Below, piece by piece: positions 1-64,000 of a stretch of 64,000 nt of DNA. The translations under genes were made by a program, and so were the position numbers. The stretch covers positions 4,960,001 to 5,024,000 of the forward strand of contig OZ020258.1 in the NCBI GenBank assembly GCA_963971285.1, read 5' to 3'. Each line of letters starts with the position of its first letter. Within the stretch, counting starts at the first letter, position 1. The DNA comes from Astropecten irregularis (Eukaryota > Echinodermata > Asteroidea > Paxillosida > Astropectinidae). Under the pieces are notes generated by a model, which searched no databases, was not told the origin of the DNA, and saw only the letters and a list, made by a program, of their open reading frames with translations.

Positions 1-223
1 CTTAGGCTCAGGCTCCAGCTCTGACATCCATAATGCTGAACATATATAGGTTGTGGTTTTTCATTGAAGCTGAAACTCTGTTATCCTTTTCAAACCAGAC
101 AATCTACTTCAGAACCGTAGCCAAACTTCTCTATTTTGATGCCCGTTATTTCAGAATGGATTCACGAAATGGAGCCGGAGCCTGAAACGGAGCCTGAGCC
201 TCCGTTTCGAAAACGCCCTTAAT
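1..223. mobile_element. MITE, 'GGGCCCTTTTCC' family, cut by window edge
   Basis: GGCTCAGGCTCCAGCTC-type sequence at the left and its reverse complement (GGAGCCTGAGCC) near 180-200 form a fold-back. The same element recurs at 26656-26909 and 33312-33566, where both ends are seen. The left end lies outside the window. Confidence 0.6.
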
Positions 224-270
224 AGTTTTTGGTGAAATCCAGCCCGGAGTTGTAGCGCATGCAAAGCCCT

Positions 271-970
271 AATCAGCAGAGGGCGCCATTCAAACATTCA
301 ACATGCAATTAGGCAATCTTCAAGAAAGAATAATTCCCCAGCCTGTAGAGTGTAGAAGATCATTCATTTAATCAAAAGAGGGCGCCATTCAAACATTCAA
401 CATGCAATCAGGCAATCTTCAAGAAGGAATAATTCCTCTGTAAAAGATCATTCATTCAATCAAAAGAGGGCGCCATTCAAACATTCAACATGCAATGAGG
501 TAATCTTCAAGAAAGAATAATTCCTCTGTAGAAGATCTTTCATTTAATCAAAAGAGGGCGCCATTCAAACATTCAATATGCAATCAGACAATCTCCAAGA
601 AAGAATAATTCCTCTGTAGAAGAACATTCATTTAATCAAAAGAGGGCGCCATTAAAACATTCAACATGCAATCAGGCAATCTCCGGTCGAGTTCGGGCAC
701 CACGTTCTCGATCGTTCGTGAACAGCTGGAGTTTTGTTCCCGGCGGGGAGGTGGTGTGTGATCTTGTTCCGAGAACAATGTTCTTGGGTCGCGTTCGTTT
801 GGTTCGAGCGCGAGAGCGAGGTTCGCGTGTCAAGAAAAGACCGCCCGAACTCGACCTCCAGAAAGAATAATTCCTCCGTAGAAGAACATTCATTTAATCA
901 AAAGAGGGCGCCATTCAAACATTCAACATGCAATCAGGCAATCTCCAAGAAAGAATCATTCCTCTGTAGA
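271..970. repeat. 88-bp tandem repeat, about six units
   Basis: Units carrying AGAGGGCGCCATTC start near 278, 378, 467, 555, 643 and 903. Spacing is about 86-98 bp once the 172-bp insertion at 685-856 is removed. Each unit continues with CAACATGCAATCAGGCAATC and AAGAATAATTCCTCTGTAGA. No coding signal is seen. Confidence 0.9.
685..856. mobile_element. 172-bp MITE inserted in an 88-bp repeat unit
   Basis: Perfect 14-bp terminal inverted repeats, GGTCGAGTTCGGGC at 685 and GCCCGAACTCGACC ending at 856. The flanking TCC at 682-684 and 857-859 is a likely 3-bp target duplication. The neighbouring units show what the uninterrupted site looked like, so the boundaries are secure. Superfamily not recognised. 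Confidence 0.8.
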
Positions 971-1211
971 TCATTCTAATTTTCTTGGACAGAGTGAGAA
1001 ACTGCCTGTAGTATTACATGTCTTTTGTGCAGCACTTGTCGCCTGTAATAAATTGCCATGTGTGACAATTTCTTGAAGGCCTACCTTTGCCATGTCCGCC
1101 CCTGGAGCGAGTGTTGTAGGTTGTGTAGGTGGTGTAGGTCTTACGAAATCGATTTTTGTTTCTCGATTTCGCAACACTTTTAAAAGTGTCCTCTGTTAGG
1201 GGGAAAATAAC

Positions 1212-1582
1212 ATGAATGTTTAATAATGTAATAATAATATAGGCATTTATAATGCGCAACATATCCACCCAGAGCGTGCTCAAGGCGCTTTCTATTATTT
1301 TTCCCTGGTCATCGGGCCCCACTAACATTCCTGACACAATCTCAACTCCAAGGGAGTATACAGCCTCGGCTACTGTAAAGCGCACAAAGGCTAATCAAAC
1401 CACAAAGCCATCTCTACCCTCGCAGGTACCCATTTACACCTGGGTGAAGAGGAGCAATTATGTGACAAAGGGTCTTGCCCAAGGACGCAAGCACCAGTAG
1501 CCCATGCCTGGATTCGAACCCACAATCTGTAGATAGACCACAAGATCTTGAGTCCGACATGCCAGACCACTAGGACACAGCA
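1212..1582 (-). mobile_element. tRNA-derived SINE (tRNA-Leu-like head)
   Basis: Reading the minus strand, a tRNA-like head contains an A-box-like TGTCCTAGTGGTCTGG and a B box GGTTCGAATCC (about 1510-1575). The body follows with CTTGGGCAAGACCC and AATGGGTACCTGCGAGGG, then an ATTATTATT tail near 1220-1240. This is the build of a Pol III SINE, not a tRNA gene: it has a long non-tRNA body and a simple-repeat tail. Open frames over it are chance. Confidence 0.8.
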
Positions 1583-1690
1583 CCCCACATGTAAAAGTTT
1601 TAGGAGAGGATGAAAGGCCTTATGATCAATTGTTTTGTTTTGTTTTGGAATTAATAATTCATGGGAGAATGTGCATTCAAATGCATTACT

Positions 1691-1854
1691 GATTCGGGCG
1701 ATTTCACATAGTGCGCCACCAAGAGTTGGCGACGCTTTGGCCAATCACAATGCAAGGAATGTGTCGACCCAATGCGTGTCTAGAAATGGTCGACATATTC
1801 TGGCCAGTGCGTTGCAAACTCTTGGTTGAGCACTATTTGGAATCACCCGTAATC
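1691..1854. mobile_element. MITE, 'TAGTGCGCCACCAAGAG' family
   Basis: Inverted ends: left arm has TAGTGCGCCACCAAGAGTT; right arm has the reverse complement with a few mismatches (AAACTCTTGGTTGAGCACTA). A second, cleaner copy is at 35031-35177. Confidence 0.7.
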
Positions 1855-1880
1855 AAAACGTAACTTTGATGTTTACTTAC

Positions 1881-1947
1881 TGGTCTCAGAGAAGTAAATT
1901 GCCACCATCAGGACAATAATGAGCAGTAAACAGCCGTAGGATGCCAT
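1881..1947 (-). CDS. Possible first coding exon, signal peptide or membrane anchor
   Basis: I do not recognise the gene. Reading the minus strand, a TTTCAG acceptor is followed by exon sequence from 1978, an ATG at 1947 and a strong donor A|GTAAGT at 1881/1880. The exon would encode MASYGCLLLIIVLMVAIYFS plus ET: a short N terminus then about 15 hydrophobic residues, as in a signal peptide or signal anchor. It ends in phase 1. A nine-codon upstream ORF (MHVHTLVGE, stop TAA) sits in the same exon and ends one base before the ATG. The rest of the gene would lie to the left; no further exon is seen in 1-1880, which is repeats. It could be chance. Confidence 0.35.
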
Positions 1948-2009
1948 GTTACTCGCCGACCAGAGTGTGTACATGCATCTGAAATGGTGAACAGTGAGAT
2001 CATACATTG

Positions 2010-2125
2010 AGGCAATGCAACTCATCGTAACTTACTATCAATCGTTGGACTTATGATGCATCGCAGTCCTACGTAGGATGCGATAGTTTGTCCCTTCGTA
2101 ACTCGAGTTACGATGGATCGTATGG
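2010..2125. repeat. Dispersed repeat fragment, 'CGTAACTTACTATCAATCGT' family
   Basis: CGTAACTTACTATCAATCGT and TCGTAACTCGAGTTACGAT recur at 16661-16785, 25318-25540 and 42770-42870. The better copies carry GTCGATTTCA-type inverted ends, so this is a MITE fragment. Confidence 0.6.
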
Positions 2126-2984
2126 ACGAATCACCACCCTCCGCCGGCCCATTGTGGCCGAGTCACCATCCTAGCTCCGCTGGCCCATTATGGCCGAGTC
2201 ACCATCCTACCTCTGTTTCATTGGCAAAGTAATACCAATACAGAACATCAGAATTTCAATTTTAAATATTTTCTTTTGAGACTTACTCAATCAGGGGAAA
2301 AACGGAAACGGAAACCTACATGTATATATGGCCTAACACGCAATTGTGTAACCCCTATCAAATTATAGTGTTAACTACTGATCGAGCATTTGAGAGAAAA
2401 AAACAATGAAATGTTCAATTAGTTTATCTCTTGGAAATATTGAGGTAATGATACATTAGTGTAGTGCATTAACCCTATACTAATGGAACTATATCATTAT
2501 TATGCCTGGCTGTCCTATACAGGATTACCGATGCACTAAATTACTGAATGGGTTATATTATACCTATTAGTCAACTGCAGTAGTTTTATATGTAAGGAGA
2601 ACCCCAGGTCCGAACCTCGACTCGGTCTCCTCCTCAAGAGAAGACGGTCTCTTGTTCCATTCTCAATTGGATCGCAATTGAATTTGCCCAATTACCCAAC
2701 TCTCCCAGCTCCCCATGATCTAATCAGGAACGAGTCACGTAGAGTACAACCCCAGGTAGATCTGCATTTCTTTCTGCTGTGGAATTTTGAAACAACTGCA
2801 TCAACAAACTGGGCAACTATCGGGCCGTACACGATGCGCATTAAAACACTGTCGCTGTGGCACGTCCACGTGTTGTTGTAATGGGCAACCGGTTGCTCAT
2901 TATTGTAAAGGCCTATGCAAAGACGTGATATGCCAGATCGGTTGCAACTATTATGCAAAAGCTAGACGACAAGAGACAACATGA

Positions 2985-4000
2985 GCTGACAAGAGACGAG
3001 ATGAGATGACAAGAGACAAAACGAGATGACAAGAGATGGGATGAGATGACAAGAGACAAGATGAGATGACAAGAGACAAGATGAGATGACAAGAGACGAG
3101 ATGAGATGACAAGAAACGACAAGAGACGAGATGAGATGACAAGAGACGAGACGAGACGAGACGAGATGACAAGAGATGGGATGAGATGACAAGAGACAAA
3201 ACGAGATGACAAGAGACGAGACGAGATGACAAGAGACGAGATGAGATGACAAGAGACAAAACGAGATGACAAGAGATGGCAAGGGACGAGACGAGATGAC
3301 AAGAGACAAAACGAGATGACAAGAGATGGCAAGGGACGAGACGAGATGACAAGAGATGGGGTGAGATGACAAGATACGAGACGAAATGACAAGAGATGAG
3401 ACGAGATGACAAGAGACGAGATGAGATGACAAGAGACAAAACGAGATGACAAGAGATGGCAAGGGACGAGACGAGATGACAAGAGATGGGATGAGATGAC
3501 AAGATACGAGACGAAATGACAAGAGATGAGACGAGATGACAAGAGACGAGATGAGATGACAAGATACGAGACGAAATGACAAGAGATGAGACGAGATGAC
3601 AAGAGATGGGATGAGATGACAAGAGACAAGGCGAGATGACAAGAGATGGGATGAGATGACAAGATACGAGACGAAATGACAAGAGATGAGACGAGATGAC
3701 AAGTGACGACAAGAGACGAGACGAGATGTCAAGACAAAAAGTGAGACGAGAAAAGACGAAATGAGACGATAAGAGACGCCATGACAAGAGACAAGTCGAG
3801 ACGAGACACGACGAGATTGCGCGACAAGAGATGAGACAAGACAAGACAAGATAAGACAAGAGACGGCACGACAAGAGACAAGACGAGACGAGACACGACG
3901 AGATGGCACGACAAGAGACGACAAGAGATGGGACGAGTCGATAAGATACGACAAGAGACGAGACGAGATGATAAAAGAGAGGAAGGTCTGCGAAGACACC
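2985..4000. repeat. 1-kb purine-rich minisatellite (GAGATGACAAGAGAC-type)
   Basis: About 1,000 bases built from 5-, 10- and 15-base words such as GAGATGACAAGAGAC and GACGAGAC, with strong purine bias on the plus strand. Long open frames on the minus strand (SLVISSRLLSSRL-type) come from the stop-free repeat and are not genes. Flanking 4000-4160 carries scattered units. Confidence 0.95.
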
Positions 4001-4382
4001 ACAATATAATCTTTTCCTAGAAGTGTGGTTCTGAAAAAAAACAAACCGGCGAAAAGTATAGTCTTGATGGTCCGGCCAGTGTACTCTGGCCGTCCTCATG
4101 AGAGAGACGACAAGAGACGAGACAAAAACAGTCAACCAACAGCGAGTTTTGACATCAGACATTATTCCCTGTGTTCAGCTCAGCTCTCTTGAGGTTGCAA
4201 AAATAACCATCGATGTAAAAAATCATCATAGCCATGAAATAAACTGATGGCTGACTCCCACTTTGAATCAAATATTGATCTATAAAAGGTTGCCATAGCA
4301 AAATGCCTGTATAAAACTGACATTAGTACTGGGGGGAATTGATCGCGCTGTTTACTTGTAGAATAATGTGCACCGTGTTTGG

Positions 4383-4753
4383 TTAAAGGTAGTATCATAC
4401 TTTGGTATGAAACCAAAACAGAAATGTTCACAGACTTATGTATAACTTACAGGGTACGAAGATGGTGCTGGTAGACTAGAAACATACCGTTAAAATGTTT
4501 CCGCCTGAAATGCCGTATTTATCCAGAAAAGAGTCAAACAACGACCGAAAATCGTGTTGATCTTTTAAAAGATAAAAAATAAAAGAGAAAATACTTAAGA
4601 AATACCGTGGCCGTTTTTCACCGTTTTCTCAAAAAAGTGGGCACCGTATGGGACTGCAATTTCCACAGATGACTGTTACTGTATCTTCCTTGATATTTTT
4701 GCCCATGAATCTGCATTTCTTTGACAAAAACCAAAGTATGATATTACCTTTAA
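4383..4753. mobile_element. TTAA-flanked MITE, family A
   Basis: Family A ends are TTAAAGGTAGTATCATACTT on the left and AAGTATGATATTACCTTTAA on the right. Internal landmarks are CAGAAATGTTCACAG, TTTTAAAAGATC, GTGGGCACCGTATGGGACTG and GCCCATGAATCTG. There is no coding capacity. The TTAA target suggests the piggyBac or Kolobok groups; the RRR-type terminus (AGG) fits Kolobok better. Confidence 0.85.
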
Positions 4754-5113
4754 AGGTGTGATACATGATTGGTAAAAGGTCACAAAACAGTACAGACACT
4801 TTGTCGAACATGTACATGAAATAATAAACCTGTGAACATTTGAGCTCAATCGGACATCTTAGTCCAGAGAAATTAGCGGAAACCCCATTCAATTATTCTT
4901 CATAAAATAATACAGAATGGTTTTGATATTACCCTGAGATGAAAACTGTTTTCGGTCTTTGTTTTACTACTTTCTGGATAAATACAACTTTTTCTTGCAG
5001 ATATATTTTAACGGTATGTTTCTACCAGCACCATCTTCATACCTTGAAAGTTATACGTAAATCTGTTAACATTTCTGTTTGGGTATGTTACCAATCCTAT
5101 ACTGTACCTTTAA
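4750..5113. mobile_element. TTAA-flanked MITE, family B
   Basis: Ends TTAAAGGTGTGATACATGAT and ATACTGTACCTTTAA. Landmarks are GTACATGAAATAATAAACCTG and GAGCTCAATCGGACATC. It shares its left TTAA with the family A copy before it and its right TTAA with the family C copy after it. Confidence 0.8.
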
Positions 5114-5483
5114 AGGGATGGTACAGAATTGGTTAGACAAAATACACTTCAAGATCACAGATTCAAATAAAACTTACACAGTATAATGGTGATGATAGGA
5201 GAAAACATCCCATGAAATGTTTTTGTCTGAAATGCCATATTCGTTGAGAAATAAATGAAACTATTTTCCGATTGGAATAAATCACTTCAAAGCGTTTTAT
5301 TATGAACGCATAATATCGTTGAAATGTGTAAACGGGTTTTCACTATTTTATCGTGACCCAGATTGCTGATTGACCTCAAACTTCTACAGGTTTGTCAGTT
5401 AAGGTATATGAGGGATTACATAATGTGCTTTCACTGTCAACAACGGTTTTATCGCAAAAAACAGTTCTGTACCATCCCTTTAA
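5110..5483. mobile_element. TTAA-flanked MITE, family C
   Basis: Ends TTAAAGGGATGGTACAGAAT and TTCTGTACCATCCCTTTAA are near-perfect inverted repeats. Third member of a TTAA-chained A-B-C array. Confidence 0.75.
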
Positions 5484-5671
5484 TGATGAGGACTGCATTT
5501 AAAGTCGCATTCGGACGGCAAAATCTCTTCACATATACCCATAAGCGCATTACCTATTTTTAAGGTTTTTACAAGATCAAGTATACGTTTGCATAGAGTG
5601 ATTCTGCGGATTAATCAAAATGTGGTTTCTTAATCACCCACATAAAGTCGTTTTTACTAACATTTTATTGT

Positions 5672-6037
5672 TTAAAGGTAATATCATACTTTGGTTTTTG
5701 TCAAAGAAATACAGATTCATGGTCACAAATAAGGAAGATGCAGCAACAGTGTTCTGTAAAAATTCCCAGTCCATAGGGTGTTAACCTTTTCAGAAAACAG
5801 TGAAAAACGCTCACGGTATTTTAAAAATCTTTTTACAGGGTTTTTGAGCTTCCGAAGATCAAAATTGTTTTTGGTCAATTGGTTTTAGTCTTTTCTGGAT
5901 AAATACAGCATTTCAGGCAAAACAATTTCAACGGTATGTATGTTTCTACCATCACCATCTTTATACCCTGTAAGTTATAGGTAAATCTGTGAAGATTTCT
6001 GTTTGGGTATGCTACCAAAGTATGATACTACCTTTAA
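5672..6037. mobile_element. TTAA MITE family A, reversed copy
   Basis: TTAAAGGTAATATCATACTT at the left; ATGATACTACCTTTAA at the right. The internal order is the reverse of the 4383 copy. Confidence 0.85.
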
Positions 6038-6345
6038 ATGGTTGCAATCTTTTATTCAGTCAAGGTCATTTTCTTTATAAATTATACAAACGAAACCCAC
6101 AAAAGCATATTACAAAGATCTATTTCATGGGATGCTCGCTTAGGGAAATCTTTTTATAGGCGCCAGAAACGCGAGGGTCGGAACATTAACATGAAAAGTG
6201 GTCATTTGATCCGGGGAGACAATCAGGCAATAATTTATCGGCTTACTGAAAATGAAAGGAACATCGAGAAGGGAATAAAAAACCTAATGATGGTGAAGGG
6301 ATATCCCATATAATATATATTTATCGCAATGTTTGAGAATAAATC

Positions 6346-6499
6346 AATGGGAGACTTTTGAGACGTCGACTGAAGTCTCTTTTTGCTGTCTCTGAGCATG
6401 CGCGGGCAATTGTGAGCATGCGCGCGTTGTTGTGCGCGTGCGTGCGTACGCGTACGCATGCGCTGTTGATTGAAGACCGATGCTCCAAAGTCTCCCATT
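6346..6499. mobile_element. MITE with AATGGGAGACTTT ends and GC-rich core
   Basis: AATGGGAGACTTTTG at the left and AAAGTCTCCCATT at the right. The core (about 6396-6470) is alternating purine-pyrimidine with several GCATGCGC words. A longer-armed relative is at 55189-55333. Confidence 0.8.
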
Positions 6500-6558
6500 C
6501 TACTACTGCTTACTCCCTATATGACACTAGTCACGTTTTTGCTCATGAATATAGACAT

Positions 6559-6803
6559 CTGGGGCCAATTTCTTGGCGCTGCTAAGCACAAAAATTTGCT
6601 TAGCACAAGACATTTCTTGCCCAATTAAATAAACCACCGTTTAAAATTTCATTTGATGTTCATTATCGGTGAACAACAGCCAAAGAACAATCACAAGCGA
6701 TACACAACACTTGGCAATTTGGTTGTTAACCATGTTTTTATTAAAACAGAAATGTCATGCTTAGCAACGTTTTGGTGCTAAGCAGCTCCGTGAATTTGGC
6801 CCC
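6559..6803. mobile_element. MITE with GGGGCCAATTTC ends
   Basis: Left GGGGCCAATTTCTTGGCGCT and GCTAAGCA; right GCTAAGCAGCTCCGTG and AATTTGGCCCC. Fragments or nested copies are at 8700-9476, 16197-16595 and 23820-24490. Confidence 0.75.
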
Positions 6804-7639
6804 TGATAGACTGATGCATATTACAAATATAAAAAAAAAAATGTGGAAGCCTGTAGAATATAAAAAGAACCCATTTTGTGAGGAATTTACTAAAATTCGG
6901 ATTGCTTATGTACACCATGGCATTACAAGACATCTTCTTTGTGAATTTCACATAATCATGTCGTACAGCTGCGCAGATCTTATAGCGAATTAATTTGATG
7001 TTATTTTCATGTCAGCGTCTTGTATACTGCCAAGGGTCCGATCCTTATCAGAGATTTCTCTTCTCTGTAGCTAGACAAAGTCTATTAATACCATGGCCGA
7101 GGCCATCTTACATCGATCTTTTGTCTATACACCCACGTATATAATATTAAGTACAGGTGAATCGGAGCAAAAACTGATAGGATGGCCCCTAATGCCCCCC
7201 CCCCCGCCACGCCCCGCCCTCCGTCGAGGCAAGTGTCTGCATCGTGAGATTGTAATCACTATGGGTTCACCCCCAGTAAATAATTTCCCATATGCTCCCA
7301 TGCTAAATGGCCATTTTCCAATAATTACTATGCAAATACTCAGAAGTTTCTCAGGCAATCAAGCTATACACCAAATGAAGCTGAAAACTTCAATTTTCAT
7401 TTTCATTTCAACTTTTTCTTTCTATAGGGTAACCAATGACTATTTGAGGAAAATCCATCCAAAGGAAAATACCCTGAAAACGGCCACGTTGACTGATGCC
7501 AGACTAAAAACAAGTACCCCTCCACTACATGCCCAAGTAGAGCGACGTTAGGGCCCGATTTCATCCAAACAGCTCAAAGTTGAAAGTCCAAACTCTGGTG
7601 ACCGAGTTCCATCCATTTTCTCAACAAGACTTCCCATAT
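6804..7639. other. No supported gene
   Basis: No repeat family or gene is recognised. An open frame of 152 codons at 7093-7551 runs through a C-homopolymer (about 7197-7205) and has no recognisable domain or flanking splice sites that would make a gene. Confidence 0.5.
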
Positions 7640-7819
7640 ATCTTACCCCCAGATCAAAACTGTTTTCCGTCTTTTACTAATCATAAATACACCATTTCAT
7701 GCGGAAATATTTTAACGGTATATATTTCTACCAGCCCCATCTTCATACGTTGAAAGTTGTACGTAAATCTGTGAACATTTATGTTTGGGTATGTTACCAA
7801 TCCTGGACTGTACCTTTAA
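7640..7819. mobile_element. TTAA MITE family B, right half
   Basis: AGATCAAAACTGTTTTCCGTC through TGGACTGTACCTTTAA matches the right half of the 4750 copy. The left half is missing. Confidence 0.7.
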
Positions 7820-7996
7820 TCACAGGAGACCTTTACAGATTGTAATGGTCTTCTAGGAATAGCCAAACAGACTATCATCAGTACACTAGTCGTATTGACA
7901 GACCCTGCAGTATAGTTAAGTGCTTTCTATTCTCTGGACGCAAACGTGCACCGACTATATAATGTCCCCATCATACGCGAACCATTACACAAAGCA

Positions 7997-8022
7997 TGTA
8001 CATGTACATGTACATGTACATC
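7997..8022. repeat. (CATGTA)n microsatellite
   Basis: Four uninterrupted ACATGT hexamers. Confidence 0.9.
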
Positions 8023-8154
8023 AGTGAAAATAATGTGCATTACTTACGCTGAATTCCCCAATCATTGGAGGACCTATTACCTTAGTTTAACCCGAATACG
8101 ACCCTTTCGTGTATGTTTTTTTCCTCTCAACAGCCATTTGGGAAAATTGATGTC

Positions 8155-8516
8155 TTAAAGGTAGTATCATACTTTGGTAACAAACCAAAACAGAAATGTT
8201 CATACATTTACGTATAACTTACAGGGTATAAAGATGGTGGTGGTAGAAGCATACCGTGAATTTTTCGTCCGCCTGAAATGGTGTATTTATCCAGAAATTA
8301 GTAAAACAACGACCGATCAACGACCTGATCTTTTAAAAGATCAAAAATAAAAGAGAAAAGACTTAAGAAATACTGTGGCCGTTTTTCACTGTTTTCTCAA
8401 AAAGTGGGCATCGTATGGGACTGAAATTTTCACAGATGACTATTATTGTATCTTCCTTGATATTTTTGCCCATGAATCTGTATTTTATTTATATTTAAGT
8501 GTGATATTACCTTTAA
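8155..8516. mobile_element. TTAA MITE family A
   Basis: TTAAAGGTAGTATCATACTT left and GTGATATTACCTTTAA right, with the family A interior. Confidence 0.85.
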
Positions 8517-8699
8517 TTTTCTGATCTATTTGCACGGCGTGTGCACATATTTAGGTCTTACAGACCGCCTACGGTGACGCGATGGACGGTAAGGCATATA
8601 ATATCTCGATATTGAGGCGAGGGGATATTGCCCATGAAGCAATTCCCCCACCATTAATATAACCGAGTAACATTTTCTTGTCCATTATTTCATGTGACT

Positions 8700-9476
8700 A
8701 GGGACCAATTTCGTTGAGCTGCTTAAGCACCCAAAATTTGCTTAAAGGTAATATCATACTTTGGTTTTTGTCAAAGAAATACGGATTCATGGGCACAAAT
8801 ATCACAGAAGATGCAGTAACAGTCATCTGTGAAATTTCAGTCCCATACGGCGCCCACATTATGAGAAAACAGTGAAAAACGCTCAGTATTTCTTAAATCT
8901 GTTCACAATTTTTGTTTTATCTTAATAAGATCAGAATTGTTTTGGTGTTTGATTTTACTCTTTTCTAGATAAATACAGCTTTTCAGGCAGAAACATTTTA
9001 ATGGTATGTTTCTACCGTCGTCATCTTTATACCCTGTAAGTTATAAGGTAAATCTGTGAAGATTTCTGTTTCTTTTTGGTTGGTAATCCTATTTGATCAA
9101 GGAAGACCTTGCTTAAGGTATTATCAAATTGGTAGCATACTGAAACAGAAATCTTCACAGATTTACCTATAACTTACAGGGTATAATGATAGTGATTTTA
9201 GGAACACACCGTTAACATGTTTCTGCCTGGAATGCTGTGTTTATCAAGAAAAGAGTAAAAACAATTACCAAAAACAATTTTGATCTTTAAAAGAAAAGAA
9301 ATATCACACTCTTTTCTCAAAAGGTGGGCACCGTATGGGACTGGAAATTTCACAGACTGATGACTGCATCTTCCTTGATATTTTTGCCGATAAATCTGTA
9401 TGTCTTTGACAAAAAAAGTATGATATTGCCTTTAAGCTAATTCTTTTGCTTAAAAAGCTGCTATATGAAACTGGCC
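8700..9476. mobile_element. Nested MITEs: two family A copies inside a GGGCCAATTTC element
   Basis: The outer arms are GGGACCAATTTCGTTGAGCTG (8700) and AAGCTGCTATATGAAACTGGCCC (ending about 9476). Inside are family A copies at about 8742-9110 and 9112-9435, both bounded by TTAA at their outer ends. Confidence 0.7.
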
Positions 9477-9983
9477 CATATCACACAGTGCAGCATTAGT
9501 GTGGAGTTCGTCAGTGACATTATACACATACCCATGGCGATTGACGAAAGATTGTAAAGCCCCTGCAGCTAGAAATGAATATAATGATCACAAATTGATG
9601 TCGTCGATGATAATACACGACACGCGTTTATAAACCTGAAGTGCATTTCTATCCCTCGCTCGACGAGGGACTTCTAAACCTATGGAGTGCCACTCCAAGT
9701 GCTTGTGTTGATCTTCAGAGGGATTATTATTGATGCAAATGGCTCGCCATTTCTTTCAATTTTCTTGAGTACAACATATTCAAGCCCTCTTGTGAAATAG
9801 GGAACACAGGAAGACTGTAATCTCGAGTGACATTTTATTATGTTTCTCGTGTCTTTACAAGACTAAAACATATTGCAAACAAAATCCAATATCATTTTTT
9901 TTCTAAAAAAAACCCCATATGGCGAGCGGAGGTACCGTTTTAAGATGTTTGTGGCAAATTTTTGATAAAACCTTATTTTTGGT

Positions 9984-10375
9984 TTAAAGGTACAGTCAGG
10001 ATTGGTAACATACCCAACTAGAAATGCTCACAAATTTACGTGTATAGGCCTATATAACTTTCAGGATATGAAGATGGTGCTGGTATAATGCCTACCGTTA
10101 AAATATTTCCGGCTGAAATGTATTTTATCCGGAAATTAGTAAAACAACGACCGAAAACAGTTTTGATTTCGGGGTGTGATCCAAACTTCTGTGAATAAAT
10201 TTGAAAAACATAACAAAAAAACATGAGTGTTTTTCATTCTTTTCTACAGTTTTCGATGATGACATGAGCTGGGAATTTTTCAGGTTTGGTTTTATTCCAT
10301 CATGATGACAAATAAAATTATGAACAGTCTGCAGCTGTCCTGTCACCTTTATCAATCCTGTATTATGTCTATAAG
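9984..10375. mobile_element. TTAA MITE, family B left end with family C-like right part
   Basis: TTAAAGGTACAGTCAGGATTG at the left. The right part holds AAATTATGAACAGTCTGCAGC as in family C; the right terminus is degraded. Confidence 0.6.
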
Positions 10376-11028
10376 TGTACTTCTCAATTGTCTTAAAAAA
10401 TTGTGGCAAAGTCTGAAAATAATGCTTCTTATTTGCGCTTTTGCAATACAGCCATAAAAAATACCATCAGTCACTTTTTTACATTTTCGTATTGAATAAA
10501 ATTCGACGACCTTCCAAAATGAGATATATAATTTATGACACAACATCACTATTGTATTTGTTTGAAAGGTTCGCAGAATTAAGTTTTTCATTTTTTTCAT
10601 TTTGTATTTTCAGCTACTTAAAGGAAAATGTCAACAACAGCAAAAACATCGGCGAGTCTTAAGTTCTATTTCCAACCTTCCAATCGCATGTAAAGTCTTT
10701 TATCTGTGTTTATACAACCTTGCTTATTGAGACACTGATCGAATCCATTAAGAATTGTTAAGTAGGGGAAGCATTTAAAGATGTTCACTTAACCTACTCA
10801 GCCTCTTGGCAAACTTGAAAGGAAATTTCTTCTTCTGCATGATTGCAAGGTTCACTGACGATATAAAAAAATAAAACAAGCGAGGAAAATGCGGTCTTTT
10901 AAAAGGTGCAGAGTTACTAAGCATGAAATTGAGTGTATACCAATCATTTTGGTTTATTTTTATAGCCATCTCATTGAAAGTCCGCATCACAATCATGAAC
11001 AAAGCAATTTGAATTACCGTGTATAGCA
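10376..11028. other. No gene or known repeat seen
   Basis: AT-rich sequence with no splice-bounded exon or repeat family that I recognise. Confidence 0.5.
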
Positions 11029-11392
11029 TTAAAGCTAACTTTGGTTTTTATCAATGAAATACAGATTCATGGGCAAATATATAAAGACAGATACAGTAAC
11101 AGTCATCTGTGAAAATTTCAGTCCCATACGGTGCCCAATTTTTGAGAAAACAGTGAAAAACGGTCACAGTATTTTTTAAGTCTTTTCTCTTTTATTTTTG
11201 ATCTTTTAAAAGATCAACACGATTTCCAGTCGCTGTTTTACTAATTTCTGGATAAACACACCATTTCAGGCAGACAAATTTTAACGGTACGTTTCCATGC
11301 ACCATCACCATCTTCATACCCTGAAAGTTATACGTAAATCTGTGAACATTTCTGTTTCGGTATGTTACCAAAGTATGATACTATACCTTTAA
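11029..11392. mobile_element. TTAA MITE family A
   Basis: Left end TTAAAGCTAACTTTGG (altered); right end ATACTATACCTTTAA; typical interior. Confidence 0.75.
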
Positions 11393-11759
11393 AAAACATC
11401 AATAAATGTAGCCATGGTAACGGCTATATGATCGTAACGACTTCATGCATGAAAATTTACTGCCACTTTTTTCTTTATCTTAACGATGTTTCTATGCAAT
11501 GAGCCTTACCACTTGTGACACACATACATGCAATTATTCAGAAATTGTATGTAATGTTTTCTGGCAATCGGCGGCCATGTAAATCGATAATACGGAGGCC
11601 GTAAATAGCCACACGAGTTTCTATGTGACCTTTTATTTGTTACTCTGATTAGTCTACTTGTATTTTTTTCTATTTTACACGTCACTGAGACAATTTTATC
11701 TCGGAAACACGGAATTCAATGATACTGAAAACCCGGATGGTCATTTTAAGATTCCGTAT

Positions 11760-11935
11760 AATTATTATGCCTTTTATTCGCGGTGCATCCATCCTACATT
11801 CGAAGCAGTGCAATCAAACCGAGGCTTGGATTCAAAATAGTCTGGTACCCGTTTTCTTTTTAGGATTGGTGTTATCTTTCCCGAAGAGTATACAAGGAAG
11901 GTGACAAGATGGACTCCATGAATAAGGCCTATATA
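11760..11935. mobile_element. MITE, 'CACGGTGCATCCATC' family
   Basis: GGTGCATCCATCCTACATTC, AACCGAGGCTTGGATTC and GGTACCCGTTTTCT recur, reversed, at 28800-28985 and 48655-48830. Those copies show the inverted ends (CCTATTCAC / GTGAATAGGG). Part of an open frame here is shared with those copies and is repeat. Confidence 0.7.
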
Positions 11936-14439
11936 ACGTTTGTTAGTGAACGAATTCTACGTACCCATGCTTCAAACACAATCGTGCATGCATGAACAAA
12001 AACCCGATGAACATGACATTGGGGTTTTGTATTCATTCCCCCAGCAAGGCCAAGGCAGCTGTAACTAAAGCTGATTACCTTCCAAGTCAAGGAAACTTCA
12101 TTGCTTTGCCAAGTGAAAAAATAATCCAGGGATTGTCATAGTAACGTAATGATACGTACCTCGTAGATTGAGTTAAAATGTCAGCTTGCAAGGTTATGTT
12201 ATAATGGGCACGTCAATCCTGAAAAACAATCCTTTTTTTTCTGAGTACTGGTTACTTTGTATCCTGCCGAATTGTCCATTGAATTAGGAAGTTTGTGTGC
12301 GTTCTGCATCTGGCGCCCTTCTCCAGTTAAATCTAAACTTGTATGGACAAATTCAATTATGCAAAAGATGCAGTGTTAGTTTCCACGACTCGACAGAAGA
12401 CTAAACCTTTAGCGAGGTAGATCGGAATCACGCCTGGTGCAACCAGGCTCATATTATAATGAATGCACGCTCAACTTTTTCATAAGAGAGTAGGCCTAGT
12501 CCGGTTTTTCGTTTTTCTGAGCTATCATGGAGGTAGAAATAGAAATCCAAGATGAGTCTATAACTACATGTATGTGTCCGTCATTTTGTTGGCATTGTGG
12601 TAAGACCATTTTGGTCCGCTCTCCTGATCATGTAACACGGTTACATGTATGATTGGCCTTTATCTCCACAAATTTAAAGGTGAATATTTTGGTGAAGTTG
12701 ACAGAACAGCTGCGGTCTGTTCATAATTTGATTTGTCATGGAATACAAACAAGCTGTGAAATGTTCAGCTCAATTGACTGGAATCCATGGGCGTAGATCC
12801 CGGGGGGCTAGGGGGGTTGCAACCCGGCCCCCGATTTTGTGCACAAACGTATATGGGAGTGCGACCCGGCTACAAGATCAACCCCCATGTCTGAGGACGT
12901 GTCTACACTACTGCTGGAAACAATAGAAAACAACGAAAACCGTTGCAATTGTTTATAGGCCTACGCGAAATATTTGTGAGGAAATTGTAATGGTGAGGTT
13001 TTGATCTCGGACATCAAAACTGTTTTCCGTCTTTTGTTTTTACTCATTTCTGCATGGATAATGATACAGCATTTAAGGCGGAACAATTTGAACGGAGTGT
13101 TTGTACTGGGTCCATCTCAAGTTATACTCTGTGAGTTATACGTAAATCTGTGAACATTTCTGTCTTGGTTTCCTACCGAAGCATAATAGTATACTTGTAA
13201 CGACTTTGAAGAACACTTGCTCTATAAAAAAATATCAACATAAACTCTCAAAACCATCGAAATAATGAATAATCATTCAACTCCTATACGTACATAATAT
13301 GCTCTGATTTTTTTATGACAAAAAAAAAGATCACGACAAAAAGCCCACCGCTCTAAAATGTGGAAAAGAGATAAATATAAAGCAATTACTTGAATGTCCA
13401 AACAGAAAAACACCAATATTTCTTTTATCAAGATCCATATACTGAGCAAAATCAATCTATAAAACAAAATAAGTGAGGATAAACACGCACACGACCAAAA
13501 ACAACCCATGATGAAAACACAAAGTAGTCATGCATGTTAGGGTATAACCTTTCACACATGAGATCTAAATCCACTTTGACAGCTTATAACATGATTGAAA
13601 GATGCACAGGGATATAAAAGTCACTTCACGGTTTAAGTCACTGACGTATTATAGCTGAGATCGTACGTGGATATTGTGTATTGAATGAAGATTTGCTTCC
13701 ATCACGCATAGCCTTGACTCGGGCTCAATGAAATATCGAGAGCCACGCGCGGCCCACAAGAGAATCGAGCTTCGAGGCTATTCCAAACACACACGGTAAA
13801 TTAATGTAAACCGCTGCATGAATTCTATCCATCCTACTCTCTTTCTTCTTTTTGGGGAGCCTGAAACCATGGCAACCTTTCTATGACTCAGAGATTTTGA
13901 TGAAAGAAAGAGAAGCGAGGAAAGACTACACCACGTTCTTTTGAAGCAGCTGAGTAATACATCGGCAATGACTCAGTGCACGACGTGAAGAACTATACAG
14001 GGGACACATAGCCTTTCTTCGAGTCGCCCGAGGCCTATCGAGGTGAACAAACCGCTATACAAAAGTGATGTTGCCCCAGAGCTTCGATGCTTAATTGCAT
14101 GGCCTGAAAGCCTATACGAGCGTGATTGTCAGTCGGGCATCCAGTGAACGCCTCGAGCAAAGAATAGCCCTATACAACGTTAGAACAGTGAGAACGGACA
14201 AAAAAATATGATTCACCATCAGCGACTGAGATCGATTATGTTGACCGACGCGACAAGGGCTTGTTCCGTATGGAGTTGCGCCTGAAAGAGGCCCCGATAG
14301 TGTGTAACAGAATGGGTTTCATATAACCGCAGAAATGTCTGAATTTCAAATTAGATTGATCTACGGAATATGACATTAACTTGGCAAAGTATACTTAAGT
14401 GATGTTAATGCTTATGTATATACGGCTGCCTGCCAAACA
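11936..14439. other. No supported gene; scattered repeat fragments
   Basis: 12785-12920 resembles the GC-rich part of the hAT-like element at 20483-21349 (GGGCGTAGATCCC, CCCGGCCCCC). 13010-13195 is a degraded family A fragment (CAAAACTGTTTTCCGTC, TCTGTGAACATTTCTGT). No exon is recognised in the rest. Confidence 0.5.
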
Positions 14440-14640
14440 CTTGGAGTTTAGGAGGGCCTGACGTTTCGATCATATAAGCAGGGTCTTCATCAAAGGGTAA
14501 AAGCCTTTAAACCTTTGAGAAAGATCCTGCTATAGGATCGAAACGTCAGGCTCTCCTCATTCTTAATATTGTATGTATTTCAGGTCAATATGATGGCTGA
14601 TGAGCAATTTGCAGCAGTTAGTTACTCGCATTTAAATAAG
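14440..14640. mobile_element. Fold-back repeat, GGAGGGCCTGACGTTTCGAT family
   Basis: GGGCCTGACGTTTCGATC near 14452 and GATCGAAACGTCAGGCTC near 14537 are inverted. The tail TTTCAGGTCA...GATGAGCAATTTGCAGCAG recurs at 16388-16530. Fragments are also at 22138-22200 and 25155-25170. Confidence 0.65.
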
Positions 14641-14726
14641 TGTGAAATTGCATTAATACAAAAACGATTCATTAAGACTTTAAAACATCAATCTTCGTGA
14701 AAGAGTTTCCGAATGAATGCATCTCT

Positions 14727-15149
14727 TAAAGGTATATACATGATAAAACTGGAGGAACTGAGTATCACAGTAGGTATTAGATAGCATATAAGAGATAGCA
14801 CGGAAGCAGAAATGTTCACAGATTTACCTATAACTTACAGGGTATAAAGATGGTGGTGGTAGAAACATATCGGTAAAATTGTTCTGCCTGAAATGGTGTA
14901 TTTATGAATAAAACAGTGGCACCCAATTACCAAAATCAATGTTGATTTTCTTAAGATAAAGGAAAACGGTGAAAAGATGTTTTTAAAAATACCGTGGGCT
15001 TTTTCACTGTGTTTTTTTCTCACAACAATGGGCACCATATGGGACTGGGAATTTCACAGATGACTGTTACTGTATCTTTCTTGATATTTATGCCCATAAA
15101 TCTGCATTTCTTTGACAAAAACTAAAGTCTATGATAATATTACCTTTAA
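14727..15149. mobile_element. TTAA MITE family A with degraded left end
   Basis: Left TTAAAGGTATATACATG; right AATATTACCTTTAA; family A interior from about 14795. Confidence 0.65.
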
Positions 15150-15408
15150 ACCTAATGACGGGAGTATCAGAGCGAAATCTGCCGCGTTTTGCTATTAGTA
15201 ATCCCGCACCGTGAAATGAATAGCGGGGGAAATTGCTCACATAAATCATGGTTGTTTTTTTTTTCATTTTCATGACAGGAGCTGAAATCTCATTTGATGT
15301 GAAGAGAGTATTCACCCCAATTATCTTCCTTTTCAACAAGCATAACCATCATGAAACAAGTCTTGCAACGTGTGAAAAACGCATGCAAGCAGTGTTCATA
15401 TGACCTTA

Positions 15409-15646
15409 TTAAAGGTAATATCATAAAAAAAATCATACTTTGGTTTCTATCAAAGAAATACAGATTCATGGGCAAAAATATCAAGACAGATATTCAAAGG
15501 TTTCAAAAATTGTTTGCCTTCGAATAATAATTATGTTTGCATCTCAAAGAAAATTTCACAAAAAAAAAACATGATCCGAAGATTATAAATTGTAAACTTT
15601 CCACACTTGCTCTGTATTTTTGTTTATGTTGCTGTGTACCTTTAAT
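15409..15646. mobile_element. TTAA MITE fragment, family A left end
   Basis: TTAAAGGTAATATCATAAAA to about 15490, then unrelated AT-rich sequence ending GTGTACCTTTAA. Probably a rearranged copy. Confidence 0.5.
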
Positions 15647-15815
15647 GCGCCCAAAATCTTTTAATTCATTCTGATTTTAATAACAATGTTAATTTTGGGA
15701 ATGGAATTTTCAGCAGCAACGCATGCAAGCTCAATAACATACCTTTTGGTAAATTACAACCAAACGCGGCGAACAACCACTATAGGTGATGAGTGTCGCC
15801 TTTGGGCACCGACGC

Positions 15816-16185
15816 TTAAAGGTAATATCACACTTTCGTTTTTACCAACGAAATACAGATTCATGAGCGAAAATATGAAGAAAGATGCAGTAACAGTCAT
15901 CTGTGAAATTTCAAGTCCCATATTGTGCCCGTTTTTTGGTAAAACAGTGAAAAACGCTCAAGGTATTTGCAAATCTATTATAACAGGAGTTTGAATCTTC
16001 CTGGGATCAAAACTATTTCGAGTATTTGATTTTACTCTTTTTTCTGGACAGATACAGCATTTCAGACAAATGTTAACGTCGTGTTTCTACCATCACCATC
16101 TTTATATAACCCTGTAAGTTATATAGGTAAATCTGTGAAGATTTCTGTTTTGGTATGCTATCAAAGTATGATAGTGCCTTTCATA
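15816..16185. mobile_element. TTAA MITE family A
   Basis: TTAAAGGTAATATCACACTT left; AAAGTATGATAGTGCCTTT right. Confidence 0.8.
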
Positions 16186-16196
16186 TCACAAGATCA

Positions 16197-16595
16197 GGAG
16201 CCAATTTCATGGAGCACTGCTGTTGAGCACAAACGTTTTCTTAGCACAAAAATGTCTTGCTCAATAAAACAAACCACCGTGAAAATTTTCATTTGATATT
16301 CATGGTCAGTGAACAATGGCCAAAGAACAATCACAAGCAATACACAACACGTAGAAATGTGGTTGTTAACCCTGTTTTTATTAAAAAAACCTTTGAGAAA
16401 GATCGCCTTTGAGAAAGATCCTGTTAGGATCGAAACGCGTCAGGCCCTCCTAACATTAAGCATTTGATATATTTCAGGTCATTTTGGCTGATGAGCAGTT
16501 TGCAGCAGTTTATTACTTGTACTGTTTTTATTAAGATAGAAATGTCATGATGCTTTGCAAATTTTTGTGCTAAGCAGCGCCGTGAAATTGGCCCC
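16197..16595. mobile_element. GGCCAATTTC MITE carrying an inserted fold-back fragment
   Basis: Arms GAGCCAATTTCATGGAGCACTG (16198) and GCAGCGCCGTGAAATTGGCCCC (ending 16595). Between them, 16388-16530 matches the GGAGGGCCTGACG fold-back family. Confidence 0.65.
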
Positions 16596-16958
16596 AGCAC
16601 GACAAAAGGTTTTAATTTTGCAAGGTTTGAGTAACACACCCGTGGTCGATTTCAACAAACTTATCGTAACTTACTATCAATCGTAAGACTTATGATACAT
16701 CACAGCCATAATACGCGAGATACGATGTTTATCCTTCGTAACTCGAGTTACGATCGATCGTATAGTGCTTCGTGAAATCGACCCCACACACTTTAAAATG
16801 TGTTATAATGTTGGCGATTCTTTTCACCGAATTCTAGTAAAGAAAAATCGATTTCTCCCCAGCTGCCCGAACTTGTGCGCTTCTGAAAGAAGATACGCAC
16901 AAAATCCAATATTAAGCGGAACTGTATGTCGCCGTGCGTATAGGGCTATAGGCCTATG

Positions 16959-17323
16959 TTAAAGGCAGTATCATACTTTGGTTTTTGCCAAGGAAATACA
17001 GATTCATGGGCAAAAATATCAAGACAGATACAGTAAAAGTCATCTGTGAAAATTTCAGTCCCATACGGTGCATACTATTTGAGAAAACTGTGAAAAATGG
17101 CCACAGTATTTCTTAAGTCTTCTCTCTTTTATTTTTGATCTTTTAAAAGATCAAAAAGATTTTCGGTCGTTGTTTAACTAATTTCTGGATAAATACAGCA
17201 TTTCAGGCGGATATATTTTAACGGTTTGTTTCTGCCATCACCATCTTCATACCCTGTAAGTTATACGTAAATCTGTGAACATTTCTGTTTTGGTGTCTTA
17301 CCAAAGTATGAAATTACCTTTAA
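16959..17323. mobile_element. TTAA MITE family A, well preserved
   Basis: TTAAAGGCAGTATCATACTT left; AAGTATGAAATTACCTTTAA right; complete interior. Confidence 0.85.
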
Positions 17324-17588
17324 ACTTGAAACTTTGTATAGCGCTGTATTCCACAGGTTTCTGGCATCGTGTGACGGCAAGAGGAGGATGATAGGGCCTG
17401 TGTTTCTATAATCATGGCAATCCGTTGCAGATTGCTTCTCCAGCACACCCAAGGGGGTTACAGGTGCTAAGATAGATCGGCTTTCTAGAGAGATTATAGG
17501 AGTCGACCCTTCACCAAGCCTCCTAGCTCGCTGCATCTCGGGGTCGTATTATATCCCCGGAAGGAGCGGAGCTGAGGCGGCGTGTAGC

Positions 17589-17831
17589 TTAAAGCCCACC
17601 GCACACTATACGATCCGACTACGACCCGACTGGTTTTTGGGAGGATCGCAAAGCATTCTGGGAGTCTTAACCGTGATTCGACAGTCGAATCTTGCCGACT
17701 GGCGATCAGAGTGGGTCTGCATGCGACTGGGAACAATCACGGTTAAGACTCCCAGGATGCTTTGCGATCCTTCCAACAACCAGTCGGGTCCTAGTCGGAA
17801 TGTCGGATCGTATAGTGTTCGGTGGGCTTAA
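17589..17831. mobile_element. 243-bp long-arm fold-back MITE at a TTAA site
   Basis: TTAA at both ends (17589-17592, 17828-17831). Arms of about 90 bp match with few mismatches: left AGCCCACCGCACACTATACG and GGGAGTCTTAACCGTGATT; right AATCACGGTTAAGACTCCC and CGTATAGTGTTCGGTGGGC. Confidence 0.85.
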
Positions 17832-18089
17832 GATGCCTCGCCTGATGAGCACGCACAAGAGTGATTGAAATTTGGAGCGCTCGGCTGGGTGATATTCAGG
17901 GCTTGAAAATGCGACCGAAGAATCAATAATTATCATTTTTAAGAGCTATCTTTAGTTCACTGGGAGATGAAAATGATTCATTAATACTTTCTTCATTTCT
18001 CTTCAGCCGCTGATTATTAAATGGTCGTATGTCTCTTTTAATGACATACTAAATTCAATCATTAATGTTATTTGCAGCTACAAGCACGG

Positions 18090-18815
18090 ATTATCCCTTT
18101 ATAACCAAACACTTTCTTTCAGAACCACGGATTATCCTATCATAACCAAACACTTTCTTTCAGGACCACGGATTATCCCCTCATAACCAAACACTTTCTG
18201 TCACGACCATGGATTATCCCTTCATAACCAAACACTTTCTTTCACTGTCACGGTTTATCCCTTAATATCCAAACACTTTCTTTCACGACCATGGATTATC
18301 CCTTCATAACCAAACACTTTCTTTCACGACCATGGATTATCCCTTTATAAGTCAACACTTTCTATCACGACCATGGATTATCCCTTCATAACCAAACACT
18401 TTCTTTCACGACCATGGATTATCCCTTTATAAGTCAACACTTTCTTTCACGACCATGGATTATCCCATCATAACCAAACACTTTCTTTTACGATCATGGA
18501 TTATCCCTTCATAACCAAACACTTTCTTTCACTGTCACGGTTTATCCCTTAATATCCAAACACTTTCTTTCACGTCCATGGATTATCCCTTCATAACCAA
18601 ACACTTTCTTTCACGACCATGGATTATCCCTTCATAACCAAACACTTTCTTTCACGACCATGGATTATCCCATCATAACCAAACACTTTCTTTCACGACC
18701 ATGGATTATCCCTTCATAACCAAACACTTTCTTTCACGACCATGGATTATCCCATCATAACCAAACACTTTCTTTCACGACCACGGATAATCCCATCATA
18801 ACCAATCCCCCATCA
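18090..18815. repeat. 41-bp tandem repeat, about 17 units
   Basis: Unit contains ACCATGGATTATCCC, TTCATAACCAAACAC and TTTCTTTCACG (15+15+11 bases). Variants TTTATAAGTCAACAC and CACGGTTTATCCCTTAATATCC recur as a higher-order pattern. Non-coding. Confidence 0.9.
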
Positions 18816-19716
18816 TAATCCAAACGCCATAATCCTCAAAAACCATGGATCATCCTAGATCCTTTTCATATAACGACGGTTTATATACAATAATACATAA
18901 ATTATGACAATAACAAAAATTGCAGGCTTTCAAACCATTTTGAAAATGTATAAATTATAATCATCTTTCTATGTTAAAAGAAAACAAACCAAACCTAGCT
19001 TTGAAGCATTATAATCTGTTACAAGTGTCTAGACCTATTATGAATTGTCCATTACAAAAGCTTCAGACTCCTATATCCAAGTGGAATCATTGAATGGCCA
19101 TGTGTGATGATAACATCCTATACGTACGTGTGTGTGATGACTCATAACTGGACATTATTCTCAATTGCGAAATACTGATGAGTGTTTCTTTCCAGAAAAA
19201 AAGGTCATGAATACATGTATGCTACTTGTTTGTTATCTAAAAAATATCTCTATTAAACAAAATACTCATTGGAATTTAGATCTAGTATTAGTCCTTATTA
19301 GCAACCATCTTTTTGTAATACAAAAAATGGAATGAAGTGAATGAAAAATACATTCATAAACATATCAATTCGTCATATCATCGTCAATTGTACGATGAAT
19401 CGCACCGACACGGTTTATGTATAATTACCAACAGAAAATATGATGCATCAAAATAAAAATGGATCTATAATGACGCACACATTATTGCCAATCTAAATGC
19501 AAACAAAATACATAATAATAAAGAACAAAAACACGAATTTGTTTCTATCATGGTCACTGTGTAAAATATAATTCATGCAAAGTTAAAATGCCGGTCTTAA
19601 GAAAAGAATATGTTAATCGTTTAATATTTTTATCGTGGAATAATATTTTGCTCGTCTTCCTTATTTCTGCTTCTCTTTGATTCACAGGTTCGTTTTTTTT
19701 TCAAACTGTGGAATGA
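18816..19716. other. AT-rich sequence without a gene
   Basis: No exon, repeat family or RNA gene is recognised. Confidence 0.5.
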
Positions 19717-20061
19717 TTAAAGGTAATATCATACTTTCGTTTTTGAGAAAAAAATTCAATTTTATGAAGAAATATATCAAGGAAGATACAGTAACAGTCA
19801 TCTGTGAAAATTTCAGTCCCATACGGTGCCCACTTTTTGAGAAAACAGTGAAAAATTGCCACATTTTATTTTCCATCTTTAAAAGATCAAAAATAATTGT
19901 GGCCACTAGTTTTACTCAAGTTGTTGATAAATACATCATTTCAGGCAGAAATATTTTAACGGTATGTTTCTACCAGCACCATCTTTATACCATGTAAGTT
20001 ATATGTAAATCTGTGAAGATTTTTGTTTCGGTATGTTACCAAAGTATGAAACTACCTTTAA
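19717..20061. mobile_element. TTAA MITE family A
   Basis: TTAAAGGTAATATCATACTT left; GTATGAAACTACCTTTAA right. Confidence 0.85.
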
Positions 20062-20482
20062 CTGAAATATAAAAACCATACAAATATGGAATAAAATGGG
20101 CCTTCGTTATACTGTCGCGTAAGTATAGGAATACGAACTATACTTGTGTACAAATCGGTTTATCGGTGTGATACGGACCGCATGCAATGATCCAGATACT
20201 CAAGACATAATACATACCAGTACTCTTTCATCTCGGTGTCCTCATCTACGTTTCCTCGCACAATTCAAATTAAAACCACGGTTTAATTAATTAATACGGC
20301 TCCCCTATAAATATCCACGTCCACAGAACGGCTGTCAGTCGCATTTTCTGAATGCATGCAACAGAAGTGATGTATACGAGACGGTCTTATACACAGGTCT
20401 TTGTCTGGAGGCTGTAGGAGCGATATTGGACTGGGAGATGTTTAAGGATGCAGGCCTACACATGTGATGGTTTAGGTGTACG

Positions 20483-21349
20483 CAGCGGCGTAGCTACGGG
20501 GGGGCCTGGGGGGGCACGTGCCCCCCCACAAATTCTGTGTGCCCCCCCAGGTGCCCCCCCACAAAAAATCGTGGGTATAGAAAAAAATTTAAGTGTTATC
20601 TGCAGGGTATGATAGCTATAAAGGAAATAAAAACAACTTAACAGCTTCTACTGTTCCAAAAGTATATTTGTTTACTTTCAGCAAATGTTCCTGAGTCCTT
20701 AAAACTCTATAGTGAAGAAATCTGTGCATAATTTCAGTGTAAAAATGCAATTTTCTTACGCGCTTACGGTTGCGAACTTCAAAACAGCCCATCTGCCATT
20801 TTGTCTGGTTTGGCTAGTTAGTCTGGTCCCCAGATTGAATTTCTCCCGCTCATTAGTGTTGGATTAAAAAGAAATAATGAAGTAATAATATAAATAAATG
20901 AATAAATTTATCGGAAAAATTGCTTCCAAAATAAGGCTCAGATTGCACCAGAGAATATCTAGAACCCCTGAGCTTCCAGGGCCCTTAAGCGGGCCCTGGA
21001 CCCCGGCCGCAAGGCCTTCGCGCTTATCCATGATTTTCCAGGGAGCGTGGAAATAAAATGCACCAATTCAATAGCGATGGATGCGTTTCGGGACGATCAA
21101 AGCTAGCTAATTTTGTCTTCCCCCTCTTTTGTCTTCCCCCAGCTCTTTTGGAGTCTTTCTGTTTCCCTTTTATTAATTTGTTTTTTGCTTGAAGAAAAGG
21201 TTGCCCCACGCCAGCTGGATCCGCCGCCCCCCCCTGCATTTCTCATATTTTGCAAATCTCCAGTTTTGAAAAAATTCCGGGTGCCCCCCCACAAAATTCC
21301 CAGGCCCCCCCAGTGCCCCCCTGCTGAAAAAATCCTAGCTACGCCGCTG
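20483..21349. mobile_element. 867-bp non-autonomous hAT-type transposon
   Basis: Inverted ends CAGCGGCGTAGCTA and TAGCTACGCCGCTG. A perfect 8-bp target duplication GGTGTACG flanks it (20475-20482 and 21350-21357), as expected of the hAT superfamily. Subterminal runs of C and G (GGGGGGGCACGTGCCCCCCC) are typical of this widespread end type. No transposase frame remains; the open frames over 21024-21411 are chance. Confidence 0.88.
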
Positions 21350-21599
21350 GGTGTACGTACTGTACGTGGGAGCATGTGTCCTTGCATCTGATGTAATGTC
21401 ACACACACCACTTGATCACCTCAATGATCTATACGTATCGCGTCAGTGCTTCAGCGGTGCCAGTATGACTGAAATATTGCAACTCACTGGTTGATATCAT
21501 TCTCATTTTACTATGATAGTAATTTTGTCTTTCTTTTAAAGATATTGTATACTATGAAATTGTCAACGACCACAAGCTTAATATTTGTGGATGCGAAAA

Positions 21600-21715
21600 C
21601 ACCATGTAAGAATCGGTCGTACTTTCGCACTTCTATTTCGTTCGCACTTCTCGTAAGGTCTCAACGTTTCGACTAGCCTGGTCTAGTCATCATCAGGTGA
21701 CCATACAATGACGAC
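21600..21715. repeat. Dispersed repeat, 'AAGGTCTCAACGTTTCGAC' family
   Basis: TTCGCACTTCT, AGGTCTCAACGTTTCGACTAG and CTAGTCATCATCAG recur, reversed, at 28130-28290 within RTF2 intron 5. Probably a MITE fragment. Confidence 0.55.
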
Positions 21716-22712
21716 CACAAGATTGTTCAATTTATGTGTGGTAGCATTTTGTTCAATTGTAATACCAGCTATCATAATTGTTCTTTGGCTGTTGTTTGCT
21801 GGTCATGAATATCAAATGGAATTTTTAATGGTGGTTTGTTTTATTGAGCTGGACATTTTGTGCTAAGCAATTTTTGTGTGCTTAAAGGGTGACTTTTTAA
21901 TTGTCGTTTGTTATTCTGTTGGACTTTCTAAATGGTACATTCCCATGATAGGTGCTGGACGTGCACAAACTTTGCCTATTTCTGAACATCCTTCAAACCT
22001 TTAAACTGTTATTGTTGAGAGCATTCTATGTCTTCTATCAATAATTTGGAATGCAAACTAAATGTTTCATGTTATTAGGAGATATCCAAAAAGTTTTATG
22101 TCTCCTTTAAAGCATAAAGTTAAATAAAAACCGATGTGCCTTAATATTGGGAGGGCCTGACGCGTTTCAATCCTAGCAGAATCTTTATCGAAGGCAATAC
22201 AAGTTAATTACCAACTCAGTTGTATCAAAATATAAAATCATGTTGGTAAATCTTAAATTTAAATAAAGCAAGGAAAAATCCATAAGGTCTAGCTATTGTC
22301 GATCAGTCATTTCAACAGGGGGCGCCCTCCATAGAGCTATGCACGGCAAAATTAGAATCGATATTTGATAATCACTCAGCAAGATGACACCGGTGTTTTT
22401 TAAAGCCTTTGCAAATGAGCGGTTTGTCTTATAAAAAAAACTGGAAGATTTTGGTAAAGTGCTGATTTAAAGGCCTCAACGGTGTATGTAGTACACAGAT
22501 TATGCACAGACCAATCTCAGCTGCAGTCCAACTCATCAGGCTTGAATCAAGTCTATTATTAATTGTGGTCGTGTGGTGGCGCTCTTTAAAATAGTGCGAG
22601 AAGATTCTCCTTCTATTTTTATATTCAGTGACGTACACCTGTACTCCGGTAGTGCACTATTTTCTCGACACTATTTTGGTCTTTTTCACCATTATTTGTG
22701 GCTTCAGAAATC

Positions 22713-25700
22713 ATGGGTTGCGACGGTGGAACAATCCCAAGACGAGATGAACTCGTCAGGCTCAAGAAGAAACCAGAACAGGTAGGAAATTCGGTGCAGA
22801 ATATGACATGCAGACCGCGAAAAGAAAGTGGACAAACTCAGTCAACGTCACCGTATTCACTATTTAATTTTGTGGGGATTGCAATTGCCATTGTGAATGT
22901 GATAAGACGGGTCCCAAACCCAGTATAAAAAAAACTATAAAGGAAAGGAAAACTACTTTTGAAAAGTCACTTACCTAAATATATGTAATTGTCGAATTCT
23001 ACGATAGTACAAGTATGACTGAGTGAGAGTCACTGTTGTGTAAAAAAGAAGGCTTGTAAGTTGTAATGACTTCTGTAGGCCTACATGACATGTGCACGTA
23101 GACCTAGCCCCACTAATTACTAACGTTTAATATTGTGGCACAAACTTTCGCTCAATGGAGCGACTTGAGCGAGAATTTATGTCACACTAGTGGGGCTAAT
23201 GTAGACCTACATAATGTTTCATTGTAGGCCTACGGGGCCGGGGGTTAGTACTTCTAGATTTAGAAGGCTCACGGAGTAGCCTTCTAAATCTAGAAGTAGG
23301 GGGTTAGCATCTTTTACGAAATGGTGTATTTATCCAGAAATTAGCAAAACAACGACCGGAAATCTTTTTGATCTTTTAAAAGATAAAAAAAAAAAGAGAA
23401 AAGACTTAAGAAAATAATGTGGCTGCTTTTCACTGTTTTCTCAAAAAGTGGGCACCACATGGGACTGAAATTTTCACAGATGACTGTTACTGTATCTGTC
23501 TTGATATTTTTGCCCATGAATCTGTATTTCTTTGATAAAAACCAAAGTATAATATTACTACCTTTAAGATTGATAACTGTCAAATTCTGAGGCCAGCATC
23601 TATCCGTGAAATTGGGCCATGTCTAAAGCTGCTTGATTCATATTTTCAGATCAGTTTTTTTTTCTAATTTGCTTTATTTATTGTGTCTCCCATTTACAGA
23701 TTGACAAGCACATGGAGCGGATGGCCAAGTGGCTGAACTGTGCCATTACTCAGGAGCGTCTCAGACAGCCAATCATGGCCTGTGAGCTAGGCAGGTATGG
23801 ATCAGACATTGAACATCCAGGGACCAATTTCATAGAGCTGCTTAAATAAGCACCAAAATTTGCATAAGCCCCCAAAACATTGGTATAAAAAATCAGTATG
23901 CCAGGCCAAAACTCCTTGTGAATGTTATGCTCAGCAGTCAGCAAACAATGGCCAAAGAGCGTGATCCAAAATTAGGTAACATCCAAAAACATGAAATTAA
24001 TTTCCTTCAACAACCTTAAAAATAACTTCTTTTCACTAAGAAAGGACAATGTTTTTTAATGTAAAAGAAATTTCTTCAACTATTTAATTAACCAAAGTTG
24101 AAAATGTTTCCAAGTTTTAATAATAAAAAAAAATCCGTAGACTCAGGTGAAGGTAGTCATTTTTATTGATGTCCGTCCCTCACGCCCTAAAATCTTCTTT
24201 AAAAAAAACACCAAAATAGACAAATTGAAAATGGCATGTGGCCAACTTGCACTGGTGTCAGGGCTAAACATTCACATGTTTTTTACTGACAATAAGTATT
24301 CAAGAAATCTTTGGCGAAGTAATTAATGCATTGATGTCCGTCCCTCATGTGAGGGACGGATTTGGATCACGCTCCAAATACAAGTCAAAAACAGTCAACA
24401 TCACATGGAAATCTGTCTGGTAATCCTGTTTGATCAAGAGAGCTTTTAGCAAATTTTGTGCTTGGGTAGCTGTATGAAATTTGCCTCAGGCTTGTTCGTT
24501 TCACACAGGTCTTATCTTGGTCTCAATCACTGATTCCAGGTTCTACCCTAACCCTCCTCAATCCTCCAAAATCCTTCTGGTAGTTTTGGAGGATTTCGGA
24601 GGATTCAGGATATAATGTCATTTTCAAGTGAGGACCACTTGAGGAGTGGCAAGGATTCAGGATAAACGCATTTTTTTAGGTAGGGCCACTGAAGGATTCT
24701 GAAGGATTCAGGATTCAGATACCTCTCATTTTGAGTATAAGTGAGATCACTTGAGGATTGTGGAGGATTCAGGATGAACGCAGTTTTTAAAGAGTGACCA
24801 TTGAAGGATTGTGGAGGATTCAGGATGGTACACAGTAAAATGCCCCTAGGGGGTTGGGGTTAAACTGGAAATATCCAGTGTGTGAACCAAAGTATTAAAG
24901 ATTACTGATCAAGATCTGGTTAAATCTGTGTAAAACGAACAGACTGTCTGAGCACTATAGTGTAGTTTTGTACCCAGGATGAGATGCGGTGGTCGCCGTG
25001 ACACTTGACGCTTGGGGTGCACATAACATTATTCACACCATTCATATCGTGAAATTAACTATGCACAACATACACAAGTCGGCAAGGGTATGGCGCAGGA
25101 GGAATATTGCAATGACAATGAAATATATTTCAAGTCATTATTTATAACAAGCTGGGAGTTTGGAGGGCCTGGGGCCGATTTCACTAACGCTTTGCGATCA
25201 TCGTTAAGTCCAAATCCATCGCTAAATGGAGAATTTCGCTGCTTTGTATAGCAATTTTCTGTTTATTGATGGATTTGGGCTTTAGAGATATCGCAAGGTG
25301 TTAGTGAAATCGGCCCCTGGGGTCAATTTCACCAAACTCATAACTTAGTATCAGCCGAACGCAGAAGTGCGTGCATATGATGCTGTCCGGTACGTACACA
25401 TACGCGGGTGCGCGTGCCGTCCAAAATGGCCGATAAGCTGTCAAGCATTGCAGCCCTATGAAGGAAGGCGTCCTACGATGGATAATCCTTTGTAGCTCGA
25501 GTTACGATCAATGACAGCATTTCGTGAAATCGACTCCTGATGTTCCAATCCCAACAGGATCTTTGGCAAAGGCTTATAAAAATCTTCTCAGAATTTGCCG
25601 AAAATTGTTTCACTGGAGAGGAGACATCCTCAGCTACTGTGGTTCTGAACAACAACCTCATACTCTTGTTGCATTAATAAATATCTATACTTTCATGCTT

Positions 25701-28700
25701 CTTTCTGTCTTAACGTGCAGATTGTACAACAAGGAGTCTGTGCTTGAGTACCTTTTGGACAAATCAACGAGCGACTCGGCCCAGCACATCAGAAGTCTTA
25801 AGGTAAGTTGACATTCCAACCCGGTAAACTGTCCAAGAAATCCAGTGAAGGGGAAAAAAATAAGTCTGAGGAATTTGTGCAAGAACTCTCCATCAGGCTA
25901 AAGCAGGCATAATTATTGGAGAAAGATAATTGGGACACGCTAACTTAGCTGGATAGCATGATAGTCTGAGTTTTAAGTGGATGCTCATCACAATTCTCAG
26001 ATTCTTGGGGGTTTATATCCAGTCTGTGAATTTTCCTGAACGAAGATAATTGACTATTAAGGTACACCGCCAACATACATGTAGGGCTGGAGAGCTCAGT
26101 TGGTTAGAGCCCCAATATGGTATTCCGGAGGTCGCTGGTCGAATCCCGCTCTAGTCAATTGACCCCGTCAGTTTACCCTTGTGGCTATTTTATAATGATA
26201 ATTTTCCTCAACGTTTGCCACCAAAGCTAGGACACATGATTGAGAAGAATCCCTTCTTCTTCCTCTGTCATATGTCCTAGACATTCAGCTCCGTTGCTGT
26301 GAGCCAATCCAGCGTGTCATTGTCGAGGTCGATTAGCCCACCAACACCATTTGGTGGCTGGTATATGGGGCAGCTGGTCAGCACATGTTCCACAGTCTGT
26401 GATGGATCCCCACACTCACAGGGGGCACTGTCTTTGAGGCCCCACTTTGAGGCTTCACTAAAAATCCCTTCTATTGCCTTGTGTTTGCTCTCAGGATGTG
26501 AAGGAGTTGAAGATGACCACCAACCCGGCCTTCGATAAGCACAAGGAGAGGAATGGAGGCTCCTACCAAGATGAAACCAGTCAGTACATCTGCCCGGTAA
26601 CCGGCCTACAGATGAACGGACACTACAAGTAAGCCGGAAGAAATTCCTTGAACCTAGGCCCTTTTCCAAACCTCGGCTCCGGCTCAGGCTCAGGCTCTGG
26701 CTCCAGCTCGGTCATCCATATGCTGAAAAATAATACAGGTTGTGGTTTTTCACTAAAGCTGTAGCTCTGTTTTCCTTTTCTAACCAGAGAACCTACCTCC
26801 GAACCGCAGCCAAAAGCCTCTATTTTGAGCCCTGTTATTTTAAAATTGACTCACGAAATGGAGCCAGAGCTGGAGCCTGAGCCGGAACCGAGGTTTGTCA
26901 AAGGGCCCTTTTGTCATGTGACAGTCAATTTGTGTTTTTCTTTTATGGCCAAGTCACATTTTCTACGGGCGACGTGAATTCTTGATATCTGCGGCCAATA
27001 GCAATTATAGGGTCGCCTCAGTATTTCCACGGTCACATACTGTAGCGGTCACATTATGTTTAGGGTCGCCACACGGCCTCAGCCATTGATGAACAACCAG
27101 CACCATCTGTATATAACTCTCTGTCTATAACATTATGACAGATAATGAAAGGTAATAAACGCGGTGTACATAGTGCCTGCTCCACTCATAGCACAGACAG
27201 CAACAGGGGCCATACGGATAGCATGTGTCGGGTGTATGGGAACTGTGTGCGTGCCTTGCTTTGCCCACAGTGTGTGCAACATACCGCAAGGCCACCACAC
27301 GCTTGACGTACGGCCGCCGTAGAACTGTTCTACGGCATGACTACGACGAGTCTAATTGCTATGGTCAACGTAGAAATGAAGAGAGTTATAACTCTGCGCT
27401 ATAATTCTATGGCCATCCCTACAGCCTGTCAAAAAAATTGGGGCGACCTTACGGCTGCCACAAGTATCTCGCGATTTCAGGTAAGTACGGCCGCCGTATG
27501 CTAGCCGTAGACAGGTGTAGAGCAAATATGAATGAGCCGTACCAATGAATCCTTTATAATCTAAATTTACAAATCAGGATAGGCTGTGTATGAAGTGAAA
27601 AACCCTTGGCCCTACTGAGGCCAGTAAAGTTTTGGACTGAAAACTGTGCTCCATTATCTATTTCAAAATTGATGTTGATTGCCTGATTGCAACTGGATGG
27701 TTTCAGTTTGTATTCGTGTGTTGTATCACAATTTAGCACCTGAATTCTCTTCACTTTAATATAAATTGTGTTCGTCTGATTAGTCTTGATTTTTGTTTTG
27801 ATTTTCTTTAATGGTGTAGGTTTTGCTTCCTGTGGGGTTGCGGATGCGTCCTGTCTGAGAAAGCGTTGAAGGAGGTGAAGTCAGACGTTTGTCATAAGGT
27901 AAAGATTGCATCCATCGCACAACTGTCTACCGTGGCTGTAAAGATTTAAGTCATTAAGAAGTGAACAAATAAAAATTGACTGGAGTTAGATTCAAACCAG
28001 TGACCCCCAGAATACCATATTGGCACTCTTTATACCAACTGAGCTATCCAGCCCTAAGAGGTGGAAAGAAAACGGCATGCAGCTTGGATTTGAGGCTTTG
28101 CATGGTTACACTTATGTGGCTCGGTTTGCGGAAACACCATGTAATATATCTTTCGTACATCTTATTTCGTCGCACTTCTGGTTAGGTCTGCTCTCGTCTG
28201 CTGATGATGACTAGAGCAGGCTCGTCAAAACGTTGAGACCTAACCAGAAGTGCGACTAAATAAGAAGTGCGAAAGTACAAATGAATATTGCATGGTGATA
28301 TCACAAACCGATCCACATGCAGCATGGATGTTTTGAGTCAGATTTGCCGATGAAAATTCAACGAAACTAAGACAATGCGAACGTGCGGATCCTTGATATT
28401 AGAAAGATATTTGTGAAAATGTCGTCCCTGATTCTGTCTCTTTTGCAGTGTGGCTCTGCCTATGACATTGAGGACTCTGTCATCCTGAACGGAAGTGTGG
28501 AGGAGGTCAACGACCTGAGAGACAAGATGGAGGACAAGAGAGCCAAAGCCAAGGCTGAGAAGGTACATACATGTGGCTACGGCTGTGACTAATACACACA
28601 TTGATTGCACAGAAACGGCCAAGCCAGTATTCATACAGACTAGGCTGTGACTTAATACCCTCATTGACTGCACTGAAAACTAGAAACAGCCCAGCCAATA

Positions 28701-29509
28701 TTGTTCATATTGACTATGGCTGGGACTTATACATTGACTTGACTGAAACAGCCCACTTTCTTTCAACGTATGACCATGTCGATATTCATGAATAGACATG
28801 TGATGGCATAGACCCTATTCACAGTGCATCCATCTTGTCACCTTCCTTTTGTACCCGTTGGAAAAGATAACACCAATTCTAAAGAGAAAACGGGTACCAG
28901 ACTATTATGAATCCAAGCCTCAGTTTTATTGCACTGCTTCGAATGCAGGATGGATGCACCGTGAATAAGGCCTATACAACCCTTCCCACTGGGTGTTCTC
29001 AAAGAACTTAATGCAGCAGAATGCAGGGTCATAAGTTCGTCAATAGTGATTTCATCGTGTTAATAATTGTTATGTCTTGTTGAACAATCAATGCAGACCA
29101 AATAATGACATGTCCTCCCTGTTTATTACCGCAGAAAGCAAAGAAGGCTCAGAAAAGGAAATTAGAGACGTCCTGCACAGCGACATCAGCAACCGCAGAC
29201 GATCAACCAAGCACGTCAAAGGAATCCAAAACAGACACAGACAAGCCAACCAATGGACAGGCAGCATCATCCAAACTGACCAATGGGACGGCATCATCAT
29301 CCAAACTGACCAATGGCTTCAAGGCTGGCTCTAGCAAAGTGACCAATGGTAGTGGAGCATCTTTGAAATCGGACAAAGGAAGCACGGATAAGACCTTCGA
29401 TCACACCAAGAGTGCCGTGTATAAGTCGCTGTTTTTGCCCAAAGACCAAAAGAACAATCACGGAGGTCACTGGGTGACATATAATCCATATTACGCCATG
29501 TCAAAGTAG
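22713..29509 (+). CDS. RTF2: RTF2, replication termination factor 2 (7 coding exons)
   Basis: Exons 22713-22781, 23700-23794, 25721-25802, 26495-26628, 27820-27898, 28449-28562 and 29135-29509 join without phase errors into 315 codons plus a stop; human RTF2 is about 306. All introns are GT-AG. The start MGCDGGTIPRRDELV is the family's hallmark N terminus. ACELGRLYNKE (residues about 50-60) and a degenerate RING/U-box-like zinc region follow at about 114-156 (ICPVTGLQMNG, CFLWGCGCVLSEKAL, CHKCGSAY). Then come a Lys-rich stretch near 180-200, a Ser/Thr/Lys-rich tail and AVYKSLF with a HWVTYNPYY terminus. In the family, RTF2 is a nuclear replisome-associated protein: fission yeast Rtf2 acts in fork-barrier termination, and human RTF2 is removed from stalled forks by DDI1/2 and the proteasome. 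A downstream AATAAA is at 30437. Intron 2 is rich in repeats, and intron 3 ends in an antisense retrotransposon piece. Confidence 0.95.
23106..23300. repeat. Two small fold-backs in RTF2 intron 1
   Basis: TAGCCCCACTA near 23106 and TAGTGGGGCTA near 23190 form one inverted pair. TACTTCTAGATTTAGAAGGCT (23248) and AGCCTTCTAAATCTAGAAGTA (ending 23298) form a second, 21-base perfect hairpin with a short loop. Confidence 0.7.
23309..23567. mobile_element. TTAA MITE family A, left-truncated
   Basis: Begins in AAATGGTGTATTTATCCAG and ends ATTACTACCTTTAA in RTF2 intron 1. Confidence 0.75.
24560..24835. repeat. Minisatellite built on GGAGGATTCAGGAT
   Basis: GAGGATTCAGGAT or AAGGATTCAGGAT recurs at least five times at roughly 55-65-base spacing in RTF2 intron 2, with GTGAGGACCACTTGAGGA-like spacers. 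Confidence 0.75.
25171..25317. mobile_element. 147-bp MITE with GGGGCCGATTTCACTAACGC ends
   Basis: GGGGCCGATTTCACTAACGC left; GTTAGTGAAATCGGCCCC right. Fragments are at 38015-38112 and 50170-50275. It adjoins a second MITE (25318-25540, GGGGTCAATTTCACC / GTGAAATCGACTCC), and both sit inside a GGAGGGCCTG repeat. Confidence 0.75.
26092..26170 (+). mobile_element. tRNA-derived SINE head
   Basis: A-box-like GAGAGCTCAGTTGGTTAGAGC and B-box-like GGTCGAATCCC, then TCTAGTCAATT. Same family as copies at 27961, 37428, 44808, 47553, 52190, 54575 and 59555. Confidence 0.7.
26262..26494 (-). mobile_element. 5'-truncated LINE fragment, C-terminal end of reverse-transcriptase ORF
   Basis: Reading minus, codons from 26494 to the stop at 26277 give CECGDPSQTVEHVLTSCPIY followed by a short tail. 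The C-x-CG-x(6)-H-x(4)-CP pattern closes many Jockey/CR1-type LINE ORF2 proteins. A GAAGAAGAAGGG-like purine tail follows. The fragment stops exactly at the acceptor of RTF2 exon 4 (exon begins 26495). Clade is uncertain. Confidence 0.7.
26656..26909. mobile_element. MITE, 'GGGCCCTTTTCC' family, complete
   Basis: AGGCCCTTTTCCAAACCTCGG left; CCGAGGTTTGTCAAAGGGCC right; GAACCGCAGCCAAAAGCCTC inside. Lies in RTF2 intron 4. Confidence 0.8.
27961..28057 (-). mobile_element. tRNA-derived SINE head
   Basis: Minus-strand A box GGATAGCTCAGTTGG and B-box-like GGTTTGAATC, with GACTGGAG / TTGTTCAC body words. Confidence 0.7.
28800..28985. mobile_element. MITE, 'CCTATTCACAGTGCATCCATC' family
   Basis: CCTATTCACAGTGCATCCATC left; GGATGGATGCACCGTGAATA right. 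GTACCCGTTGGAAAAGATAAC inside. Copies at 11760 and 48655. Confidence 0.75.
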
Positions 29510-30556
29510 ACAGTCGGGGGAAAAACGAAGCCAGATGAAAAGACTGCTTTGGAATTATTATAAACTCAAACCCCAAGGAAATGAACCTATCTAGTATAAA
29601 GCCCCTCCCACTGCACACATGGGTAATGAATATGCATGTCTCTCCTATGCCACACTGCTGTGATTGGTCAGAAGTATTAGGGGCGGTCCTTTATTGGACC
29701 ACTCTATTATAGTGGGTTACTATCCTGAATGATGTAATCATTGTAATGTCCAACCGAGCAAAGCACTCATATGGCAAACATACACTTTGGAATCGGACCA
29801 AATTTGGCCGGCAAACCAGTATTGTGTCCTGCTGAGTCCAACTTTACTGGAGAACAATTCTGATAAATGTTGTGTTGTTTTAAGATTTGTGTGGTTTGGT
29901 AAAATCACAAATAACAAAGATTAGTTACGGCACCCGCTAGCTCGGTCACTTTATTACTTTATAGCATCTGCACTAGTAAGCAGGAGGACGTGGGTTCGAA
30001 TCCCACCTGAGCCAAAATATTATTTCTCCATGTGCACTCAAATAGCACTCTAATAGTGTAGAGGTCATCTACGCTGGTGAAGGGTAATAGATAATGTGCA
30101 TAATTCAATTTTCCCCCAAAAAAATCAATTGAGAGTTGTGGTTTAAATTTTGTAGCAAAATGTTCAGAGTACTACCGTCACTCTTTAGGTTGACATAACG
30201 TTTTTGCCACTTTGTATTTACACAAAAAGCTCAATAGGAATGTCAATTGTGATTACCAGTAAATGGAGTATTTGGAGGAAAAATATCACCCTCAGAAAAT
30301 ATTAATTGTACACCATCTTTCAACTTTTCAAGTGAAAAACTATTTTTGAGTGAATTTGTGTAGGAAGTTGTATGTTACATTTACATTTTTTTCTCTCTCT
30401 TTTTACTAAATTAAAAAAGAAATGTACAAAGTTGTAAATAAATGAAGAGAAATAGACATTGTCTAGTTGTGTTTGTTTTTACAGCATTACTGTTAATACC
30501 TTTGTTTATATTAACTAAAAAGACCTCACTCCTAAAAAATAACCTGTCTACCATTA
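29510..30556. other. RTF2 3' flank, no further gene
   Basis: Probably RTF2 3'UTR in part. 29935-30016 is a tRNA-like fragment: A-box-like GCTAGCTCGGTC and a perfect T-arm GTGGGTTCGAATCCCAC, but the acceptor stem pairs poorly, so it is not called as a tRNA gene. A poly(A) signal candidate AATAAA (30437-30442) is followed by a GT-rich run (CTAGTTGTGTTTGTTTTT). Confidence 0.5.
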
Positions 30557-30926
30557 TTAAAGGTAGTATCATACTTTGCCATACCGAAACAGAAATCTTC
30601 TCAGATTTACCTATAACACATAGGGTAAAAAAATGGTGATGGTAGAAACATACTGTTGAATTGAAGTTTAATTTGTGCGCCTGAAATGCTGTATTTATCG
30701 AGAAGAGTAAAACCAATGACCAAAAACAATTTTGATCTTTTAAAGATAAAAAATAACCGTGAAAAGTGGACGGTTTTGACCATTTTCTAAAAAAAGTGGG
30801 CACTAGCTGTGTGTATGTATGAGACTGAACATTTCACAGATGACTGATCGATCTTCCTTTATATTTTTGCCCAAGAATGTGCATTTCTGTGACAAAAACC
30901 AAAGTTAAGTATGATATTACTTTTAA
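30557..30926. mobile_element. TTAA MITE family A
   Basis: TTAAAGGTAGTATCATACTT left; TATGATATTACTTTTAA right. Confidence 0.8.
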
Positions 30927-31174
30927 CTTGGACTATAGTAACAATTTAAGAAATATTTTGGGTGTGCATTGAACGTTGCAAGTGAAATTTCTAGTTCTCA
31001 TGTGTATTCCCTGTTTGCAATTTGCATGCAGTGTCAGCCATTTTGTTTCCAACTTGGGGACCTCCTATGTTGCAACTACTCCTCACACCTGCACACAGAG
31101 CCTTTTCATAACTTTATCCCTTTATTGGTCTACGAAATAATTAGGGGAAACATAAAAAATAAAGGATAAAAAGT

Positions 31175-31272
31175 GAACAGCGACCTCATGCGACCACCTT
31201 TATATGCAAATTAGCTGAAAGATGTATAATTTGCATATAATAATGGAAACAAAACACATGAGGTCGCTGTTC
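31175..31272. promoter_or_regulatory. Nested palindrome with paired octamer motifs upstream of fusion gene
   Basis: Outer perfect inverted repeat GAACAGCGACCTCATG (31175-31190) and CATGAGGTCGCTGTTC (31257-31272). Inner perfect pair TATATGCAAATTA (31201-31213) and TAATTTGCATATA (31227-31239). Each inner arm carries ATGCAAAT, the octamer bound by POU/Oct factors. It lies 102-199 bases before the start codon at 31374, so it may be promoter-proximal; it could equally be a small MITE. Confidence 0.5.
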
Positions 31273-31373
31273 AACATTGTATCACACAAAAAGTCAAAAC
31301 AAGACAAAACTTTTTGTACACAACTGCTGCATCCAGATTTGTTTTTCTCGTCAGAAAATAATTCTTCAGAGAC

Positions 31374-34300
31374 ATGTCGTCTGAAAATCGGAGCGTAAAA
31401 ACTGAGGACGACGAAGACAAATTCCACATGATTTTGTTGAGATTACTGAAGGAGGAAGACAACAAATACTGTGCAGACTGCGACGCGAAAGGTATGAAGA
31501 ATTGATTGAATCAATGATGTCTGAAACATGTTCTATAGCCCATGAAATTAGCCTTACTTGATTCAATCAATGTCATTGTGTACCAACTGCACTGAACCCT
31601 AGTCCGAGTAACTTTTAACATTTGGACATGATCTGGTGATAGGAGGGTCCAAGTACCTTGTTTGCATTAGAGTGGCAAGAGCTCCATTTTGCCTCTACCC
31701 TGAGTCAAAATCCTGTGATTTCACCCGCTCCAAAACGATCCTAAAATGGGCAAGAATTCCACTGACGGCCATGACGGAAAAAAAGTTATATCCTCTAAAA
31801 GTTAACTTACTGGATACAAGTTAGGACCAACTTCAATCTCAGGAGTGGAAAGCTGGGTAGCACATCTGGAAAGTGAGTTTTACGGGGTATTTTGGACCCA
31901 CACTTCAGAGCAGTAGCGCACAACGGGGGCAGCCATTTTCTATCTGTGAACTTATGTGTGGTGCGCATGACAGAGGGCAAAGGGCACTGGAGCTGTTGAA
32001 TATTGATGTTCAGGAGGGACCATTGTTTGGCGGGGGGCGGGGGCGGGTGGGGGTGTTTAGTGTGAGGTAATAACGGTAGGAAAATTCAGGGAGGGTTTAG
32101 GTGTGGGGATTTCAAAATAGCATTATTCTAGGGACATTTTTGGAAGGTTTGAATTGAATTGCAGTACGCAGCTTAGATTTAACCATTGCATATTGGGACT
32201 CCCCCGCCAATTTTACTTGACCTTAACTTCAAATGGAACATATTAACCTTCTTCTGACAGCAAGCGCTCGTGTGGCGTGCTCAGATAATCCATTGCATTT
32301 GTAATAATATTGTTGTTTCTTCCACAGCCCGGGTTCGAATCTCAGTGAGATCAAGGTAAAAAAAATTGGAAAATAAGAGTGAGAATGTAGGGGAGGAAGG
32401 GATATAGGAGAGGTAGGAGAGAAGAAAGAAGTGTAAAGAGGGCGTTTTTTTTTTTTTTTTTTTTAATTTGCCCCCTTTTTTTTAAACCTCTCCCCCTAGT
32501 CACTGAGCCCCCTCTCACACCTAAAAACCCTCAAAATAGATTCCCCCCCTTCTGAACTTGTCAAATATCCAAAAATTAGGTCAATTTGGCCATGGCCGTC
32601 AGTGGAATTTTTTCCCTAAAATGTCTCATGCAGCCAGCTATGCCTATGGACCAAGGGAGAATTGGAGTTTCCAATAATGACAAGGTTTACTCATATTTTT
32701 GGAAGAAAAGAAGAAATGATAATGTTCTGTGGTCGTAACATAAACAAGTTTGTTTGTTTGTTTATAAAATGAACCTCACCGCAATTATTTCTTCCACTGC
32801 AGATCCTCTGTGGTCGTCATGGAATCTGGGCATATTCCTGTGTAGTCGCTGTGCTAGTTTTCATCACACTCTGGGCGTGAACATATCTAGAATCAAGTCA
32901 GTGGATTTAGACACATGGACAGCAGAACAGATTATGGTCAGTGCCTTCCCATAAACACACCATATAAAGTGAAAAGCCTAGTTCATACTTCATGGAAATT
33001 TGCCATGCATAACAATAAAAGTCTTTTCACATGACGCTAAAAAACTCTCAACCATTGAGAAATTCTCTCATGGGTCTGGACCTCAAGGATTCACCAGGGA
33101 CATCGGTCACTCTCATAAGCATTGGTATCCTTTCACACGATTACACTTATGTAAGATTTCGCAACCGTAAGAGAATTTCTAAATGGTTGAGAGTTTTTTT
33201 TAGCGTTGTGTGAAACATTGTGAAAAGGCCTTAAGAAAACATTCTTGTGTCACCAACATTTGCTATGCTTTTCCAATTTATGTGAAGTATAAGGTAGAAC
33301 AGGGCTTAATAAGGGCCTTTTCCCAAACCTCAGCTCAGGCTCTGGCTTCGTCTCTGTCATCCATCATGCCCATACTGCCATATGTTGAAAATATAGGTTA
33401 TGGCTTTTAATTAATTGAAGCTGAAACTCTGTTTCTATTTCAATACAGCGAATAAGTTTCCAAACCGCAGCCGAAAGCCTCTACCATATTTGTCTACTGG
33501 TGTTAATTTAGAATGGATGACATGGACTTGGAGGTGCCGAGGTTTGGAAAAATGGAAAGGCCCTAAATCTCTCTGATTGAAGGAGTTGAATTGGATTAAA
33601 TGTTATATGTATGAGACACATACCTGTACTGAAGTTTGATGTAGCAACACATAAACTTGACACTGGAAAATGTCCAACAAAACTTAAATTTAGAGGCAGA
33701 AATATCTTTTCATTGGCCTCTATTTTCATTGTCATATCTTTTCATTCCACCATCTTCAATGTATTGAAGTCCTGTATTGTGTATGCATTGACATGTATCT
33801 TGACTTGTTGTTGATTCTGTATTTGACAGAGCGTTGAGAATGGAGGAAATACACTCGGACGTAGAATCTACGAGAAGCATCTTCCTGAAGATTTCAAGAG
33901 ACCAACAACTGACTCGTATCCTTTAATTAATGGAAATGTTATTAATGGAAATGCCTGGCCTGGTTATTGCCTTGGTGCCCTTGGTAATGGCCTTGGTGGC
34001 CCTGGTCATTGCCTTGGTGCCCCTGGTCATTGCCTTGGTGCCTCTGGTCATTGTCCTGGTGCCTGTGGTCATTCCCTCATCAGAGTAGCAAATACTAAAC
34101 ATAATGAGCAGCCACTGAAAATAATTTGACTCCATTGGCATCAGTGGCCACAATTCTTTAATTGGTCAGTGAGCTATTCAGTAATCGCACATATCAGTGG
34201 CCACATTTTCTCATTGGCCTGTGAGCTATTCAGTTATCACACAGTTCAGTAGCCATTTTCTCACAGGCCTGAAAGCTATTCAGTTATAGCACAGATGAGT

Positions 34301-37121
34301 GGCCACAATTCTTTCATTGGCCAATGATCTTAACTGTCTTAATTCAGACATCTTGATGAGATCACCTGGCAGTTGTTTTTTCATTCTTTCCTTGACCTGA
34401 TTTCGCAGGAGTTCCCTTGAACGATTCATAAGATCCAAATACGTAGACAAGAAGTACATAGACGGTGATTTTCTACCACCAGCTTCCGAAGTAAGTCCAG
34501 ATAAAAAATAAGTTTCAAAACAATCAGTATGTTGTATTTTTTTCCTATTGTCAACACATGAAAATTCACTGTGATTTCCAATAAGTCATTTGCAAGTTAA
34601 AACTGGATAATATCTGGTACACAGACTTCTTTCATTGCACATAAACACCCCAGTTTGAATTTTATAGACTAGAGACTCTGTCGCTTTGGCACATGATTCA
34701 GGGCAAGCTTTTGCAGAGCGATACCCATCTCTGGAATGGACTGGTTCCTACGGTGTCATTCTTATCCATTATGAACTGGGCATTGGTGCAAGTCTGGAGA
34801 ATTCAAGTTTTGATGTTAACATACTGTACAGTGAAAGAAGTCAGTGTACTAGATCTTGTTCAAAGGCTAATTAGAAACTAATCATTGGCCAGGACAACTC
34901 CAAATTATGAGATTTTCAAGGAGACATTGGCTCGGTTCTTTTATTCATTTATTGCTCGTTGTCTTTCTGAGGACTATTCTGGTCCTTCCAAGGACCTTGG
35001 CTGTTCTTCTGAGGACCCAGACATTTTTGTGATTCCAAAAAGTGCGCCACCAAGAGTTTGGCGACTCACAATTCATTAAATATGTCAACTAAATGCACAT
35101 CTGGAAACGGTTGACAGATTCCGCGCATTGTGATTGGCAACGAATTGCAAACTCTTGGTGGCGCACTATTTGGAATCGTCCATATTGTGGCAGATTTAGA
35201 AGCTTCAGCTCACTGATGAGGTTACAATCACATGTCTAACATTGTTGACGAGTGATGATCATTTTGTTTTAAAGAATTACAAAATGACCAGGGTTCTTGA
35301 GAATTTGTTAATTTGTGCACATCACCGATGCCCTAATTCCTGAAATCAGTGTGGCAGTCAAGAGGCTTGTTTTGAGTATTAATTCCATGAAATAATTTCT
35401 TGGCTTGATTGCTTCATTGACAGGAAGTGCCCGAGCTCTCTGAAGTCCAGCAGTCATCACCACCTATCATGGCTGCTGAGCGACGTAGACGCCGTCCCAG
35501 CAACTTCACTGACACAACTTCAAGTGGTTCGGAGGACATTTCATCGTCGGATTTTGATTCCGATGATGAATTGAGCGATGAGTTTTTTGTAGATGCTCCA
35601 GTGCCGACCGAAGGATCAGCAGCGCCACGCCCAGATGCTCCGGCTCCAGTCGTTTGGACTAAGGAAAACTGTTTTCCTGAGCCGTTTGAGTTCACGGGCA
35701 GAGACGGTGTTCAAGTGTACCTGGATTATTCCAGCACAAAGCTCGACGTGTTCCATGAGTTTTTCGCCGAGGACCTCTTCCAGCACATTGCCGACGAGAC
35801 GAACAGATATGCCGCCAAAAACCTGCAAGACCATCAAGACAAACACACCAGGGTGTGGTTCGATACAACGGCGGAGGAACTGAAAGCCATGCTGGGGCTT
35901 CACATTCTGATGGGCATCACCCCTAAGCCAGACATCCGATCCTTCTGGAGCAGGGAACCGATGATCGAGAGTCCGTTTTTTGGGAAGACCATGCCCAGGG
36001 ACAGGTTTCTCCAGCTGAGAGCCAATCTGCACTTCAACTGCAATGACAGTGACGACGGAACGGACAGGCTGTTCAAGCTCCGACCGTTCCTGGATTCTGT
36101 GACCCAGAAATTCAAGACTGTGTACATTCCGGCGCAAGACATAGCCACCGATGAGTCGCTCTGGAAATTTCACGGTCGACTGAAGTTCAAGGATTCAAAT
36201 GCGGCCAAGAAATCACGATTCAAAGTCAAGGTGTACAAGACATGCCAAAGCAGTGGCCCTGCAGCAGGGTACACTTGGAACTTTCAGATCTACACCCCCG
36301 AGACCCGAGGCAATCTTCCTGCGAGTACGAGTACCTTCCTCAAGCTGAACGAAGACCTGCTGGACCAGGGTTACAACGTCTTTGTGAACAACTGGTTCAG
36401 TCACCCAGATCTCTTCCTCCGTCTTAGAGACAGGCGAACCAATGTCTGTGGAACCGTCCGGATGAACCGCCATCATATGCCGCAGGATTTGAGAACGGTG
36501 AAACTCGACAAAGGAGAAATGGTGCACCGTTCCAGCGACAGCGGGCTGTTGGCCATTGTGTGGAGAAACAAGAAAGACATCAGAATGCTGTCAAACATGC
36601 ACTCAGCATCGATGGAAAAGTCTAAAAAGAGAGACAAAGATGGCGCCCTCATTGAGAAGCCTTCCTGTGTGGTGGACTACATCAAGGGAAAAGGAGGAGT
36701 AGAACTCGCCGACCAGCTGGCCTCCAGCCATCGCAGCGTCAGGAAGTCGATCAAATGGTACAAGAAGATCTTCTTCTACCTCCTGGACCTCTGTTTGGTC
36801 AATTCTTACATCGTCTACAAGCTGCAGGGACACGATCTGGAGTATTTTGAATTCAAAATCTCTCTGGTCAGGGAGATACTGGAGTCTGTCACGCTTCCCG
36901 TGTATAGCACAAGAGTGAGACCCCATGCACTGCCCAGTCCCAACAGATTCATGGGGAGACATTTCCCCATGTGTATCCCGCCGACTGCCAACACGCTCAA
37001 GCCATCCAGGAGATGCGTGGTCTGCAAAACAATTAAACGGCGTAAAGAGACAAGGTATCAGTGCGATATATGTGATACGCCGTTGTGTGTGACCCCTTGC
37101 TTCAAGATGTACCACACCTAA
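31374..37121 (+). CDS. SMAP-type ArfGAP fused in frame to a piggyBac-derived transposase
   Basis: Exons 31374-31491, 32803-32936, 33830-33915, 34409-34490 and 35424-37121 join in phase into 705 codons plus a stop. Residues 1-140 are a SMAP-like ArfGAP domain. Zinc ligands are C33, C36, C53 and C56 (C-x2-C-x16-C-x2-C), but the arginine finger is His: CASFHHTLG, where the neighbouring SMAP gene has CAGIHRNLG. Exon sizes 118/134/86/82 equal those of that gene. Residues 141-155 ([15 protein letters not shown]) look like former untranslated transposon or intron sequence. From M156 follow a basic patch, an acidic Ser-rich stretch, the DDE core and a C-terminal zinc finger (C671, C674, C687, C690, C695, C699, H704). 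The catalytic triad reads D383 (ATDESLWKF), N462 (VFVNNWF), E567 (GGVELADQ). Likely nuclear DNA binding without transposase or GAP chemistry; inference. Alternative: the transposase ORF alone is expressed from M156. Confidence 0.8.
31750..32622. mobile_element. Inverted-repeat element, 'CCACTGACGGCCAT' family
   Basis: AATTCCACTGACGGCCATG at 31752 and ATGGCCGTCAGTGGAATT ending about 32613. A shorter relative lies in intron 1 of the SMAP gene at 40446-40722. The interior holds a T-homopolymer (32447-32464) and C-rich runs. Confidence 0.7.
33012..33231. mobile_element. MITE with CTCTCAACCATT arms
   Basis: GACGCTAAAAAACTCTCAACC left; GGTTGAGAGTTTTTTTTAGC right, with GAGAAATTCTCTCA / AGAGAATTTCT inside. 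Lies in intron 2 of the fusion gene. Confidence 0.75.
33312..33566. mobile_element. MITE, 'GGGCCCTTTTCC' family
   Basis: AAGGGCCTTTTCCCAAACCTC left; GAGGTGCCGAGGTTTGG and AAAGGCCCT right. Third copy in the window. Confidence 0.75.
33952..34078. repeat. 21-bp minisatellite, GCCTTGGTGCCCCTGGTCATT
   Basis: About six units, somewhat degenerate, inside the U12 intron of the fusion gene. The same unit forms a larger array in SMAP intron 5 (43225-43662). Confidence 0.85.
34133..34330. repeat. About 61-bp tandem repeat, three to four units
   Basis: CAGTGGCCACAATTCTTT, CATTGGCC and GAGCTATTCAGTTAT recur in order. Inside the same U12 intron. Confidence 0.8.
34578..34875. mobile_element. MITE, 'ATCTGGTACACAGACTTCTTTC' family
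   Basis: ATCTGGTACACAGACTTC and CATGATTCAGGGCAAGC on the left; AAGAAGTCAGTGTACTAGAT on the right, reversed. The better copy is at 57848-58214. Lies in intron 4 of the fusion gene. Confidence 0.75.
35031..35177. mobile_element. 147-bp MITE with 30-bp ends
   Basis: GATTCCAAAAAGTGCGCCAC left; GTGGCGCACTATTTGGAATC right. The arms run 30 bp with one mismatch. It lies 247 bases before the transposase exon. Confidence 0.85.
35424..37121 (+). CDS. piggyBac-derived transposase exon (PGBD4-like), final exon of the fusion
   Basis: Acceptor TTCATTGACAG|GAAG leads into one open stretch of 565 codons. Its own first ATG is at 35469 ([13 protein letters not shown]), so it could once have been a self-standing transposase. 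Visible parts: acidic Ser-rich N terminus, DDE core with [11 protein letters not shown] and [19 protein letters not shown], and a Cys/His zinc finger at the end (RRCVVC ... [11 protein letters not shown]). Two of the three catalytic Asp are replaced (36387 AAC Asn; 36702 GAA Glu). It is GC-richer than its surroundings. No piggyBac terminal repeats are recognised next to it, although TTAA occurs nearby by chance. The uninterrupted frame despite a dead triad suggests selection on the protein. Confidence 0.93.
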   Translation, partial: EVPELSEVQQSSPPIMAAERRRRRPSNFTDTTSSGSEDISSSDFDSDDELSDEFFVDAPVPTEGSAAPRPDAPAPVVWTKENCFPEPFEFTGRDGVQVYLDYSSTKLDVFHEFFAEDLFQHIADETNRYAAKNLQDHQDKHTRVWFDTTAEELKAMLGLHILMGITPKPDIRSFWSREPMIESPFFGKTMPRDRFLQLRANLHFNCNDSDDGTDRLFKLRPFLDSVTQKFKTVYIPAQDIATDESLWKFHGRLKFKDSNAAKKSRFKVKVYKTCQSSGPAAGYTWNFQIYTPETRGNLPASTSTFLKLNEDLLDQGYNVFVNNWFSHPDLFLRLRDRRTNVCGTVRMNRHHMPQDLRTVKLDKGEMVHRSSDSGLLAIVWRNKKDIRMLSNMHSASMEKSKKRDKDGALIEKPSCVVDYIKGKGGVELADQLASSHRSVRKSIKWYKKIFFYLLDLCLVNSYIVYKLQGHDLEYFEFKISLVREILESVTLPVYSTRVRPHALPSPNRFMGRHFPMCIPPTANTLKPSRRCVVCKTIKRRKETRYQCDICDTPLCVTPCFKMYHT

Positions 37122-37279
37122 AAACAACTGCAAACTACGTCCCAGTATGCAGTTTCCTCCATTAAACTGTCTTGGGTAACGGCTTTTGCTTTACATGTTT
37201 ATTAAATATTGACTGTGACAGGAGCTGTTGCTTAGGTTTTGCTGTATTGAAAGAGAAAAACGTTGGATGTCAAACAGTA

Positions 37280-37510
37280 AGAAGCCATGAAACCATGATG
37301 ATGACTCCTTTTGCTGTGCGTATCGGTGAAATGATCCCTGGGGCATGGCGGTGTGTGCGTGGTTTCATATGGCTTCTGACTGCCAAACGAACAATAATAA
37401 TTGACTATTGGGTTCATCACCAACGTAGGGCTGGATGGCTCGGTTGGTAGAGGGCCTGTACAGTATTCAGGAGGTCGCCGGCACGAATCCCGCTCCAGTC
37501 AATTTTTCTT
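37280..37510 (+). mobile_element. SINE with fold-back head
   Basis: AGAAGCCATGAAACCA (37281) and TGGTTTCATATGGCTTCTG (37362) are inverted. They are followed by the tRNA-like part: GGCTGGATGGCTCGGTTGG, B-box-like GGCACGAATCCC, TCCAGTCAATTTTTCTTTG. The same head with GGTTTGGCAGTCAGAAGCC is seen reversed at 44940 and 47665. Confidence 0.65.
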
Positions 37511-37639
37511 TGTTCACTTTTCAACAGTATTTTCAAATATTCACGTCAGGAGCTTTGATCTCACCCCAAGATCAAAACTGTTTCCAGCCATTGTTTGTTT
37601 TCTAATTTCTGGATTTAAGCATTTCAGCTAGAAATATTT

Positions 37640-38005
37640 TAAAGGTAAAAGGTATTTTTAAAGGTATTTTTAAAGGTTTTAAAACCAAAACAGAAATGTT
37701 CACAGATTTACGTAAAAATTACAGGGTATGAAGATGGTGGTCATGGTGGTGGTAGAAACATACCGTTAAAATGTTTCCACCTGAAATGGTGTATTTATCC
37801 AGATATTAGTAAAACAATGACCCGAAATCTTTTTGATATTTTAAAAGATCAAAAATAAAAGAGAAAAGACTTAAGAAATACTGTGGCCGTTTTTCGCTGT
37901 TTTCTAAAAAAGTGCGCACTGTATGGGGCTGAAATTCTCACACAGATGACTGTAACTGTATCTTTCTTGATATTTTTGCCCATGAATCTGTACTTCTTTG
38001 ACAAA
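37640..38005. mobile_element. TTAA MITE family A, ends degraded
   Basis: AAACCAAAACAGAAATGTTC through GCCCATGAATCTGTACTTC. The left side is a disordered set of AAAGGTATTTTT repeats. Confidence 0.65.
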
Positions 38006-38112
38006 CTTCTCCGCTAAATGGAAAATTGCTACACAAAGTAGCGATTGATTTCCCGTTTAGCAATGGATTTGGGCTTTAGTGATGATCGCAAAGCGTTAGT
38101 GAAATCGGCCCC

Positions 38113-39485
38113 AGTTTCCCCTTCAAATGTTTCTTTTGAGAAAGAATTCACTTAATTAAATGCATATACATGTAACAGTATTAAACAAACAATGAAATAC
38201 TTTTTTGTAAATTTTTGCATATGTCATTATTACTGTAGAAAAACAGAAAATAGTATTTGTAGATTAAAAGCAGTTTATTATCTTGTTTCTGAAATTAAAA
38301 ATAGCCTGGTTTGTATATAATTCTTTGTCAGAAGATGGGTTTAAGTTTATATCCTAATTGTTTATATGTAAATATTTTTTGCTATTTAAAATGTGTATTA
38401 TTTCGTATGGTATAATCATTTATACCTCTTTTTGTTTAGAAAAGTATAAACACTTATATGAAAACCAACTTAAACAGCATTGAAATTAAATTTGGTAAAA
38501 ACAATACCTCCCTGCCTCAAATAATTATGAAAAAATATAATACTGGTAAATTGACGAAAGTGTTCCTCAACTCTTAGAGAAAAATGTCTCAACGAGTAGC
38601 TTCTGAAATAATCTGAAGGAAAGAATTGATTTCGTGTTTAAATTGTTTATCCTTTGATAAAGGCAACTCAATATATGTTATAGCTCCAAACTCCAAGCAT
38701 TTTAAATAAAGTAAATATTGTTAATGTAATGTTCATCTTTTTTATGTAAACTTTCTTTTGAAAATGCACATAGTTGTTAATAAATTATGAAGATTAATAG
38801 ATCTTGTTGAAATGAGTGTTTGTTAAATTGTTGTGTTTGGTAGCACTTAATTATTAATTGATCCAAATTAAATGATTTAAATTTTTGAAAACTTTGAGTC
38901 GAATATAATTAATTGCTTTAGTTCATAGCACTGCAAAAGGACCCATATGGTAACCTTGCCAACCATTGCGATTATTATTTCATATTTTCTTAGGATTTTC
39001 TGAAAATTGTTTTAATTCCAAGTAAAGCGCACCCCACCCTTCCACCAAGCTCCACCCCCTACTATCAGCCTTGTTAATCCATTAATGACGTACGTTAATG
39101 TAATTTACAGAATGACGTATCCGGTGCAAAGGTCAAACGCGGAATAATATATCTCATTTTGGTTTTTGCCCTTTTCCTTGCAATTCTCTGCTCAAATATC
39201 TTCGATTTACCAAATAACTTCACAAATTGTCGACTCATTAAGGTTGGACCACTTCTCAATTGATGTTCGGTGTTATTTTTTATGATAATCTTTGATAAAA
39301 AGCAGTGCGAGACTTTTTACTCAGATTGGTTTTACGTCCACGAGTTCAATTTTGGACAATTACTTCCGGGTCAAATCCACATACGGCAAGTGGGTGTCAC
39401 TTCCGACTAAATAATAATCGTGTGTGTGCTTGGTGATTGAACGTCTGTTTTTATCGGAATTTTTGGGCAATTTTTTCACATCGAC
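38113..39485. other. AT-rich 3' flank of fusion gene and upstream region of SMAP
   Basis: 38113-38940 is very AT-rich with poly(A) signal candidates AATAAA at 38705-38710 and 38779-38784, the latter followed by a GT-rich stretch. 38941-39485 should hold the SMAP promoter and 5'UTR; no TATA box or clear initiator is recognised. Confidence 0.45.
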
Positions 39486-54203
<14,718 letters not shown>

Positions 54204-55188
54204 TGAGCATCGGGTGGAATCAGTAGGGGGACACTTATTAAAATGTGTTGTTATTTTTTCGCATCTGGTGGATTTTGATGTCGGCTAGTTTTAAGAAAAA
54301 GACAAATTTTTCAAGATTTTTAAAATATTTTTCTGAAGAGATTATTTGCAAACTGAGATGTGATGCCCTTTATTGTACTTTATGTAACCATCCTCCACCT
54401 TGCTTGATGAAATATTGTTGTTTTTCAGCATACCATTCACGCACACCTCACATGGCAAGTAATCATGACTATTTCTAAAAAGACACACTACTGTATTAGT
54501 TGTGCGAGAATTGCGTTTTAAATCGCACTAATAACGAACAAAGATAATTGACCATTAGAGACACTGCCAACATACAGCTGGATAGCTCAGTTGGTAAGAA
54601 GAGCACCGGTATGGTATCCCAGAGGTCACTGGTTGGAATCTCAGCTGCAGTCAATTTTTTCTTTGTTCATTTTTGAATGACGTAAAATCCAGTCAGTTTC
54701 CCTTGTGGTTATTTGAAAATGGAATGTCAGTTGCCAAAAAAAAAAAAAAAAAAAACTCAACTTGTATTTTGAGGTTTGCAGATGACAGAAAGTCAAAGCT
54801 GGGAGCCGAAGCCATGGCAACGGTATAACAAGGTAAAAACCAAAGTTTGGGGGCAAGAATTTGTTACTGGTGGAAATTACGATTGATTAATCAAAACCCA
54901 AATTCCCAGCTGGCATTGCGCCTATCCAGCCATTACCCAGTACTGACTCGCCGTATTTGCGCAATCGTGCCGATATCTGAATCCACCACGTGCTGAGAAA
55001 ACTGTTGTACATTTCTTACTGCGACCATGTATATAGAATACACACATGTACATGTCATATTATTAATGTATTATTGTACAGATGTAATGACAATTGTAGT
55101 TATAGTGGTAAATAATGTGCTGAATCTAGATTTAGTGTGAACAAACGAATTACAATTTTTTCTCTTTTTTTTTTCGGGGGGACAATTT
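54204..55188. other. SMAP 3' flank
   Basis: Probably begins as SMAP 3'UTR. 54575-54670 is a plus-strand tRNA-SINE (GGATAGCTCAGTTGG, GGTTGGAATCTC, GTCAATTTTTTCTTTG). An A-homopolymer is at about 54736-54754. Confidence 0.5.
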
Positions 55189-55333
55189 AATGGGAGACTT
55201 TTGGAGAACCGGTCTTGAGTCAACAGCACATGCGCAAACCATGATTGCGCAATTGTGAGCATGCGCGCGTTGTTTTGTGCGTGCGTGCGCTTGCGCTGTT
55301 GACTTAAGACCGGTTCTCCAAAAGTCTCCCATT
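55189..55333. mobile_element. 145-bp MITE, AATGGGAGACTTTTGG ends
   Basis: Arms of about 38 bp with one mismatch (AATGGGAGACTTTTGGAGAA left; TTCTCCAAAAGTCTCCCATT right). The core has GCATGCGCGCG and alternating GC/GT. Relative of 6346-6499. Confidence 0.88.
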
Positions 55334-56449
55334 TTGAAGTATTGTAAGATTATGTGAAATTGTGAATGAGGTGTGAGAATGTTCCACGTATGTGCTCTGA
55401 GCTGGTGAATAGAAGTTTGTCAAAATAAAAAAATTGCTGGTAAATCAATTCGGTAAAAACATTGTAAATATACACCTGGTATACAGCGTACTCCCATGAT
55501 ATGGTTGACTTTTTAGTCCAAGTCATCCTTATGACCAAACTACAACATTCTAGAGCCCAGTGTTTGTAATATAAGTGGATAATGTAGGAGAGCGATACCA
55601 TGGATACGGGAGAAAAATGACTGAAACCAAACAATGTTTGATATTTGTGCTGTATTCATTTAGTTTAGATCAGAGTGAAAAATTCAAAATGATATGAAAA
55701 AACAAACAAACAAATAACATGAGAATTCCGGAGAAATAAACTCAGTACGCTTTTACCATGGCAGGGCACATAATTATTATATCTTGGATATTTAAACTAC
55801 ATGTAAAGTACTGCATCATTTCCACCAGAGTTATCCCTGCTTAATAGCAGGCTTTGTGATAATGAATAGCCGTTATGTCTAGCATTATATCGCAAATAGC
55901 AACCGCTAGGAATTGTGGGATGCACAAGGGTCGAAAGAGCGCCACCACCTGCTTACTTTTGGACAGTCTGAGTGAAATTCTTTTTGTGTTTTAATACTGT
56001 GTTCATGATCTTGCAGTTCGCACCTGATGTATCCCACAATGCTTTGCTGAACACCCTGTCTTGGTGAACGTGCTATTTGTGGAATATTGACACATTCCGA
56101 TCATACCCTCGTCCAGTTTTGTAGGGAACTTCAAAATTGTCTGATGAAAAGGGAAGTTGTAACTTTGAAGATTTGAGGGTAGAACGGTTTTGGGTTTTTT
56201 TCTTTTTCTGTACGTACATTTATTTATACCTTTTTGTAAGTCGTTTATAAGTCAATGTAAGTCAAATTTTATCCAGAATTCTGAAACAAAGACTAACACT
56301 AGCAGGTAGTCCGAATCATGGATGTAATATCATGCATCTTCAAAAACAAGTACATGTGTTTAAGCATGTGAGAGAAATTGTATGCTGGTACATTATAAAG
56401 GTGGCATAAACATTGTCTGATCATTAAATTCATAATTAGACATCATAAC
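55334..56449. other. No gene or recognised repeat
   Basis: AT-rich. It may include distal SMAP 3'UTR; AATAAA occurs at 55424 and again near 55734. Confidence 0.4.
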
Positions 56450-56638
56450 GGGCCAGTCTGGCATAGGGCGGGTCAGTCTGGCATAGGGCGGGTCAGTCTG
56501 CCATAGTTCGGGTCAGTCTGCCATTGGGCAGGTCAGTATGTCATAGGGTGGGTCAGTCTGTCATAGGGTGGGTCAGTCTGCCATAGGGGCGGGTCAGTCT
56601 GCCATAGGGCGGGTCAGTCTGTCATAGGGCGGGTCTGT
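56450..56638. repeat. 19-20-bp minisatellite, GGGCGGGTCAGTCTGCCATA
   Basis: About nine units with variants TGGCATA, TGTCATA and GGGTGGG. Confidence 0.92.
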
Positions 56639-57087
56639 CAGTCAGTGGTCCTTATGCCATGCTTATGTTCTTTTTTATAAAAATGGGTTTGAGTTGTGTT
56701 GAATCATAAACTTAAATGATTAAATTAAAGATTTTACTTTGTGCTTTAAATTGTTTCTGTACATTGAGCAGTTGAGTGTGGACAATGGATTTCTGTGGAC
56801 AACTTTGTTTTCATAGTTTTACTAACGGCTTTTAGACTGGTTTTGCTGTCCTGTCACATAATCTTACATTTTGATTCTTGTCATAGTATAAAACATTAAT
56901 AAAATAATGGCTTTGTGGGGATACGACCAGACCAAAACAATATTTAATGTTTTCATGTTTTCAAGATGCTAACTATCCATGTTTTTTTTGTTTTTTTTAA
57001 TTTGTGATCATAATCAGTAAAGTTAATATTTTTGGCAAATTGATGATCAGGAAAGCAACAAATTAAATATGATTTATTGATATATGT

Positions 57088-57364
57088 CAGGGCTCGAAAT
57101 ATCCACTACACCGTGGACCGAGTCTAGTGATTTCAGTGTTGGTCTAGTCATGTGTGTACCGCACTAGTCCGGCTGTCTAGTGATTTTATTTCCTTGCACA
57201 ACTAAAATGGTTGATGATTTTTGACACAATATTGCATACAATTTTGGTTTTCCTAAGTACATTAATGTCACAGGTCTAGTGAAAAAAGTTCTGGTTTAGT
57301 AAAATGCTTCAGTTACTAGACCTGCTGTCCAGTGCTTTTTTTTGTTAACAAAATTCGAGCTCTG
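57088..57364. mobile_element. 277-bp hAT-like MITE with CAGGGCTCGAA ends
   Basis: CAGGGCTCGAAATATCCAC left; AAATTCGAGCTCTG right. TATGT on both sides (57083-57087, 57365-57369). Confidence 0.82.
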
Positions 57365-57847
57365 TATGTACATGTATGTCATCCGTGTGGCAGAAATTGA
57401 CAGAAGATAAGTCACAAGCAATGCAAATGACATGTAGTTTTGGTTGGTAATCCTAGTGTACTATAAAGCTAAACTATTCTGTGCTTAGCCAGTTATCTGT
57501 GCTAGTGTGCTTACAGCAGCTGTTTAAGTTGCCCCCAGGTTCAACGTGTGTAATACATGCTGAGGTTAGAACAGATAGAATATCACATTATGTATGGGAT
57601 CAGACTTAAATTGTAACAAGCAAAAAGACTCGGAAGCCTCGTGTAAAACATGAATCAGGCAGGACTTCCAACGGCCTTTTGTTTTATTTTGTTAATTAAT
57701 TTTACTTTATTTTAATTTTATTTGATTTACAGGTCAAAACTGATATTCTTTTTAAGATTATTAAAAATAGATATATGTACATGTATATAAGTATTTCTGG
57801 GTTGAAAAAGACTTTCACAGATGATATTACTTTTGACAATTTAAGTA

Positions 57848-58214
57848 TGTAATAAGTGATTTGTGAGTTAAATCTGAGTAGTATCTGGTACACAGGCTTC
57901 TTTCATTGCATATAAACACCCCAATTTGAATTTCCCAGACTAAAGACTCTGTTGCTATATCACATGATTGAAGGCAAGCGTTTGCATAGCGATACCCATC
58001 TCTGGAATGTACTGGTTCATTTGTGCCATTCTTATCCATTATGAACAGTGCCATGGTGCAATTCATCTGTTGTATAACTATAAAGCAAAAGCTTGCCCTG
58101 AATCATGTGATATAGCAACATAGTCTTTCGTCTGGGAAATTCAAACTTTATGTACAATGAAAGAATCCTGTGTACCAGATACTTTTCAGATTTACTCACA
58201 AATGGCTTATTGGG
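57848..58214. mobile_element. 367-bp fold-back MITE, 'ATCTGGTACACAGGCTTC' family
   Basis: AATAAGTGATTTGTGAGTTAA left; CTCACAAATGGCTTATT right. Arms run for more than 100 bases, including CTGGTACACAGG, GACTCTGTTGCTATATCACA and GCAAGC words. Confidence 0.85.
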
Positions 58215-58743
58215 TTGTGTTCAGTGTAATGTAAAGACTTCAAATATTATTTGAATAATTAATGTGATGTGTACTTATGTTTGCTCGTATTAAAACACAT
58301 ACATTGTGCACAATTGGTATCACAGACATAATTTATGGCAAGTGATCTTTAAAATCTTCACTATGTTTTTGTAAAATGAGTTGTTTTTGTTACAGAGTTG
58401 GTCAAAACACACTAATCTTGCAAATTTTGTTGTTAGATCTTAAGGAATGAAAATCGTCCCAAATCTGCAAGAAATACACTGTAAATACTGTATGGTTTTG
58501 CAAAACTTGTTACGCTCGATCTTACCAAGGTACCCTAAATTTGTACATAGTTGGTCTTCAAATGTTGCGAATCATTTTGTCTTCTGGACGGACGGTGTGA
58601 CCAACAATATTGCAAACTTTCCATAGCTGTACAAAATACATACCATCATTGCTTGTATTGCATTACATACAGCAATATCTTTCAATGTTTATGAAACCTT
58701 TTGTACAAATTGGATACAAATTGTGTTATTTTGTATGCCTGGT

Positions 58744-58943
58744 NNNNNNNNNNNNNNNNNNNNNNNNNNNNNNNNNNNNNNNNNNNNNNNNNNNNNNNNN
58801 NNNNNNNNNNNNNNNNNNNNNNNNNNNNNNNNNNNNNNNNNNNNNNNNNNNNNNNNNNNNNNNNNNNNNNNNNNNNNNNNNNNNNNNNNNNNNNNNNNNN
58901 NNNNNNNNNNNNNNNNNNNNNNNNNNNNNNNNNNNNNNNNNNN
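58744..58943. other. Assembly gap (200 N)
   Basis: Exactly 200 N. The words TACAAATTG and TTATTTTGTATGCCTGGT occur on both sides (58704-58743 and 58944-58981), so the gap sits in a tandem or falsely duplicated segment. Translated frames across it are meaningless. Confidence 1.
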
Positions 58944-58981
58944 AATTGGGTACAAATTGTGGTTATTTTGTATGCCTGGTT

Positions 58982-60147
58982 TTGATGGCTCGCCATAGTG
59001 TCCGCCATCTTGGTCTATAGGGTATTCTCCCTTGATAACCGATGGTCAATCTGCTGATTAATTATAAGTGATGTTTCATTTCACTTTGCAAAACCTAGAA
59101 AAATTTAATTTATTGAAACTCTCTCTATTCTTCAAAATTTTGCCTAGTTTGTCTTTATAGTCTGTTTATCTTAGTTTAGGCTTATATAAGCACTGCTCTT
59201 TGAACTCAATTCATTCCGAACAGTTTGTTTTTCTTTCAGAAAATTGGGACTTTTTAATTGCGTTTCTTGTTTTAATTCACCCCATGTGGACATACATTTG
59301 GGCATGCTTAGTTTGGACAGTTCAAGCCAAATGTTTGACAAAAATCTAGAATTTAATTATTTGAAATCAAATCTGTATTCTCTTTGGATGATCTGTAAAG
59401 AAAGAATAAGATTTTATGTCTTTTCCCCCTATTTTTTCAGCATTGCTAATTTTGCATGCTTCCGTGGGGCTTTAGCGGCATGTTAGTGGTTTCATTGCTT
59501 CTGACTAGCAACTAAACCTAAGAAATTGATAATTTGGGACACTGCCAACATGGCTGCATAATACATGTAGCTCAGTTTGTAGAGCATCTGTATGATACAT
59601 GTATTTAAAAGGTCACAGGTTCGAATCTCGAGTCAATTTTACTTTGGTCAACTTTAAATAACCTGAATGTAATACATTTGTAGACACTGTAAAACGGGGT
59701 TAATTATGTCAGTTTTTATTTGTAATCATGGTTAAGATATAGTAATGGTTAATCGTCCTTAATAACTGGTGTTATAACTACTTAACTAGTTCCTTGCTGG
59801 TTAAGATAATAATTATTGTACAGTATCCATATGCACATACATGTAATATGGCCTATAGCAATCATGTACTGTGGCTTTTATTTCGCAACATCAGAATGAG
59901 AAGTCGGAAATGGAAATAAAGTGAGTCAGTAAAATGAAAATAAAGGAAAAATTGTGTCAGCCCTGCAGTTTTTTGTTTGTTTGTGTTTGATAATATGGAA
60001 ATGTTGATAACATTGCGTTAATTACCAATTGCACTAACCCAGATGTACTTTAAAATGTGGCTTGATATTAACCTAGAAGATTGAGCTAGACTACTTAGGG
60101 CAACTGACGGACTTAATTGCAAGTATGAGTCTGTAGGTCACTCACTG
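58982..60147. other. No gene; one SINE
   Basis: 59555-59645 is tRNA-SINE-like (TGTAGCTCAGTTTGTAGAGC, GGTTCGAATCTC, GTCAATTTTACTTTG). Nothing else is recognised. Confidence 0.5.
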
Positions 60148-60476
60148 GGCCCTATCATACTTTGGTTTGGCACAAATATCAAGGACGATACAGTAACAGT
60201 CATCTGTGAAAATCTCAGTCCCATAGGGTGCCTACTTTTTGAGAAAACAGTGAAAAACGGCCACAGTATTTCTTATGTCTTTTCTCTTATATTTTTGATC
60301 TTTAAAAGATTTTGGTCACTGGTTTTACTCTTCTAGATAAATACAGCATTTCAGGCAGAAAAATACAGAACGGTATGTTTCTACCATCACCATTAACTCT
60401 GTAAGTTATAGGGGGGGGGGTAAATCTGTGAAGATTTCTGTTTCGGCATGCTACCAAAGTATGGTACTACCTTTAA
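60148..60476. mobile_element. TTAA MITE family A
   Basis: CCTATCATACTTTGGTTTGG left; AAGTATGGTACTACCTTTAA right; a G-homopolymer near 60411. Confidence 0.78.
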
Positions 60477-61469
60477 GTACTCTATAAAAATAAGTTAAAT
60501 TCCTGATCAAGTCTTTTTCATGTTTTTATCTCAAGAATCATCTTATTTTATAACTGTTCTTTTACTTAGGATAGGAATTTCAATATTCTTGAAAGAGGCT
60601 GGCCTGACCTTTGACCCAGTTGCAGCACAAACTTTTGGCTTATCAAAAAAGTTGAATGGCTGTTGCATGTAAATGATGTAGGCCCAATGGGGGTAGCTGG
60701 TAATTTGCGTAAAATATGTTGAACACTTCGCACCAATTACTTTATAGATAAATGGTAAGTTATACGTAATTCTGTGAACTTTTCTGTTTTGGTTTAAGTG
60801 GCCAAAAAAGTGATTTGTGCCGGTTTGGCCCGTACGCAGGCCTACCCAAAAAGTAGCCTCCTAAAAACTTTCTATTTCTCAGCCCCAAATAGGCCTAACG
60901 TTAGGCGCACGCACAGTACTCAGCTCAGAGAGTCTCAGTAGCTCATTACAAATACAATTTGATTACAATACTACGGACGTACAGCTCTAGCTTACACAAT
61001 TAGTGCCGGTATTTATTCCTGGACCTTGTATTTTATTTGTTCACTTGCGTTCGCGGGTAGGCCCTATCATTTAACGTTAATGTTAGACTTTGTGTGTGTG
61101 TGTGGAATCCGGACAATCTAAAATTAGGCCTAGCATGCCTAACGTTAGGGCCTAGGCCTATGTTGTATTGTTCACGTAGAGAAAATTTGGTTGCTAATCC
61201 TGTTTTTATTATTATATTAAGACGCAGGAGTGCAAAGCCCCAGCGAGCTGGCAGGAAGTATCGAAAACCGGAATGACTGGAAGCGACGATGGAAGGCTCG
61301 TCTGAGGACAACCTAGAGAGAAGACAGGGCTGTAAAATTGTGTTATGCTATTTGCTACATAGGCCTACTCTGAGCATCCTTCCCAACAATTAACATATCA
61401 ACTCCATACTGCACAGACAGTCCTGACAGTGTAGGCCCATGCAACGTTAGACGACTGGCAGGCCAACAC
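60477..61469. other. No gene seen
   Basis: TAACGTTAGG words near 60896, 61073 and 61139, and a (TG)n run near 61090. No supported exon. Confidence 0.4.
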
Positions 61470-61855
61470 TTAAAGGTAGTATCATACTTTGGTTTTTATC
61501 AAAGAAATACAGATTCATAGGCAAAAATATCAAGACAGACACAGTAACAGTCATCTGTGAAAATTTCAGTTCCATATGGTGCCCACTTTTTGAGAAACTA
61601 GCGAAAAACAGCCACGGTATTTCTTAAGTCTTTTCTCTTTTATTTTTGATCTTTTAAAAGATCAAAAAGATGTTTGGTCGCTGTTTTACTAATTTCTGGA
61701 TAAATACACTATTTCAGGCGGAAAGATTTTAAGGGTATGTTTCTACCACCACCATCTTCATACCCTGTTAGTGTTAGTTATAGGTAAATATGTGAACATT
61801 TTTGTTTTAGTGTCTTACCAAAGTATATGATACTAGGGCCTACCTAATAAGTTAA
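61470..61855. mobile_element. TTAA MITE family A
   Basis: TTAAAGGTAGTATCATACTT left; AAGTATATGATACTAGGGCC right (terminus altered). Confidence 0.8.
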
Positions 61856-62279
61856 GGTTAAAAAATAAAAGGTCCAATTTATATCCTAAACAAATTAAAT
61901 GAAACAAAATTATTTTTCCTGACTAAAGCTATAACAAAAAGCCGCTGAAAATGTTCCACAATGCACCTCAGAGCACCTGAAGCCCCCACATTTTCAGGGC
62001 CACGCCCCCATTCCATGGTTTTGCCATTTGTTGCTTTAATATTAGAAGCAGTAAAAAAAACTTCCCTCATTTTTGAAAGAAATCTATGAACAAATACGCA
62101 CATTAATAAAATACCTTACGCATTATGTTTGAGTACACTTGAAATTAAGCAGTGTTGATGTACAAGATAAGAAGGCTAGGCTTCTATGTCATTTTATGCA
62201 ACAGAAGATAAGTTTAATTTAATGAAGATTTTTATTTTAAAAAGAGGAGTGTTGAGAGTTATGCAAGGTTGACTTCAAC

Positions 62280-62662
62280 TTAAAGGTACAATACATGTAC
62301 ATGATTGTGGTTAAGGTCACAGAACAGCACTCGCATTTTGTCTTATCCAGCATTGTGCATGAAAATCCTGTGAACATTTGAGCTCAGTCGGACATCTGAG
62401 GCACTAGAAAATAGCGAAAACCCGACTCAATTTTTCTTATAAAACATAGAATGGTTTTGATCTTACTCCGAGATCAAAACTGTTTTTGGACTTTGTTTTA
62501 CTAATTAATTTCTGGATAAATACACAGTTTCAGGCGAAAATATTTCAGCCGTATGATTCCACCAGCACCATCTACATTGTATATCCTGAAAGTGTAAAAT
62601 CTGTGAATATTTCTGTTTGGGTATGTTTTATCCCAATAACAATCCTCTAACTGTACCTTTAA
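62280..62662. mobile_element. TTAA MITE family B, complete
   Basis: TTAAAGGTACAATACATGTAC left; CTCTAACTGTACCTTTAA right. Confidence 0.8.
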
Positions 62663-63189
62663 GTATTTACAGTGCCAAGTCTTCGATAAACATCCTAATA
62701 GGATTGAACCAATTGTCAGGCCCTCCTAACTCCAAGCATTTTTATAAATTCTACTATAAAAGTCTTTATTTTGGGCGATTAGCAGTTTGTAGCTCATTTT
62801 ATTACTTGTCTTTGCTAATTTAATTACTTTAATTAATAAATGTCATTCCTCTCTTTTCTCTGTTAGGTCTATCAGATACATTTCTAGTCGGCAACTTAGT
62901 GCACCGTTGACCGTTGTCATACTGACTGCAACAACTATGTAGAGCATGTAAGCTGCGTGGGATGTCTGCTACACAGGGCTGGATCTTTAAAGATAGAAGG
63001 TTTGTCTGTCAAATTTCTGCTATAATCATGGGTTTTGGTCAGTTGGTCATTAATTTGGTCAGTTGTTGGGTTGGTCAGTTGGTCTTCATGTCTTTGCTGC
63101 ACTGCTCTGTATAATTACTCTGTGTTGCTCTATACTACAGTGTATGCACTGTTCTTGCAATATGTGTAAGATTATCTAGAGCACTGTTG

Positions 63190-64000
63190 AAGATACATAG
63201 AGAAAATTATAGAAAACGTCAATTTTGGGCCAAAATTTACAAAAACGACAAGGGGTACCCCTTGCCATTTTGTTCAATTTATATACCATTTTTTTAGGTA
63301 TTTTGAAATCAGTTCCAGTGCCTTTTGAGAAACAGCAATATAGATGTCTCAGAAGGCACTGGAACTGATTTCAAAATACCTCAAAAAATGGCGAAAATTC
63401 ATCAAAATGTCAAGGGGTACCCCTTGCCGTTTTTGTCAATTTTCGCCCAAAATTGAGGTTTTCTTTATTTTTTTCTGTATATTGCTGTGTCTATGCCCAG
63501 CAGTTGTTCCTTTCACTCGTTAATTGACAAAAACGGCAAGGGGTACCCCTTGCCATTTTGGTCAATTTTCACCATTTTTTTAGATGTCTTGAAATCAGTT
63601 CCAATGCCTTCTGAGACATCTATATTGCTGTTTATATGCCCAGCAGTTGTTCCTTTCACACGGCCTTTTACAGCATTCCTGATCAATTAGAGAAAAACGT
63701 AAAATTTGGGCTGAAATTGACAAAAAAGGCAAGGGGTACCCCTTGCCATTTTGGTCAATTTTTACCATTTTTTGAGGTGTCTTGAAATCAGTTCAAATGC
63801 CTTCTGAAACTTTAATATTGCTGCTTCTATGCCCAGCAGTTGTTCCTTTCACTCGTTAGGGCATTCCTGATCAATTAGAGAAAACGTCAATTTTGGGCTG
63901 AAATTGACAAAAACGACAAGGGGTACCCCTTGTCATTTTGGTCAATTTTTACCATTTTTTGAGGTGTCTTGAAATCAGTTTCAATGCCTTCTGAGACACT
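63190..64000. repeat. About 190-bp satellite around a GGTACC palindrome, open at window end
   Basis: Each unit holds a 16-20-base palindrome (63249-63264, 63411-63426, 63535-63554, 63728-63747, 63915-63934) and the words TTGAAATCAGTTCCAATGCC, CCCAGCAGTTGTTCC and CATTCCTGATCAATTAGAG. The first unit is inverted relative to the second (63207-63462 is a large fold-back). The last three are direct, at 187-193 spacing. Confidence 0.9.

Follow-up and report, generated by a model that had tools for sequence, protein, structure and literature searches.

PGBD1 is a SCAN-containing host-piggyBac fusion. The closest described parallel to the locus that we analyse here is CSB-PGBD3, in which the 3' splice site is reported to lie 7 nt 5' of the transposase methionine and the polyadenylation site about 130 nt past the stop codon (PMC2268245). 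According to the same source, the catalytic positions of PGBD3 are occupied by D270, N352 and D467, the related pseudogenes keep D at the second of these positions, and a Western band suggests that PGBD3 is also made alone (PMC2268245). SETMAR is described as a further host gene derived from a transposase, with a changed triad and another host partner (PMC2268245). PGBD5 is likewise described as a host gene derived from a transposase whose catalytic residues have been lost (PMC3902484), but it belongs to another lineage and is split by introns, whereas the piggyBac frame that we describe is unsplit.

In the window (the whole stretch of 64,000 nucleotides of Astropecten irregularis DNA that was analysed), four ArfGAP exons of SMAP type are followed in the same phase by a long piggyBac frame. 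As in CSB-PGBD3, this frame lies 3' of a host donor and on the same strand, and a candidate in-frame 3' splice site stands just 5' of the transposase methionine; past the stop codon, CSB-PGBD3 has a polyadenylation signal and the window a motif that may be one. The sequence-only reading had invoked CSB-PGBD3 as a precedent, and the analogy proves closer than it claimed, because in both systems the second catalytic D has become N in the intact copy and is D in broken relatives. The two systems also differ. In CSB-PGBD3 the element is reported to occupy an intron of its host gene, whose alternative product is the fusion, whereas in the window a truncated tandem duplicate supplies the host part and the parent gene stands apart, undamaged. 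The partner in the window is an ArfGAP domain that has lost its presumed arginine finger, the third catalytic residue is E, the splice site would lie further upstream and no inverted repeats were found in the window. Finally, the transcript and protein of CSB-PGBD3 have been demonstrated, whereas the fusion described here is predicted from sequence.

A starfish protein offers another comparison. P0001, an annotated protein of Patiria miniata that derives from an automatic gene model, carries the UBA and SEP domains of p47 (NSFL1C) before its piggyBac part. It belongs to the same piggyBac clade as the window copy (100/99 support) and, like it, has host N-terminal domains ahead of piggyBac without the host C-terminal domain, which in P0001 we take to be UBX. 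It differs in its host gene and in having lost the first catalytic D (to G), as opposed to the second and third in the window. P0001 alone shows clear host domains in the Pfam lists of the 78 protein hits. A p47 join shared by the two species was considered and rejected: p47 of this genome (C30:9386428-9389324) has no piggyBac match within 5 Mb among the matches listed, and the join in P0001 and that in the window therefore look independent.

The sequence-only reading knew of no ArfGAP-piggyBac case, and our searches bear it out. No such protein occurred among the 78, 7 and 29 hits obtained in word-limited searches of annotated proteins, and open-licence papers yielded neither a fusion of ArfGAP or SMAP with a transposase nor a domestication of a starfish piggyBac. 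A survey of transposon domain fusions in 10 million eukaryotic proteins likewise does not name ArfGap in its main text (PMC12062965). In Acanthaster planci, SMAP and the nearest piggyBac relative are listed on contigs that differ in length. The predicted fusion thus takes its place among the known host-transposase fusions, with an ArfGAP partner that is new.

The SMAP duplicate and the predicted junction

Table 1. Positions of the ArfGAP and piggyBac features and of the neighbouring SMAP gene in the window.
Feature	Position	Strand	Details
SMAP duplicate exon 1	31374..31491	+	118 nt; start codon, ArfGAP N-terminus, zinc cysteines 1-2
SMAP duplicate exon 2	32803..32936	+	134 nt; ArfGAP core with third and fourth zinc cysteines, R61 to H
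SMAP duplicate exon 3	33830..33915	+	86 nt; 91% identity to intact exon 3, dS 0.18
SMAP duplicate exon 4	34409..34490	+	82 nt; donor GAA/GTAAGT, phase 0
Putative intron 4, between ArfGAP and piggyBac	34491..35423	+	acceptor ATTGACAG/GAAGTG
Predicted piggyBac-derived terminal exon	35424..37121	+	565 codons and stop; D243, N322, E427; internal Met 35469
ATTAAA, possible polyadenylation signal	37161..37166	+	40 nt past the piggyBac stop; motif only
Intact SMAP exons 1-4	39486-39603, 41151-41284, 41833-41918, 42539-42620	+	arginine finger normal
Intact SMAP later exons	43034-43144, 46312-46477, 46935-47174	+	gene continues from about 47907; boundaries after exon 6 by eye

The four ArfGAP exons sum to 420 nt, or 140 codons, and all their introns are GT-AG. 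They had been read as having the sizes and phases of SMAP exons 1-4 and as ending at a GTAAGT donor in phase 0, and sizes and phases are indeed identical in the intact SMAP gene at 39486-42620. The joined translation likewise reproduces the 565-codon piggyBac frame that had been proposed to open at 35424 in the same phase, and with it a predicted protein of 705 residues that stays in phase 0 across 34490/35424. While the in-frame structure of that SMAP-piggyBac reading stands, its host part does not: a SMAP gene with exons of the same sizes and phases, which that reading had overlooked, lies intact 2.4 kb downstream, so that the ArfGAP exons at 31374-34490 represent a tandem duplicate of SMAP that has been truncated. 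These exons match the ArfGap family of Pfam with 127.1 bits (cutoff 28.7), and the piggyBac exon matches DDE_Tnp_1_7 with 271.4 bits (cutoff 22.4) and zf-Tnp_2 with 29.8 bits (cutoff 24). Among solved proteins, the ArfGAP half is closest to SMAP1 (2crr, E 2.4e-47) and a SMAP1-like protein (2iqj, E 7.3e-44), with which it shares the zinc cysteines but from which it differs in R61H and in having no SMAP tail; the piggyBac half is closest to the piggyBat transposase (9c0f, E 1.9e-75).

When pieces of SMAP exons 5-8 were compared with 34491-39485, the best match reached only E 0.45, and no SMAP C-terminal tail was found in this interval. An ArfGAP query against the whole genome (475,729,200 bases in 168 contigs) gave 11 matches, 7 of which fall by their coordinates in the two neighbouring SMAP copies; the other four, on contigs C11, C23, C16 and C14, are single-exon matches of 34-57% identity and look like other ArfGAP genes. 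The nearest SMAP proteins are those of starfish, the intact copy agreeing with Asterias amurensis at 123 of 140 residues and with Acanthaster planci at 121 of 140. Alignment between the introns of the two copies is limited to the borders of the exons, a few short matches and repeats common to both. Exon 3 with its edges (33824-33924 against 41827-41927) is 92% identical, whereas exons 1, 2 and 4 are 73-78% identical, and exon 3 has probably undergone gene conversion between the copies. Tree support for dating the duplication before or after the divergence of the species is 56/0. We also note a minisatellite of about 21 bp (TGGTCATTGCCTTGGTGCCC) at 33959-34077, in intron 3 of the duplicate, and at 43223-43659, in the intron that follows exon 5 of intact SMAP; all 18 of its matches in the window (at most 2 mismatches) are in these two introns, so that the same repeat occupies different introns.

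We infer that 34490 is spliced to 35424, giving the 705-residue protein. Scored with a matrix of approximate human-type frequencies, the acceptor at 35424 is the best in 34520-35600 (8.23; the second best, at 34993, scores 7.77) and stands at the 98.4th percentile of the 3563 AGs on the plus strand of the window; 57 of the window's AG sites, about 0.9 per kb, score at least as high, and such a score alone is not rare. The runner-up at 34993 gives just 28 residues in phase 0, and none of the AGs in 34520-35423, that of the 35424 acceptor excepted, gives more than 75 codons in this phase. The acceptor sits 45 nt 5' of the transposase methionine at 35469, which is flanked by A at -3 and G at +4 and from which the transposase could be translated alone. 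At four other open full-length piggyBac loci (L003, L004, L005 and L007), which belong to other subfamilies and of which L004 and L005 returned identical values, the 140 nt upstream contain no acceptor with a score above 2.6 and the 300 nt past the stop contain no A[AT]TAAA, whereas the window copy has such a motif at 40 nt; further open loci, among them those on C1 at 28.4 Mb and on C16 at 6.3 Mb, stood outside this comparison. If exon 4 of the duplicate is read past its donor, a stop follows after 6 more codons. SMAP exon 5, at 43034, being in phase 0, in principle offers exon 4 of the duplicate another possible acceptor, with an open join.

Constraint and catalytic losses in the two halves

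The duplicate keeps all four zinc cysteines (33, 36, 53 and 56), contains no stop and no indel, and retains its GT-AG sites. Its residue 61, which by family alignment we take to be the ArfGAP arginine finger, is H in place of R (the codon is CAC, where intact SMAP has CGC). Such an arginine is described as essential in ArfGAP activity (PMC4644846), and the ArfGAP half would on this basis have lost its GAP activity. Between the duplicate and intact SMAP, dS is 0.58 and dN 0.17 overall; by exon, dN/dS ranges from 0.13 in exon 2 to 0.51, the highest value, in exon 4. With two starfish proteins as reference, 29 of the 39 differences between the copies fall on the side of the duplicate and 3 on that of the intact gene, 7 being ambiguous. 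We compared these numbers with a neutral simulation (4000 runs, in which half of dS gave a rate of 0.29 substitutions per site and the intact copy took the place of the ancestor), which produced a mean of 65 amino-acid changes, at least 53 in 97.5% of runs and 36 or fewer in 0 of 4000, and which left the exons of the duplicate stop-free in 2.2% of runs. The 29 changes of the duplicate, even with the 7 ambiguous ones added, stand against the 53 or more of 97.5% of neutral runs. Because conservation exceeds that of the neutral simulation, the duplicate appears to have been selected to keep its frame, with constraint relaxed and the GAP residue lost, and purifying selection on the ArfGAP exons is supported by these statistics.

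In the piggyBac half, D268, D346 and D447 of the Trichoplusia ni (T. ni) transposase align to D243, N322 and E427, so that the DDD triad is incomplete. For the T. ni enzyme, excision frequencies of 3.0e-5 for D346N and 4.4e-5 for D447E are reported against 1.4e-2 in one assay, and of 3.6e-4 and 2.4e-4, respectively, against 3.2e-3 in another (PMC2533014). The transposase of the window is, to judge from these residues, probably cleavage-dead. It may nevertheless retain DNA binding, by analogy with PGBD3, which is reported still to bind the upstream terminal inverted repeat of its own element (PMC3902484), and with alanine mutants of the T. ni triad, which are reported still to bind the terminal repeats (PMC2533014). 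The C-terminal zinc finger of the window copy retains its cysteines and histidine; not every such finger binds DNA, as that of the ciliate PiggyMac is described as not doing so (PMC8086355).

The 476-Mb genome holds at least 72 piggyBac matches, and the window copy is the sole intact one of its subfamily among the matches listed. Its closest relatives lie on contigs C20, C10, C1, C30 (two in tandem) and C9, in pieces of 42-79% identity with one N-terminal piece at 32%. All six of these copies, which were the ones compared (short fragments on C24 and on C22 at 16.21 Mb were left out), are broken, five being split across frames and the C10 copy being a 134-codon fragment with a stop. The second catalytic position is D in all four broken copies that cover it and N in the window copy. 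The first position is D in 4 of 4 broken copies and the third is D in 4 of 6 and Q in 2 of 6; these losses of the third residue count against a reading of the window copy as domesticated. Six more distant loci (L003-L008, about 30% identity) have D-D-D in five cases, L005 having G at the third position, and L006 and L008 contain one stop each within the match. Around the window frame, the best TTAA-flanked inverted repeats have 10 of 16 matches, against a mean maximum of 10.35 in shuffled sequence; the closest broken relative, L009, has no inverted repeats either (best 6 of 16), and their absence says little.

Compared with L009 over 519 codons, the window copy has a pS of 0.738 and a pN of 0.209 (bootstrap pN/pS 0.24-0.33), and the true ratio is probably lower because synonymous sites are near saturation. 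Pairs of broken copies with measurable dS gave dN/dS values of 0.36-0.49 (seven pairs), and the pN/pS interval of the pair L009-L010 is wide (0.19-0.82). In a tree of 22 proteins the end branch of the window copy measures 0.44 changes per site, against 0.037 for P0003, and its frame is still stop-free; a simulated frame of piggyBac length, given 0.1 neutral substitutions per site, stayed stop-free in 0.2% of runs. Of 128 well-conserved columns, the window copy differs from the consensus at 15, the aligned start methionine among them, a share above that of 15 of the 21 other proteins (the corresponding counts are 13 of 123 for P0001, 21 of 129 for P0002 and 0 of 108 for P0003). One or two catalytic residues are lost in P0001, P0002 and P0010 as well. 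Statistically, these data support purifying selection on the piggyBac frame across its whole history, and part of this constraint may date from a mobile past. The best tree groups the window copy with P0003, P0007 and P0010 at a support of 46/1. We also considered whether the window copy is orthologous to P0001 and P0002, an idea that found no support (AU p 0.061 for the trio).

A proposed captured terminal exon and its alternatives

The locus has an in-frame gene structure with losses at catalytic positions in both halves, and we favour, at a probability of roughly 0.6, the view that it is a domesticated host-transposase fusion gene made by exon trapping. SMAP exons 1-4 would have been duplicated in tandem without the SMAP tail, and a piggyBac element lying beyond the duplicate's fourth exon would have been recruited, in frame, as its terminal exon by way of a 3' splice site immediately 5' of the element's own start codon. 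The nearby possible polyadenylation signal would end the fusion transcript, an exon-trap route like that of CSB-PGBD3, while the neighbouring intact SMAP would retain the old function. The fusion is presumably expressed. Its product would combine a zinc-bound ArfGAP fold, unable to stimulate GTP hydrolysis, with a piggyBac transposase that could hardly cut DNA but would keep its domain and its cysteine-rich zinc finger. The likeliest role of such a protein would be to bind DNA or chromatin, for instance where relics of its own family of transposons lie, and the ArfGAP module would act as an arm that binds proteins. That the fusion acts as a DNA-bound adaptor or regulator is a position to which we commit ourselves, and not a result.

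The same features can be read in other ways. It seems unlikely to us that the locus consists of two adjacent genes, one a truncated, ArfGAP-only SMAP duplicate and the other a domesticated, stand-alone piggyBac that starts at ATG 35469. Such an arrangement would make use of the good context of this ATG, and read-through of exon 4, which soon meets a stop, would supply an ArfGAP-only product of 146 residues; moreover, the pS of 0.74 between the piggyBac half and its closest relative in the genome, a value near saturation, is far greater than the dS of 0.58 between the SMAP copies, and therefore the two parts need not share a history. Against two separate genes, the best acceptor of the interval lies just 5' of this ATG and in matching phase, the four other open loci examined have no such acceptor, and we saw no terminal exon that the duplicate could use instead (34520-35423, phase 0, more than 75 codons). 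We regard as more improbable still the idea that the duplicate exons are an alternative 5' end of SMAP, spliced to exon 5 at 43034 with piggyBac nested in a long intron. Although exon 5 is in phase 0, the join is open and the duplicate exons are under purifying selection, such a transcript would have to bypass the acceptor of the piggyBac exon as well as those of exons 2, 3 and 4 of intact SMAP. In addition, it is exon 4 of the duplicate that has the highest dN/dS (0.51), and no such isoform is present among the starfish SMAP proteins found, the hits including no annotated protein of this species.

There is, lastly, very little chance in our estimation that both halves are neutral relics, in which a partial duplicate in decay and a dead transposon merely happen to be open and in phase. 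Both have lost catalytic residues, no terminal inverted repeats were found, and dead copies with long frames do occur in the clade (P0001, P0002 and P0010), all of which would be expected of relics. Yet the conservation observed in the ArfGAP exons was reached in none of the 4000 simulated runs, a frame as long as that of piggyBac was stop-free in so few runs (0.2% at 0.1 substitutions per site), the related copies in the same genome are broken without exception (6 of 6) and the pN/pS of the piggyBac half is far below 1.

The domesticated fusion that we favour might be one instance of a broader pattern, in which one starfish piggyBac clade has repeatedly been captured as a host terminal exon and the fusion in the window is a GAP-dead and cleavage-dead adaptor on chromatin, or a repressor of its own relics, providing the first link between Arf trafficking and a transposase-derived DNA binder. 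We offer this wider proposal tentatively and consider it rather doubtful. If the fusion is transcribed, it would be a starfish host-piggyBac fusion that repeats the loss of the second aspartate in CSB-PGBD3, which hints at a common path of taming; a truncated tandem duplicate could then serve as host donor while the parent gene is left unharmed, and the ArfGAP domain would join those found in transposase-derived genes.

Other repeats in the window

The putative intron 4 contains a 30-bp inverted repeat (35031-35060 and 35148-35177) whose arms are 97% complementary and 87 nt apart; the segment 35031-35177 may represent a non-autonomous element of small size. The window also contains many copies of a repeat of about 370 bp, for example at 30557-30926 and 37654-38005, and near the latter copy a segment at 37429-37500 resembles by eye the head of a tRNA-derived SINE, in which ARAGORN calls no tRNA. 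A run of undetermined bases occupies 58744-58943. Two segments, 8693-9485 and 57851-58211, match their own reverse complement at about 73-74%, and a tandem repeat array extends over 18085-18805, where shifted self-matches have 88-92% identity.
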